DNA of 51,767 bases. Source: Clostridiales bacterium. Its GTDB lineage: Bacteria; Bacillota; Clostridia; Oscillospirales; Oscillospiraceae. A program made the translations under genes and the position numbers. The stretch's first letter is position 1; every line of letters begins with the position of its first letter. The notes beneath the pieces were generated by a model. That model saw only the letters and a list, made by a program, of their open reading frames with translations. It searched no databases and was not told the origin of the DNA. The stretch covers positions 1 through 51,767 of the forward strand of contig JAJQCW010000035.1 in the NCBI GenBank assembly GCA_021202515.1, in the 5' to 3' direction. Below are positions 1-51,767 of this stretch, piece by piece.

Positions 1-55
1 TTTCGACCAAAATCCGTGATTTTGGTCGAGAGCCTGTCGTTTTTCGACAGGCTCA
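1..55. repeat. two-hairpin dispersed repeat, copy A
   Basis: Two adjacent perfect hairpins are visible. The first has 12-base arms at 3-14 and 18-29 (TCGACCAAAATC and its complement), and the second has 10-base arms at 30-39 and 45-54 (GAGCCTGTCG and its complement). The same unit occurs in inverted orientation at 15753-15808, differing essentially only in the loop of the second hairpin. It looks like a REP/BIME-type dispersed intergenic repeat. The window edge may cut it. Confidence 0.8.
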
Positions 56-80
56 GGCGGCGCCTTACCCAGACGCCGCC
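56..80 (-). terminator. hairpin downstream of the MATE gene
   Basis: Arms GGCGGCG (56-62) and CGCCGCC (74-80) form a GC-rich stem about 20 bases after the MATE stop codon on the minus strand. There is no clear U run, so it may end transcription only weakly or may belong to the neighbouring repeat. Confidence 0.35.
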
Positions 81-102
81 TCATCAACCATGTGGTACTG
101 CC

Positions 103-1476
103 TTACGCTCCCTTTTCCAGAATTTTATTGAAGCTCAGCAGGAAGGTGGTCACTGTGACCGCGGCAGCCAGCACGTCGCTGACCGGCTCGGCCAGGAACA
201 CCGCCATGACCTGATTGCCCGTAAAAATGTGGGGCAAGATGAAAATCAGCGGGATCAGCAAAATCAGCTTGCGCAGACAGGCCATCAGGAGGCTGGTTCG
301 TGCCTGTCCCAGTGCCATAAAGCTCTGTTGGCAGGCCATCTGGAAGCCCAGAGCGAAAATGCCTGCCGCGTAAATGCGCAGCGCCCAGGCAGTGTACGCC
401 ACCAACTCCTCATTGGCGGTGAAGGCGGAGGCAAACAACTGGGGAACCAGCATCACCAACGCCCAGAAAACGGTGGCATAGACCGCGCAGGAAGTCAGTT
501 GCAGCTTGAAGGTCTGCCGGACACGCTGGTCTTTTTTGGCGCCGAAGTTATAGCTCATGATGGGCTGACCGCCCTGGCAGATTCCCTGAATGGGCAGCAC
601 CGCCATTTGGCTGACGCTGGTGATGATGGTCATAGCGCCCACGGCCAGGTCGCCGCCATAGCGGGACAGGCTGGAGGTGAAGCTGATGGACAGCAGGCCC
701 TCGGTGCTGAGCATGACAAAGCTGGAGATACCCAAGGCCAAACAGGGCAAAATGACGTTCCCCTCCAGCCGCAGGTTTTCCCGCCTCAGGTGCAGGATGG
801 TCTTTTTTCCCGTCAGGAAGCGCAAGATCCACACAGCGCTCACCGCCTGGCTGAACACCGTGGCAATGGCCGCGCCTCGTACCCCCAGGCCCAGACCGAA
901 GATGAGGATGGGGTCCAGGATGATATTGATGACCGCGCCGATGACCGTGGTCAGCATACTGATGCGGGAGAAACCCTGAGTGGTGATAAAGGGGTTCATG
1001 CCCAGAACCAGGAGGACGAAAATCGACCCCAAAATGTAAATGCGGGCGTAGGCCACGGCATAGGGCAGCGTGGCGTCGCTGGCCCCGAACAGCCGCAGCA
1101 GCGTGGGCGCGGCGGCGTAGAACACTGCGGTCAGCACAACGGCCATGCACAGCAACAGCGTAAAGCAGTTGCCCATGATTTTCTCTGCTACGTCGTTCTT
1201 TTTGGTGCCCATAGCGATGGCAGCCCGGGGCGCGCCGCCTGAACCGGCCAGCATAGCAAAGGCGTTGAGCAGCATCAAAATAGCGGTGAACAGGCCCACG
1301 CCTGTCAGAGCGGTGGCCCCCACCTCCGGGATGTGACCGATGTAAATGCGGTCCACGATGTTGTAGAGCAGGTTGATGACCTGCGCCACCACCGCAGGAA
1401 TTGCCAATTGCGCCAGAAGGCTCCCGACGCTGCCGCTGCCCAGATCCTGGTTTGCGTTTTTTGTCGTTTTAGCCAT
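103..1476 (-). CDS. MATE family efflux transporter
   Basis: A 457-residue polytopic membrane protein of the multidrug and toxin extrusion family, expected to export cationic drugs or metabolites in exchange for Na+ or H+. The N-terminal stretch after the basic head (Q-L-A-I-P-A, then N-L-L-Y-N-I-V-D-R-I-Y-I-G) is the usual first-helix signature, and the length and roughly twelve hydrophobic segments fit the family. The start ATG at 1476 has a good AAGGAA site upstream. It is the last gene of a minus-strand group marR, ABC, ABC, MATE, so it probably belongs to the same efflux response. An imperfect attenuator-like hairpin precedes it at 1514-1554. The substrate cannot be read from sequence. 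Confidence 0.93.
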   Translation of the reverse strand: MAKTTKNANQDLGSGSVGSLLAQLAIPAVVAQVINLLYNIVDRIYIGHIPEVGATALTGVGLFTAILMLLNAFAMLAGSGGAPRAAIAMGTKKNDVAEKIMGNCFTLLLCMAVVLTAVFYAAAPTLLRLFGASDATLPYAVAYARIYILGSIFVLLVLGMNPFITTQGFSRISMLTTVIGAVINIILDPILIFGLGLGVRGAAIATVFSQAVSAVWILRFLTGKKTILHLRRENLRLEGNVILPCLALGISSFVMLSTEGLLSISFTSSLSRYGGDLAVGAMTIITSVSQMAVLPIQGICQGGQPIMSYNFGAKKDQRVRQTFKLQLTSCAVYATVFWALVMLVPQLFASAFTANEELVAYTAWALRIYAAGIFALGFQMACQQSFMALGQARTSLLMACLRKLILLIPLIFILPHIFTGNQVMAVFLAEPVSDVLAAAVTVTTFLLSFNKILEKGA

Positions 1477-1513
1477 ATACTTCCTTTCCCCTCTCCGGTT
1501 CTCTTCCTTGGAG

Positions 1514-1554
1514 AAAGCAGCCCATCCCGGTTAAATGGCGGAACAGGCTGCTTT
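1514..1554 (-). terminator. attenuator-like hairpin between ABC exporter and MATE
   Basis: Perfect 9-base arms AAAGCAGCC (1514-1522) and GGCTGCTTT (1546-1554) lie between the two genes. The U tract on the minus strand is only three bases, so partial termination that lowers MATE expression is more plausible than a full stop. Confidence 0.4.
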
Positions 1555-1566
1555 TGGTGTGATAAA

Positions 1567-3465
1567 TTAGCTGTTGATGGCGTTGCCGGTGTAGAGCTGA
1601 TAGTATTTGCCCTTCTCGGCGATGAGCTGGTCGTGGGTACCGCGCTCAATGATGCGGCCCAGTTCCAGAACCATGATACAGTCGGAATTGCGGACAGTGG
1701 ACAGCCGGTGGGCGATGACGAAGGTGGTACGCCCATTCATCAGCTTATCCATGCCGTCCTGCACCAGTTGCTCGGTACGGGTGTCGATGGAACTGGTGGC
1801 CTCGTCCAGAATCAGCACCGGCGGGTCAGCCACCGCAGCTCTGGCGATGGCCAGTAGCTGCCGCTGGCCCTGGGACAGGTTCGCGCCGTCTCCCGTGAGC
1901 ATGGTGTCATACCCCTCGGGCAGGTGGCGGATAAAAGCGTCGGCGTTGGCCAGCTTTGCCGCCGCGATGCAGTCCTCATCGGTGGCGTCCAGCTTGCCGT
2001 AGCGGATGTTCTCCATCACGGTGCCGGTGAAGAGGTGGGTATCCTGCAAAACGATGCCCAGGGACCGACGCAGGTCAGGTTTCTTGATTTTCGTGATGTT
2101 GATACCGTCGTAGCGGATCTTGCCGTCCTGAATGTCATAAAAGCGGTTGATGAGGTTGGTGATGGTGGTCTTGCCTGCGCCGGTGGAGCCGACAAAAGCG
2201 ATCTTCTGGCCGGGCGTGGCGTAGAGCTTGATGTTGTGCAGCACCATCTTGTCATCGGTATAACCGAAGTCCACATCGTCCATAACGATGTCGCCGGTCA
2301 GCTCGGTGATGGAGGTGTTGCCTTCCTTCTGGTGGGGGTGCTTCCAGCCCCAGACACCGGTCCGGGTGGGGCTTTCCAGCAGGGTACCGCCGGCCTTGAC
2401 CACGTTGACCAGCTCGCAGTAGCCGTCGTCCACCTCAGGCTCTTCGTCCAGCAAGGCGAAGATTCGGTCCGCGCCGGCCAGCGCCATGATGATGAAGTTG
2501 AACTGCTGGGAGATCTGGTTGATGGGCTGCATCAGGCTCTTGTTCAGCGTCAGGAAGGAAGCCAAACGGCCAACGGTGAAGCCACCGACTCCGTTGATGG
2601 CCAGCAAGCCGCCCACCACCGCGCAGAGCACGTAGTTCAGGTTGCCCAACTGAGAGTTGATGGGGCCAAGGGAGTTCGCATACTGATTAGCGTTATAAGC
2701 GCTGTCGAACAACTGGTCGTTGCGCTTTTTGAACTCCTCCAGGGTCTTTTCCTCGTGGCAAAAGACTTTGACCACCTTCTGGCCTTCCATCATCTCCTCG
2801 ATATAGCCGTTTACAGTTCCGAGATCCCTTTGTTGGGCCGTGTAGTAGCGGCTGGAGCGTCCTGCCAGTTGTCTTGTAACCAGCAGCATACCGCACACCA
2901 CCACCAGGGACAGCAGGGTCAGCGGCAGCGACATCCGAATCATGGAAATCAGCACAGTCACGATGGTGATGAAACTGTTCAGCATCTGAGGGATGGACTG
3001 GGAAATCATCTGCCGCATGGTGTCGATGTCGTTGGTGTAGATGGACATGATGTCGCCATGAGCGTGGGTGTCAAAATACTTGATGGGCAGGGTCTCCATA
3101 TGGGAGAACACGTCGTCCCGCAGCTTCTTCTGGGTGCCCTGGCTGATGTAAATCATCAGTCGGCTCTGAACCAGAGAGGCCAATACGCCGCAGGCGTAGA
3201 AGATGGCGACGCGGGAGACGGCTGCGGCCAGCCCACTAAAATCCGGGTCAGGCTGGGTCAGCAGCGGGGTGATATAATCGTCGATCAGGGTCTGCATAAA
3301 CAGCGTGCCCTGCACCGTGGACAGCACCGTGGTCACGATGCAAATCGCCACTACGATCCAGGCGATGGCGTAGCTTTTCATGATGTACGCCAGCAGACGG
3401 AACAGCAGCTTCATGGGGTTGTCAACTTTTGGCTTTTGGCCTCTGGGCGTGTTGGGTCCGGGCAT
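1567..3465 (-). CDS. ABC exporter subunit with consensus ATPase site (heterodimer partner 2)
   Basis: A 632-residue half-transporter: an N-terminal membrane domain of about six helices (residues 20-330) followed by a nucleotide-binding domain. It shows Walker A G-S-T-G-A-G-K-T-T, signature L-S-Q-G-Q, Walker B ending L-I-L-D-E (catalytic Glu present) and switch His in I-A-H-R-L. A loop of about 45 residues is inserted between the membrane domain and the ATPase, as seen in BmrD/LmrD-type subunits. The ATG overlaps the stop of the upstream ABC gene (TAATG) and has a GGAGGTGA site, so the two are translationally coupled. With the partner it should form a heterodimeric multidrug exporter; the substrate is unknown. 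Confidence 0.93.
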   Translation of the reverse strand: MPGPNTPRGQKPKVDNPMKLLFRLLAYIMKSYAIAWIVVAICIVTTVLSTVQGTLFMQTLIDDYITPLLTQPDPDFSGLAAAVSRVAIFYACGVLASLVQSRLMIYISQGTQKKLRDDVFSHMETLPIKYFDTHAHGDIMSIYTNDIDTMRQMISQSIPQMLNSFITIVTVLISMIRMSLPLTLLSLVVVCGMLLVTRQLAGRSSRYYTAQQRDLGTVNGYIEEMMEGQKVVKVFCHEEKTLEEFKKRNDQLFDSAYNANQYANSLGPINSQLGNLNYVLCAVVGGLLAINGVGGFTVGRLASFLTLNKSLMQPINQISQQFNFIIMALAGADRIFALLDEEPEVDDGYCELVNVVKAGGTLLESPTRTGVWGWKHPHQKEGNTSITELTGDIVMDDVDFGYTDDKMVLHNIKLYATPGQKIAFVGSTGAGKTTITNLINRFYDIQDGKIRYDGINITKIKKPDLRRSLGIVLQDTHLFTGTVMENIRYGKLDATDEDCIAAAKLANADAFIRHLPEGYDTMLTGDGANLSQGQRQLLAIARAAVADPPVLILDEATSSIDTRTEQLVQDGMDKLMNGRTTFVIAHRLSTVRNSDCIMVLELGRIIERGTHDQLIAEKGKYYQLYTGNAINS

Positions 3466-5213
3466 TACTGCTCACCTCCTGCATGGTCGAAGTCGCCGCC
3501 GCCCTGGGTCTGGCCTTCGTAGACCTCGCGGTAAATCTTGTTGGTGGCAAGCAGCTCCTCGTGGGTGCCGAATCCGTTCACCTTGCCGTCCTCCAACACC
3601 AGGATGCGGTCTGCGTTCTGGACGCTGGAAATGCGCTGGGCAATGATGATTTTAGTGGTTTCAGGGATGAACTCAGCTAAGGCTTTGCGAATCTTCGCGT
3701 CGGTAGCGGTATCCACCGCGCTGGTGGAGTCATCCAGCACCAGCACCTTGGGGTGCTTCAGCAGGGCGCGGGCGATGCACAGCCGCTGCTTCTGGCCGCC
3801 GGAGACGTTGCTGCCGCCTTGTTCGATGTAGGTGTTGTACCCGTCGGGCATCCGGTCGATGAACTCGTCGGCACAGGCCAGTTGGCAGGCTTCGATGCAC
3901 TCCTCCTCGGTGGCGTCCTCTTTGCCCCAGCGGAGGTTGTCGAAGATGGTGCCGGAGAAGAGGACGTTCTTTTGCAGCACCACAGAGACCTGGTTCCGCA
4001 GGACCTCCATGTCGTACTGTCGCACGTCCAGGCCGCCCACGGAGACGCTGCCGCTCTGCACGTCATACAGGCGGGAAATCAGGTTCACCAGGCTGGTCTT
4101 GGCGCTGCCGGTGCCGCCGATGACGCCGATGGTCTCGCCGGACTTGATGTGCAGGTCGATGTCGGTCAGCACCAGGTTGCCCTCCGCTTTGTAGGCGAAG
4201 TTCACGTGGTCAAAGTCGATGGAGCCGTCCGGCACTTCCATGACGGGCTGCTCAGGGTTGGTCAGGGTGGGTTCTTCCTCCAGGACCTCACAGATGCGCT
4301 TGGCCGCCGCCATAGACATGGTCACCATGACGAAAATCATGGACAGCATCATCAGGCTCATCAGGATATTCATGCAGTAGGTCAGCAGGCTCATCAGCTC
4401 GCCGGTGGTCAGGTTGCCCACCACAATCATCTTCGCGCCGATCCAGCTCAGCAGCAGGATGCAAGTGTAGACGGTGGCCATCATCAGCGGGCTGTTCCAC
4501 GCCACAATACCCTCCGCTTTGATGAACATCTTGTAGAGGTTCTGGCTGGCCTTGGTGAATTTGGTGGTCTCGTAGTCCTCCCGGACGTAGGCTTTGACCA
4601 CCCGGATGGCAGAGACGTTCTCCTGCACGGAGGCGTTCAGGTCGTCGTACTTTTTAAAGACCTCGTTGAAGTACTTCATGGCGCGGCTGGAGATGAAAAA
4701 CAGCAGCGCACCCAGAACAACGACCGCTACCAGGTAGATGCTGGCCAGCCTCGCGTTGATGAAGAACGCCATGGCCATGGCGCAAATCAGCGACGCCGGG
4801 GCGCGGGTACACATCCGCAAAATCATCTGGTAGGAGTTTTGGACGTTGGTCACGTCGGTGGTCAGCCGGGTCACCAGTCCGGCGGTGGAATACTTGTCGA
4901 TGTTGGCGAACGAGAAGCGCTGAATGTTGGTGAACATGGCCTCCCGCAGATTCCGGGCCAGGCCAGCAGACGCCAAAGCGCCGTTTCTTGCGCCCATCAA
5001 GCCGGCGAACAGCCCGACCAGGGCGCAGACGATCATCCATCCGCCCATCTGGTAGACGTGGGTGATGTTCCCCGCCTCGATGCCGTCATCGACAATGGAG
5101 GCCATCAAAAGGGGAATGACGGTCTCCATGAGCACCTCCAGGAGCATAAAAAGCGGCGTCAGGATCGATGGCCGTTTATACTCGCCCAGATGTGCGCCAA
5201 GGGTTTTGAGCAT
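3465..5213 (-). CDS. ABC exporter subunit with degenerate ATPase site (heterodimer partner 1)
   Basis: A 582-residue half-transporter with a six-helix membrane domain and a C-terminal ATPase domain. Walker A is G-G-T-G-S-A-K-T-S and the signature is V-S-G-G-Q. Walker B ends L-V-L-D-D, so the catalytic Glu is Asp, and the switch His is Gln (I-I-A-Q-R-I). Those two changes are the hallmark of the degenerate site in heterodimeric exporters such as BmrCD, LmrCD and TM287/288. It is the first gene after marR, with its own near-perfect promoter at 5260-5288 and a GAGGAGG site before the ATG. Family and pairing are secure; the drug or lipid carried is not known. Confidence 0.93.
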   Translation of the reverse strand: MLKTLGAHLGEYKRPSILTPLFMLLEVLMETVIPLLMASIVDDGIEAGNITHVYQMGGWMIVCALVGLFAGLMGARNGALASAGLARNLREAMFTNIQRFSFANIDKYSTAGLVTRLTTDVTNVQNSYQMILRMCTRAPASLICAMAMAFFINARLASIYLVAVVVLGALLFFISSRAMKYFNEVFKKYDDLNASVQENVSAIRVVKAYVREDYETTKFTKASQNLYKMFIKAEGIVAWNSPLMMATVYTCILLLSWIGAKMIVVGNLTTGELMSLLTYCMNILMSLMMLSMIFVMVTMSMAAAKRICEVLEEEPTLTNPEQPVMEVPDGSIDFDHVNFAYKAEGNLVLTDIDLHIKSGETIGVIGGTGSAKTSLVNLISRLYDVQSGSVSVGGLDVRQYDMEVLRNQVSVVLQKNVLFSGTIFDNLRWGKEDATEEECIEACQLACADEFIDRMPDGYNTYIEQGGSNVSGGQKQRLCIARALLKHPKVLVLDDSTSAVDTATDAKIRKALAEFIPETTKIIIAQRISSVQNADRILVLEDGKVNGFGTHEELLATNKIYREVYEGQTQGGGDFDHAGGEQ

Positions 5214-5259
5214 AGTGGATCTACCTCCTCAGTTTTTGTTTGTTGCTTCTGTAAAAAAC

Positions 5260-5288
5260 ATTATAAAGAATCGTTCCACCTCTGTCAA
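5260..5288 (-). promoter_or_regulatory. consensus sigma-A promoter of the ABC/MATE operon
   Basis: On the minus strand there is TTGACA (5288-5283), a 17-base spacer and TATAAT (5265-5260), a perfect match to the housekeeping consensus. It lies between marR and the first ABC gene, so the exporter genes can be transcribed strongly without marR. Confidence 0.85.
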
Positions 5289-5312
5289 TCAGATGAAACG
5301 TTATTTTTCCTC

Positions 5313-5759
5313 TTATCGTATATTTTTATAGACTATTTGCAGCAGACGGTTCAGCTCACGCTGTTCCTCCCCGGTCATGCCGGTCAACATCTGCCGCTCC
5401 GTCTCCTGCACCCTTTCCCGGCTCAGCCGATTTTGGTTCCGGCCCAGCTCCGTCAGCCGAACGACCTTGACCCGCCGGTCCGATTCATCGGCCAGAGCTT
5501 CCACATATCCCTTTTTCTCCAGGCGAGAGACCGTCCCGGCAATGGTGGGCTGTGACACACAAAAAAAGCGCTCCAGCTCTTTCAGCGTGCAGGTCCCGTC
5601 CTCCTGCCGGTCCAGCACCCGCAAAACGTGGCTCTGGGCGACGGTCAAACCCAACTCCCGTAAGTTCTCATCCGCCCGCTTTTTCAGGGATTCCTCAATT
5701 TTTTTCAGTAGGAATCCGTTGTCTGGCAATACCTCCGTGTTATCAGTTGCAGGAACCAT
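5313..5759 (-). CDS. MarR family transcriptional regulator
   Basis: A winged-helix regulator of 148 residues. The central region reads like MarR: helix-turn-helix around C-T-L-K-E-L-E-R-F-F-C-V-S-Q-P-T-I-A-G-T-V-S-R, then the wing with D-E-S-D-R-R-V-K-V, and dimerisation helices at both ends. I take the ATG at 5759, seven bases after a GAGGTG site; a GTG nine bases further upstream is in frame but too close to that site. It sits directly upstream of the efflux genes in the same direction and its own promoter overlaps a palindrome (5839-5852), so it probably represses itself and perhaps the exporter. The inducer is unknown. Confidence 0.92.
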   Translation of the reverse strand: MVPATDNTEVLPDNGFLLKKIEESLKKRADENLRELGLTVAQSHVLRVLDRQEDGTCTLKELERFFCVSQPTIAGTVSRLEKKGYVEALADESDRRVKVVRLTELGRNQNRLSRERVQETERQMLTGMTGEEQRELNRLLQIVYKNIR

Positions 5760-5811
5760 ATGCGTCACCTCGGTTCACATGGAAGTTACATTTTGGAATT
5801 TGACCGCCCTT

Positions 5812-5852
5812 ATTATAGTGCAGCGCTCTTCAAAAGTCAATAGCGTGCTATT
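5812..5852 (-). promoter_or_regulatory. marR promoter with overlapping palindromic operator candidate
   Basis: On the minus strand TTGACT (5840-5835), 17 bases and TATAAT (5817-5812) form a strong promoter. A perfect palindrome AATAGC-GT-GCTATT at 5839-5852 covers the upstream edge of the -35 box, a typical position for an autorepressing MarR dimer. The promoter is seen directly; the operator role is inferred. Confidence 0.7.
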
Positions 5853-5867
5853 AAAACGGAGTATAAA

Positions 5868-5900
5868 CTTTCTATGTCTCCGAAAGTTCGACATAGAAAG
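5868..5900 (-). terminator. hairpin after the toprim gene
   Basis: Perfect 11-base arms CTTTCTATGTC (5868-5878) and GACATAGAAAG (5890-5900) begin one base after the toprim stop codon. The trailing bases on the minus strand are TTTATAC, a weak U tract, so this is a likely but imperfect terminator separating the toprim gene from marR. Confidence 0.5.
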
Positions 5901-5901
5901 C

Positions 5902-6504
5902 TCAAACGGTTTCGATTTGTTCCACTATCGCCAAAAACTCCTCATAGGTGAGCAGCGTGTTCAGCACTGGCACAAGTGCGTTGGCGGTCAGATGTTCCGG
6001 TAAATCCAGCGCCCGCAGCAACGCTTTTCGCCGCTGGGCGCTGCCCGCTCCGCCGGAAAGTCCCGCCTGATACAGGTCCAGCTTGGTGATTTCCCGCCCG
6101 GCGGACTGATCGAGGGCGCTCTCCCCCAAAATCGTGGCCCCGCACCGGCGCAGAGCCTCTTCCAGCACAGCGGGGGACATCCCCTCCACTCCCAGCTTGC
6201 CCTCCTTGCCGGGGGTCTTTTTGCGCTTTTCCTTGCCGTATATATCGGGGATGTAGCACTGTTTCACCTGCTCCGGCGGGAGGATGCCTTTCAGGTGGTT
6301 CCGAATGACGAACCCCGCCCCGTCACTGTCGGTCAGGACGATCAGCCCCCGGCGGGCGGCCACCCGCCGCAGTAGGTCCGCCTGGTCCTTCCGGCGAAAG
6401 ATTTGAAACCCGTCCGTGGTCAAAATCAGAGTGTCCACCATCTGGGAGAGGGTGTTTTTGTCGTAACGGCCCTCCACTACAATGGCCTCTTTCAGCTTTA
6501 ACAT
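5902..6504 (-). CDS. toprim domain protein related to ribonuclease M5
   Basis: A 200-residue protein with an N-terminal toprim fold. The conserved acidic positions are visible as V-V-E-G-R-Y-D near residue 10 and L-T-D-S-D-G-A-G near residue 58. The C-terminal half resembles the DUF4093 region found after toprim in the RnmV (RNase M5) family, which matures 5S rRNA; this protein is somewhat diverged from that family and no rRNA lies nearby. The gene follows holA with two bases between them (minus strand comEC, holA, toprim), so the three are one transcriptional unit. A role in rRNA or other structured RNA or DNA cleavage is an inference from the family. Confidence 0.75.
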   Translation of the reverse strand: MLKLKEAIVVEGRYDKNTLSQMVDTLILTTDGFQIFRRKDQADLLRRVAARRGLIVLTDSDGAGFVIRNHLKGILPPEQVKQCYIPDIYGKEKRKKTPGKEGKLGVEGMSPAVLEEALRRCGATILGESALDQSAGREITKLDLYQAGLSGGAGSAQRRKALLRALDLPEHLTANALVPVLNTLLTYEEFLAIVEQIETV

Positions 6505-6505
6505 C

Positions 6506-7543
6506 TTAGCCCCCGTTCGCCAGCCGGAGCAGCAGCTCGGTCAGCAGCTCCTCGTTGTCCAGGCCGCTGGACTTCATAGCCAGGTCGGTCTCCGCGCAGA
6601 GGGTCACCGCCCTCCGGCACCAGCCCAAATTGAACTGCCGGGCAGCGTTCATCAGCTTTCGCGCCTGCCAGTCGCTGCGGATGTCCCACAGCGCCGCCAG
6701 CTCGTTCTGGCCCTTCCGATTCTCCAGCGCCAGCCGCGCCGACCAGAGCTGCCGCATCTGGCGGCCCAGGACGGAGAGGATCATAATGGGTTCCGTGTGC
6801 ATCAGGTACAGGTCGGAGAGGATCTCCGCTGCCTGGCGGAAGTTCCTGGCGCTGATGGCGTCGGTCATCTGGAACACCCGCGCATCCAGCACCGGGTCAG
6901 CCACCGCGTCGATGTCCGCTTTTTGGATGTTGTTCCCCGCGGCGTAGTTGGCGATTTTGTCAATTTCGCTCTGCAAGCCGGTCATCAGCCCCCCGCAGAG
7001 GAAGGTCAGGTACTCCGCCGTCCCCATGTCGATCTCCTTGCCGTAGGCTTTGAACCGGCGGCGCACCCAGGCGTTCAGGTCGCTCTGGCTCTGGGGCTGG
7101 AATTGGACCGCTGTGGCAGTCTTTTTGACCAGTTTGCCCAATCGGGTGTTGCCTCCGGCCTTGTATTCCAACTGGTCAAAGACAAAAATCAGGCAGACAT
7201 ATTCCGGCAGGTCGGAAAGCAGCTCCTCCAACACGTTCCGGCGGCTCTCGTTTTTGTAGAGGTCGAAGTCATAAACCAGAATCAGCGTCCGCTGGCTCAT
7301 CATGGGGAAGGCGTCCACCGCCTCCGTCAGCTCCCGCAGGTCCAGGTCCTTTCCCTGGAAGATGTGGAGGTTAAAGCTCTCCATCCCCTGGGGAATCAGC
7401 AGCTTTTGGACCTTGTTTAAATAAGAATCCCGCAGGTAATCCTCTTCCCCGTAAAAGAGGTAGCAGGTCCCCAGATTTCCGGCGGATAGTTCTTTTTTGA
7501 GCTGTGCAAGCCCGGCATCCGGGCCGGTTTTCTTTGCCGCCAT
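6506..7543 (-). CDS. holA: DNA polymerase III subunit delta
   Basis: A 345-residue clamp-loader wrench subunit, which opens the beta sliding clamp. The start of the protein has the family pattern Y-L-F-Y-G-E-E-D-Y-L-R-D-S, followed by an AAA+-like but ATP-inactive domain, and the C-terminal collar region (residues 210-345) includes an R-Q-M-R-Q-L-W segment seen in this family. The ATG at 7543 is preceded by GAGGAG. It begins one base after the comEC stop. comEC followed by holA is a conserved order in Firmicutes. Confidence 0.93.
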   Translation of the reverse strand: MAAKKTGPDAGLAQLKKELSAGNLGTCYLFYGEEDYLRDSYLNKVQKLLIPQGMESFNLHIFQGKDLDLRELTEAVDAFPMMSQRTLILVYDFDLYKNESRRNVLEELLSDLPEYVCLIFVFDQLEYKAGGNTRLGKLVKKTATAVQFQPQSQSDLNAWVRRRFKAYGKEIDMGTAEYLTFLCGGLMTGLQSEIDKIANYAAGNNIQKADIDAVADPVLDARVFQMTDAISARNFRQAAEILSDLYLMHTEPIMILSVLGRQMRQLWSARLALENRKGQNELAALWDIRSDWQARKLMNAARQFNLGWCRRAVTLCAETDLAMKSSGLDNEELLTELLLRLANGG

Positions 7544-7544
7544 G

Positions 7545-9815
7545 TTACTCCTCTTCTCCGCTGGTTTTGGATGCAGATACGATTACTTTTCCCTGTAAGT
7601 CGGTGCGGTAGACGGTACATCCTGCTGCATCCAGCCGGTCCAACGTCTCCTGGGTGGGGTGACCATAGGAATTGTTCGCCCCCACGGAGATGATGGCCGT
7701 CTCCGGCTGGACGATGGTCAAAAATGTCTCGCCGGTAGAATACTTGGAGCCGTGGTGTCCCACCACCAGCACGTCCACGGCGGAGAGATTCTGTTCCTCC
7801 GCCAACAGCAATTCCGTCTCGCTGTCCATGTCGCCGGTGATGAGCACCTCGAAGTCCTCCGCCCAGACCAGGGCGGAGAGTCCGCTGTTGTTATCATCGT
7901 CCTCCTGGGTCACCGGCGCGAAAATTTCGATTTCAGCGGAGCCAAAGGAATTTGTCGTGTCCTCCGTCACCTTTATCAGCTCCACCTGGTATTCCTCCGC
8001 CAGCGTTTCGATCTCCGACCAGTGACCGCTGTCATCCTCGATGTCTGGAACGGCAATGACCTCCACCGTCACACGCTCCAGCAGTTGTTCTACGCCGTCA
8101 ACGTGGTCACTGTCAAAGTGGGTCAGCATCAGCAGTTCCAACTCGCTTTCGCCCACGTCGCCCAGTGCATCCGCCAGCACATTGCCCGCGTCGTCGCCAC
8201 CACAGTCCACCGCCACGGCTTCCTGCTGGGAGAGGAATAGCACACTCTGCCCCTGGCCCACGTCCAACACCTGAACGGTCAGCCCGCCGTTAGTCAGGCT
8301 GAGTCGGTTGAATCCAATCAGCAGGGCCAGCAGCACTATGAGGCCAATACAGCACCGTACCGCCCGTTTCCGCCACTGGGGACGAAATGCCAGCAACATT
8401 ACCACGGCATACACCGCCGCCAGCCATATGCAATAACCGGCGGTGTGACTGGTCAGGGAACTGTAGGGCAACCGGGAGAGAAAATCTACCACGCCGAAGA
8501 AGTAGGCGAACAGCGCCTTCACCGGCAGCGCCACCAGCCGGGCCAGGGGCATACTCAGGAAGGACAACCCCAGGGTCAGCAGCCCGCCGCCAAACAGCAG
8601 CGTCACCGACCACAGCACCAGCAGATTTGCCAGTGGCGCAACAAGGGAAATGGTCTCAAAGTAATAAATGCTGATGGGCAGGGTCAATACCGTGGCTCCC
8701 GCCGTGACGGAGATGCAGCCGCAGACCCATCTCTTGATACTCTTCCCCATCTTTCCCGCGGGCACGGGACCGCGCTCCAGCATCCAGCGGTTCAGCCGTT
8801 GGGTCACCAGGAAAATCCCCGCCACAGCGGTAAACGATAGCTGCAACCCCACGTTGTTGATGGAAAAGGGATTACAAATCAGCAACAGGAGCAGCGCCAG
8901 CCCCAGCGACCAGGGACCGTCGCTGTCCCGGCGAAAGAAAGGACCAAGCAGCGCCAAAAGGCCCATCACCGTGGCCCGAACCACGGACGGCCCTGCTCCG
9001 GTCAGCAGACAGAAGAACAGCAGCACGGGAACCGCCAGCAGCGATTTGAGCCGCCGGTCTCCAGGCAACAGCAGAAACCCACCGATGAGCAGCGAGACGT
9101 GGAGTCCGGACACCGCCACCAGATGGCGCAGCCCGGTACGGCTGAGCTGGTCGCCAATGGCGTCGGAAAGCTCTTCCTGCTCCCCGGTCAGGAGGGCCAT
9201 TAGAACCCCTCCGCCGTCGCCGGGGTAAAGCGTTTTCACCCGCTCCTGCATCACCTTCGCCGCCACTCTTGGCAGGAACCGGAGGGGAATTTCATCGTTG
9301 GACATGACCGTCAGTTCTGTCACCTTGCTGCTGACGGCGAAAATGCCCCGCGCGGTGTAGTAGGTGGGCGCGTCGGCGTAGGCTTTCTGCGGGGAAATGA
9401 TCGTAGCTGTGACCTCCAGCGTGTCACCGGGCTTCACCTCGTCGCAGTCCAGGCTGGTGTAAATGCGGGTGCGCACCTTCGCGCCGGAAGGCGTTTGCAG
9501 CGCCACATCCAACTGTCTGCCCCAACTGGTTTCGCCGGGGTAGTCCAATGCCACCGCCGTATAGGTTCCCGTCTGATTCCACAGCCGCTGAGCCGGACGG
9601 ATACGGAAGATCCCATAGAGCCCGAACCAAAACAGCATGACGGCCATCCCCAGGGCGAACCAGTTGTAGAGCTTCACCGTCCACGCTTTCCGCTCAAGGT
9701 AGAAGTAAAACAGTCCAACCAACCCAAGCGGAAAGCACAGCCACCAGGCATAGGACTGACTGACCAGCAGGCAGGTGATTGCTGCCCCGGCCAGGAACGT
9801 CCACCGCCGCTTCAC
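7545..9815 (-). CDS. comEC: ComEC/Rec2 DNA-uptake channel
   Basis: A 756-residue protein with the full ComEC layout: N-terminal helices and a soluble OB-like domain (about 60-200), the polytopic Competence domain with R-H-L-V-A-V-S-G-L-H-V-S near residue 235, and a C-terminal metallo-beta-lactamase domain. The latter has L-D-V-G-Q-G-Q and a metal-binding T-H-F-D-S-D-H-V-D-G motif, followed by V-V-G-H-H-G-S. It would move single-stranded DNA across the membrane in natural transformation. The length is close to the B. subtilis protein, so it is not truncated. The start is uncertain: GTG at 9815 is the only plausible start after the in-frame stop and has a weak ribosome site. Confidence 0.93.
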   Translation of the reverse strand: MKRRWTFLAGAAITCLLVSQSYAWWLCFPLGLVGLFYFYLERKAWTVKLYNWFALGMAVMLFWFGLYGIFRIRPAQRLWNQTGTYTAVALDYPGETSWGRQLDVALQTPSGAKVRTRIYTSLDCDEVKPGDTLEVTATIISPQKAYADAPTYYTARGIFAVSSKVTELTVMSNDEIPLRFLPRVAAKVMQERVKTLYPGDGGGVLMALLTGEQEELSDAIGDQLSRTGLRHLVAVSGLHVSLLIGGFLLLPGDRRLKSLLAVPVLLFFCLLTGAGPSVVRATVMGLLALLGPFFRRDSDGPWSLGLALLLLLICNPFSINNVGLQLSFTAVAGIFLVTQRLNRWMLERGPVPAGKMGKSIKRWVCGCISVTAGATVLTLPISIYYFETISLVAPLANLLVLWSVTLLFGGGLLTLGLSFLSMPLARLVALPVKALFAYFFGVVDFLSRLPYSSLTSHTAGYCIWLAAVYAVVMLLAFRPQWRKRAVRCCIGLIVLLALLIGFNRLSLTNGGLTVQVLDVGQGQSVLFLSQQEAVAVDCGGDDAGNVLADALGDVGESELELLMLTHFDSDHVDGVEQLLERVTVEVIAVPDIEDDSGHWSEIETLAEEYQVELIKVTEDTTNSFGSAEIEIFAPVTQEDDDNNSGLSALVWAEDFEVLITGDMDSETELLLAEEQNLSAVDVLVVGHHGSKYSTGETFLTIVQPETAIISVGANNSYGHPTQETLDRLDAAGCTVYRTDLQGKVIVSASKTSGEEE

Positions 9816-9896
9816 CGGCTGCGCGGCGTCCCAAGCCGCAAATTCTCTCTCGTTTTCTCCATTTCCGCTCTCTCATCGTCATCTTGTGTCAACAGC

Positions 9897-9922
9897 ATTG
9901 CCGCAGCGGATGCTGCGGCAAT
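9897..9922 (-). terminator. perfect hairpin between the HIT gene and comEC
   Basis: Perfect 11-base arms ATTGCCGCAGC (9897-9907) and GCTGCGGCAAT (9912-9922) with a four-base loop lie 25 bases after the HIT stop codon. No U run follows on either strand, so it may be a stability or pausing element rather than a simple terminator. Confidence 0.45.
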
Positions 9923-9947
9923 CTCTGCGCTGTTTTTTGATTGGAAC

Positions 9948-10283
9948 TCAGCCCGGAGGCCAGGTCATGTCCCGTCCGGCCAGCACATGGAAGTGCAGGT
10001 GGTGGACGCTCTGCCCCGCCTGGTCGCCGCAGTTGGAGACCACGCGGAAGTCAGTGATGCCCAGCTCAGCGGTCACTTTAGCGATGACCTCAAAGCAGTG
10101 GGCCACCACAGCGGAGTTTTCCTCTGTGACCGCGCCCGCAGAGGGGATGTGCTCCTTGGGGATCACCAGGAAGTGGACCGGGGCCTGGGGGTCGATGTCG
10201 TAAAAGGCATAGACCTGGTCGTCCTCGTAGACCTTCTTGGAGGGAACGTCCCCGCTGACGATGGAACAAAACAGACAATCCAT
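9948..10283 (-). CDS. HIT family (histidine triad) nucleotide-binding protein
   Basis: A compact 111-residue HIT protein. The triad H-L-H-F-H-V is near residue 98 within S-V-H-H-L-H-F-H-V-L, and the N-terminus M-D-C-L-F-C-S-I-V is typical of the HinT branch, with two Cys that bind zinc in some members. HinT enzymes hydrolyse purine nucleoside phosphoramidates and acyl-adenylates. It follows alaS by 45 bases with an excellent GGAGG site, so it is likely read in the alanine T-box operon. Hydrolysis of aminoacyl-adenylate leaking from synthetases is a known HinT activity, which makes that pairing sensible. Confidence 0.9.
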   Translation of the reverse strand: MDCLFCSIVSGDVPSKKVYEDDQVYAFYDIDPQAPVHFLVIPKEHIPSAGAVTEENSAVVAHCFEVIAKVTAELGITDFRVVSNCGDQAGQSVHHLHFHVLAGRDMTWPPG

Positions 10284-10328
10284 AGTTGTTATCCTCCTTT
10301 TTGATGAATGATTGCAGCTTTTGGCTAT

Positions 10329-12971
10329 TTACTTTAACTTGCTGGCGACGAAATCGTCCACAGTGGCCAGCGCGTCGTCCAGCTTGAGGACATCCTTGCC
10401 GCCGCCCATAGCGGAGTCGGGCTTGCCGCCGCCGGAGCCGCCGCAGACCTTCGTGACGCTCTTGATGACATCGCCCGCCTTGACGCCGGCTTTCACGGCC
10501 TCCTTGCCGCAGACGGCCAGGAAGGACAGCTTTTCTCCGTTGACCGCCGACAGGACGGCCACCACGTTGGGCTGCTTGTCCCGGAGGAAGTCGCCCATCT
10601 TCCGCAGCTCCGGCACGGCCACGGCGCCCAGGTTGGCGGTGACCACCTTCAGGCTGCCCACGTCATGGGCCGCCGCCAGGAAGGAGCGGGCCTCGCCCAG
10701 GGCCTCTTTGCTCTTGTACTGCTCGATGGACTTCTTCATGTCCCGAATTTCGTCCATCTGGCCGTGGATGCGCTGGGCCAGGTCGTCGGGTTTGACCTTG
10801 AGCAGCGCCGCCGCTTCGAAGAAGTGCTGCTGCATATCCAGCAGGCCCTCTACGTTGCGCTTGCCGGTGACAGCCTCGATGCGGCGCACGCCGGAGGCCA
10901 CGGAGCCTTCGCTGAGGATGTGGAAAGAGCCGACCTTGGCGGTGTTATCCAGGTGGGTGCCACCGCAAAGCTCCACGGAGTAACCGCTCATGTTGACCAC
11001 CCGGACCACGTCGCCGTACTTCTCGGAGAACAGGGCCATAGCGCCCATCTCTCTGGCCTCGTCGATGGGCATTTCCTTTGTTTCGATGTCCAGGCCCTCC
11101 AGGATGGAGTCGTTGACCAGCTCTTCGATCTTCACCAGCTCCTCGTGGGTGATGGCGGCGAAGTGGGTGAAGTCGAACCGCAGGTAATCCGGCTCCACCA
11201 GAGAACCGGCCTGCTGGACGTGGTCGCCCAGGACGGTTTGCAGGGCCTTTTGCATCAGGTGGGTGGCGGAGTGGGCACGGGCGATGGCCTTACGGCGCTC
11301 CATGTCCAGCGTGGCGGTCACCACGTCGTCCACGGAGAAGGAGCCGTTCGTCACCTCGCCGTAGTGGAGGTACTTCCCGGCCTTGGTCTTTTGGGTGTCC
11401 GTCACCACAAAGGCAGAATCCCCGCAGGAGATGACGCCGTGGTCCCCTACCTGTCCGCCCATTTCTGCGTAGAAGGGGGTCTGATCCAGCACAAGGATGC
11501 CCTTCTTCCCGGCAGAGATGGTGCCGCAGGGTTCCTCGTCCTCCACGATGGCGATGATCTTGCCCTGAGCCGCCTGGTCGGTATAGCCCAGGAAGGTGGT
11601 GGGGGTCTTGTCCACGTCGCCCAGGTCGATGCGCTCCCAGCCCAGGTCGCCCAGGGCCTTCCGGGCCTCTCTGGCGCGGACCTTCTGGGCCTCCATCTCG
11701 GCGGCGAAGCCTTCCTGGTCCACGGTCATGCCCTCGTCCTGGCACATCTCAATGGTCAGGTCGATGGGGAAGCCGTAGGTGTCGTACAGCTTGAAAGCGT
11801 CCGCGCCGGAGAAGGTCTTTTCGCCCTTGGCCTTGTAGTCCGTCAGCCGGTCAGCAAAAATCTTCATACCGCCGTCGATGGTGCGGCCAAAGTTTTCCTC
11901 TTCCAGCTTGATGATGCGGACGATATAGTCTCGCCGGGCCACCAGGTCGGGATAGGCCCCCTGGTTCTCGTGGATGACGGTGTCGCAGACCTCAAAGAGG
12001 AAGGGGTGGGTCACACCCAACAGCCGGCCATGCCGGGCGGCGCGGCGGAGCAGACGGCGCAGCACATACCCCCGGCCCTCGTTGCTGGGCAGCACACCGT
12101 CGGCGATCATCATGGTGGCGGAGCGGATGTGGTCGGTGATGATACGCAGGGACACGTCCTTTTCGTAGGTCTCGCCGTAGTGAGCGCCGGTGATCTCGCT
12201 GACCTTGTTGGTGATGTTCATCACCGTGTCCACATCAAACAGGGAGTCCACATCCTGGCAGACCACTGCCAGCCGCTCCAGGCCCATGCCGGTGTCGATG
12301 TTCTTCTGTTTCAGCTCGGTATAGTGGTTGTGGCCGTCGTTGTCAAACTGGGAAAAGACGTTGTTCCACACCTCCATGTACCGGTCACAGTCGCATCCCA
12401 CAGTGCAGCCGGGCTTGCCGCAGCCGTACTTGGGGCCGCGGTCATAGTAAATTTCGGAGCAGGGGCCGCAGGGACCGGAGCCGTGCTCCCAGAAGTTGTC
12501 CTCCTTGCCAAAGCGGAAAATGCGCTCGGCGGGGATGCCGATGTCCTTGTTCCAAATCTCGAACGCCTCGTCGTCCTCCAGGTAGACGGAGGGGTAGAGC
12601 CGGTCCGGGTCGATGCCTACCCAGTCGGGGCTGGTCAGGAACTCCCAGGACCAGGCGATGGCCTCCTTCTTGAAGTAGTCGCCAAAAGAGAAGTTGCCCA
12701 GCATTTCAAAATAAGTGCCGTGGCGGGCAGTCTTGCCGATGTTCTCGATGTCGCCGGTGCGTATGCACTTCTGGCAGGTGGTGACGCGGGTGCGGGGCGG
12801 CGTCTGGTCCCCGGTGAACCAGGGCTTCATGGGGGCCATTCCGGAGTTGATGAGCAGCAGGGACGCGTCGTTTTGGGGAATCAGGGAAAAGCTGGGCAGC
12901 CGGAGATGGCCCTTCGTCTCAAAGAAGGACAAAAACATCTCCCGCAGCTCGTTTACACCGTAGGGTTTCAT
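10329..12971 (-). CDS. alaS: alanine-tRNA ligase
   Basis: An 880-residue alanyl-tRNA synthetase that charges tRNA-Ala. All parts are present: the class II catalytic core at the N-terminus (S-F-S-L-I-P-Q-N-D-A-S-L-L, with the R-T-R-V-T-T-C-Q-K-C-I-R stretch), the tRNA-recognition helices, an editing domain with H-S-A-T-H near residue 565 and C-G-G-T-H near 665, and a C-Ala domain ending in G-G-G-K-P-D-x-A-M-G-G-G. I choose the ATG at 12971 after GGAGG; a GTG two codons upstream is less likely. It lies 60 bases after an acyltransferase gene and about 1.4 kb from the T-box whose specifier reads Ala. Confidence 0.97.
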   Translation of the reverse strand: MKPYGVNELREMFLSFFETKGHLRLPSFSLIPQNDASLLLINSGMAPMKPWFTGDQTPPRTRVTTCQKCIRTGDIENIGKTARHGTYFEMLGNFSFGDYFKKEAIAWSWEFLTSPDWVGIDPDRLYPSVYLEDDEAFEIWNKDIGIPAERIFRFGKEDNFWEHGSGPCGPCSEIYYDRGPKYGCGKPGCTVGCDCDRYMEVWNNVFSQFDNDGHNHYTELKQKNIDTGMGLERLAVVCQDVDSLFDVDTVMNITNKVSEITGAHYGETYEKDVSLRIITDHIRSATMMIADGVLPSNEGRGYVLRRLLRRAARHGRLLGVTHPFLFEVCDTVIHENQGAYPDLVARRDYIVRIIKLEEENFGRTIDGGMKIFADRLTDYKAKGEKTFSGADAFKLYDTYGFPIDLTIEMCQDEGMTVDQEGFAAEMEAQKVRAREARKALGDLGWERIDLGDVDKTPTTFLGYTDQAAQGKIIAIVEDEEPCGTISAGKKGILVLDQTPFYAEMGGQVGDHGVISCGDSAFVVTDTQKTKAGKYLHYGEVTNGSFSVDDVVTATLDMERRKAIARAHSATHLMQKALQTVLGDHVQQAGSLVEPDYLRFDFTHFAAITHEELVKIEELVNDSILEGLDIETKEMPIDEAREMGAMALFSEKYGDVVRVVNMSGYSVELCGGTHLDNTAKVGSFHILSEGSVASGVRRIEAVTGKRNVEGLLDMQQHFFEAAALLKVKPDDLAQRIHGQMDEIRDMKKSIEQYKSKEALGEARSFLAAAHDVGSLKVVTANLGAVAVPELRKMGDFLRDKQPNVVAVLSAVNGEKLSFLAVCGKEAVKAGVKAGDVIKSVTKVCGGSGGGKPDSAMGGGKDVLKLDDALATVDDFVASKLK

Positions 12972-13031
12972 AATCACATAACCTCCGCAGTCAGTTTATT
13001 GATGAGTATATGGGATTCCTCACAGGCAGGG

Positions 13032-14111
13032 TCAGGGCAAAGCCCGCCGCTTTCCGATGAAGAAGGGCGCTTTTTTGTTGATAAACTCTGTGACGCCGTA
13101 ATCCATCAGCAACACGAGCGCCAGAATACACAGCGTCTCCAGGAAGTAAAGAGCGTTGACTGTTTCCTCCAGGGCAAAGACGCCTTTCCATGCGGCCACA
13201 GCCAGGTTGACCAGGAGAAAACTCCGCTGGGCTGCCATCAAAATCAGGGAGTTTTCCCCAAAGTAAGTGAACAGTTCCAGTTTGAAGTGCTTCTCCAGGA
13301 ACTCAAAGACCAGCATGGCCCCAAAGGAGCCGGTACACCCGCCCAGGAAAAACGCCGTGGGATTTTCGCCAATTTCCATCCCGTTGAAGTTGATGTGCGG
13401 CATGTGGAAGGACAACCAAATGGTGAACAGCGTCAGCGCCAGCCCAAGCCCCGGCCCCACATAGCGGTAGGAGGAACGGGCGCGCAGCTTCTCCAACGCG
13501 AACCAGCCCAGATAGCCCACCTGTAGGAACCAGACCGCCACCAACCCCTTGCACACCGCCAGACAGGGATAACTCAGGTACAGCGGCACACTTTCCGGCA
13601 GGGGGTGCAGCACCTTTTGGCCCACTACAGCTACCAGAATGGGCCAGACAAAGGTGGTTCCCATCAGCAGGCGGCTTTTGCTCTTGAGGATCGCAAAAAA
13701 GACCAGTTCTCCGATCAGCAGGCTGGGCAGGAACCACAGCGTGCTGATGCCCTTGAAGGTGAACACCAAAAACAGGTTCGACGTGATATTATTCGACACA
13801 TCCTTCCCGTGCAGCCAAGCATTCGCGCCCCGGATGAGGATGGTGGCGGCGCTGAAGGTAAAATAGGGGATCATCAGGCTCCGCAACAGCTTACAGGCAT
13901 AGGCCGGGAACGTCGTCCGCTCCGCTGTTCCCTTCATGGCCAGCAGGTATCCCGCCGTAATATAAAAGATGGAGATTTTAAACAACGAGGCCCAGGCGCC
14001 AACTTGCGTGTCGAACGTTTGGATATGTCCATAGGTGATCAAAAAAATCCCCAGTGCTTTGGCCATATCCAGATAATGCAGGCGCTGGGGGCGGGTCGGT
14101 GTCAGTTCCAT
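13032..14111 (-). CDS. acyltransferase family 3 membrane protein
   Basis: A 359-residue integral membrane protein with about ten hydrophobic segments. The N-terminus has R-L-H-Y-L-D-M-A-K-A-L-G-I-F-L-I-T-Y-G-H, where the Asp and the terminal His match the conserved first-helix motif of acyltransferase family 3 (OafA/WecH-like). Such proteins move acetyl or other acyl groups onto cell-wall or surface sugars. It starts right after the alanine T-box terminator with an AAAAAGGAG site and precedes alaS on the same strand, so it appears to be regulated by uncharged tRNA-Ala. Which molecule it acylates cannot be told from sequence. Confidence 0.85.
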   Translation of the reverse strand: MELTPTRPQRLHYLDMAKALGIFLITYGHIQTFDTQVGAWASLFKISIFYITAGYLLAMKGTAERTTFPAYACKLLRSLMIPYFTFSAATILIRGANAWLHGKDVSNNITSNLFLVFTFKGISTLWFLPSLLIGELVFFAILKSKSRLLMGTTFVWPILVAVVGQKVLHPLPESVPLYLSYPCLAVCKGLVAVWFLQVGYLGWFALEKLRARSSYRYVGPGLGLALTLFTIWLSFHMPHINFNGMEIGENPTAFFLGGCTGSFGAMLVFEFLEKHFKLELFTYFGENSLILMAAQRSFLLVNLAVAAWKGVFALEETVNALYFLETLCILALVLLMDYGVTEFINKKAPFFIGKRRALP

Positions 14112-14136
14112 ATGCGCTCCTTTTTCTGAAATACCG

Positions 14137-14364
14137 AAAAAACCGCCCCTGATTGCTCAGGGGCGGAATAGATCCACGGTACCACCCTGATGACCCGGCT
14201 CCAAGCCGAATCGCTCAGTTCATCCGATAACGGGGATGAGACGTCCCGGTCCTCCCGGGCGGCTCAAAAGTGGCTGCCGGGCGGGATTTGCCGCGGGGCT
14301 TTCACCGCTCCCCCGCTCTCTTTGGGCCTTTCCGCACGGCTCGTTTTCTCACAGCCGATTTTAC
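14137..14364 (-). ncRNA. T-box leader with alanine specifier
   Basis: Read on the minus strand, the leader has the stem I signature AGAGAG (14321-14316) with a nearby GGTG. A specifier GCC (14274-14272) is followed by ACTT and TTGAG, in the same register as TAC in the tyrS leader. The antiterminator box AGGGTGGTACCGTGG is at 14188-14174. The terminator CCGCCCCTGA-GCAA-TCAGGGGCGG with six U is at 14166-14137. GCC is an alanine codon, so uncharged tRNA-Ala should prevent termination and allow the acyltransferase, alaS and HIT genes to be read. Confidence 0.92.
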
Positions 14365-14370
14365 GGTACT

Positions 14371-14398
14371 ATTTTATCACGGGAATCTGACTTGTCAA
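14371..14398 (-). promoter_or_regulatory. promoter of the alanine T-box operon
   Basis: On the minus strand TTGACA (14398-14393), 16 bases and TAAAAT (14376-14371) place the transcription start near 14364, just ahead of the T-box stem I. Confidence 0.8.
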
Positions 14399-14401
14399 GG
14401 G

Positions 14402-14435
14402 TTCTGCAAGCTCTTTTTTATCCGCAGTTGCAGAA
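14402..14435 (-). terminator. hairpin after panD
   Basis: Perfect 8-base arms TTCTGCAA (14402-14409) and TTGCAGAA (14428-14435) follow the panD stop codon by nine bases and precede the next promoter. The loop is long and there is no U run, so termination here is uncertain. Confidence 0.35.
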
Positions 14436-14444
14436 ATTGGGGAA

Positions 14445-14840
14445 TCACTCCACCATGTCTTCCAAACGCCCGTGCTTTTCGTAGGTGGTCAGCCGGACAG
14501 GATGGTTTTCCTCGTCCACAAAGAGGACCTTGGGACGGTGGTGGGCGGCCTCCTCCGGCGTCATGGTGGCGTAGGCCATCAGGATGATTTTGTCGCCGGG
14601 GCTGACGCACCGGGCCGCTGCACCGTTGAGGCAGATCATGCCGCTGCCCCGTTCTCCGGCGATGGTGTAGGTCTCAAAACGGCTGCCGTTGTTGATGTCC
14701 ACGATTTGGACCTTCTCGTACTCCAGGATACCCGCCTGGTCCAGCAGGTCCTCGTCCACGGTGATGGAACCGACGTAATCCAGCTCCGCCTGGCGCACCG
14801 TGGCCCGGTGGATTTTTCCCTTGAGCAGTGTGATCTCCAT
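14445..14840 (-). CDS. panD: aspartate 1-decarboxylase
   Basis: A 131-residue pyruvoyl enzyme that converts L-aspartate to beta-alanine for pantothenate. The self-processing site is visible as Y-V-G-S-I-T-V, where cleavage between Gly and Ser leaves the pyruvoyl group, followed by D-E-D-L. The substrate-binding tail [17 protein letters not shown] is also standard. Full length for the family. It lies 17 bases after panC, completing the pan cluster on the minus strand, and is its last gene. Confidence 0.97.
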
Positions 14841-14857
14841 GCCCGATTCGCCTCGCT

Positions 14858-15706
14858 TTACAGTCTGACGCTAAAGTTGTCGATGAGACGGGTCTTGCCG
14901 ATGTAGACCGCCATCGCCACCAGCACATCCTGATAGATGTCATCGGTGGGTTCCATGGTCACACCGTCCACCGCCTGCACATAGTCGATTTTTGCCAGCG
15001 GCTCCTGCATGATGAGGTTGGTCATGGCGTTGACCACACAGCGGGCGTCCCGCTCCCCGTCCAGCACCATCCGCTTGCCCAGTCCCACGGCGCGGGACAG
15101 GCACAGAGCGGCCTTCCGCTCCTCGGCGTTCAGGTAGGTGTTGCGGCTGGACTTGGCCAGGCCGTCCGCTTCCCGGACAATGGGGCAGCCCACGATCTCG
15201 ATGCCGTAGGACATATCCCGCACCATCTTGCGGATGACGGCCAACTGCTGAGCGTCCTTCTCCCCGAAGAAAGCCCGGTCCGGCTGGACGATGTTAAACA
15301 GCTTGGCCACCACGGTGCAGACCCCCCGGAAGTGGATGGGACGGGTCTTGCCGCAGAGCTGCTTTGGCATATCGGACAGGATCTCCACATAGGTGGCCGC
15401 GTCCTCGGCGTACATCTCGGAGACCTCCGGGTGGAACACCAGGTCCGCGTTCAAAGATTCACACAGGGCGCTGTCCCGGTCAAAGTCTCTGGGATAGCTC
15501 TCCAGGTCCTCGTTGGGGCCGAACTGGGTGGGGTTCACAAAGACGGAGACCACGGTCCGGTCACACCGGGCCACAGAGGTCTTGATGAGGCTGGCGTGGC
15601 CTTCGTGGAGGTAACCCATGGTGGGGACCAGGCCCACGGTCAGACCGGCCTTTTTCCAGGCGCGGACCTGTTCCCGGACCTGCTGAATGGTGGTTGCAAC
15701 ATTCAT
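14858..15706 (-). CDS. panC: pantothenate synthetase (pantoate-beta-alanine ligase)
   Basis: A 282-residue enzyme that joins pantoate and beta-alanine with ATP. It shows the nucleotidyltransferase signature [10 protein letters not shown] near residue 30, F-V-N-P-T-Q-F near 62, and the A-K-S-S-R-N loop that acts like KMSKS. The ATG at 15706 is chosen because the alignment to the family starts there and AAGGAG lies upstream; an in-frame open stretch of 20 codons further up has no family match. It is separated from panB by about 370 bases of repeat-rich DNA, so it may not be in tight coupling with panB. Confidence 0.96.
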
Positions 15707-15752
15707 CTTTTCATCTGCTCCTTTTTCCGCCAGAGGCGGGGATTGGTGGAGT

Positions 15753-15808
15753 TGAGCCTGTCGCAAGACGACAGGCTCTCGACCAAAATCACGGATTTTG
15801 GTCGAAAA
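15753..15808. repeat. two-hairpin dispersed repeat, copy B (inverted relative to copy A)
   Basis: The second-hairpin arms are at 15754-15763 and 15769-15778, followed by the TCGACC...GGTCGA hairpin at 15779-15805. Reverse complemented, it matches positions 1-55 almost base for base apart from the loop of the GAGCCTGTCG hairpin. It sits between panB and panC. Confidence 0.8.
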
Positions 15809-16078
15809 TGCGGCCCCGGCAGCGCACTCGCTGCGCTCGCACGTTTGGGGCCTCCGCCGTCAAGCGGCACTTCCGGGGCGTTGCCCCTCCTTGCCTGTGT
15901 GCTTTTGCCGGTACACGCCCGGCTAAAAGCACGGATTTCATTTTATTTTGTTGCTTGCGCAACAAAACTCCTGCGGAGGGCTTCTATGATTTTTTCGTTA
16001 CACTTAATTGTGCTGGAGGTGATTTTTTGATAACCCTAGCGGCCCATTCGGGCCGCTTATGGGTGGTTTTCCTGCGAA
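15809..16078. other. palindrome-rich intergenic stretch between panB and panC
   Basis: No convincing gene is seen. There are several unrelated hairpins: GCAGCG/CGCTGC near 15820; an imperfect GCTTTT-type pair around 15901-15930; TTTTGTTGC-TTGC-GCAACAAAA at 15946-15967; and AGCGGCCC-ATTC-GGGCCGCT at 16038-16057. Together with repeat copy B this makes about 330 bases of secondary-structure-rich DNA that interrupts the pan genes. It may be a mosaic of miniature elements. Confidence 0.5.
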
Positions 16079-16930
16079 TTAATACTCTGCGTCCAGCTTT
16101 GCCAGGAACTCATCGGAGCAGTCACTCTTGACGTAGGAGTGGGCCGCGTCGGGGAAGGTCCCGGCCTTGACCTCGGCGTCGTAGGCCCGGAACGCCTCGC
16201 TCATGGCGTCGCCGATGTGAGCGAAAGGCTTGACGAACTTGGGCACGAAATCGCCGGACATCCCCAGCATATCCTGATACACCAGCACCTGACCGTCACA
16301 GCCCGCGCCCGCGCCGATGCCGATGGTGATCATCTTAACTTTTTTGGTGATGAGGGCAGCCAGCTTGGGAGGCACGCACTCCAGCACCACCATGAAGGCT
16401 CCCGCCTCCTGGACGGCCAGCGCGTCCTCCAGCACCCGGCGGGCGTTGTCCTCACCCTTGCCCTGGACCTTGAATCCGCCAAAGGCATTGACCGACTGGG
16501 GGGTCATGCCGATGTGGGCGCAGACGGGGATGCCGCAGGCGGTGATGGCCTTGATCTGCTCCACCACAGTCGCGCCGCCTTCCAGTTTAACGGCGTTGGC
16601 CTGGCACTCCTTCATCAGGCGGCCTGCGTTCGTCACGGCTTGCTCCACGGAGACCTGATAGCTCATGAAGGGCATATCCAGGATGACAAAGGCGTTCTTG
16701 CAGGCACGGCCCACGCTGCGGCCATAGACCACCATCTCGTCCATGGTGACGGGCAGGGTGTCCTCATAGCCCTGCATGGTCATGCCCAGGCTGTCCCCCA
16801 CCAGGATGGTGTTGATCCCGGCGGCGTCCACCAAACGGGCGGTGGAAAAATCGTAGCTGGTGAGCTGGGTGATCTTCTCGCCCCGCTCCTTCATAGCCAT
16901 CAGCGTGGCGACAGTGTTTTTCTTCGGCAT
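16079..16930 (-). CDS. panB: 3-methyl-2-oxobutanoate hydroxymethyltransferase
   Basis: A 283-residue ketopantoate hydroxymethyltransferase, the first committed step of pantothenate synthesis. It adds a hydroxymethyl group from methylenetetrahydrofolate to alpha-ketoisovalerate. Signature parts are visible: T-S-Y-D-F-S-T-A-R near residue 25, I-L-V-G-D-S-L-G-M-T near 42, D-M-P-F-M-S-Y near 84, K-L-E-G-G near 115, and A-H-I-G-M-T-P-Q. Length is normal. Its start lies two bases after the stop of the upstream DUF2520 reductase, so the two are co-translated. Confidence 0.97.
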   Translation of the reverse strand: MPKKNTVATLMAMKERGEKITQLTSYDFSTARLVDAAGINTILVGDSLGMTMQGYEDTLPVTMDEMVVYGRSVGRACKNAFVILDMPFMSYQVSVEQAVTNAGRLMKECQANAVKLEGGATVVEQIKAITACGIPVCAHIGMTPQSVNAFGGFKVQGKGEDNARRVLEDALAVQEAGAFMVVLECVPPKLAALITKKVKMITIGIGAGAGCDGQVLVYQDMLGMSGDFVPKFVKPFAHIGDAMSEAFRAYDAEVKAGTFPDAAHSYVKSDCSDEFLAKLDAEY

Positions 16931-16932
16931 GG

Positions 16933-17787
16933 TTATACTGCTCCTTTCAGCACTTGTTTCATGGGTTCATAACTGCGGTCCGGGTGCTTTTCCTCGGCCA
17001 CCTGCACCAGCTTTTGGGACAGGAGAGCGTACATCTCACGCTCTGCCTCTGTGGGCATAGCGTCCAAGTGCTTTTGCACCGTGGCGGTGTCGCACCGCTC
17101 CACCGGTCCGGTCAGGCTCTCCACCGGTCCGGCCTGGGCCAGATGCGCCATATTGCCCACCAGAATGGGCCGCAAGGCTTGCAGCGCTCCTTCACGGGTG
17201 AAACCGCAGGTCTCCAGCAGGTCCAGGCTCTCGGCCACCAGCGCCACCACATGGTTGCTGGCGACGGCGGCGGCGGCGTGATAGCGCACCTTGTCCTCCG
17301 GGCGGATGATTTGCACCGGGTTGCCGCAGCCCTCCAGCAGCGCCTTCACGCTGTCCAGATGGGCGGGACTGCCCTCGACGCAGAAAAAAACATCCGCCAG
17401 CTCTTGGTAAGAGCGATAGGGATCGCTCACCGCGAACAACGGATGGACCGAATACCCGAAGCCGCCGGCCTCTTCCACCCCAGGAAACGCCTGGGTGGAG
17501 GGCAGCGCCCCGCTGCAATGACAAATCAGCTTGCCTTTGATGGCGTCTCGCGGCAGGTCCTGGTAGACCTGTCCGATGGCCCCGTCGGGAACAGTGAGGA
17601 ACAGAGCGTCGCTGGCTTGGGCTGCGGCTGCCGGGGAATCAAAAGCGGTCGTGCCGGTAAAGTCTGCTGCTTGCTGCGCATGGCGGGCGGTGCGGCTGTA
17701 ATAGCCGGAGACCGGGACACCGTGGGTGGTGAAATACTTGCCCAGGGAAAAGCCCACCTTGCCTGCTCCAATGAATCCAATTTTCAT
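16933..17787 (-). CDS. Rossmann-fold/DUF2520 oxidoreductase, probable PanG-type ketopantoate reductase
   Basis: A 284-residue NAD(P)-binding protein. The N-terminus M-K-I-G-F-I-G-A-G-K-V-G is a Rossmann dinucleotide site, followed by a helical C-terminal domain of the DUF2520 type with a V-R-Y-H-A-A-A-A-V-A-S-N stretch. The ATG at 17787 follows AGAGGTG; a TTG further upstream is in frame but extends into non-homologous sequence. Its position immediately upstream of panB, in a pan operon without panE, points to ketopantoate reduction. Known PanG enzymes have, to my recollection, this same architecture. The family is secure; the enzyme activity is inferred from context. Confidence 0.85.
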   Translation of the reverse strand: MKIGFIGAGKVGFSLGKYFTTHGVPVSGYYSRTARHAQQAADFTGTTAFDSPAAAAQASDALFLTVPDGAIGQVYQDLPRDAIKGKLICHCSGALPSTQAFPGVEEAGGFGYSVHPLFAVSDPYRSYQELADVFFCVEGSPAHLDSVKALLEGCGNPVQIIRPEDKVRYHAAAAVASNHVVALVAESLDLLETCGFTREGALQALRPILVGNMAHLAQAGPVESLTGPVERCDTATVQKHLDAMPTEAEREMYALLSQKLVQVAEEKHPDRSYEPMKQVLKGAV

Positions 17788-17941
17788 GCTGTCACCTCTT
17801 TCTGATGTGAAAAAGGCGGCGCTCAGTCCAGTTCCCAAAGTGTTGAGATACCAGCCGATCAAAAGGATGTGAGATTGCGTGGTTTGTCATGGTTACCGTT
17901 TCGGCTTCTCCGAATACAGTCCATCAACGGTTAGAATAGCA

Positions 17942-17975
17942 CCCCCGCGCGCAAAAGTAAAGAGGCGCACGGGGG
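17942..17975. other. strong GC hairpin in the U32-panG gap
   Basis: Eleven-position arms with one mismatch (17942-17952 and 17965-17975, CCCCCG and CGGGGG at the base) flank a 12-base A-rich loop. There is no U run on either side. A -35-like TTGACA is at 18007-18002 on the minus strand but lacks a good -10. The hairpin may mark the end of the U32 transcript or the pan leader. Confidence 0.4.
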
Positions 17976-18040
17976 CAAAAACAAATTTTTTGTTAATTTT
18001 TTGTCAAGCGCTTTTCTCCCGGTGGAAGAATTAGTGAAAT

Positions 18041-19264
18041 TTACAACCCCTCTGCCTGGTGGCGCAGGATGCTGAGCGGCGGAGCCTGTACAGGCAGTTG
18101 CATCCGAAACAGCATTTGCGGTTTCTTCGGCTCCTCCAGTGGGAAACCGTCCATGTCCTCCATCATGGGAGCCTCGAACGCCACCGGAGCCAGGTCCGGC
18201 CCCACCAGCTCCAAAGCGTCCCCCGCCCGGAACTTGTTGCGCAGACTGATGACGGCGTTGCCGTCGCTGTCGCAGGACTGAACGATGCCGGTGATCTGCC
18301 ACTGGCGGATATACCGGGCGTCCTCGTAGTACTGGCCGGGGTCGCCGAAATAGAACCCGGTGGAGTAGGGCCGGTGACTGACCTTCTCCACCTCATCCCG
18401 CCAGACCTGGGGCAGCGGCTGCCCCGCCTCCGCCGCATCGATGGCGTGGCGGTAGGCCCCGGTGACCAGGGCGGCGTAGTAGGCGCTTTTGGCCCGACCC
18501 TCGATTTTGAGGGAGTCCAGACCCGCTTCCAGCAGCTTCGGCACATGGTCGATCATGCACATATCCCGGGAGGAGAGGATATAACTGCCCTTTTCGTCCT
18601 CGTAGACGGGGAAATACTCGCCGGGGCGCTTCTCCTCCATCAGGGTGTATTGATAGCGGCAGGGCTGGGCGCAGGCTCCTCGGCTGGAGTCCCGCTCGCT
18701 CCGGCCTGTCATGTAGTTGCTGAGCAGGCACCGACCCGAATAGGACACACACATGGCCCCGTGACCGAAGGCTTCCAGCTCCAGTTCTTTCGGTGTTTTG
18801 GCCCGTATCTCCCGAATTTCATCCAGAGAGCACTCCCGCGCCAAAATGACCCGGCTGGCCCCCAGTTCATACCATGCAGTAGCGGTGACGGCGTTGGACA
18901 CGCTGGCCTGGGTGGAGATGTGTTTCTGCACATGGGGGGCGTACTTCTGGGCCAGGCGGAAGGCCCCAAGGTCAGCCACGATGACCGCCGTGACCCCGGC
19001 GTCGTCCAATGTCTCCAGCCAGGCGGGGAGCCGGGCAATCTCGTCGCCCCGGGGCATGGTGTTGATGGTGACGTGGGTCTTGACGCCGTGGGCCTTGCAC
19101 AGCCGCACCGCCTGATACAGCTCATCGTGGGAGAAGTTGCCCGCGTAGGCCCGCATCCCGAAGGTGGTCCCCGCCAGATAGACGGCGTCCGCGCCATAGG
19201 CCACGGCCATGTTCAGCCGCTCCATGTCCCCAGCGGGGGCCAGCAGTTCCAGCTTATTCCTCAT
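18041..19264 (-). CDS. peptidase U32 family protein, TrhP-like tRNA hydroxylation factor
   Basis: A 407-residue U32 protein. It starts with the hallmark L-E-L-L-A-P-A-G-D-M-E and A-Y-G-A-D-A-V-Y-L-A-G, and the middle has F-G-H-G-A-M-C-V-S-Y-S-G-R-C and G-A-C-A-Q-P-C-R-Y, the Cys positions that hold an iron-sulfur cluster. U32 proteins were named as collagenase-like peptidases. The YrrN/YrrO (TrhP) branch is now linked to 5-hydroxyuridine formation at tRNA position 34, and in B. subtilis it lies close to mltG (yrrL), the same neighbourhood as here. The start overlaps the mltG stop by 11 bases. I favour the tRNA role over protease activity. Confidence 0.88.
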   Translation of the reverse strand: MRNKLELLAPAGDMERLNMAVAYGADAVYLAGTTFGMRAYAGNFSHDELYQAVRLCKAHGVKTHVTINTMPRGDEIARLPAWLETLDDAGVTAVIVADLGAFRLAQKYAPHVQKHISTQASVSNAVTATAWYELGASRVILARECSLDEIREIRAKTPKELELEAFGHGAMCVSYSGRCLLSNYMTGRSERDSSRGACAQPCRYQYTLMEEKRPGEYFPVYEDEKGSYILSSRDMCMIDHVPKLLEAGLDSLKIEGRAKSAYYAALVTGAYRHAIDAAEAGQPLPQVWRDEVEKVSHRPYSTGFYFGDPGQYYEDARYIRQWQITGIVQSCDSDGNAVISLRNKFRAGDALELVGPDLAPVAFEAPMMEDMDGFPLEEPKKPQMLFRMQLPVQAPPLSILRHQAEGL

Positions 19265-20576
19265 CGTCGGTCTCTCCGGTCTGGGCTGCCTTAAAGGTGT
19301 TAAAGCTATAGCTTTCCGTAAAGAAGTGATTCTCCCCGTCGTCGCCCAGCATGAAGTAATAATAATCCGTGTCGCCGGGATTCAGCGCCGCCTCAATGGA
19401 GTCCATACCGGGGTTGCAGATGGGGCCTTCCGGCAGACCCGCGTACAGATAGGTGTTATAGGGGCTGTCGGTGTCCAGGTCGTCCTGGGTCAGATCTTCC
19501 TTGCGCTCCTCCAACAGATACTGCACGGTGGAGTCCATCTGGAGGTAGCCGCCGATCCCATCGTAATCCGGGTTTTCCAGTCGGTTGTAGATAACGGAGG
19601 CAATGCTGCTGCGGTCGTCGCTGCTGCCGGTGGTCTCCTTCTCGATGATGGAGGCGATGATGATGATGTCGTCCAGGTCATAGGCGAGAGTCTCCTCGCT
19701 GAGGGCCTCGCTCATCTGGTCAGCAAAGTTTGACAGCAATCGCTTGATGACGCTCTCTGCGTCCGCGTCTTTATAAAACTCGTAGGTGTCGGGGAACAGA
19801 TAACCCTCCAGCAGTGCCGTGCCGGTGCGGTCCACATCCTCCAGGAAGGAATATTCGAAGATGTCACTCTCTGCGGAGGCGGTCAGGTCTTCAACGGAGC
19901 AAACCCCGCTGTCCTCCAGCAATTGGAACGCCTCTGCCACCGTGTAACCCTCCGGGATGGTGACGGTGACCGTCTCCCGATAGACAGAGGTGGAGCTGAT
20001 GTTATTCAGCAGTGCGGAATAGTCCATTTCCGTGTTCAGCTCATAAGTGCCGGTGGTGATTTTGCTGGTCTTGTTGGTGACGGCGGCAAAAATCTCGAAG
20101 AGGAATTTGTACTCGATCAGCCCTTCTTCCTTCAAGTGATCCGTCACATCTGCAATGGTATCCCCCTCCGAAACGGTGAAGGAGACTGTCTTTTCCGTCT
20201 TGTCCAAAGCCAGCAGGTCATTGGCCCACCGCCAGCCGAGGGTGGCCAGCAGAAAGGAGATGACCAGCACTCCTGCCACATAAATCAGAGCGGCCAGGAT
20301 GGATTCCGGCAGCGTTCTGGGCTGGCGCTTCTCGGCGGCTGGCTGGGACTGCTCCGGCGGCGTGGGCGGCACGGGAGGCGCTGCGGCAAGGTCATCCTGC
20401 GGAGGAAAAGGCTCTCCCTCCTGCTGCGGCTCCGGCTCCCAGGAGCAAAATCCTTCTGTCCAATCAAAGTTATCCCAACTGTCGGCCTTTGCGTGCTCTG
20501 CCGCGCCTTCTGGCTGGTTTTCTGCTGTACCGGGAACCTGTTTCTCTTCGCCCCAGCTTTTTTCTTCGTTGGACAT
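19254..20576 (-). CDS. mltG: endolytic murein transglycosylase MltG
   Basis: A 440-residue membrane-bound transglycosylase that cuts nascent glycan strands. A long acidic, Pro/Glu-rich cytoplasmic head (residues 1-85) precedes a single transmembrane helix near 95-115. The YceG domain follows: a LysM-like part with F-T-V-S-E-G-D-T-I-A-D-V, V-T-I-P-E-G-Y-T-V-A, and the catalytic region with I-A-S-I-I-E-K-E-T and the Y-L-Q-M-D-S-T-V-Q-Y-L and Y-N-T-Y-L-Y-A-G-L-P-E-G-P-I-C-N-P-G stretches. Glu of I-E-K-E is the catalytic acid. The ATG follows GGAAGGAGA. It is the middle gene of DJ-1, mltG, U32. Confidence 0.95.
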   Translation of the reverse strand: MSNEEKSWGEEKQVPGTAENQPEGAAEHAKADSWDNFDWTEGFCSWEPEPQQEGEPFPPQDDLAAAPPVPPTPPEQSQPAAEKRQPRTLPESILAALIYVAGVLVISFLLATLGWRWANDLLALDKTEKTVSFTVSEGDTIADVTDHLKEEGLIEYKFLFEIFAAVTNKTSKITTGTYELNTEMDYSALLNNISSTSVYRETVTVTIPEGYTVAEAFQLLEDSGVCSVEDLTASAESDIFEYSFLEDVDRTGTALLEGYLFPDTYEFYKDADAESVIKRLLSNFADQMSEALSEETLAYDLDDIIIIASIIEKETTGSSDDRSSIASVIYNRLENPDYDGIGGYLQMDSTVQYLLEERKEDLTQDDLDTDSPYNTYLYAGLPEGPICNPGMDSIEAALNPGDTDYYYFMLGDDGENHFFTESYSFNTFKAAQTGETDDEE

Positions 20577-20622
20577 AAGCGTCTCCTTCCCGCTGCCTGC
20601 ACAGCCGGTGGTGTAGTTTCAT

Positions 20623-21171
20623 TTAGCCGTGGTAGTGGATGCCATTTTTGACCTGTTCCATGATTTCGGTTCCCTTCAGGACCTCCACCAGCCGCAGACC
20701 GAAGTCGATGCAGCTACCGGCAGCCTCGCCGGTGATGAAGCGGCCATCCGTGACCACCCGCTCCCCTTTCAGCACCACGGCGGAGAACATCTGGTCCTCC
20801 AGGCCGGGATAGACCACGGCGTTCCGCCGGTCCAACAGGCCCAACTGAGCCAGGATGGTGGGGGCGGCACAGATGGCGCAGACCCATTTCCCCTTCTCCG
20901 CAGCCTTCTGGATGAGCACCATAGCGGGCATGGAGTTCAAAATGGCCTCTACGCCGCCCAGACCGCCAGGCAGCATCAGCAGTTCCATCTTGTCGGTATC
21001 CACCTGATCCAGTGTGATGTCCGCCAGGACCTTGACGCCCTGCCCGGAGACCACCTCCAGGCTGTCTGTCAGCGACACCATAGCGACCTCGATCCCCGCC
21101 CGACGCATCACATCGCAGGGGGCCAGCGCCTCGATTGTTTCAAATCCGTTGCCAAGCAGAATGTAAACCAT
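20623..21171 (-). CDS. DJ-1/PfpI family protein
   Basis: A 182-residue class I glutamine amidotransferase-like protein. The elbow nucleophile is Cys in V-C-A-I-C-A-A-P-T-I-L-A near residue 100, with the conserved Glu early (G-F-E-T-I-E-A), the arrangement of DJ-1/ThiJ proteins. These act as deglycases, chaperones or redox sensors; the exact role is unsettled. It is the first gene of a minus-strand unit with mltG and U32 and has its own promoter at 21326-21354 and a leader of about 150 bases with a small GCGGGA/TCCCGC hairpin at 21274-21289. Confidence 0.92.
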   Translation of the reverse strand: MVYILLGNGFETIEALAPCDVMRRAGIEVAMVSLTDSLEVVSGQGVKVLADITLDQVDTDKMELLMLPGGLGGVEAILNSMPAMVLIQKAAEKGKWVCAICAAPTILAQLGLLDRRNAVVYPGLEDQMFSAVVLKGERVVTDGRFITGEAAGSCIDFGLRLVEVLKGTEIMEQVKNGIHYHG

Positions 21172-21325
21172 CTTTCATTTCTCCTTTCGGTTGTGCAGCG
21201 CCGCGCAGTGGCGCAGTTTTCTCTCTCCAAACAGGGTTGTCACTGGATGCAGAGCGTTTCCTCTACACCCCAGGCGGGACGCCTCCCGCAAAGGCAATAA
21301 CATCCATTTTTCAACTTACGGCGTT

Positions 21326-21354
21326 ATTATATCATATCCTGTCGGGAAAGTCTA
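21326..21354 (-). promoter_or_regulatory. promoter of the DJ-1/mltG/U32 unit
   Basis: On the minus strand TAGACT (21354-21349), a 17-base spacer and TATAAT (21331-21326). The start would be near 21319, leaving a leader of about 150 bases with no recognised riboswitch. Confidence 0.65.
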
Positions 21355-21459
21355 CAGCCTGTTCCTGTAAAAAAGCGATAGTTTATCCCGAAAAGCCACC
21401 TCTTTTTTCGGAAAAACACACTGCGGGGCACTCTTTGCCCCGGCAACAAAAAATGGGGA

Positions 21460-21489
21460 TTGACAGGTCAATGTCTGTAGTGGTATTAT
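21460..21489 (+). promoter_or_regulatory. recN promoter
   Basis: TTGACA (21460-21465), an 18-base spacer and TATTAT (21484-21489) precede recN. The start site would fall within or next to the LexA box at 21491-21502. Confidence 0.75.
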
Positions 21490-21490
21490 A

Positions 21491-21502
21491 GAACAAAAGT
21501 TC
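21491..21502 (+). promoter_or_regulatory. LexA (SOS) box upstream of recN
   Basis: GAAC-AAAA-GTTC, flanked by TA...TA to make a wider palindrome, matches the Firmicutes DinR/LexA core GAACNNNNGTTC. It begins one base after the -10 box, so bound repressor would block transcription start. This fits recN as a classic SOS gene. Confidence 0.85.
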
Positions 21503-21528
21503 TAAACACCTGCTTTGAGGGTACGCAT

Positions 21529-23232
21529 ATGCTTTCTGTGCTGCACATCGAGAATATTGCCGTCATCGAGTCGGCGGAGATTCAGTTTGACAAGGGCTTT
21601 AACGTCCTGACCGGCGAGACCGGTGCGGGCAAGTCCATCGTGGTGGACGCCATCGGCGCGGTGCTGGGGGGACGTACCTCCCGTGATTTGATTCGCACCG
21701 GAGCAAAGTCCGCCCTGGTCAGCGCCACTTTTTCAGAGCTGCCGGAGCTGGATTGGTTTGCGGAAAACGGCGGGGGTCCGGATGAAGAGGGCAATCTGCT
21801 GCTCCAGCGGGAGCTGCGTCTGGATGGGAAAAACCTCTGCCGTCTGAATGGCCGTCCGGTGCCGCTGGCCCAACTGCGGGAGCTGGGACGGCAACTGCTG
21901 AACATCCACGGTCAGCACGACGGTCAGCAACTATTGGACCCGGAGTGCCATCTCTCCTATCTGGACAGCTACGGGGAGACCGCGCCCCTTCTGGCGGATT
22001 TTCAGGCCGCATATCACCAGGTCGCCGCGCTGAAAAAGCAGATCAGCGCCCTCCAGATGGGCGAGGCGGAGAAGGCCCGGCGCATCGACTCGTTGACTTA
22101 TCAAATTGACGAGCTGGAGCGGGCCAACCTGAAACCCGGCGAGGACAAGGAATTGACCGAGCGACGGAACCTGCTTCGCAACGCCGGGAAGCTGATGGAC
22201 GCCATCGACACGGCGTTTTTCGCCCTCTACGGCAGCGACGAACGGGACGGCGCCATTTCCCTGGTGGAGACCGCAGAGGAGGCTCTGCGGGCCGGTGGCC
22301 GGTACAGCCAGGAGCTGGCTTCCCTCAGCGACAACCTCTCCGAGCTGCGGTACACGCTGACTGACGCGGCGGAGCGGGTGCAGGAGAAAAAAGAGGGTCT
22401 GGAGATTTCCCCCCATGAGTTGGATGAACTAGAAAGCCGTCTGGACCTCATCTATCGACTGCGCAAAAAGTACGGGTCAACAGTGGAGGAGATGCTGGCC
22501 TATCTGGAGCGCTGCAAGCAGGAGTTGGAGGAGATTCAATATTCCAGTGACCGTATCGAGCAACTGACCCGGCAGTTGGTGGGGGCGCTGCGGGAGGCCG
22601 CCGCCAGGGGCAAAAAGCTGACCGAGGCCCGGAAGGAGCAGGCACGCTCCCTGGAGCAGCGGATTCAAAAGGAGCTGGCCGATTTGGATATGCCCAAGGT
22701 GCGCTTCCAGGTGCAGTTCGCACCCAAAGAAGGCTCCTTCCACATGGACGAGACGGGCATGGACCAGGTGCAGTTCTTGATGTCCGCCAACGTGGGGGAG
22801 GATTTGAAGCCCATCCACAAAATCGCCTCCGGCGGCGAGCTGGCCCGCATTATGCTGGCCCTGAAAAACGTCCTGGCGGAAAACGAGTCCATCACCACCC
22901 TGGTCTTTGACGAGGTGGACACCGGCGTCTCCGGTCGGGCGGCCACCAAGGTGGCCCGGAAAATGGCGGACGTGGCCCGACGCAAGCAGGTGCTGACCGT
23001 CACACACCTGCCCCAGATCGCAGCCATGGCCGACGTGCATTTCTCCGTGGAGAAGGGCGAGCGGGACGGGCGCACCTACACCGACGTGGAGCGGCTGACC
23101 CCCCAGCGGCGGCGGGAGGAGCTGGCCCGGCTCACCGGTGGCAGCGTTGTAACGCCCGCCCTGCTGAAAAGCGCCGGGGAACTGCTGGAGCAGTCGGAAG
23201 CGTACCGAAAAGAGCTTCGCGGCGAGGGGTAA
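21529..23232 (+). CDS. recN: DNA repair protein RecN
   Basis: A 567-residue SMC-like ATPase that acts early at double-strand breaks. It opens with M-L-S-V-L-H-I-E-N-I-A-V-I-E and Walker A G-E-T-G-A-G-K-S near residue 30, has two coiled-coil arms (about 150-350), and ends with the signature I-A-S-G-G-E-L-A-R-I-M-L-A near 430 and Walker B T-L-V-F-D-E-V-D-T-G-V-S-G-R-A-A near 470. Full length. A LexA box and a good promoter sit directly upstream, giving damage-inducible control. tyrS follows with an independent promoter and T-box. Confidence 0.97.
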   Translation: MLSVLHIENIAVIESAEIQFDKGFNVLTGETGAGKSIVVDAIGAVLGGRTSRDLIRTGAKSALVSATFSELPELDWFAENGGGPDEEGNLLLQRELRLDGKNLCRLNGRPVPLAQLRELGRQLLNIHGQHDGQQLLDPECHLSYLDSYGETAPLLADFQAAYHQVAALKKQISALQMGEAEKARRIDSLTYQIDELERANLKPGEDKELTERRNLLRNAGKLMDAIDTAFFALYGSDERDGAISLVETAEEALRAGGRYSQELASLSDNLSELRYTLTDAAERVQEKKEGLEISPHELDELESRLDLIYRLRKKYGSTVEEMLAYLERCKQELEEIQYSSDRIEQLTRQLVGALREAAARGKKLTEARKEQARSLEQRIQKELADLDMPKVRFQVQFAPKEGSFHMDETGMDQVQFLMSANVGEDLKPIHKIASGGELARIMLALKNVLAENESITTLVFDEVDTGVSGRAATKVARKMADVARRKQVLTVTHLPQIAAMADVHFSVEKGERDGRTYTDVERLTPQRRREELARLTGGSVVTPALLKSAGELLEQSEAYRKELRGEG

Positions 23233-23240
23233 AAAGCCTC

Positions 23241-23269
23241 TTGACATCTTAGACGAAATCCGTTAAAAT
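23241..23269 (+). promoter_or_regulatory. promoter of tyrS
   Basis: TTGACA (23241-23246), 17 bases and TAAAAT (23264-23269) start eight bases after the recN stop codon. The transcript would begin near 23276, at the 5' end of the T-box. Confidence 0.85.
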
Positions 23270-23275
23270 ACCTGA

Positions 23276-23548
23276 CAAGCCAAAGTTACAATATGCGATG
23301 ACAGGGAAGAGTAGCGTCCTCGCCGTTTTTCAGAGAGCTTCCGGTTGGTGCAAGGAAGCAAGCGGCCCTCGTGAATACCCCCTTGAGTAGCTGCCCCAAC
23401 GGTTTTTCCCAGTAGGCGCAGCCGGTTTGCGACCGTTATCCCGCCGGAGTCTTTGACTCCCTGAGGTTCGCCCTGCGAGGGGCCGACGCATCAGAGGTGG
23501 TACCGTGCATTTGCGCCCTCTGTCCCAGTGCGGACAGGGGGCTTTTTT
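23276..23548 (+). ncRNA. T-box leader with tyrosine specifier
   Basis: The leader shows an AGAGTAG motif near 23308, stem I AGAGAG (23332-23337) with GGTG following, and a specifier TAC (23376-23378) within GTGAATACCCCCTTGAG. The antiterminator box AGAGGTGGTACCGTGC is at 23493-23508. A terminator with arms around GCCCTCTGTCC and GGACAGGGGGC at 23516-23542 is followed by six T. TAC codes for Tyr, matching the downstream tyrS. Confidence 0.94.
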
Positions 23549-23594
23549 GGCGCAGTCTTCTGTCTGGAAAAAATTTAAAAGGAGACGAACAACC

Positions 23595-24818
23595 ATGCAA
23601 ATCTACGAAGAACTGCAAGCCCGCGGCCTCATCGCCCAGGTCACCGACGAGGACCAGGTCCGGGAACTCATCAACAACGGCAAGGCCACCTTCTACATCG
23701 GCTTTGACCCCACGGCGGACTCCCTCCACGTGGGCCACTTTATGGCCCTGAGCCTGATGCGCCGCCTGCAAAAGGCAGGCAACCAGCCCATCGCCCTGCT
23801 GGGCGGCGGCACCGGTATGATCGGCGACCCCTCCGGCAAGAGCGATATGCGTAAAATGCTGACCCGTGAGACCATCCAGCACAACATCGAGTGCTTCCAA
23901 AAGCAGATGAGCCGCTTCATCGACTTCGGCGAGGGCAAGGCCATGATGGTCAACAACGCCGACTGGCTGCTGAACCTGAACTATGTGGATCTGCTGCGAG
24001 AGGTGGGCGCCTGCTTCTCCGTGAACAATATGCTGCGGGCCGAGTGCTACAAGCAGCGGATGGAGAAGGGCCTCTCCTTCCTGGAGTTCAACTACATGAT
24101 CATGCAGAGCTATGACTTCTACGTCCTGTACCAGAAGTACGGCTGCAACTTCCAGTTCGGCGGCAACGACCAGTGGTCCAACATGCTGGGCGGCCTGGAG
24201 CTGATCCGCCGGAAGCTGGGCAAGACCGACGCCGCCGCCATGACCATCACCCTGCTGCTGAACAGCGAGGGCAAGAAGATGGGCAAGACGGAAAAGGGCG
24301 CGGTGTGGCTGGACCCGGACAAGACCTCCCCCTACGAGTTTTACCAGTACTGGCGCAACGTCAGCGACAGCGACGTCATCAAGTGCCTGAAAATGCTCAC
24401 CGAGGTGCCTTTGGAGGAGATCGCCGTCATGGAGACCTGGCAGGACAGCAAGCTCAACCAGGCCAAGGAAGTGCTGGCCTTCGAGCTGACCAAGCTGGTC
24501 CACGGGGAGGAAGAAGCGACCAAGGCCCAGCAGACCGCCCGCAGTCTCTTCGGCACCGGCGCACAGCAGGCGGATATGCCCACGACAGAGCTGTCCGAGG
24601 CCGACCTGACCGACGGCAAAATCTCCATCATCAAGCTGCTGGTGCAGGCGGGGCTGGCCGCCTCCAACGGCGAGGCCAAAAAGCTGGTGAAGGGCGGCGG
24701 CGTGTCCGTGGACGGCGAAAAGGTCGCCGCCATCGACGCGACCTATGCTGTCCCCGCTGACGGGCTGGTGCTCCGCAAGGGCAAGAAGGTGTACCGTAAG
24801 GTCGCGTTGGCAAAATAA
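23595..24818 (+). CDS. tyrS: tyrosine-tRNA ligase
   Basis: A 407-residue class I synthetase. The HIGH-like motif is D-S-L-H-V-G-H-F near residue 47, the K-M-S-K-S equivalent is K-M-G-K-T near 230, and a C-terminal S4 RNA-binding domain covers the last 65 residues. The ATG at 23595 follows AAAAGGAGA. Open reading frame upstream of it overlaps the T-box terminator and is not part of the protein. A hairpin terminator follows at 24826-24861, convergent with the next gene. Confidence 0.97.
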   Translation: MQIYEELQARGLIAQVTDEDQVRELINNGKATFYIGFDPTADSLHVGHFMALSLMRRLQKAGNQPIALLGGGTGMIGDPSGKSDMRKMLTRETIQHNIECFQKQMSRFIDFGEGKAMMVNNADWLLNLNYVDLLREVGACFSVNNMLRAECYKQRMEKGLSFLEFNYMIMQSYDFYVLYQKYGCNFQFGGNDQWSNMLGGLELIRRKLGKTDAAAMTITLLLNSEGKKMGKTEKGAVWLDPDKTSPYEFYQYWRNVSDSDVIKCLKMLTEVPLEEIAVMETWQDSKLNQAKEVLAFELTKLVHGEEEATKAQQTARSLFGTGAQQADMPTTELSEADLTDGKISIIKLLVQAGLAASNGEAKKLVKGGGVSVDGEKVAAIDATYAVPADGLVLRKGKKVYRKVALAK

Positions 24819-24825
24819 CAACATT

Positions 24826-24861
24826 AAAACCGCCCGACCGGGGAACCGGGCAGGCGGTTTT
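24826..24861 (+). terminator. tyrS terminator
   Basis: Arms AAAACCGCC (24826-24834) and GGCGGTTTT (24853-24861) enclose an inner CCGG/CCGG pair and end in a T run. The A/T flanks make it usable from both sides, for tyrS and the convergent C39 gene. Confidence 0.85.
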
Positions 24862-24878
24862 CTATGGATGAGGCAATC

Positions 24879-25643
24879 TTACAGGGAATATCCCCACAGG
24901 TTTCGCATTTGCGGTATCAGGGTATCAATGTCCCAGGTTTTCTGGCTGTTCTTCCGGCTGTTGGGGTCGTTGACGATGACGTTCCCATCGTCGTCCACGC
25001 CGGTCAGCACGACAAAGTGCCCGGAGGAGGTGAAGTCACCCGGCCCCATGCTGCAAATAATGGGAGTTCCCTCCCCCAGCGCCGCTAAAATGCTGTCCGC
25101 GTCATAGCTGACATTCTCCACGGTCAGGCCCAGGAACTGTGCGCCCTGGTCCATCAGCTCCCACGAGGAGCCGATCCCGTCCACATAGTACCCCTGCTCT
25201 TCCGCCCATTCCGCTACAGCGCAGGGGTCCCATCGGGTCTCCCCGGTCAGTCCGCAGACCACCATAGACAGACAGGTGGGGCCGCAGCCGGTGACGGCCA
25301 AAAAATCGTCGCCGTAGGTCTCATAGCCCCAACGTTCATCCCACTGCAAAAACAGCGGGATCTCCCCCTGGACTACCTCACAGGACAGATCAACTTCCGC
25401 GTGGGTGTCTTTGTGCTCCAGGTAGTCCAGAACAAAGTCCTCGGTCTCCGGGTTGCGCTCCAGCAGCGAAATCAAGCTGTCGGGATAACCAGCCGCCTCC
25501 AGCCGCCACGAACGAAAGGCGGCGTGCAGCGCAGGGAGTTTCATCAACGCGCCTGCTGCCACAAGCAGCAGCGCCGCCAGCAGCAGGACGCTGCGCAGCT
25601 TGTGGGAACGCTTTCTCCGCTTTTGCGTTGTTTTTCGTGTCAT
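24879..25643 (-). CDS. membrane-anchored C39-like cysteine peptidase
   Basis: A 254-residue protein. A basic head (R-K-R-R-K-R-S) and one hydrophobic helix (residues about 17-37) anchor it to the membrane, with the bulk outside. The C-terminal domain resembles the C39_2 papain-like fold: L-Q-W-D-E-R-W-G-Y before the catalytic Cys in T-G-C-G-P-T-C-L-S-M, the His in S-G-H-F-V-V-L-T-G and the Asn/Asp in V-N-D-P-N-S. Such proteins are thought to act on cell-wall or peptide substrates; no ABC transporter is next to it. I take the ATG at 25643 over a TTG two codons upstream. A single-gene unit between convergent tyrS and the ATP synthase operon. Confidence 0.82.
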   Translation of the reverse strand: MTRKTTQKRRKRSHKLRSVLLLAALLLVAAGALMKLPALHAAFRSWRLEAAGYPDSLISLLERNPETEDFVLDYLEHKDTHAEVDLSCEVVQGEIPLFLQWDERWGYETYGDDFLAVTGCGPTCLSMVVCGLTGETRWDPCAVAEWAEEQGYYVDGIGSSWELMDQGAQFLGLTVENVSYDADSILAALGEGTPIICSMGPGDFTSSGHFVVLTGVDDDGNVIVNDPNSRKNSQKTWDIDTLIPQMRNLWGYSL

Positions 25644-25671
25644 CGACAAAATCTCCTTCTCTTTCTCATTT

Positions 25672-25686
25672 TACCATTGGATGGTA
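25672..25686. promoter_or_regulatory. inverted repeat upstream of the C39 gene
   Basis: TACCAT-TGG-ATGGTA is a perfect inverted repeat about 30 bases upstream of the C39 start, next to a TAAAAT that could be its -10 box on the minus strand. It could be an operator; no regulator is identified. Confidence 0.35.
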
Positions 25687-25771
25687 TCATGTTTTTTCAC
25701 TGAGAAGGGCTTTTTCATCTGCTTTTTAAACTATCGGCTCTCTTTTCATGTAAATTTCATCTTTTGCTCGC

Positions 25772-25803
25772 AAAAAGCCCCCAGAACCGCAGTTCTGAGG
25801 GCC
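25772..25803 (-). terminator. ATP synthase operon terminator
   Basis: On the minus strand the arms GGCCCTCAGAAC and GGTTCTGGGGGC pair across a three-base loop and are followed by five T (25776-25772). It ends transcription after atpC, 25 bases past its stop. Confidence 0.88.
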
Positions 25804-25828
25804 TTTTCAACATGTAAAGTATTTTGCC

Positions 25829-28563
<2,735 letters not shown>

Positions 28564-28575
28564 ACGCTCACCCGC

Positions 28576-30339
28576 TTAGACCAGGTCCGGGTACTGGGAC
28601 CGCTTGAACTCCAGGGCGGCGGCGACAATGCGCTCCCGCAGGCTGTCGGTCAGTACCTGGCCGGTCTCCAGGTCGTGGATGATGTCACGCTGCTCCGCCG
28701 CGAAGTAGTCCAGCATGGAACTGCGGAAGGAGCGCAGTTTGCCCACGGGGATGTTCAGCATGACACGGGCCGTCATCGTCACCAGGGAGATGACCTGCTC
28801 CGGCATGGTCATAGGCTGGCACAGGCTCTGCTTGAGCAGCTCCATCACCCCCGCGCCGTAGGCCAGTTGCTCCTTGGTGCTCTCGTCCAAATCGGAGGAG
28901 AACTGGGTGAACACCTCCATCTCCCGGTACTGGGCCAGGTCGATGCGGATGGAACCGGCGGCGGACTTCATGGCCTTGCTCTGGGCCGCGCCGCCCACAC
29001 GGGAGACGGAAAGACCCACGTTGACGGCAGGCCGCTGGCCGGAGAAGAACAGGTCGCTCTCCAGGAAAATCTGGCCGTCGGTGATGGAGATGACGTTGGT
29101 GGGGATATAGGCGGAGACATCCCCCGCCTGGGTCTCGATGATGGGGAGCGCGGTGATGGAACCGCCGCCCAGCTTGTCGCTGAGTCGGGCCGAGCGCTCC
29201 AGCAGACGGGAGTGGAGATAGAACACGTCGCCGGGATAAGCTTCCCGGCCGGGGCTGCGCTCCAGCAGCAGCGACAGGGCGCGGTAGGCTACCGCGTGCT
29301 TTGACAGGTCGTCGTAGACGATGAGCACGTCCTGGCCCCGGTACATGAAATACTCGCCCAGGGCAGTGCCGGAGTAGGGGGCGATGTATTGCAGCGGGGC
29401 GGCGTCGCTGGCGGTGGCGTTGACCACGATGGTGTACTCCAGCGCGCCGTATTTTTTCAGGGTGTTGACGATTTTTGCCACGGCGCTGGCCTTCTGGCCC
29501 ACGGCCACGTAGATGCACACCACATTCTTGCCCTTTTGGTTCAGAATGGCGTCGATGGCGATGGAAGTCTTGCCGGTCTGCCGGTCACCGATGATCAGCT
29601 CCCGCTGGCCTCGGCCAATGGGGAACATGGAGTCGATGGCCAAAATCCCGGTCTCCAGGGGGACGCCGACGCTGCGTCGGTCCACGATGCTGGGGGCGGG
29701 GCTTTCAATGGGGCGGTAGCCTGCGGCGTCGATGGGACCGCCGCCGTCGATGGGCACACCCAGCGCGTCCACTACTCGGCCCAGGAACGCATCCCCCACG
29801 GGGATACCCGCCATTCTGCCGGTGCGCATGACCCGGCTGCCCTGGTGGATGTCCGCGCCGTTGCTGAACAGGATGCAGCCGATTTCGTTCCGGCGGATGT
29901 CCTGCACCATGCCCTTGTCGCCGGAGTCGAACTGGATGATCTCGCCGTACATGGCGTGGTCGATGCCGTCGATGGTGGCGATGCCGTCTCCCACGTACCG
30001 GACAACGCCCACCTCCTGGTTTTTGGCCTCCAGGTCAAAGTCTGTGACCTCCGCCTTGAGCAGGGGGATAATGTCCTCCAGACTGCCCACGGCGCGCACC
30101 GACTTGAGCCGTTCCCGGAACTGCTCCACCCGGCCCTGGGCTGACCAGTCGTACTCATCCGCCCCGGCCTGGAGCGTGAAACCGCTGACCAGGCTCCTGT
30201 CCTCCCGGAGGGTCAGTTCTACCTGCTGACAGGCATACTTTTTCTGCAAAAAGGCGCGGATGCCCTCCAACTGTTGGGAACTGGGCGCTGTGACATAGGA
30301 CAGGACCGCCTGGAGTGTTCCCTTGGTCTGTTCAGTCAT
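28576..30339 (-). CDS. atpA: ATP synthase fusion: delta C-terminal domain joined to subunit alpha
   Basis: A 587-residue protein, about 80 longer than normal alpha. Residues 1-79 are not alpha. They contain Q-V-E-L-T-L-R-E-D-R-S-L-V-S-G-F and then D-W-S-A-Q-G-R-V-E-Q-F-R, the hallmark of the C-terminal domain of subunit delta (OSCP). Alpha begins near residue 83 (S-L-E-D-I-I-P-L-L-K), with Walker A G-D-R-Q-T-G-K-T-S at 251-259. No separate atpH exists between atpF and this gene: the ATG at 30339 overlaps the atpF stop by eight bases. The delta N-terminal domain, which usually binds the alpha N-termini, is missing. Fusion is seen directly by reading through with no stop or frame change; its mechanical meaning is inferred. 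Confidence 0.95.
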   Translation of the reverse strand: MTEQTKGTLQAVLSYVTAPSSQQLEGIRAFLQKKYACQQVELTLREDRSLVSGFTLQAGADEYDWSAQGRVEQFRERLKSVRAVGSLEDIIPLLKAEVTDFDLEAKNQEVGVVRYVGDGIATIDGIDHAMYGEIIQFDSGDKGMVQDIRRNEIGCILFSNGADIHQGSRVMRTGRMAGIPVGDAFLGRVVDALGVPIDGGGPIDAAGYRPIESPAPSIVDRRSVGVPLETGILAIDSMFPIGRGQRELIIGDRQTGKTSIAIDAILNQKGKNVVCIYVAVGQKASAVAKIVNTLKKYGALEYTIVVNATASDAAPLQYIAPYSGTALGEYFMYRGQDVLIVYDDLSKHAVAYRALSLLLERSPGREAYPGDVFYLHSRLLERSARLSDKLGGGSITALPIIETQAGDVSAYIPTNVISITDGQIFLESDLFFSGQRPAVNVGLSVSRVGGAAQSKAMKSAAGSIRIDLAQYREMEVFTQFSSDLDESTKEQLAYGAGVMELLKQSLCQPMTMPEQVISLVTMTARVMLNIPVGKLRSFRSSMLDYFAAEQRDIIHDLETGQVLTDSLRERIVAAALEFKRSQYPDLV

Positions 30340-30814
30340 CTTCTTCCGCCGCCTTCTTCAAAAACTCGTCGTAGAGGTCGCTGTCGTGTTCGGCGTTGGC
30401 ATAGGCCACCTTCGCCGCGGCCGCCACGACGATTTCGGTGATCTCCCCCTGGGCCTTTTGCAGAATGTCCTTCTTCCGCGCCTCGGCCTGGGTCTCGGCG
30501 TTCTGGATGATGCCCTGGGCGGTGGTGTTGGCGTCAGCCACAATGCGGGCGTATTCCTGGTTGGCCTGCTGCTGGGCGTCCTGGAGGATACGCCGCTTTT
30601 CCTCCTCCACCTTGGTCAGAGAAGTGCTGTGCTCCTGCTCCAGCGCCAGCGCCTGAGCCTTGGCCGCCTCCGCGTCCGCCAGGCTCTGGTCCACCTGGGC
30701 CTGACGCTGCTCTAGAATTTTATGAACGGGCTTGAACAGGAATCTCTGCATTAACACATAGAGGACGACCAGGTTGATCGCTGTCCAGAGCAGCCCAATA
30801 TCTACTCGAAGCAA
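30332..30814 (-). CDS. atpF: ATP synthase F0 subunit b
   Basis: A 160-residue b subunit of the peripheral stalk. One N-terminal membrane helix (W-T-A-I-N-L-V-V-L-Y-V-L) is followed by a long charged helix full of Gln, Glu, Lys and Ala. I place the start at TTG 30814, eight bases after a perfect AAAGGAGG; the open frame continues upstream into atpE but gives a Cys/Ser-rich stretch with no match. The 3' end overlaps the delta-alpha fusion by eight bases. With delta reduced to a domain on alpha, this b subunit must contact that domain directly. Confidence 0.92.
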   Translation of the reverse strand: MLRVDIGLLWTAINLVVLYVLMQRFLFKPVHKILEQRQAQVDQSLADAEAAKAQALALEQEHSTSLTKVEEEKRRILQDAQQQANQEYARIVADANTTAQGIIQNAETQAEARKKDILQKAQGEITEIVVAAAAKVAYANAEHDSDLYDEFLKKAAEEDD

Positions 30815-30836
30815 TGTCGTTTCCTCCTTTTTCGCG

Positions 30837-31058
30837 TCACAGCAGCAGGATGATGAGCAGCGCGATGACAAAGCCGTAGATGGCGGTGGCCTCGGCCAGG
30901 GCGCAGCCCAGGATCAGAGAGGACTGAATTTTGCCGCTGGCTTCGGGCTGGCGGGCGATGGCGTCCATGGCGTGGGCGGTGGCGATGCCGATGCCGACGC
31001 CGGCGCCCAGACCGCAGAGAACGGCGATGGCGGCGCCGATTGCTTGAAGAGTACCCAT
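30837..31058 (-). CDS. atpE: ATP synthase F0 subunit c
   Basis: A 73-residue proteolipid with two membrane helices and the connecting loop A-R-Q-P-E-A. The ion-binding Glu is in the second helix (A-L-A-E-A-T-A-I-Y). The Gln of R-Q-P and the Thr after the Glu match sodium-type rings, but the Ser that follows Glu in sodium enzymes is Ala, so the coupling ion is ambiguous. Confidence 0.97.
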   Translation of the reverse strand: MGTLQAIGAAIAVLCGLGAGVGIGIATAHAMDAIARQPEASGKIQSSLILGCALAEATAIYGFVIALLIILLL

Positions 31059-31086
31059 ATTATTACGCTCCTTTTTTCAATTTGCG

Positions 31087-31764
31087 TTATTCCAACGCTT
31101 CCTTGATGTAAATGCTGGTCAAAAATACAAACACATAGGCTTGCAAAATTCCGTCGAAAAAGTCAAAGTAGAGACTGAACACCATCGGCAACACAGCGGG
31201 CACCACGGCCTCGATCAGCTCCATAATGACGAACGCGCCCAGCACGTTGCCGAACAGACGCATACACAGGGACAAAGGCCGCGTGACCAGATCCAAAATG
31301 TTGAACGGGGTGACGATAGCCACTGGATGGGTGAACCCATGGAGCCAGCCCTTGACGCCCTTTTCCCGGATACCGGCCACCTGCACCAGGACGATGCTGA
31401 AAATGGCCAGGCAGAGAGGGACGTTCAGCTCCTTGGTGGGGGGCTTGAACCCAAAAATGCCGAAGATGTTGGCCAGGCTGATATAGAGGAGGATGGTCAC
31501 CAGATAGGGAACGTAACGACGGCCTTTTTCACCGACCATGCCCTCTACCAGACTCTCCAGCTTCAGCACGGCAAATTCCACCGCCGCCTGGCGCTTGGAG
31601 ATGTGGTCCACCTGTAAATTCCGGGTCAACAGCGCGGAGAGGATGACCAGCACCGCGATAACGATCCACGAGACCACAACGCCTTCGGAGAAGTCCAGCG
31701 GGCCGATGGAAAAGACCGTTTCGCACTGCATTTCCTCTATGATCGTTTCAGCCAGATTTCCCAA
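31087..31764 (-). CDS. atpB: ATP synthase F0 subunit a
   Basis: A 225-residue channel subunit with five or six helices. The essential Arg is in S-L-C-M-R-L-F-G-N-V-L-G, and P-L-S and F-D-F-F-D stretches of the family are visible. I choose the TTG at 31764, nine bases after AAGGAA, because the open frame further upstream runs through the likely promoter. It is the first gene of the operon, ordered a, c, b, delta-alpha, gamma, beta, epsilon. No atpI precedes it. Confidence 0.93.
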   Translation of the reverse strand: MGNLAETIIEEMQCETVFSIGPLDFSEGVVVSWIVIAVLVILSALLTRNLQVDHISKRQAAVEFAVLKLESLVEGMVGEKGRRYVPYLVTILLYISLANIFGIFGFKPPTKELNVPLCLAIFSIVLVQVAGIREKGVKGWLHGFTHPVAIVTPFNILDLVTRPLSLCMRLFGNVLGAFVIMELIEAVVPAVLPMVFSLYFDFFDGILQAYVFVFLTSIYIKEALE

Positions 31765-31847
31765 TTTTTTCACTTCCTTTCTGCGCGTTTTCGCCGCTTG
31801 CGCAGTTATTTTCCGCACACAAAACGGTTCCGCTGACGCTACAGAGT

Positions 31848-31856
31848 ATTTTAGCA
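31848..31856 (-). promoter_or_regulatory. extended -10 promoter of the ATP synthase operon
   Basis: On the minus strand TGCTAAAAT (31856-31848) is an extended -10 element without a clear -35. Transcription would start near 31841, giving an untranslated leader of about 75 bases before atpB. The rest of 31857-31988 holds no gene. Confidence 0.5.
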
Positions 31857-31988
31857 TTTTGCCCTCTGAAATTCCAGTGCAAATCCCACAGTTTTCTTCC
31901 CTATAAAACCGGTTAAATGTGAATTACTGCACAATAACAGTGCAAAATGCGAAACAAAATTTGTCTCACCCGCTCCTGTCAGCGAGAA

Positions 31989-32017
31989 AAGGACGGACTT
32001 CGCCAAAGTCCGTCCTT
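31989..32017 (-). terminator. lepB terminator
   Basis: Perfect 12-base arms AAGGACGGACTT (31989-32000) and AAGTCCGTCCTT (32006-32017) with a five-base loop, ending in TTTTC on the minus strand. It separates lepB from the ATP synthase promoter. Confidence 0.9.
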
Positions 32018-32056
32018 GGGTTTTGCGTTTTGAAGTGCTTTTTCTGCGTCTGTTCC

Positions 32057-32677
32057 TCAGCTCAGCCACCTGGCGTCAGAGAAGGGGAAAAAGACACAGA
32101 CCGCCTTGCCCAGCACATACCGGGTGTCCACCATACCCAGGCTGGCGTATCGGCTGTCGGTGGAGCCGTTGCGGTTGTCGCCCATGACGAAGATGCAGCC
32201 CTCCGGCACCTGGAAGCTGCTGTACACCATGCCGTCCCGCTCCACCATGTAGTCGTCCCCGTACTGCTCGGTGCCCTCATTGGCGAAGTTCAGATAATCC
32301 TCCTCCAGGGCGACGCCGTCCACATAGACGGTGTTGGTGTCGTAGTCGATTTCCACCGTCTGACCCGCCACGGCGATGACTCGCTTGACAATGGCCTCGG
32401 AATCGTCCTCGTAGGGAAACCCGTCTTTTTTCAGCACCACGACATCTCCCTGTTGGGGCGTGTAGCCGATGCGCTGGATGAGCATGGCGTCGCCGTCGTG
32501 GAGGGTGGGGTACATGGAGGAGCCGGACACGCCGAACACCATGCCAAAAAAGGTAAAGAAGATGGTGATAAACACCAGCACCAGGGCCAGGGTTTGCAGC
32601 CAGTCATAGACATCTCTGCGCCAGCCCCCGCTGGCGGCGTCCGGTTCGGTCTGGTTTTCAGGAATTTTCTGACTCAT
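32057..32677 (-). CDS. lepB: signal peptidase I
   Basis: A 206-residue membrane protease that removes signal peptides. After a cytoplasmic head and one transmembrane helix (residues 28-50), the catalytic Ser is in G-S-S-M-Y-P-T-L and the Lys in I-V-K-R-V-I-A-V-A-G; the later boxes G-D-N-R-N-G-S-T-D-S-R are intact. This is the bacterial Ser-Lys type, unlike the Ser-His domain fused to the ABC exporter at 44914-47022. It lies 23 bases after ymdB on the minus strand and before a strong terminator. Confidence 0.96.
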   Translation of the reverse strand: MSQKIPENQTEPDAASGGWRRDVYDWLQTLALVLVFITIFFTFFGMVFGVSGSSMYPTLHDGDAMLIQRIGYTPQQGDVVVLKKDGFPYEDDSEAIVKRVIAVAGQTVEIDYDTNTVYVDGVALEEDYLNFANEGTEQYGDDYMVERDGMVYSSFQVPEGCIFVMGDNRNGSTDSRYASLGMVDTRYVLGKAVCVFFPFSDARWLS

Positions 32678-32700
32678 AGTTCTGTCTGTACCTCATGCTG

Positions 32701-33480
32701 TCAGTCGGTGATGTCAATGCGCTCTGCGCGCAGGCAGGTGCGCTTGTCGCTGTCCACCGTGAAGAGGACGGCATTGAGCTGGCAGGGGCCGGGGGCCGGT
32801 TCGTACCGGCGGGGCAGCCCGCCCAGGAATTTGTTGATGGAGATTTGCGGCTGGATGCCGATGACAGAGTTTCTGGGGCCGGTCATGCCCAAATCGGTGA
32901 CATAACCGGTGCCTTTGGGCAGCACCCGATTGTCGGCAGTGGGAACATGGGTGTGGGTCCCCCAAAGGGCGGAGACCCGCCCGTCCAGATACCAGCCCAG
33001 GGCCAGTTTTTCGCTGGTGGCCTCGGCGTGGAAGTCTGCCAGGACGATGTCTGCGTCCATCTTCGCCAGGACAGAATCGGCCACCGTGAAGGGATTATCT
33101 ACGTTGGGGTCCATCTCCACCCGGCCGATCAAGTTGACCACCCCGATGCGCAGGCCCATCGGTCCCTCGTAGACCGCCCAGCCCCGGCCTGGGAGACGCT
33201 GGGGGAAGTTGGCGGGCCGGAGGATATACCGGTTATCATCTAAAAACTGAGTGATTTTGATTTTGCCCCAGGTGTGGTTGCCCAGGGTGATGACATCCGC
33301 CCCGGCGGTGAAAATGTCCAGCGCGTTGTCCTCGGTCAGGCCCACACCGGCGGCGTTTTCGCCGTTGACCACGGTAAAATGGACCTGGTTAAGCCGTTTG
33401 AGGGCCGGGAGATGGCGGCGCAGGCAGGTGACGCCGGATTGGGACACCACGTCCCCCACGGCGAGAATGTTCAGCAGCAT
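32701..33480 (-). CDS. ymdB: YmdB family metallophosphoesterase
   Basis: A 259-residue phosphodiesterase. Metal-binding positions are visible in N-I-L-A-V-G-D-V-V, V-V-N-G-E-N-A-A-G, T-L-G-N-H-T-W, L-A-D-F-H-A-E-A-T-S-E-K and G-T-H-T-H-V-P-T-A-D, spaced as in YmdB. B. subtilis YmdB cleaves 2',3'-cyclic nucleotides and controls motile versus biofilm states. The ATG at 33480 begins the conserved domain; the open frame upstream of it includes the promoter. Own promoter at 33511-33539; co-transcribed with lepB. Confidence 0.93.
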   Translation of the reverse strand: MLLNILAVGDVVSQSGVTCLRRHLPALKRLNQVHFTVVNGENAAGVGLTEDNALDIFTAGADVITLGNHTWGKIKITQFLDDNRYILRPANFPQRLPGRGWAVYEGPMGLRIGVVNLIGRVEMDPNVDNPFTVADSVLAKMDADIVLADFHAEATSEKLALGWYLDGRVSALWGTHTHVPTADNRVLPKGTGYVTDLGMTGPRNSVIGIQPQISINKFLGGLPRRYEPAPGPCQLNAVLFTVDSDKRTCLRAERIDITD

Positions 33481-33510
33481 GATTTTGCCCCTTTCCAGGG
33501 TGATACCGTC

Positions 33511-33539
33511 AGTATACGCCTGCTGCGGGAAAAGTGCAA
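33511..33539 (-). promoter_or_regulatory. promoter of ymdB-lepB
   Basis: On the minus strand TTGCAC (33539-33534), 17 bases and TATACT (33516-33511), with the start about 25 bases before the ymdB ATG. Confidence 0.75.
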
Positions 33540-33608
33540 ACAAAAGTTTATCGCTTTTCGGCAAGTGAAACGCCTTTGCCGTCCTGCCAATATTGCGCGG
33601 CAAAAATC

Positions 33609-34670
33609 CTACTCCATGTTCACGTCCGCCAACAGTTCATTTTCCACCACCTGGGTCCGCTCTCCTTCAATGCAGTAGACCCGGTGCAAAAAGACGTTCA
33701 TGTGCTCCCCCAGGCGAAGCTCCCGGCGCTCCAGAGAGCGGTTGGTCAGCAGCGTGATGTCGTGGACCTTCAGGCGCACCTCCAGGGAGTTTCCCCGAAA
33801 GCTGATGCCGGTGACGACCCCATCCTCCGCCCGGTCCGCGTAGGGTTGCATTTGCAGATTGTCCTTCTTGAAGGCGTCCACAAACTCCGGGCGAATGAGA
33901 ATTTTCTGTCCTTTCGGCAGCTTCTCAAAGCCGCGGAACCCGGACAGTCCCTCCACTACGCTGGAATTGCCTGCAAACTGAGCGACAAAAGGGGTCTGTG
34001 GGTGCAGGTAAATTTCCGTCGGCGTTCCCATCTGCTCGATGCGGCCCTCGTTGAGGATGATGATGTCGTCGGCCACCTCCAGCGCCTCTTCCTGGTCGTG
34101 GGTGACGAAGATACTGGTGATGCCCACCTGAACGATCATGTCCCGGAGCCAGACCCGCAGCTCTTTGCGCACCTTGGCGTCGATGGCGGCAAACGGCTCG
34201 TCCAGCAGCAGCAGGCTGGGACCTGGGGCGATGGCTCTGGCGAAGGCCACCCGCTGCCGCTGTCCGCCGGAGAGCTGGTTGGGATACCGCTTTTCCAGTC
34301 CCTCCAGGCCGATGAGCTGAATCAGCTCCGTGACCCGCGCGCGAATTTCCGCCTTGCTCTTTTTCTGCACCTTCAAGCCAAAGGCGATGTTGTCATAGAC
34401 GTTCATATAGCGGAACAGGGCGTAGTTTTGGAACACAAACCCGATGCCCCGCTCCCCCGCCGGGACGTCGTTGACGTTTTTCCCGTTGATGAGGATGTCG
34501 CCGCTGTCCTGCTGCTCCAGTCCGGCGATCATGCGGAGAATGGTGGTCTTGCCGCTTCCGCTGGGACCCAGCAGGGCAGCCATTTTGCCCTGCTCCACGC
34601 CAAAGGTGATATCTTTGGCCGCCTCGTAGTCGTCGAACCGCTTGCAAAGCTGTCTTGTCTCAATGAACAT
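33609..34670 (-). CDS. cysA: sulfate/thiosulfate ABC transporter ATP-binding protein
   Basis: A 353-residue ATPase of the sulfate importer. Walker A G-P-S-G-S-G-K-T-T near residue 38, Q-loop in V-F-Q-N-Y-A-L-F, signature L-S-G-G-Q-R-Q-R, Walker B L-L-L-D-E-P-F-A-A-I-D and switch T-H-D-Q-E-E-A are all present. A C-terminal TOBE-like part follows from about 240. It starts immediately after the cysW stop codon, so the two are translationally coupled, and it is the last gene of the sulfate operon. Confidence 0.95.
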   Translation of the reverse strand: MFIETRQLCKRFDDYEAAKDITFGVEQGKMAALLGPSGSGKTTILRMIAGLEQQDSGDILINGKNVNDVPAGERGIGFVFQNYALFRYMNVYDNIAFGLKVQKKSKAEIRARVTELIQLIGLEGLEKRYPNQLSGGQRQRVAFARAIAPGPSLLLLDEPFAAIDAKVRKELRVWLRDMIVQVGITSIFVTHDQEEALEVADDIIILNEGRIEQMGTPTEIYLHPQTPFVAQFAGNSSVVEGLSGFRGFEKLPKGQKILIRPEFVDAFKKDNLQMQPYADRAEDGVVTGISFRGNSLEVRLKVHDITLLTNRSLERRELRLGEHMNVFLHRVYCIEGERTQVVENELLADVNME

Positions 34671-35534
34671 TTACAATCCCTCCTGCTCCTCGGACTTTCT
34701 GGCCCGCCATTCGGCGATATTCTTCAAAATCAGCATGACCAACGCCAGCAGCACCAGAAGGGAGGACACCGCGAATGCCTGGGTGATGGCCTCCGCGCCG
34801 CCTGACATATAAAGGGCGTCCACCTCCAGGGGAAGGGTGAAGGTCTCGCCCCTGGCCTTTGACACGGCGTAGACCGCGCCAAACTCCCCGAATGCCCGCG
34901 CCGCGCACAAAACCATTCCGTAAATGAGCGGCCATTTGATGTGGGGCAGCGTGACCCGGCGGAAGATGGTAAAGCCTCCCGCCCCCAGCAGGGCGGCGGC
35001 TTCCTCCTCGGCACAGCCTTGGAGGTTCATAGCGGGCAGCAGCTCCCGCAGCACATAGGGAAACGTGACGAAAATCGTCGCCAGCACCACACCAGGGATG
35101 GAAAACACCAGGGCGATGTCCGTGCCAAAGGTGTCGTTGAACCAGTTGACCACCGGGGTCGCCAGACCGCTGCGGCCAAACATCATAATGAAAGCCAGGC
35201 CCGCGATGACCGGCGAGATGGAAAAGGGAATGTCAATTAAAGTCGTCAGCACGCTTTTGCCCCGAAACTCAAACTTGGTCAGCAGCCAGGAGGCCGCCAG
35301 CGCAAAAAACGTGTCCACCAACAGCGCGATGACTGCCGCCAGCAGCGTGACCCGCAAAGCCGAGAGGGTAGTCTTGGCTGTGACCGCGCTCCAGTACAGC
35401 GCCCAGCCGTCTTTCAGCGCCCGGTAGAGGACCTCCACCAGGGGCCAGACCAGCATCACCGCAAAGAACAGCACTCCAATTACAATGAGCGCGATTTGTC
35501 CCGCCGACAGGCGGGCTTTTTTCTTTTGGTTCAT
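34671..35534 (-). CDS. cysW: sulfate ABC transporter permease CysW
   Basis: A 287-residue permease with about six helices. The EAA loop for contact with the ATPase is C-A-E-E-E-A-A-A-L-L-G-A-G near residue 188, and the central I-P-F-S-I-S-P-V-I-A-G-L-A is the typical CysW/CysT stretch. It pairs with CysT to form the channel. Twelve bases follow cysT; cysA begins at once after it. Confidence 0.94.
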   Translation of the reverse strand: MNQKKKARLSAGQIALIVIGVLFFAVMLVWPLVEVLYRALKDGWALYWSAVTAKTTLSALRVTLLAAVIALLVDTFFALAASWLLTKFEFRGKSVLTTLIDIPFSISPVIAGLAFIMMFGRSGLATPVVNWFNDTFGTDIALVFSIPGVVLATIFVTFPYVLRELLPAMNLQGCAEEEAAALLGAGGFTIFRRVTLPHIKWPLIYGMVLCAARAFGEFGAVYAVSKARGETFTLPLEVDALYMSGGAEAITQAFAVSSLLVLLALVMLILKNIAEWRARKSEEQEGL

Positions 35535-35546
35535 TGCGTCCTCCCT

Positions 35547-36380
35547 TTATCGGGTCCGCCGGGCGGCGAACCACTGCACCAGGTTCAGCAGAAACATCAG
35601 CAAAAAGGAAATCGCCAGCAGCACCAGGGCGATGGCGGCGGCCCCAACGTAATCGGCGCTGCCCGAATTGAGCTTCTGCATGATGACGTAGGACACCACC
35701 TGGGTGCCGTTTTTGCTGCTGTTGCCGGAGATGTAGATGACGCTGCCGTACTCGCCAATGCCCCGCGCCAGGGCCAGCCCGAAGCCGGTCAGCAGGGCCG
35801 GGGTCAGCTCCGGCAGGATAACGTGGCGGAAGGTGAATCCCCGCGACGCCCCCAGCATCAGCGCCGCCTCCTCGCAGGAGGGGGGCAGCTTGCGCAGCAC
35901 CGGCTGGATGGAGCGCACCACAAAGGGGATGCCCACAAACACCAGGGCGATGACCAGCCCCACTCTGGAATAAGAACCTTGAATACCGATGCGGCTCAGC
36001 GCCTGGCCCAGCATCCCCTGGTCGGAGTACATCTTCGCCAGCGTAATGCCCGCCACGGCGGTAGGCAGGGCGAAGGGCAGCTCGATCATGCCGTCGATGA
36101 GCCGCTTGCCGGGGAACTCGTAACGTTCCAGAATCCAGGCCAGAATCAGCCCGAACGCGCAGTTGATGGCCGCCGCAATCAGCGCACACAGGATGCTGGT
36201 CTGGAAGGCCCCCACCACGTTGCTCCGGGTGATGGTCTCCCAAAACTCCGCCGGAGTCAGCTCGAAGGAGCGGATCAGCACCGAGGCCAGCGGCAGCAAA
36301 ATCAGCAGCGACAGCATGGTGACGGTGACGCCCAGCGTCAGGCCAAAGCCCGGAATCACTCTGTTTCGTTTCTGTTTCAT
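35547..36380 (-). CDS. cysT: sulfate ABC transporter permease CysT
   Basis: A 277-residue permease, partner of CysW. It has the EAA loop C-E-E-A-A-L-M-L-G-A-S and the E-L-P-F-A-L-P-T-A-V-A-G-I-T-L stretch of CysT proteins. I take the ATG at 36380, seven bases after GGAG, in preference to a TTG at 36395 that overlaps the upstream gene. Second gene of the operon after the sulfate-binding protein. Confidence 0.94.
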   Translation of the reverse strand: MKQKRNRVIPGFGLTLGVTVTMLSLLILLPLASVLIRSFELTPAEFWETITRSNVVGAFQTSILCALIAAAINCAFGLILAWILERYEFPGKRLIDGMIELPFALPTAVAGITLAKMYSDQGMLGQALSRIGIQGSYSRVGLVIALVFVGIPFVVRSIQPVLRKLPPSCEEAALMLGASRGFTFRHVILPELTPALLTGFGLALARGIGEYGSVIYISGNSSKNGTQVVSYVIMQKLNSGSADYVGAAAIALVLLAISFLLMFLLNLVQWFAARRTR

Positions 36381-36391
36381 ACCGCGCTCCG

Positions 36392-37453
36392 TCAACTATT
36401 GTAAATCTCGTCAAAAATCGCGTCGTCCTGGAAGAAGGTCTCATACGCCTGGTCCCAGCCGCCGAAGTCGTCGATGGTACACAGCTCCACGTCCAGGTCA
36501 AACACGTCGGAGAACTCGCTCAGAATCTCCTCGTTGGTGGGCCGGTAATAATACTCCCCGATGAGCCGCTGGGCCTCGTCGGTGTAGAGGTAGTCCAGGT
36601 ATTCCTGCGCCACATCCTCCGTGCCGTGTTTCGCCGTGTTCTCGTCCACGATGGCCACCGAAGGCTCCGCCAGAATGCTGACGCTGGGGGTTATAATTTC
36701 GTACTCGTCGGGATAGTCCGCCAGGGTCTGGAGAGCCTCGTTTTCCCAGGCAATCAGCACATCCCCTTGCCCGTTCTCCACAAAGGTGGTAGTCGCGCCC
36801 CGAGCGCCGGAGTCCATCACCAGCACATTGGCGTAAAGCTCGCGCATAAACTCCTTGATTTGCTCCTCATCCTCACCATACTGCTGCTCAGCGTAGTACC
36901 AGGCGGCCAGGAAGTTCCAGCAGGCCCCGCCGGAGGACTTGGGGTCCGGGGTGATGATGTCCACATCCTCCTGGAGCAGGTCGTCCCAGTCCCGGATGTT
37001 CTTTTCGTTCCCGGCGCGCACCAGGAAAACGATGGTGGAGGTATAGGGGGAGCTGTTGTTGTCGAACTCGTCCAGCCAGCCCTCGTCGATCATCCCCTCC
37101 TCCTCGATGAGGGTGATGTCATGGGCCAGCGCCAGCGTCACCACGTCGGCCTCGTTGCCCTCGATAACGGAGCGGGCCTGGGAGCCGGAGCCGCCGTGGG
37201 ACTGGGTGATCTCTACCGCCGCGCCATAGGTTTCCTCGTAGTAGGAGGCGAACAACTCGTTATACGCCTCGTAAAACTCCCGTGTGGGGTCATAGGACAC
37301 GTTCAGCAGTTCAATGACATCGCTGTCTTCCCCCTCTGAGGCTTCGCCGGAGGAGGAACCGCAGCCGGTCAGCATCCCGGCCAGCAGGCAGACACACAGA
37401 CCCAGGGCGGTCAGTTTGGGAAGGGATTTGGATTTCATCACATTGCAGCTCAT
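36392..37453 (-). CDS. sbp: sulfate-binding lipoprotein
   Basis: A 353-residue solute-binding protein. The signal peptide ends in a lipobox L-T-G-C near residue 31, followed by a Ser/Glu-rich linker, so it is tethered to the outer face of the membrane. The sulfate-binding family shows in L-L-N-V-S-Y-D-P-T-R-E-F, Q-S-H-G-G-S-G-S-Q-A-R and D-P-K-S-S-G-G-A-C-W-N-F-L-A-A-W. I choose ATG 37453, six bases after AAAAAGGAG; a TTG seven codons upstream lies within that ribosome site. First gene of the operon, downstream of a LacI-type operator in the leader. Confidence 0.94.
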   Translation of the reverse strand: MSCNVMKSKSLPKLTALGLCVCLLAGMLTGCGSSSGEASEGEDSDVIELLNVSYDPTREFYEAYNELFASYYEETYGAAVEITQSHGGSGSQARSVIEGNEADVVTLALAHDITLIEEEGMIDEGWLDEFDNNSSPYTSTIVFLVRAGNEKNIRDWDDLLQEDVDIITPDPKSSGGACWNFLAAWYYAEQQYGEDEEQIKEFMRELYANVLVMDSGARGATTTFVENGQGDVLIAWENEALQTLADYPDEYEIITPSVSILAEPSVAIVDENTAKHGTEDVAQEYLDYLYTDEAQRLIGEYYYRPTNEEILSEFSDVFDLDVELCTIDDFGGWDQAYETFFQDDAIFDEIYNS

Positions 37454-37471
37454 GGGATACTCCTTTTTAGT

Positions 37472-37481
37472 CAAACGTTTG
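37472..37481. promoter_or_regulatory. LacI-type operator O2 in the sbp leader
   Basis: CAAACGTTTG is a perfect palindrome with the central CG typical of LacI-family sites. It is continued by GCGTTT and, seven bases on, TTGCAAT, the same arrangement as O1. It lies about 65 bases downstream of the predicted sbp start site, where bound repressor would block elongation. Confidence 0.75.
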
Positions 37482-37551
37482 CGTTTCGGAGTTGCAATTA
37501 ATTTTTCCGAAATAACCTGTTTTTTCAGGGTTTGACTGGTTTGCTTTCCTA

Positions 37552-37580
37552 AATTTACACCGTGCCGGTCCCCTTGTCAA
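37552..37580 (-). promoter_or_regulatory. promoter of the sulfate transporter operon
   Basis: On the minus strand TTGACA (37580-37575), 17 bases and TAAATT (37557-37552). Operator O1 lies just upstream and O2 downstream of it. Confidence 0.7.
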
Positions 37581-37592
37581 CGGCAAATTACT

Positions 37593-37602
37593 CAAACGTT
37601 TG
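37593..37602. promoter_or_regulatory. LacI-type operator O1 between the divergent promoters
   Basis: The same perfect palindrome CAAACGTTTG as O2, again followed by GCGTTTT and a TTGCAAT. It lies 121 bases from O2, between the -35 boxes of the two divergent promoters (12 bases from that of sbp and 10 from that of lacI). Confidence 0.75.
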
Positions 37603-37612
37603 CGTTTTGCGC

Positions 37613-37641
37613 TTGCAATCCGCGTGCGTATCCGTTACAAT
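37613..37641 (+). promoter_or_regulatory. promoter of the LacI-family regulator
   Basis: TTGCAA (37613-37618), a 17-base spacer and TACAAT (37636-37641), with the start near 37648 and a short leader. Confidence 0.8.
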
Positions 37642-37670
37642 GGTTCCAGACTGTTATGAAGAGGTGACGC

Positions 37671-38672
37671 ATGATGTCGCTGAAACAAATCGCTGAGATG
37701 GTGGGAACATCCGTCTCCACCGTCTCCCGCGTCCTCAACAACTCCTCGCCCAAATGCGCCTCGAAGGAGTTGCAGGAGCGTATCTGGACGGCGGCCCACG
37801 AAATTGGCTACCGCCCCAACGAGGCCGCTCGCACGCTGCAAGGCGGCGGGGCCAAAAAAGACGCTGAAACCCCACCGCGGGTCACCGTGCTGATGGCGCG
37901 ATTCCCCAAGGTAGAGGCGGACCCTTTTTTTGAAGATCTGCTGCACTGCCTGAAAACAGAACTGTACGCCCAGGGCGCGCTGCTGCACCGGGTCGTTTAC
38001 GACGGGGAAGAGCTGGAGGCGGAGGTGGCCGCCTCCAATGGGGTCATCGTGCTGGGCCGCTGTTCTCATTCCCTTTTGGAGCGGCTCTGGCAGCAAAACC
38101 GGAACTTGGTGGGCATCTGGCGCAATACGATGGATTTTGCAGTGGATGAGGTGGTCTGCGACGGCAAAAAGGCGGCGGAGCTGGCCATGGAACATCTCAT
38201 CGGACTGGGCCACAGAAGCATCGCTTACATCGGGGACTGTTCCTTTGAAAGCCGGTATGTGGGCTATTGCAGCAGTCTCATCCAGCACGACATCCCCATC
38301 AATTACGGCCTCATCAAATCCACCGACCAGACCTTCGCCCAGGGCCGACAGGCCATTTTGGACCTTTTGGAGGGGGAAAACGCCTTCTCCGCCGTATTCT
38401 GCGCCAACGACATCACCGCTGTCAGCGTGCTCCAGACGTTAAGCGAGCAGAAGCGGCGCGTTGGCCGTCCCATCTCGGTCATTTCCATCGACGACATCGA
38501 AGGGCTGTGGGACCGGGAACCGGGTCTGACCACCGTTCACATCCCCCGGCAGGAGATGGCGCACATGGCGGTGCAAACGCTGTTGGACCGCATCCGCCGG
38601 GGGCATCAGGAGACGGTGCGCATTGAATTTCCCTGCAAAATCATCCAGCGGGAGAGTTGTTTCCGGCCCTGA
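37671..38672 (+). CDS. LacI family transcriptional regulator
   Basis: A 333-residue regulator with an N-terminal helix-turn-helix (S-L-K-Q-I-A-E-M-V-G-T-S-V-S-T-V-S-R-V-L-N), hinge helix region N-E-A-A-R-T-L, and a periplasmic-binding-like effector domain including A-V-F-C-A-N-D-I-T-A-V-S and I-S-V-I-S-I-D-D-I. The first or second ATG may start translation; GAGGTG fits the second (37674) slightly better. It is divergent from a sulfate importer and two identical LacI-type operators lie between them, so it probably controls that operon and itself. Family members usually bind sugars or nucleosides; control of sulfate uptake would be unusual, and the effector is unknown. Confidence 0.93.
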   Translation: MMSLKQIAEMVGTSVSTVSRVLNNSSPKCASKELQERIWTAAHEIGYRPNEAARTLQGGGAKKDAETPPRVTVLMARFPKVEADPFFEDLLHCLKTELYAQGALLHRVVYDGEELEAEVAASNGVIVLGRCSHSLLERLWQQNRNLVGIWRNTMDFAVDEVVCDGKKAAELAMEHLIGLGHRSIAYIGDCSFESRYVGYCSSLIQHDIPINYGLIKSTDQTFAQGRQAILDLLEGENAFSAVFCANDITAVSVLQTLSEQKRRVGRPISVISIDDIEGLWDREPGLTTVHIPRQEMAHMAVQTLLDRIRRGHQETVRIEFPCKIIQRESCFRP

Positions 38673-38912
38673 ACCAGGGTAAGCTGCGGGTTTCATAAGA
38701 GCCTGTTTTTTCAAGGCGCAGGTTCCGTCCGTTCAGTTTAAAAATCCGCATTGCCGATGCCGCTTGTCGGTGGGCGGTTGTCCCAAGTTCCTGCGAACCC
38801 CGGCCAACAAGGGCCAGGGTTTCCGCATTTCCCCTGCGCCCGGAATCGGCACAGGCAGTCTTGTGTTTCTCGAATGATGCAGGCATTTTTGAAAATGTTA
38901 AGTCTAAATCCG
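38673..38912. other. intergenic stretch with nothing recognised
   Basis: The 240 bases after the regulator gene hold no convincing gene, terminator or repeat that I can identify. The following promoter for the Sel1-repeat gene starts at 38913. Confidence 0.4.
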
Positions 38913-38941
38913 TTGCTTTCCAGATGGAAATATGTCATAAT
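38913..38941 (+). promoter_or_regulatory. promoter of the Sel1-repeat gene
   Basis: TTGCTT (38913-38918), 17 bases and CATAAT (38936-38941), followed by a leader of about 50 bases to the ATG at 39001. Confidence 0.65.
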
Positions 38942-39000
38942 AGCAAAAGAACGGAAACCGACAAATGCTATACCGCAGGCACAAGACAGGGGGAACTTGT

Positions 39001-42000
39001 ATGTTGACCAAAGAACAGGGAACAAAACTGATAGAAGCCGCCAACGACGGGAAGTGGCGGTTCCAGCCCGCCGCAGAGGCGAAAGCAAAAGCGCTGAACA
39101 CTGCCATAAGCATCTTTGCGCCGCAAGCCCGACAGGAGGAGATCTTCGCGCTTTATGACACGACCATCTTCGGCAGCGGGAAAACCGGGTTCCTGCTGAC
39201 ATCGGAGGCGCTCTACCACGACGGCTTCCCTTTCCTTCTCAAAAAGCAGGGCACCACCACCCGGCTCCCCCTGGCAGGGCTGAAAAGCGTCAGGGCGGTA
39301 CCGGGAGAAAAACTGAATTTTAACGTCTACTATCAGGATGGGAGCAAAATCATGATCTATGCTTCCTCCACGTTCCACGACGGACTGCGGGCGCTGCTGA
39401 AAATCGCCATCAAACTGGCGAAGGAGGACGCCCCGGCGCAGACCGCCGAGCCGGAGCTGGAACCTGTCCCCGCCTCCGACCAGGATCAGCCAGAACAGAC
39501 GGACGAGACGGCCCGGCTGCTGGCCGAGTATCAGGCCCGATTGGATGAGCTGACCCAGGCAGTCAAGGCGGCGGAGGAGGCAAAAGCCGCCGCCGAAGCC
39601 AAGGCCGCCGCAGAAGCAAAGGCTGCTGCCGAAGCCAAGGCCGCAGCAGAGGCCAAAGCCGCCGCCGAAGCCAAAGCCGCAGCAGAAGCAAAGGCTGCTG
39701 CCGAAGCAAAAGCCGCTGCCGAAGCAAAAGCCGCAGCAGAAGCGAAGGCTGCCGCCGAAGCAAAAGCTGCCGCCGAGGCAAAAGCCGCCGCCGAGGCGTC
39801 CCCCGATGCCGACGCGCTCTATCAGGAGGGCAAGGCGCAGATGAAAGCCCAGAACTGGGATGCGGTCATCCGCTGCTGGACACAGGCGGCGGAGCTGGGC
39901 AACGCCAACGCCATGAAGGGTCTGTGCGACTTCTATCTGCTTGGCAGCATAGACGATGACGGCTGGGCCATTCCCTCCAGTGAGCCATATATTGATCCGA
40001 AGCAGACCATTTCCTGGGGAAAGCGGGCCATGGAGCGCGGCGTCGATGTGTCGCACTATATCGTGATGGCCTACCAGACGCTGGGGCAAAATGAAGAGGC
40101 ATACTCTTTCGGGAAACAGGCCGTGGCGGACGGCTGGAAAACGCAGTGGGCGATGATGCGCCTGTGTATCGACCTGGAGCGATATGAGGAGGCAATTTCC
40201 TGGGGCGAAAAGTGGGACGCCGCCCATGGCGGCTCCATGGCGAAGGATTGTCTGGAGGAAACGGCAAAGACTGCGCTCAAATATGCCGCCACCAGCGAGG
40301 AATATGGGCGGATGGACGAAGCCCTGAACGACCGGAAGAAAGCCGCAGGTCTGGGGAACCCGGAGGGCATGTATCTGCTGGCCCGTATGTACGAGCTTGG
40401 GCAGGGAACGCCCCAGGACCGGGAGAAGGCCCTCGCCCTGTATGAACAGGCGGCGGCAAAGGGGTACAACGCCGCCGCAGCGGCGAAGGCAGCAGCAGAG
40501 GCAAAAGCCGCCGCCGAAGCAAAGGCCGCTGCCGAAGCGAAAGCTGCCGCAGAAGCCAAAGCTGCTGCCGAGGCCAAAGCTGCCGCCGAGGCCAAAGCCA
40601 CCTCCCCGGAGGAGCTGTTCGCCGCCGGTTTTGCGGCCTATCAGGAAAAACAATATGACCGCGCATTTCCTCTTGTGGAACAAGCCGCCCAGCAGGGCCA
40701 CGCGGAGGCACAGCACTATCTGGCGCTTTTCTATTTCAACGGCAGGGGCTGTGCGGTAGACAAAGCAAAGGCCCATGATTGGTGGGAAAAGGCCGCCCGG
40801 CAGGGTCATGCAGAGGCGCAGCACAACATGGGGGCCTACTATTCTAAAAATGGCAAGGATAGGAGCAAGGCCCTCTACTGGTACGAGAAGGCCGCAGCCC
40901 AGGGCCACGAAGGTGCGCTGTACTTCCTTGGCACGTGCTATGAGGAGGGCATGGGCGTTGCCAAAGACGCGAAAAAGGCCCTTGCGCTATACGAGCAGTC
41001 CGCGGCAAAAGGGTATCTGCTGGCCGAATTTGCTGTGGACAGAGTAAAGACTTCCATGCCCGCTGCCAAACCCGCATCCAAGCCGAAAACCGCGCCCAAG
41101 CCGGAACCGGCAAAACAAGCCGCCCCCGCGCCAAAACCCGCGCCCAAGCCCGCACCTGTGGAGCAGCCCAAGCCCGCGCCAAAGGCAACCAGCGACGCAA
41201 AGGAGGAATCGACCCACTGCATCAGCGCAACGTACATGTATAACGACAACGGCGCATACTATTTTATGGAAAATGAAACGTACGAACTGTTCGAGGCGCC
41301 TGCCGGAGCGCTGGAGGACGCCTTTGGCGATGAAGATGACAATTGCCAGGTCATCCTGTACATGTGGGGAAACAAGGTCATCCGCGTCAAAAAGACGACG
41401 GATGCGTCCGCCCTACAGGATTTGGTGGACGCGGGAGTTGCGGCCTATCATGCCAAAGCGTATCATAAGGCGGTCCCGCTTCTGAGCGGAGCCGCCAAGC
41501 AGGGCAGCGCAAAGGCGCAGCACTATCTGGGCGTTTGCTACGATTTCGGCTATGGCATGAAGGAGGACAAGGCCAAAGCCGTCGAATGGTACGAGAAGGC
41601 CGCCCAGCAGGGCTACGCAAATGCGCAGTACAATTTGGGGTATGACTATGAATATGGCGAGGGCGTAACGAAGGACAAGGCCAAAGCCTTCTATTGGTAC
41701 GAAAAGGCCGCCCAGCAGGGCCACGCAAGGGCACAGTGCAATTTGGGGTATTGCTACGATTTCGGCTATGGCGTAACGAAGGACGAGGCCAAAGCCTCCG
41801 AATGGTACGAAAAGGCCGCTCAACAGGGCCACGCACGGGCACAGTACAATCTGGGGTATAACTATCAGCACGGCGAAGGCGTTCTTCAGGACATAGAGAA
41901 GGCCATTGAACTCTACGAGCAGGCTGTGGCAAATGGATTCACGCTTTCTAAAGGTTCCTTAACGCAAACCATAAATGAATTGAAGGGCCGCGCGGAAGAA

Positions 42001-42729
42001 AGGAGGATGTCAGGCTCCTTCGTGCTGGGGTTCTCGTATTACACCGGGCAAAACGGGCTTCCAAAGGACCTGGATATGGCGATCTATCACGCTTACGCAC
42101 CCGCGAAGTGGGGCGACGTGCAGGCACAGCTCCTGCTGGCAAGATGCTATCTGGACAGGAGAAAGACCCCCCAGGACGAAAAAGAGGCCCTTGCCTGGTT
42201 CGAAAAGGCGTCCGAGCAGGGCAGCTTCATCGCGCAGTACAACATCGGGTGCATGTATGCGGAGGGCAGAGGGGTCCGAAAAGACCTGAAAACCGCCGCC
42301 GCCTGGTTCGACAGAGCGGTGGATACCGCCTGGGCGGCATATATCAACTGGATGGACCACCCATCCCATCGAATAAACGACACAAGCTGGGACGAAGGTC
42401 AAGGTGCGAAACCACTCGTCTTTCTGGTCGCCTATTGCTATGCCTCCGGCTACAGAGTGCGAAAGAACGAGAAAAAGGCCGTCGCCCTGTTTGAAAAGGC
42501 ATGTGAATCCCTCGGTCAATGGTTCTATGACATCGCTGAGCTATATGACAAAGGCTGTTGCAGCATGGCTAAAAACTGGAAGATAGCAAGGAGTTTTTAT
42601 CAGAAAGCCCGTGCAGCGGGATGGGACGACAAACATGAAAAAATGTATGGTATCGAAAGGCGTCGTTTTTGTCCAATTTATGATGATCGCGGTCTTGTGA
42701 TACAGTACAGATCCTTCTTCCTCCTCTGA
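39001..42729 (+). CDS. giant Sel1-like repeat protein with PH-like head and AAAEAK helical linkers
   Basis: A 1242-residue protein without signal peptide or membrane helix, so probably cytoplasmic. Order: a head (about 30-145) with I-F-A-L-Y-D-T-T-I-F-G-S-G-K-T-G-F-L-L-T, resembling small bacterial PH-like domains; an AAAEAK linker (196-267); a first block of Sel1 repeats; a second AAAEAK linker (497-532); more Sel1 repeats (Q-G-H-A-E-A-Q-H-Y-L-A pattern); a Lys/Pro/Ala-rich linker; a small unknown domain (about 740-800); and a long final Sel1 array with C-Y-D-F-G-Y-G-x-x-K-D-x-A-K-A units. Sel1 repeats are protein-binding scaffolds used in signalling and protein turnover. The target is unknown. 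Two orphan genes follow in the same direction. Confidence 0.88.
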   Translation: MLTKEQGTKLIEAANDGKWRFQPAAEAKAKALNTAISIFAPQARQEEIFALYDTTIFGSGKTGFLLTSEALYHDGFPFLLKKQGTTTRLPLAGLKSVRAVPGEKLNFNVYYQDGSKIMIYASSTFHDGLRALLKIAIKLAKEDAPAQTAEPELEPVPASDQDQPEQTDETARLLAEYQARLDELTQAVKAAEEAKAAAEAKAAAEAKAAAEAKAAAEAKAAAEAKAAAEAKAAAEAKAAAEAKAAAEAKAAAEAKAAAEAKAAAEASPDADALYQEGKAQMKAQNWDAVIRCWTQAAELGNANAMKGLCDFYLLGSIDDDGWAIPSSEPYIDPKQTISWGKRAMERGVDVSHYIVMAYQTLGQNEEAYSFGKQAVADGWKTQWAMMRLCIDLERYEEAISWGEKWDAAHGGSMAKDCLEETAKTALKYAATSEEYGRMDEALNDRKKAAGLGNPEGMYLLARMYELGQGTPQDREKALALYEQAAAKGYNAAAAAKAAAEAKAAAEAKAAAEAKAAAEAKAAAEAKAAAEAKATSPEELFAAGFAAYQEKQYDRAFPLVEQAAQQGHAEAQHYLALFYFNGRGCAVDKAKAHDWWEKAARQGHAEAQHNMGAYYSKNGKDRSKALYWYEKAAAQGHEGALYFLGTCYEEGMGVAKDAKKALALYEQSAAKGYLLAEFAVDRVKTSMPAAKPASKPKTAPKPEPAKQAAPAPKPAPKPAPVEQPKPAPKATSDAKEESTHCISATYMYNDNGAYYFMENETYELFEAPAGALEDAFGDEDDNCQVILYMWGNKVIRVKKTTDASALQDLVDAGVAAYHAKAYHKAVPLLSGAAKQGSAKAQHYLGVCYDFGYGMKEDKAKAVEWYEKAAQQGYANAQYNLGYDYEYGEGVTKDKAKAFYWYEKAAQQGHARAQCNLGYCYDFGYGVTKDEAKASEWYEKAAQQGHARAQYNLGYNYQHGEGVLQDIEKAIELYEQAVANGFTLSKGSLTQTINELKGRAEERRMSGSFVLGFSYYTGQNGLPKDLDMAIYHAYAPAKWGDVQAQLLLARCYLDRRKTPQDEKEALAWFEKASEQGSFIAQYNIGCMYAEGRGVRKDLKTAAAWFDRAVDTAWAAYINWMDHPSHRINDTSWDEGQGAKPLVFLVAYCYASGYRVRKNEKKAVALFEKACESLGQWFYDIAELYDKGCCSMAKNWKIARSFYQKARAAGWDDKHEKMYGIERRRFCPIYDDRGLVIQYRSFFLL
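39586..39801 (+). repeat. 18-base coding repeat array encoding AAAEAK (first linker)
   Basis: Twelve tandem units of 18 bases, the last one diverging, each encoding Ala-Ala-Ala-Glu-Ala-Lys. Units differ at synonymous positions (GCC/GCA/GCT/GCG, GAA/GAG, AAG/AAA). The protein sequence is therefore kept while the DNA drifts. The product should be a long single alpha helix like domain II of TolA. Confidence 0.9.
40489..40596 (+). repeat. 18-base coding repeat array encoding AAAEAK (second linker)
   Basis: Six tandem 18-base units with the same AAAEAK product and synonymous drift as the first array, about 690 bases further along the same gene. Confidence 0.88.
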
Positions 42730-42824
42730 GCGGGTGCGGCAGGGCAGCGCCGGGATACGGGGTCAGAAGCGGACGGCTCTGGCCCCGACGGGGCGAACAA
42801 TGATTCGAAAAGGAGCAACTGACA

Positions 42825-43163
42825 ATGGAAAAAGAGTATTTCAAGCTGAAATGGGTGGAGAGCGGCCACTATTCCTCCATGAGCGACCTGAACAGCTCCA
42901 ACGCCAGATTCATCGACTACGTCCGGGACGAAGCGGGCAGCCCTATCGGCATCGAGGTGGAGTACGACGGCGGCCACGGCTACGGCTATGACAACAGCCA
43001 CCAGAGGAAGAAGCTCTATCCCCACAAAATGACGGATCTGGCCTATTGGTATACGGACACCTCGGGAGGCGGCTCGGACTGGGATGACGGCTGTATCCCC
43101 AATTTCGTGGAGCTGATCCCCGTCGAGGAGCTGACCTACGGGGAGAAACAGGGCGAACAGTAG
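42825..43163 (+). CDS. hypothetical protein, acidic and Gly/Tyr-rich
   Basis: A 112-residue protein I do not recognise. It starts with a clear AAAAGGAG site before the ATG, has no signal peptide or membrane helix, and contains Gly/Tyr/Asp-rich stretches (G-G-H-G-Y-G-Y-D-N and D-T-S-G-G-G-S-D-W-D-D-G) that look like surface loops of a beta-rich fold. It lies 95 bases after the Sel1-repeat gene on the same strand and may be co-transcribed with it. Confidence 0.7.
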   Translation: MEKEYFKLKWVESGHYSSMSDLNSSNARFIDYVRDEAGSPIGIEVEYDGGHGYGYDNSHQRKKLYPHKMTDLAYWYTDTSGGGSDWDDGCIPNFVELIPVEELTYGEKQGEQ

Positions 43164-43192
43164 GCGCAGGTTCAGTAGACCGGGGGGAATGT

Positions 43193-43737
43193 ATGGCAGA
43201 ACGAGTGATATTGGAGTACAGGGACGGGAGCGCGCGGGCGCTGCCCTCCCCTCTCCCCTGCTGCGCCGGGGACCTTGCCGCTGCGCTGGAGCCGGTGGAC
43301 GACGGCGTGGCCCTGGCGTGGATGTACACGGGATTCCTGGAGAAAGAACACAATGGACACCGGGTGTTTTACACTGGCCTTTGGGGGCGTGTGGGGCAGT
43401 TTTACCGGGAGAAAAAGACCGCTGTGGACGCCTTTGACCGGGCGGATTATCAGGCGGAGGTCTGGACGTTTTCCACCTCCCCGGAGCGTCCCGGCAGCGT
43501 CCAGGCCCTGGAACTGCACCCCCTCAGTTACGGCGGCGCGCCCCAGGGGGGGGCTGCGTCCTGCGGACTGCGGGGGACTTGAAGCGGTTCCTGGCCACCG
43601 CCCAGCCAGACACAAAGCTCCTGGCCCCCAGCCGGAATTTCGAGCTGGAGGGCGCGCTGGTGGACGGGGAGGGCGTATGCCTGTATCTCGGCCAGGACAT
43701 CCAGGGCAGGGATTATCTGTTTATGGCGCTGGATTGA
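43193..43737 (+). pseudogene. orphan gene interrupted by a frameshift at a G8 tract
   Basis: The reading frame from ATG 43193 (E-R-V-I-L-E-Y-R-D-G) ends at a stop at 43580. The frame that continues sensibly (L-K-R-F-L-A-T-A-Q-P-D-T, then L-Y-L-G-Q-D-I-Q-G-R-D-Y-L-F-M-A-L-D and TGA at 43735-43737) is offset. The two join if the run of eight G at 43546-43553 gains one G, giving 181 residues. This is a decayed gene, a sequencing error at the homopolymer, or a phase-variable gene in its off state. No family is recognised for either part. It lies 29 bases after the preceding orphan gene. Confidence 0.7.
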
Positions 43738-43872
43738 CGGATGGCTCCTAAACGAAGGCACCCAAAGCCAATGGAACCTGTCGAAAACGCGCCCTGAAAA
43801 AGTCAATCCTTTGCGTTTTTTCGTGATGGTTATGATATTCTATTGCGGTTTTTTAGCACTTTATTCAAAATG

Positions 43873-43900
43873 AGGCGCTGGAGCAGTTGCTCCAGCGCCT
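43873..43900. terminator. perfect 28-base palindromic terminator between convergent units
   Basis: Arms of 13 bases (AGGCGCTGGAGCA and its complement) with a two-base loop, followed by TTTT on the plus strand. It lies 32 bases beyond the stop of the minus-strand gene at 43933 and can serve both the plus-strand orphan genes and the minus-strand operon. Confidence 0.8.
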
Positions 43901-43932
43901 TTTGCGACCGATTCGATAAATTCACGTATCCC

Positions 43933-44898
43933 TCACTCACCCAACCTGGCATAGATCTCGTCAATGTTCTCTTCCAACTGTTCGATTTGCCGCTGGAGTA
44001 CCGCCGCCTGTTCCTCATACGCCGCCTGGTTGTCCGATTCGAGCGCATTGATCCCAGAAAGTTCCTCAACCACCTTCTCCACCGTGGAGAAAGCGCAGTC
44101 ATCCTGCTCTGTGTACGCCTGCATCGTGTCGAGGAGCGAGGTAACATAGGTTTCCGGCAGCGCGTCAGAACCAATACTGTCTGTCTCAAATACCACTAGC
44201 ATGGCGGACTTATTGTTATAAAGGGCAGCCAGTCTGTCTTCCACCGTTGTTCCAGAGGAACTGAGATAAGAGTAGTCAAAATACACAGCTCCATCGGCTG
44301 TCTGGCCCGCTTCAGGCGCCTTGGCGTGATAGCTCGTGTAACCCGCAAACCCGTCCTCCAGGAGCAATTGGATGTTGGATTCACTGCTGTAGTCGCTCCG
44401 CAGGAGAAACACACCCGTGTGCTGCCGACCAGCGGCTTCCAATCTGGAGAGGGCGGACAGCACCGCCTCGTTGGTCTCCTGGGAAAACGCCGGTGCATAC
44501 AGCACGATCTCCCACTCATCCTCCACTGCGCCAAGGAACTGCTCCAGCTCTGTTTGCTCCATAGTGCAGTCCAGAACCAGTACCGGAGGAAATTGATAGG
44601 TTTCCGCCTTTTCCGCAATGTAATTTAAATCCGCCGTGTCTGAGCAAAGAAAGCCTACCATCAGATCTCCCGCATCTCTGGTGTAGGAAGCGGCGTTCTC
44701 CAACGCCTCCAATTCCGCCTCCATCTCTTCCATCTCCTGCTCGTAGGGCTTGGCCTCCTCTACCGCTGCCTCGATGGCGGCGGTTTCCGCCTGCTGCTCC
44801 TGGCGGTTCGTGTAAAGCAGATACCCCAGGCCGCAGGCCAGCAGGATACAGAGGATAGCGCAGATAATGTTGCGGATAAGAGTCCTTTTTACTTCCAT
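43933..44898 (-). CDS. membrane-anchored protein with terminal coiled coils, function unknown
   Basis: A 321-residue protein. One N-terminal membrane helix (I-I-C-A-I-L-C-I-L-L-A-C-G-L-G-Y-L-L) is followed by an acidic coiled coil (40-72), a globular domain (75-275) with alternating beta and alpha segments and no catalytic motif I can identify, and a second coiled coil (285-321). The fold of the middle part has a faint look of a degenerate polysaccharide deacetylase or sugar-binding barrel, but I would not assign it. It lies 15 bases after the protease-exporter gene and is the last gene of the operon before a strong terminator, so it probably works at the cell surface with that cassette. Confidence 0.8.
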   Translation of the reverse strand: MEVKRTLIRNIICAILCILLACGLGYLLYTNRQEQQAETAAIEAAVEEAKPYEQEMEEMEAELEALENAASYTRDAGDLMVGFLCSDTADLNYIAEKAETYQFPPVLVLDCTMEQTELEQFLGAVEDEWEIVLYAPAFSQETNEAVLSALSRLEAAGRQHTGVFLLRSDYSSESNIQLLLEDGFAGYTSYHAKAPEAGQTADGAVYFDYSYLSSSGTTVEDRLAALYNNKSAMLVVFETDSIGSDALPETYVTSLLDTMQAYTEQDDCAFSTVEKVVEELSGINALESDNQAAYEEQAAVLQRQIEQLEENIDEIYARLGE

Positions 44899-44913
44899 GA
44901 TGTGCCTCCCGTT

Positions 44914-47022
44914 TTAAAGCACTTCTTCGGTGATCTTCGTGTGCTCAAACACCAGCCGTTTGCCGCAAATCTTCATCGCAGCCGGGCGATGGGTCACGAT
45001 CAGCACCGTCTGGTCGCCCAGCGCTTTCAGATTTTGCAGCAGCCTGCGCTCCGTGGCCTCGTCCAGGGCGGAGGTTGCCTCGTCCAGCAGCAGTACAGGC
45101 GCGTTCCGATACACCGCCCTGGCGATGGCGATGCGCTGCATCTGCCCCTCGGACAGACCCGCGCCCTTTTCACCCAACACCGTGTTGTAACCGTCGGGCA
45201 GCTCCCGGATGAACTCGTCCGCGCAGGCGATTTGACAGGCCCACTCCACCCGTTCCCGCTGGGCTTTGGTATACGGCGTGGCGTGAAGGAAGTCCACCGC
45301 CTCGTAAACGGTCCCTGACATCAACATATTGCCCTGAGGAACATAGGCAAACCACCGGCGGGTGGACGGGCCGATGTCGATGTCCCGCCCCTCACAGGCG
45401 GCGCAGAGCCGCCCAGACACAGGCGCGTAAATGCCCAGCAAGAGTTTCAACAGGGTGCTTTTTCCAATGCCGGAAATGCCGGTCAAAGCGACAATTTCCC
45501 CTGGGGCAACGGCAAAGGTGGCGTCACTGATGACCTCTTCCTCGCCGTCGTCGTAGATGAAGGTCAAATTCTCCGCCCGGAAGCCGGTGAACCGAGGCAG
45601 GTCCTGCCGGGCGGCGGCGTCCTTGGGCAGTTTCTCCAGCTCGATGAGCCGCTCCGCCGAGGCCAGCATGGAATAATACTGGGGCACAAAGCCGGAGATG
45701 TTGGCAAAGGGGCTTCTGATCTGCCCGATCAGCTCCAGCACAGCGGTCAGGGTGCCATAGGTCAGCGTCCCGTTCAGGATGCCGAACCCACACCACACCA
45801 GGCCGAAGAGATAGCTGCCTTGCATCACCGCGCCAAAACCCACGTTGCAGACGTTGGAAAAGGTTTTTCGCTTCATGCGGGCGCGCTTGTGGGCGGCGGC
45901 CTTCTCCTCCGTCCGGCCTGCGGCCATGTCCTCCGCCTGAAAGCTCTTCAAAATCAGAATACTCTCCACCGACTCCTGGAGCCAGGAGCGCAGCTTGCCG
46001 TCGGCCTCCTGCACCTCTTTGTGGAGGCCCTTCATCCGGCGGCGGAACAGGAACGTCACCCCCAGCATGACCAGCCCGCCCGCCAGGAACAGCCCGCCGA
46101 ACCGCCAGTCCAGCACCATCAGCACCGCCATAGCGCAGACCAACTGCACCGCCATGGAACACACGCCGGGGATCAGGTCGGTGGCGTAGTCCGCCACCAG
46201 CTTCGCGTCGTTGGTCATGCGGTTTTGCAGCTCGCCGGTGTGGAAGCCTTTCAGCCCACTGTAGCTGCTGCGGAGGATGTTCTCATACGTATGCTCTTTC
46301 AGCCGGTTCTCCAGAGAAGCCCGGATGCGCTCGTCCTGCTGGCGGACGACGGCCCGGAGGCCCAGCCGCACCAGGATGACGCTCAGGTACACCCCGCACC
46401 ACCGCAGGAACCCGGCCCGGTCCAGAGCCACGGCGCAGTCGATGGCGCTGCGCATGACCAGGGCCAGCAAAACGGTGAGGAACGCCGCAGCTCCCGTGCA
46501 GGCAGTCAACAGAAGGATACCCGCCAGGCTGCCCTTGACCATTTTGACCACCCACCCCAGGGTGGTATCCCCCAACAGCAGCTTGCCCAGCCGTTTGACG
46601 GACTCTTTCGCCCGGTGTTTCAGCAGGCGGAGGGGATAAATCAGGTTCCAAAACCAAACGTACAGCCGGTAGGGGAAGTCCGTGGTGTGAATCTCCCGGT
46701 TGCCCCGCCAGACCGTCTCCAGGACCCCCCTGACGGCGGAAAGCGGCACTCGCTCCAGGCCAAAGGTGTTGTCGCCGCGGATGAGGCAGACATCCCCCTC
46801 GAACCCCAGGACCCGGTGCAGCACCTGGGTACCGTCTGGGCGGACATAGAGGACCACGTCGTTCTTTTTGGGCCTGCCCTCCAGCCGCCGGATGAGGACG
46901 TGGGAGGAATAGGTATATAGCAGCGGCTGCATACTGACCCCCTTGATGGGGATGACGATATAACCGGCGGATTCCAGCTCGTCCAGCTTGGTGGTCTGCT
47001 CTGCATTGTAGGTCTGTTCCAC
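44914..47022 (-). CDS. ABC exporter with N-terminal signal-peptidase-like (S24/S26) domain
   Basis: A 702-residue fusion. Residues 1-115 form a signal-peptidase-like domain with the Ser in K-G-V-S-M-Q-P-L (S30), a His in V-L-H-R-V-L-G (H69) and the box I-R-G-D-N (83-85). His in place of the usual Lys is the SipW/ER type. A six-helix ABC membrane domain follows (about 165-470), then an ATPase with Walker A G-I-S-G-I-G-K-S-T, signature L-S-E-G-Q, Walker B L-L-L-D-E and switch T-H-R. I choose the GTG at 47022, eight bases after AAAGGAG, over a GTG overlapping the PqqD stop. It parallels C39-containing peptide exporters, but with a serine protease domain. The cargo is inferred to be the 40-residue peptide at 48170-48292. 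Confidence 0.88.
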   Translation of the reverse strand: MEQTYNAEQTTKLDELESAGYIVIPIKGVSMQPLLYTYSSHVLIRRLEGRPKKNDVVLYVRPDGTQVLHRVLGFEGDVCLIRGDNTFGLERVPLSAVRGVLETVWRGNREIHTTDFPYRLYVWFWNLIYPLRLLKHRAKESVKRLGKLLLGDTTLGWVVKMVKGSLAGILLLTACTGAAAFLTVLLALVMRSAIDCAVALDRAGFLRWCGVYLSVILVRLGLRAVVRQQDERIRASLENRLKEHTYENILRSSYSGLKGFHTGELQNRMTNDAKLVADYATDLIPGVCSMAVQLVCAMAVLMVLDWRFGGLFLAGGLVMLGVTFLFRRRMKGLHKEVQEADGKLRSWLQESVESILILKSFQAEDMAAGRTEEKAAAHKRARMKRKTFSNVCNVGFGAVMQGSYLFGLVWCGFGILNGTLTYGTLTAVLELIGQIRSPFANISGFVPQYYSMLASAERLIELEKLPKDAAARQDLPRFTGFRAENLTFIYDDGEEEVISDATFAVAPGEIVALTGISGIGKSTLLKLLLGIYAPVSGRLCAACEGRDIDIGPSTRRWFAYVPQGNMLMSGTVYEAVDFLHATPYTKAQRERVEWACQIACADEFIRELPDGYNTVLGEKGAGLSEGQMQRIAIARAVYRNAPVLLLDEATSALDEATERRLLQNLKALGDQTVLIVTHRPAAMKICGKRLVFEHTKITEEVL

Positions 47023-47054
47023 GCGGCCCGCTCCTTTCGCTCCCTGTCCTTCTG

Positions 47055-47336
47055 TCACTCCGTCAAAAAGCCCGCGTCCGACATTTCCCGGAGCATCGCC
47101 TTCACGTCGTCCGCGATATCCGCCCGCTCCTGCTCCGTTTTTGCGCCGTATTGCTCCGCGAGGACATCCACGATTTCATCCGCCGTTTTGCCGTCAGCGA
47201 CGCCCTCCCAGATGGTTTTGCCCGTCTCGTTGAGCTTGACCATGCCGTGGAACTGGCGGCCCGCCTGTCCCGTGGCGACCACCACATACTTGCCCGCGAC
47301 CCTGCGGATGACAAATCCTTCTTTAATTTTCATCAT
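47055..47336 (-). CDS. PqqD family peptide chaperone (RiPP recognition element)
   Basis: A 93-residue PqqD-like winged helix-turn-helix. It has the family pattern: a beta-strand start (K-I-K-E-G-F-V-I-R-R-V-A-G-K-Y-V-V-V), then L-N-E-T-G-K-T-I-W-E-G-V-A-D-G-K-T and a helical tail. PqqD-like proteins bind leader peptides of ribosomal natural products and present them to enzymes. It overlaps the kinase-like gene (ATGATG, four bases) and is followed by the exporter. Its context with a small peptide gene makes leader binding the likely role. Confidence 0.88.
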   Translation of the reverse strand: MMKIKEGFVIRRVAGKYVVVATGQAGRQFHGMVKLNETGKTIWEGVADGKTADEIVDVLAEQYGAKTEQERADIADDVKAMLREMSDAGFLTE

Positions 47337-48085
47337 TGCGCTCCCTTCATGCCGGAATAGGCCACCTGCGCCGCCTCCGGCTCCATGTTGCAGCCCAGGG
47401 CATACATGCCCACCGCTTCTCCGAGCTGCTCTGTCAGCGCCAGCGTTTTCCTCATCGCCTGCTCATCGTCCGGCCGGTAGGACTGCCGGAGCAGCAGCGG
47501 ATACCCTGTCCAGAAATCGATCTGTTCGATTCGGTTGCACTCCGCCCGGTCGAGAAAACAAATCGCTTTCAGCGGGACCGCCGTGTTGGTGCTGCGCCTG
47601 TGCTTGCCGTCCCAGGGCGTCCCGTAGGCGATTGCGCCCTCCTGCGTCACCTGGATCAGCGGCTTGTCGTCGTTGACCATGACCGCTCTGTCTCGGAACA
47701 GCTCCATCCACAGGCGCGTGTGGGTACTCTTGCCGGTGCCGCTGGGCGCGGCGAACAGGTAGCCTTCCCCGTCCACCGCGACACAGGAGCCGTGAACCAG
47801 CAGTGTGTCATAGTCCAGCAGCGCCACGGCGATCTTCCGGTAGGCCGCCAACGTCTCCAGATACTCGTCCGGGAACTGCCGGGGCGCTCTCCCCTGCGCT
47901 TCGTCCTCCCGCTGGGACTTGTCCCGCTCAAAGGCGATGTCCTCCGGACAGACCGAGAGAGTGACGTCCGGGGTGGCGGAATCCACCAAATACTGGCAGC
48001 AATAAACCCGCAGCCAGGGGTACAGGGGGAAGATGCGGATCACCCTTCCCGCCAGTCGGATGCAAAACGCGTTTTCGTTTCCCAT
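47333..48085 (-). CDS. HPr-kinase-like serine kinase of a RiPP cassette
   Basis: A 250-residue protein with the P-loop A-P-S-G-T-G-K-S-T-H (about 113-122), followed by M-V-N-D-D-K-P-L-I and Y-G-T-P-W-D-G-K-H-R-R, the arrangement of HPr-kinase-like ATPases that sit beside PqqD-like genes. In the paeninodin lasso family a homologue phosphorylates a Ser of the precursor. The N-terminal domain of true HPr kinase is missing. I choose ATG 48085, seven bases after GGAG. A terminator hairpin lies just upstream, so the kinase is read only when transcription passes it. Substrate inferred: the Ser-rich tail of the 40-residue peptide. Confidence 0.88.
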   Translation of the reverse strand: MGNENAFCIRLAGRVIRIFPLYPWLRVYCCQYLVDSATPDVTLSVCPEDIAFERDKSQREDEAQGRAPRQFPDEYLETLAAYRKIAVALLDYDTLLVHGSCVAVDGEGYLFAAPSGTGKSTHTRLWMELFRDRAVMVNDDKPLIQVTQEGAIAYGTPWDGKHRRSTNTAVPLKAICFLDRAECNRIEQIDFWTGYPLLLRQSYRPDDEQAMRKTLALTEQLGEAVGMYALGCNMEPEAAQVAYSGMKGAQ

Positions 48086-48102
48086 AGCTCGCTCCACCGT
48101 TG

Positions 48103-48135
48103 AAAAAGGGGCGGCAAGATAATCCTCACCGCCCC
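48103..48135 (-). terminator. attenuating terminator between the precursor peptide and the kinase gene
   Basis: On the minus strand GGGGCGG (48135-48129) and CCGCCCC (48114-48108) form a stem followed by five T (48107-48103). It lies 34 bases after the peptide stop codon. Such partial terminators behind precursor genes keep peptide mRNA in excess over enzyme mRNA. Confidence 0.85.
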
Positions 48136-48169
48136 TCGTTTCATTCCGTCTTCTGTTCAGAAAAAGACA

Positions 48170-48292
48170 TTACTCATCAGAAACAGAATCAGTATCACGA
48201 ATAGATTGGATATTGACTCCGCTGGTCACGACAATGTCCTCCGCCCGGAACAAAAGCACTTCCATCTCATGCTTTTCGTACGCTCTGTTCAT
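48170..48292 (-). CDS. putative RiPP precursor peptide, 40 residues
   Basis: A small gene with a perfect GGAGG ten bases before the ATG at 48292 and a stop at 48170. The N-terminal part (Y-E-K-H-E-M-E-V-L-L-F-R-A-E-D-I-V-V-T-S-G) resembles the Y-x-x-P-x-(L/M)-E-V-L leader of lasso precursors of the paeninodin family and of short clostridial peptides I have seen next to kinase/PqqD genes. The tail V-N-I-Q-S-I-R-D-T-D-S-V-S-D-E is acidic and Ser-rich with no Cys. It starts 15 bases after the secreted protein gene and precedes kinase, PqqD and exporter genes. The product is unproven; a small regulatory or structural peptide is possible. Confidence 0.8.
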   Translation of the reverse strand: MNRAYEKHEMEVLLFRAEDIVVTSGVNIQSIRDTDSVSDE

Positions 48293-48307
48293 CGCAATGA
48301 AGCCTCC

Positions 48308-51300
48308 TTACTGAACTGTCGTGCCTGTAAAGGTGACCGTTCTCGCCGTTCCGTAAACCATGGTCCCGTCCTGGGTCACCCAATAGGGCGTGACAGTGAT
48401 TTCCGTACCCGCGCTGATTTTGGAGACGCTGAAATCGTTGTAGATCAGCTTCGAACCGGTCACCACGTCTCCGCCGAACAGCTTCGCTGCGGTATACCCG
48501 GATGCTGTAGTCGAATATTTCGTGACCTCCACCGTCTCTTCGGTCCCGTTATACTCGTACTTGAACCCGACTTTCGCGTAATTTTTGCTGTCCACCGCAG
48601 CGATAAACCGCAGGGTCTTGGCAACCCCCTTCGTAGACTGAACGACAATCTTCACCTGCATATAATCAGCGGAAACATACTTAGCGTATACCGTCATATC
48701 GCCGGTAATATTGCTGAAGTCCGCAGCCTCTGTGCAGCTTTCATCCATGAACCAGCCACCAAACAGATAGCCGTCTTTTTCGGTGCAAGTGATCTCTACA
48801 TCGTCGCCCTCAGCGACCTCCTGGGTGGAAACGTTATCGCCGTCATACTTGGTGATGGTGTAGGTGGTGGTCTCCTCCGGGACAGAGGCCGTCAGCACAC
48901 ATGCATCGCTGACAGCAAGGGACAGCACCACAGGAGTAGCATCATCGTCGGGATAAGATGTTGTGGACCCAATTTTTGTATCCACATAGGTAAAGTTAGA
49001 GAAGTCTTCCGTGAAAGTGATGGTCCGCTGCCATGCGCCCGTCACCATGACGCCATCCTGCGTCACATAGTACGCCTGCATGGTAACCGGCTGCTCTATG
49101 TCATCTTTGTAGTCAGCCAGGAGTTCGTCCAGCGCCTGTGTCACCGCAAGATAGCCACCTACATTAAACAAATTCATGCAGGTTGCATGTACGGATTCAT
49201 AACCCTCTTCTGCGCCGGGATATTCGATATCCAGTCTGCTGTAAATCTCTGTTCCCGCATACGCTACGCTTGAATCGGTAAGCTTCGTACCCGTTTCCCC
49301 AATGGCACCGGTCGTATATGTAGAATCATCGTCAATGATAAAACCAATTTCGCTGTAGTTTTCATCATCAATGCCGGTCACGGGCCACAGATTTACGATG
49401 CCGTCCGCGTCCGTCCAAGCATAGAGACACTTGACCTCAAGATAATCATCGCTGATTTCCTTGACATAGTAGGTCTTGTCCGCTTCCGGATAGAACGCCA
49501 GGCCGTCGCCAAGTTCCGTCGTGCCGTCAATCGGTTCATACCAATATCTATCAGTATACACACCCGCATAGAGGCAGTTCTCAGAAACGCCGTAGCCAAG
49601 CTCCTCCGAATACGGCTGGGTCAGGTCGTAAGAGGCATCCTCTTCATAAACGACTGTGTATCTGTTAGTGTTGCCGTACACGACGGTGAAGTATTTGGGT
49701 TCCTCTCCCACTGTCACATAGGTTTCGTAATTTGCATCTTCCACACTGACCTGACTCGTGATATAACCCTCTGGAATATATTCCTCCACTTGGGTCGCCA
49801 CGGCGTCCAAATCTGTGCCATAGAAGTACCCGTCAATGATTGACAGGGAAGCGTACGTTTTACAGTTGACTACATTGTTCCCGGCAGCGTTTTCCACACG
49901 ACCGCCACTGATCGTCACGATGGCTTTGTAATAACTCGAACTCGAGGAAGTACCATCGGCAGTAACCGTAGAAACATCTGCATTTGCCGACTGCATGACG
50001 CCGCCTGTTATGTTAAGTATCGTACCATATGCATAAACCGGGTAACTGTTGCCTGTGCTTGCAGAATCGGTGCTGATCGTCCCGCCTTCGATTGTCGCTG
50101 TAATCCGGTTGCTATATCCGGTGACATACACTGCATACAAGTTACTGGCCGCGCCTGCCGTGGAAATGGTACCGCCGGAGATAGTCAGAACGCCAATCTC
50201 TGCGTTACTCGTCGATTGTCTACCAAAGTACACCGCATAGCCGGTTCCGCTTGGTATATTTGCGGAAATCGTACCCCCGGTTATAGTCAAGGTTCCGTAC
50301 TCCATATAGATTGTTTTTGATTGGCCGCTGGGTGATTTGCCTGTGGCCGATATGGTGCCGCCGCTGATAGTAATGGTGCCGCCGAGCGAATAGATTGCAC
50401 AGCTTGAAGCGCCTGTGGCCGATATGGCGCCGCCGCTGATGGTAATGGTTCCGCTAGCGGACGTCTTATAGATGGCATAGCCGCTGGTGCTCGCGGTGGA
50501 AACGGTGCCTCCAGTAATTTCGACAGTAGGATCATATCTAAGATACATAGCATATTGGCCAGATGCAGTACCTGTAGTCACTTCTCCTGACGTGACGGTT
50601 ATTTTAACCTCTTTAACGGTGCTACCAGAAGCACCATAAGCATATATTGCACAGCCGTTGCTTGATCCTGTTACATTTTTCCCATTTTTATCCAATCCGG
50701 TAGAAACCCTGCCTCCGCTTACCTCAACAGTACAGTTTCCTGCGCAATAGATTGCATAACCAGAACTGGCCGTATTGGTAACAACAGCACCAGAGTTTAC
50801 CGTCACCTTTGTGGACGATGCAACGCTGGTTCCCCGCATATAGATGGCGCCGTATCTGTCGCTCGTGGTATTCACAATGTACCCGCCATTTAGAATGACT
50901 TGGCCTCTCTCCACGATACGAAGGATATAATCGCCACTGTTTACCATGCTCCCGCTTCCGACAGAATCAATAATCGTGAGCGCCTCTCCTTCGAGCGTAT
51001 CTCCAGCCCAACCAAGATAACCGCCGCCCTCGTTCGTGATCGTGCAACCGTTTAAGTCAAGCGTCATTGTTTTGCCGCTGCTTATCGCTGCGGACAGATC
51101 CACATCGGTAAGCAGCTTAACGGTTTCCGATGCCTCGGCCGCCGCGATGGCCTCAGCCAAGGTCGCATACCCTGTGCCACCGACAGAGGCAACATAGGTT
51201 GTGGTTTCGTCCCCATCGACTTCCTCCGAAGCAACCGAAATGCCGTTGTTCGCGGCAGGCGTTTCTTCGGTTTCTTCCTCTTTGGCTTCGGTCTCCTCAA

Positions 51301-51523
51301 CGCTGTCCTCTCCGGCTTCCTCCACCGGGTCGGCCTCCGCAGAGCTGTCCCCATTGGTTTCGTCCGCAGGGTCGGTCTCTGTGGTGGCTTCGCCCGTCTC
51401 GCTCGCTATCGGCTCGCTGCTGTCTTCCACGTCCGCCGCATACACAGGCGTGACAGCCAGCGAAACCAGCATCGCAAGGGACAAAAGCAGGCTCAGCAGG
51501 CGTTTTGCTTTCGTTTTAGCCAT
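48308..51523 (-). CDS. large secreted beta-helix surface protein
   Basis: A 1071-residue exported protein. The signal peptide ends at V-Y-A (residue 29). A Glu/Thr/Ser-rich low-complexity region follows (30-95), then a beta-helix (about 100-580) built of repeats like T-I-S-G-G-T-I-S-A-T-G. Two related C-terminal domains share W/Y-V-T-Q-D-G-x-M-V near their ends (around 845 and 1055), and an InlB-type repeat (D-G-Y-L-F-G-G-W-F-M-D) lies between them. There is no LPXTG motif, so it is released or held by other means. ATG at 51523 has GGAGG ten bases upstream. It is the first gene of the operon that contains the peptide, kinase and exporter, behind a G10 promoter. Confidence 0.9.
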   Translation of the reverse strand: MAKTKAKRLLSLLLSLAMLVSLAVTPVYAADVEDSSEPIASETGEATTETDPADETNGDSSAEADPVEEAGEDSVEETEAKEEETEETPAANNGISVASEEVDGDETTTYVASVGGTGYATLAEAIAAAEASETVKLLTDVDLSAAISSGKTMTLDLNGCTITNEGGGYLGWAGDTLEGEALTIIDSVGSGSMVNSGDYILRIVERGQVILNGGYIVNTTSDRYGAIYMRGTSVASSTKVTVNSGAVVTNTASSGYAIYCAGNCTVEVSGGRVSTGLDKNGKNVTGSSNGCAIYAYGASGSTVKEVKITVTSGEVTTGTASGQYAMYLRYDPTVEITGGTVSTASTSGYAIYKTSASGTITISGGAISATGASSCAIYSLGGTITISGGTISATGKSPSGQSKTIYMEYGTLTITGGTISANIPSGTGYAVYFGRQSTSNAEIGVLTISGGTISTAGAASNLYAVYVTGYSNRITATIEGGTISTDSASTGNSYPVYAYGTILNITGGVMQSANADVSTVTADGTSSSSSYYKAIVTISGGRVENAAGNNVVNCKTYASLSIIDGYFYGTDLDAVATQVEEYIPEGYITSQVSVEDANYETYVTVGEEPKYFTVVYGNTNRYTVVYEEDASYDLTQPYSEELGYGVSENCLYAGVYTDRYWYEPIDGTTELGDGLAFYPEADKTYYVKEISDDYLEVKCLYAWTDADGIVNLWPVTGIDDENYSEIGFIIDDDSTYTTGAIGETGTKLTDSSVAYAGTEIYSRLDIEYPGAEEGYESVHATCMNLFNVGGYLAVTQALDELLADYKDDIEQPVTMQAYYVTQDGVMVTGAWQRTITFTEDFSNFTYVDTKIGSTTSYPDDDATPVVLSLAVSDACVLTASVPEETTTYTITKYDGDNVSTQEVAEGDDVEITCTEKDGYLFGGWFMDESCTEAADFSNITGDMTVYAKYVSADYMQVKIVVQSTKGVAKTLRFIAAVDSKNYAKVGFKYEYNGTEETVEVTKYSTTASGYTAAKLFGGDVVTGSKLIYNDFSVSKISAGTEITVTPYWVTQDGTMVYGTARTVTFTGTTVQ

Positions 51524-51694
51524 GGTTGTCTTTCCTCCATTCTTTTCATATGGATTTTATGGCGCGCCTTCTTTGAGGGCGTCGTCTGCGTGGGTTGGAC
51601 GCGAAGTATCCATTCGTCCGTACCTAAATAAGACCAATCACTGTCTCAATAAGCCTCTCCCCCACCGAACAGCCGAACCACCTCTGCGCACAGC

Positions 51695-51718
51695 AGAATA
51701 AGGCACGGCTATTATTCT
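51695..51718. promoter_or_regulatory. inverted repeat at the operon start, operator candidate
   Basis: Arms AGAATAA and TTATTCT (7 bases each, 10 apart) lie just downstream of the -10 box of the surface-protein operon, spanning the expected start of transcription. A repressor site is possible; no regulator gene is visible in the window. Confidence 0.4.
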
Positions 51719-51719
51719 T

Positions 51720-51750
51720 ATTGTACCCCCCCCCCTGTGCACTTTGTCAA
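51720..51750 (-). promoter_or_regulatory. phase-variable promoter of the surface-protein/RiPP operon
   Basis: On the minus strand TTGACA (51750-51745) and TACAAT (51725-51720) are separated by 19 bases, ten of which are an uninterrupted G run (51735-51726). Slippage in the run would change the spacer; the loss of two G gives the optimal 17. As drawn the promoter is likely weak or partly off. The boxes and run are seen directly; phase variation is inferred. Confidence 0.8.
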
Positions 51751-51767
51751 TCTTAACTTTTATATTG

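Follow-up and report, generated by a model that had tools for sequence, protein, structure and literature searches.

A clostridial gene cassette, probably of the linear polyphosphorylated peptide type, with a putative leader peptidase fused to its exporter

Genes and features of the cassette

The window is the whole 51,767-nt stretch of contig JAJQCW010000035.1 that was analysed, and all coordinates are positions in it. The list of open reading frames and the profile searches give the minus-strand order BIG, A, a hairpin with a U-run, K, B, S-D, CC, and a terminator-like stem. An earlier note on this DNA had described the gene set and order from A to CC, and every part of it was found in its place. 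BIG (48308..51523, minus strand) encodes a protein of 1071 aa that is putatively secreted and carries, towards its C-terminal end, an InlB/Flg_new-type repeat (Flg_new, 36.4 bits). The gene ends 15 bases 5' of A.

A (48170..48292, minus strand) encodes a 40-aa putative precursor peptide, MNRAYEKHEMEVLLFRAEDIVVTSGVNIQSIRDTDSVSDE, which contains Tyr5, F15-x-A17, and the putative phosphorylated residue Ser24; its leader stretch is YEKHEMEVLLFRAEDIVVTS. A Shine-Dalgarno sequence, GGAGG, lies 10 bases 5' of its ATG. A leave-one-out profile built from 34 other leaders matched A alone among the 1199 open reading frames of the window (E 5.8e-6, with nothing else at E<=10), and a profile search of its own genome at E<=1 gave no other such place. 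Judged by sequence, A is a real peptide, above chance. No Pfam or NCBIfam family was found for A or the relatives tried, nor a PHROGs family for A and one relative. In the set of 52 precursors found by profile, the putative phosphosite Ser is present in 50, and a small residue stands two positions after the Phe in A and related precursors. The leader position that is His in A is Pro in 27 of 52 relatives. If A is phosphorylated, Ser24, which belongs to the EDxxxTS motif and hardly varies, is a likelier phosphosite than the Ser-rich tail.

A hairpin resembling a terminator or attenuator (48101..48143, minus strand), followed by UUUUU, lies between A and K. It folds at -32.9 kcal/mol over 91 nt (z -3.2) and is not on the list from a simple terminator scan. 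Six terminator-like sites were found in the region against a mean of 7.5 in shuffled sequences, so such stems are weak evidence as a class; the longest stem of the six, with 12 pairs, is the one 3' of CC (43873..43900, minus strand).

K (47333..48085, minus strand) encodes an HprK-like kinase, with an ATG at 48085 in a frame that is open from a GTG at 48097. It scores 18.4 bits against Hpr_kinase_C (cut-off 33.3) and 31.9 bits against ScmC (cut-off 125), both below threshold. Its P-loop and NDDKP residues are invariant or nearly so among 13 relatives, and a search of genome contigs gave at least 589 relatives. A PDB profile search with K returned nothing at E<=0.1. B (47055..47336, minus strand) encodes a discrete RRE of the PqqD family (PF05402, 55.9 bits, cut-off 23.4). 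Among 17 aligned relatives, the window included, Asn36 is Asn in 16 and Asp77 is Asp in 15. We set these residues on N33 and D70 of LppB, the RRE of the published system, Asp77 being placed by its spacing to the F74/M78/L83 positions. Profile matches of B in the PDB were 5v1u, 6jx3, 9x90, and 9x8z, the last being LppB (E 0.0014). By these PDB profile scores, B stands closer to PbaB1 and to two lasso RREs, TbiB1 and TfuB1, than it does to LppB.

S-D (44914..47058, minus strand) encodes a 714-aa protein in which an S26 signal-peptidase-fold domain is fused to an MsbA-like ABC exporter. The exporter part matches ABC_membrane (93 bits) and ABC_tran (91 bits), and the MsbA model was the best of 192 models at 244.8 bits, below its cut-off of 602. 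The N-terminal S domain has a predicted signal-peptidase/LexA (S26/S24) fold and scores 27.4 bits against TIGR02227, below the cut-off of 47. Its putative catalytic residues are Ser42, His81, and Asp96; all 12 of the domains aligned have this Ser, His, and Asp, and the Ser-His spacing of 39 equals that of S29/H68 in LppS, the published leader peptidase. The fusion occurs in 6 of 32 genus genomes and in none of the 37 named loci where S and D were both seen. An assembly artefact was ruled out, since the genomes of six species have the same fusion. Compared with G412, the nearest relative, S-D has a dN/dS of 0.137, which indicates that the fused gene is under purifying selection.

CC (43933..44898, minus strand) encodes a membrane-anchored coiled-coil protein with a predicted polysaccharide-deacetylase (CE4/NodB) fold between its long helices. 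It has no conserved His, and a PDB profile search with CC gave nothing convincing. Compared with proteins of the CE4/NodB fold, including the pseudoenzyme BA3943 (6hpa), the predicted fold of CC sits instead in a membrane-anchored helical protein tied to a RiPP cassette.

Occurrence of the precursor among relatives

Whether the small peptide is kept beside the K and B genes had been raised in the earlier note, and the answer is divided: among 80 named loci, it adjoins them in 24 and was seen somewhere in the locus in 33. Of the 71 named loci with at least 1 kb of upstream sequence, 41 showed no precursor at any point in the locus; at least one of these 41 (L131) contains a divergent candidate. 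No precursor was seen beside K and B in G401 and G278, which belong to the same genus and carry the S-D fusion. The precursor of G412 was recognised by eye and not by the profile. Where a family genome gave a precursor match, K is present in 23 of 26 cases versus 86 of 400 overall, and in 16 of 18 versus 79 of 392 when the eight genomes that supplied rows to the precursor profile are left out.

Relation to published systems and alternative readings

The nearest published system to the window cassette is that of the linear polyphosphorylated peptides (LPP), known from experimental work on the lpp cluster of Paenibacillus alginolyticus published in 2026 (PMC13381572). There, the HprK-like LppK phosphorylates one core Ser, using Ser and not Thr, and LppB is an RRE that presents the leader and needs a leader Pro. 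LppS is a signal-peptidase-like enzyme that cuts the leader, and LppD is the export pump. The leader consensus is YxxPxVLxHQxIxFETxxS, and LPP genes were reported in capsule loci (PMC13381572). The main text of that paper holds no word starting with 'Clostridi' or 'Lachnospir'.

The two systems share a precursor with a Tyr, F-x-[T/A], and a downstream Ser, an HprK-like kinase (with curated models below threshold for K), a discrete PqqD-fold RRE with residues matching LppB N33 and D70, a signal-peptidase-like leader peptidase with Ser/His/Asp, and an MsbA-like exporter, and both lack a cyclase. They differ in that the window leader is three residues shorter from Tyr to Phe, has His for Pro, and departs from the consensus; S and D are fused; the CE4-fold membrane protein CC is added; and the precursor sits behind a large secreted protein, in contrast to the capsule loci. 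LppN, an NTP transferase (PF14907), has no match in the window's own genome, whereas 18 of 21 genomes with the cassette have one. The idea that CC always stands in for LppN was ruled out: LppN was found in 6 of 10 CC-bearing genomes (G410, G401, G407, G278, G345, and G379) and not seen in the other four (G000, G412, G080, and G380).

The window cassette is probably a RiPP cassette of the LPP type, carried by a gut clostridium whose family apparently takes in Oscillospiraceae MAGs. This reading is built on what the analysis showed of gene content, sequence conservation, and co-inheritance, and on the predicted folds. Translation of A just behind BIG would be followed by binding of its Tyr-containing leader to B, and K would add one or more phosphates to Ser24 in the EDxxxTS motif. 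The signal-peptidase-like domain would then cut at the F-x-A site (FRA|EDIVVTSG...), presented to it by B, and the exporter region of S-D would carry a short acidic phosphopeptide out of the cell, the candidate product being EDIVVTSGVNIQSIRDTDSVSDE with phosphate. Phosphorylation, its site, cleavage, and export are all argued here from LPP biochemistry. CC and BIG may work on the outer side of the membrane, and wall glycans are a conceivable target; what they do there is guesswork. The linear phosphopeptide, leader removal by a fused protease, and the lack of a cyclase had been proposed in the earlier note and agree with LPP. Its suggestion of a new RiPP class built on phosphorylation fails because LPP is already published.

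With cutter and pump in one protein, S-D would be a serine-protease analogue of PCATs, the C39 peptidase-containing ABC exporters, in which a leader peptidase likewise forms the N-terminal part of the exporter protein. Unlike PCATs, S-D carries a signal-peptidase/LexA (S26/S24) fold rather than a C39 cysteine peptidase, the window system has no double-Gly site, and S-D should need an RRE, by analogy with LppS. A literature search found no description of an ABC exporter joined to a signal-peptidase fold, no RiPP with signal peptidase, PqqD, and ABC transporter, and no HprK and PqqD RiPP combination. The terms 'signal peptidase', 'S26', and 'SipW' are absent from the text of a review on RiPP leader proteases. 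The cutter-pump fusion looks new.

It is possible, though rather improbable, that the phosphate is only an intermediate, with the kinase priming Ser for glycosyl or nucleotidyl transfer or for wall-polymer anchoring, so that the product is glyco- or wall-linked. The final product and purpose of LPP were left open, with further modification expected (PMC13381572). NTP_transf_5 accounts for 25 of 31 downstream open reading frames of 320-420 aa in relatives, and the polysaccharide-deacetylase fold predicted for CC points the same way. Against this, NTP_transf_5 has no match in the window's own genome, and the cassette encodes no recognised second modifying enzyme.

A further reading, quite unlikely, is that K, B, and S-D act on peptides encoded elsewhere and that A is no substrate of theirs. 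Among 33 precursor matches in 400 family genomes, 19 were not found directly upstream of a full-length K, but the only such peptide found in the window's own genome lies inside the operon and has both a Shine-Dalgarno sequence and the family motif.

Kinase and PqqD recall the phosphorylated lasso peptides of the paeninodin type, which share with the cassette an HprK-like kinase, a PqqD-type RRE, and an exporter. The window cassette differs in lacking the cyclase and B2; its leader has Tyr in place of Trp, and an RRE position that is Gly in the paeninodin group is Asn. A search of the whole genome turned up no lasso cyclase. Its two PF00733 matches (26.6 and 24.4 bits, cut-off 21) span only 53 and 58 of 354 positions; we take their genes to be QueC-like and GuaA-like. 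Nor was a lasso cyclase recognised in the surroundings of the cassette at 80 named loci; L089 contains a 152-aa AsnB-like fragment, and an Asn-synthetase-like match in L102 was rejected as a SIS/GATase protein. The cassette has no B2 peptidase, in line with the reported lack of a transglutaminase-like protease. The one PF13471 match in the genome, on another contig (24.4 bits, or 26.1 with neighbours; cut-off 26), falls within a frame of 251 aa, presumably that of an ordinary transglutaminase-like protein. A degenerate lasso cluster that has lost its cyclase and B2 peptidase, to which the match of the RRE profile to lasso RREs might point, was rejected as very improbable, given that no lasso cyclase was found in the genome and no B2 in the cassette, that a signal-peptidase-like domain is in place in a fusion under purifying selection, and that K, B, S, and D without a recognised cyclase recur: of the 53 named loci whose flanks were long enough, 27 have all four.

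The large protein and the cell surface

A large protein gene stands directly before the precursor in 22 of 31 related loci, whereas such a neighbour precedes 130 of 777 ordinary genes. When the window is compared with the sister genome G412, BIG and A-K-B differ as a block and S-D-CC is kept. The tie between a phosphopeptide cassette and a large surface protein looks new. Related loci encode a Ser/Thr-rich membrane-anchored stalk with an LPxxP-like tail at its outer end, which in some of them resembles the peptide's own tail. This comparison covers 13 pairs hand-picked from loci with both parts visible, and the likeness is partial: L127, L128a, L110, L143, L148, and L196 score 17 or less, and in L212 the stalk tail is SLPIVP and the peptide tail has no match. 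Speculatively, the phosphopeptide may be one half of a cell-surface system, made for BIG, in which a BIG-A-K-B specificity block is swapped between strains on a fixed chassis of S-D and the CE4-fold protein, and stalk and RiPP might compete for, or both recruit, the same wall partner.

If read as an LPP-type system, the cassette carries the phosphorylation-based RiPPs beyond the Paenibacillus in which they were studied, into a peptide family common in gut Clostridia. It names a testable substrate and site, and its apparently new architecture parallels that of PCATs. The link to BIG gives a concrete lead on what such phosphopeptides may be for.

Operon architecture and the cyclase search

The operon occupies 43933-51523 on the minus strand in the order BIG (a 1071 amino acid putatively secreted protein), the 40 amino acid precursor peptide A, a hairpin with a U-run, the HprK-like kinase K, the PqqD-family RRE B, S-D (a signal-peptidase-fold domain fused to an ABC exporter), the membrane protein CC, and a terminator-like stem. 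The order proposed in the earlier note, from peptide to membrane protein, was thus found on this strand. A starts 15 bases downstream of BIG, and the K/B and B/S-D gene pairs each show a 4-base overlap, the layout of a tight operon. Searches against Pfam matched B to PqqD (55.9 bits) and the D part of S-D to ABC_membrane and ABC_tran (both >90 bits); K reached 18.4 bits for Hpr_kinase_C, below the cut-off of 33.3, and A had no Pfam match. Adjoining the operon on the opposite strand (38965-42729) is a 1254 amino acid protein that carries long AKAAAE repeats and looks Sel1-like by eye.

A profile built from 34 leaders other than that of A retrieved A as the sole match at E<=10 among 1199 window ORFs (E 5.8e-6; 7.6e-6 with the 27 leaders of named genomes). 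The source genome (2.63 Mb, 97.6% complete) contains one precursor-like place at E<=1, which is A, and one PqqD relative. It also gave two short PF00733 matches (26.6 and 24.4 bits, cut-off 21) over 53 and 58 of 354 positions, and one borderline PF13471 match. We take the PF00733 frames to be QueC and GuaA and the PF13471 frame to be an ordinary transglutaminase-like protein. The PF00733 matches were rejected as lasso cyclases, being short and in frames read as QueC and GuaA; no lasso cyclase was found in this genome. Among 80 named loci searched with four AsnB-type ORFs, two ORFs matched: a SIS/GATase protein, rejected as a cyclase, and a 152 amino acid AsnB-like fragment.

Leader and candidate phosphosite

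According to passages of PMC13381572, in linear polyphosphorylated peptides (LPP) Y-16 and P-13 are important for binding the RRE and F-3, E-2, and T-1 for leader cutting, and phosphorylation takes place at S3 only, where Thr cannot stand in. Its data tables may already include clostridial members. Fifty-two precursor cores were compared, of which 36 came from the 80 loci and 16 belonged to a second set of loci; all were profile-found, so that the motif is favored. The first aromatic residue was Tyr in 46 and Phe in 5; the LPP Pro place held P in 27, L in 9, A in 8, V in 5, M in 2, and I in 1; Phe was at its place in 49; the residue two positions later was usually small (T 12, A 9, S 7, V 6); and the late Ser was Ser in 50. 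Unlike LPP, peptide A has His at the Pro place. Locus L208 (9338-10147, minus-strand count) has four tandem precursor frames before a single K-B-S set, all with Leu there. When aligned, F-x-A17 of A would correspond to F-x-T(-1) of LPP and Ser24 to S3. Because Ser24 falls at +7 from the putative cut after A17, compared with +3 for S3, we only infer cleavage at this point.

Distribution of the cassette

A kinase profile of 13 sequences found at least 589 stretches encoding K relatives in genome contigs, and the best 80 were kept as loci. Seventy-four of these 80 are labelled Clostridia or families thereof, many from gut or rumen; the other six bear the labels Alistipes, Prevotellaceae, Bacteroidales, Atopobiaceae, Kandleria, and Physcocola. 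At thresholds set by us, B, S, and D were near K in 62, 60, and 38 of the 80, and in 43, 42, and 28 of the 53 with sufficient flank (all three in 27). A precursor was found in 33/80 loci, directly upstream of K in 24. The earlier note asked whether the small peptide is always present; among 71 loci with >=1 kb upstream, it was found in 30 (adjacent in 21) and not in 41, one of which, L131, has a divergent candidate.

Across 400 genomes of the window's family, 26 had a precursor match, 86 a kinase match, and 23 both (Fisher 5e-14), although 8 of the 26 had contributed to the precursor profile. Without these 8, K was found in 16/18 precursor genomes vs 79/392 (Fisher 2e-10); the kinase profile was likewise partly built from this set. 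Fourteen of 33 precursor matches were immediately followed, on their own strand, by a full-length K.

Neighboring proteins and possible exchange of the upstream block

The 80 loci contain 36 precursors, 31 of them with >=700 bases upstream, and an ORF of >=400 amino acids lay within 200 bases upstream of 22/31 vs 130/777 ordinary genes (Fisher 1.3e-10), under slightly different ORF rules (precursors stop-to-stop; controls start-to-stop without overlaps). A crude hydrophobic N-terminus test was passed by 12/17 large proteins checked. In a second set of 12 loci, the pattern was clear in L212, L214, L215, and L216; in the remaining 8 it was missing or uncertain. In L215 and L216 (genome G174), the precursor directly follows a 1916-1919 amino acid ORF, with a shared leader and Cys-bearing tails. 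No cassette genes were seen near it within the stretch examined, which suggests processing in trans.

Relatives often encode, near K and frequently between the precursor and K or B, a Ser/Thr/Pro-rich stalk protein with a signal or lipobox; none was seen in the window. Its C-terminal end is often ELPFVP-like, and ELPFVP/LPIIP-like tails occur in L106, L109, L110, L121, L123, L127, L128, L133, L143, L148, L095, L196, and L212, with no precursor seen alongside in L121, L123, and L095. In L089, a protein anchored by its C terminus carries IDLPFVP close to its N end, thus again at the outer end; the peptide tail of this locus, SNELPFEKV, presumably resembles PapR-type pheromone ends. For 13 hand-picked pairs, stalk tails were more similar to cognate peptide tails than to those of swapped partners (299 vs 222, p 8.5e-4), and residue shuffling gave p 5e-4; L212, outside these pairs, does not fit. 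This only hints at a stalk tail that matches the peptide tail of its own locus.

A LasB-transporter fusion described for two Ruminococcus genomes in a part of PMC7533575 is related to, but different from, the S-D fusion. In L201 (genome G345, same genus as the window), A-K-B-S-CC is unfused, with a D-type exporter and a gene like LppN (the LPP NTP transferase, PF14907) about 5 kb away, plausibly a picture of the pre-fusion state.

Window positions 39037-46997 align with the sister genome G412 at 91% DNA, in a block that includes the AKAAAE-repeat protein. The alignment ends about 20 codons into S-D, and further upstream is limited to the BIG start (51306-51547, 75%) plus a pair of short segments within K. 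K and B of G412 are 42% and 35% identical to those of the window and in reversed order, and G412 has a different precursor-like ORF (by eye) and a lipoprotein-like ORF. BIG-A-K-B therefore differs between the two genomes as a block, on an S-D-CC chassis that they share.
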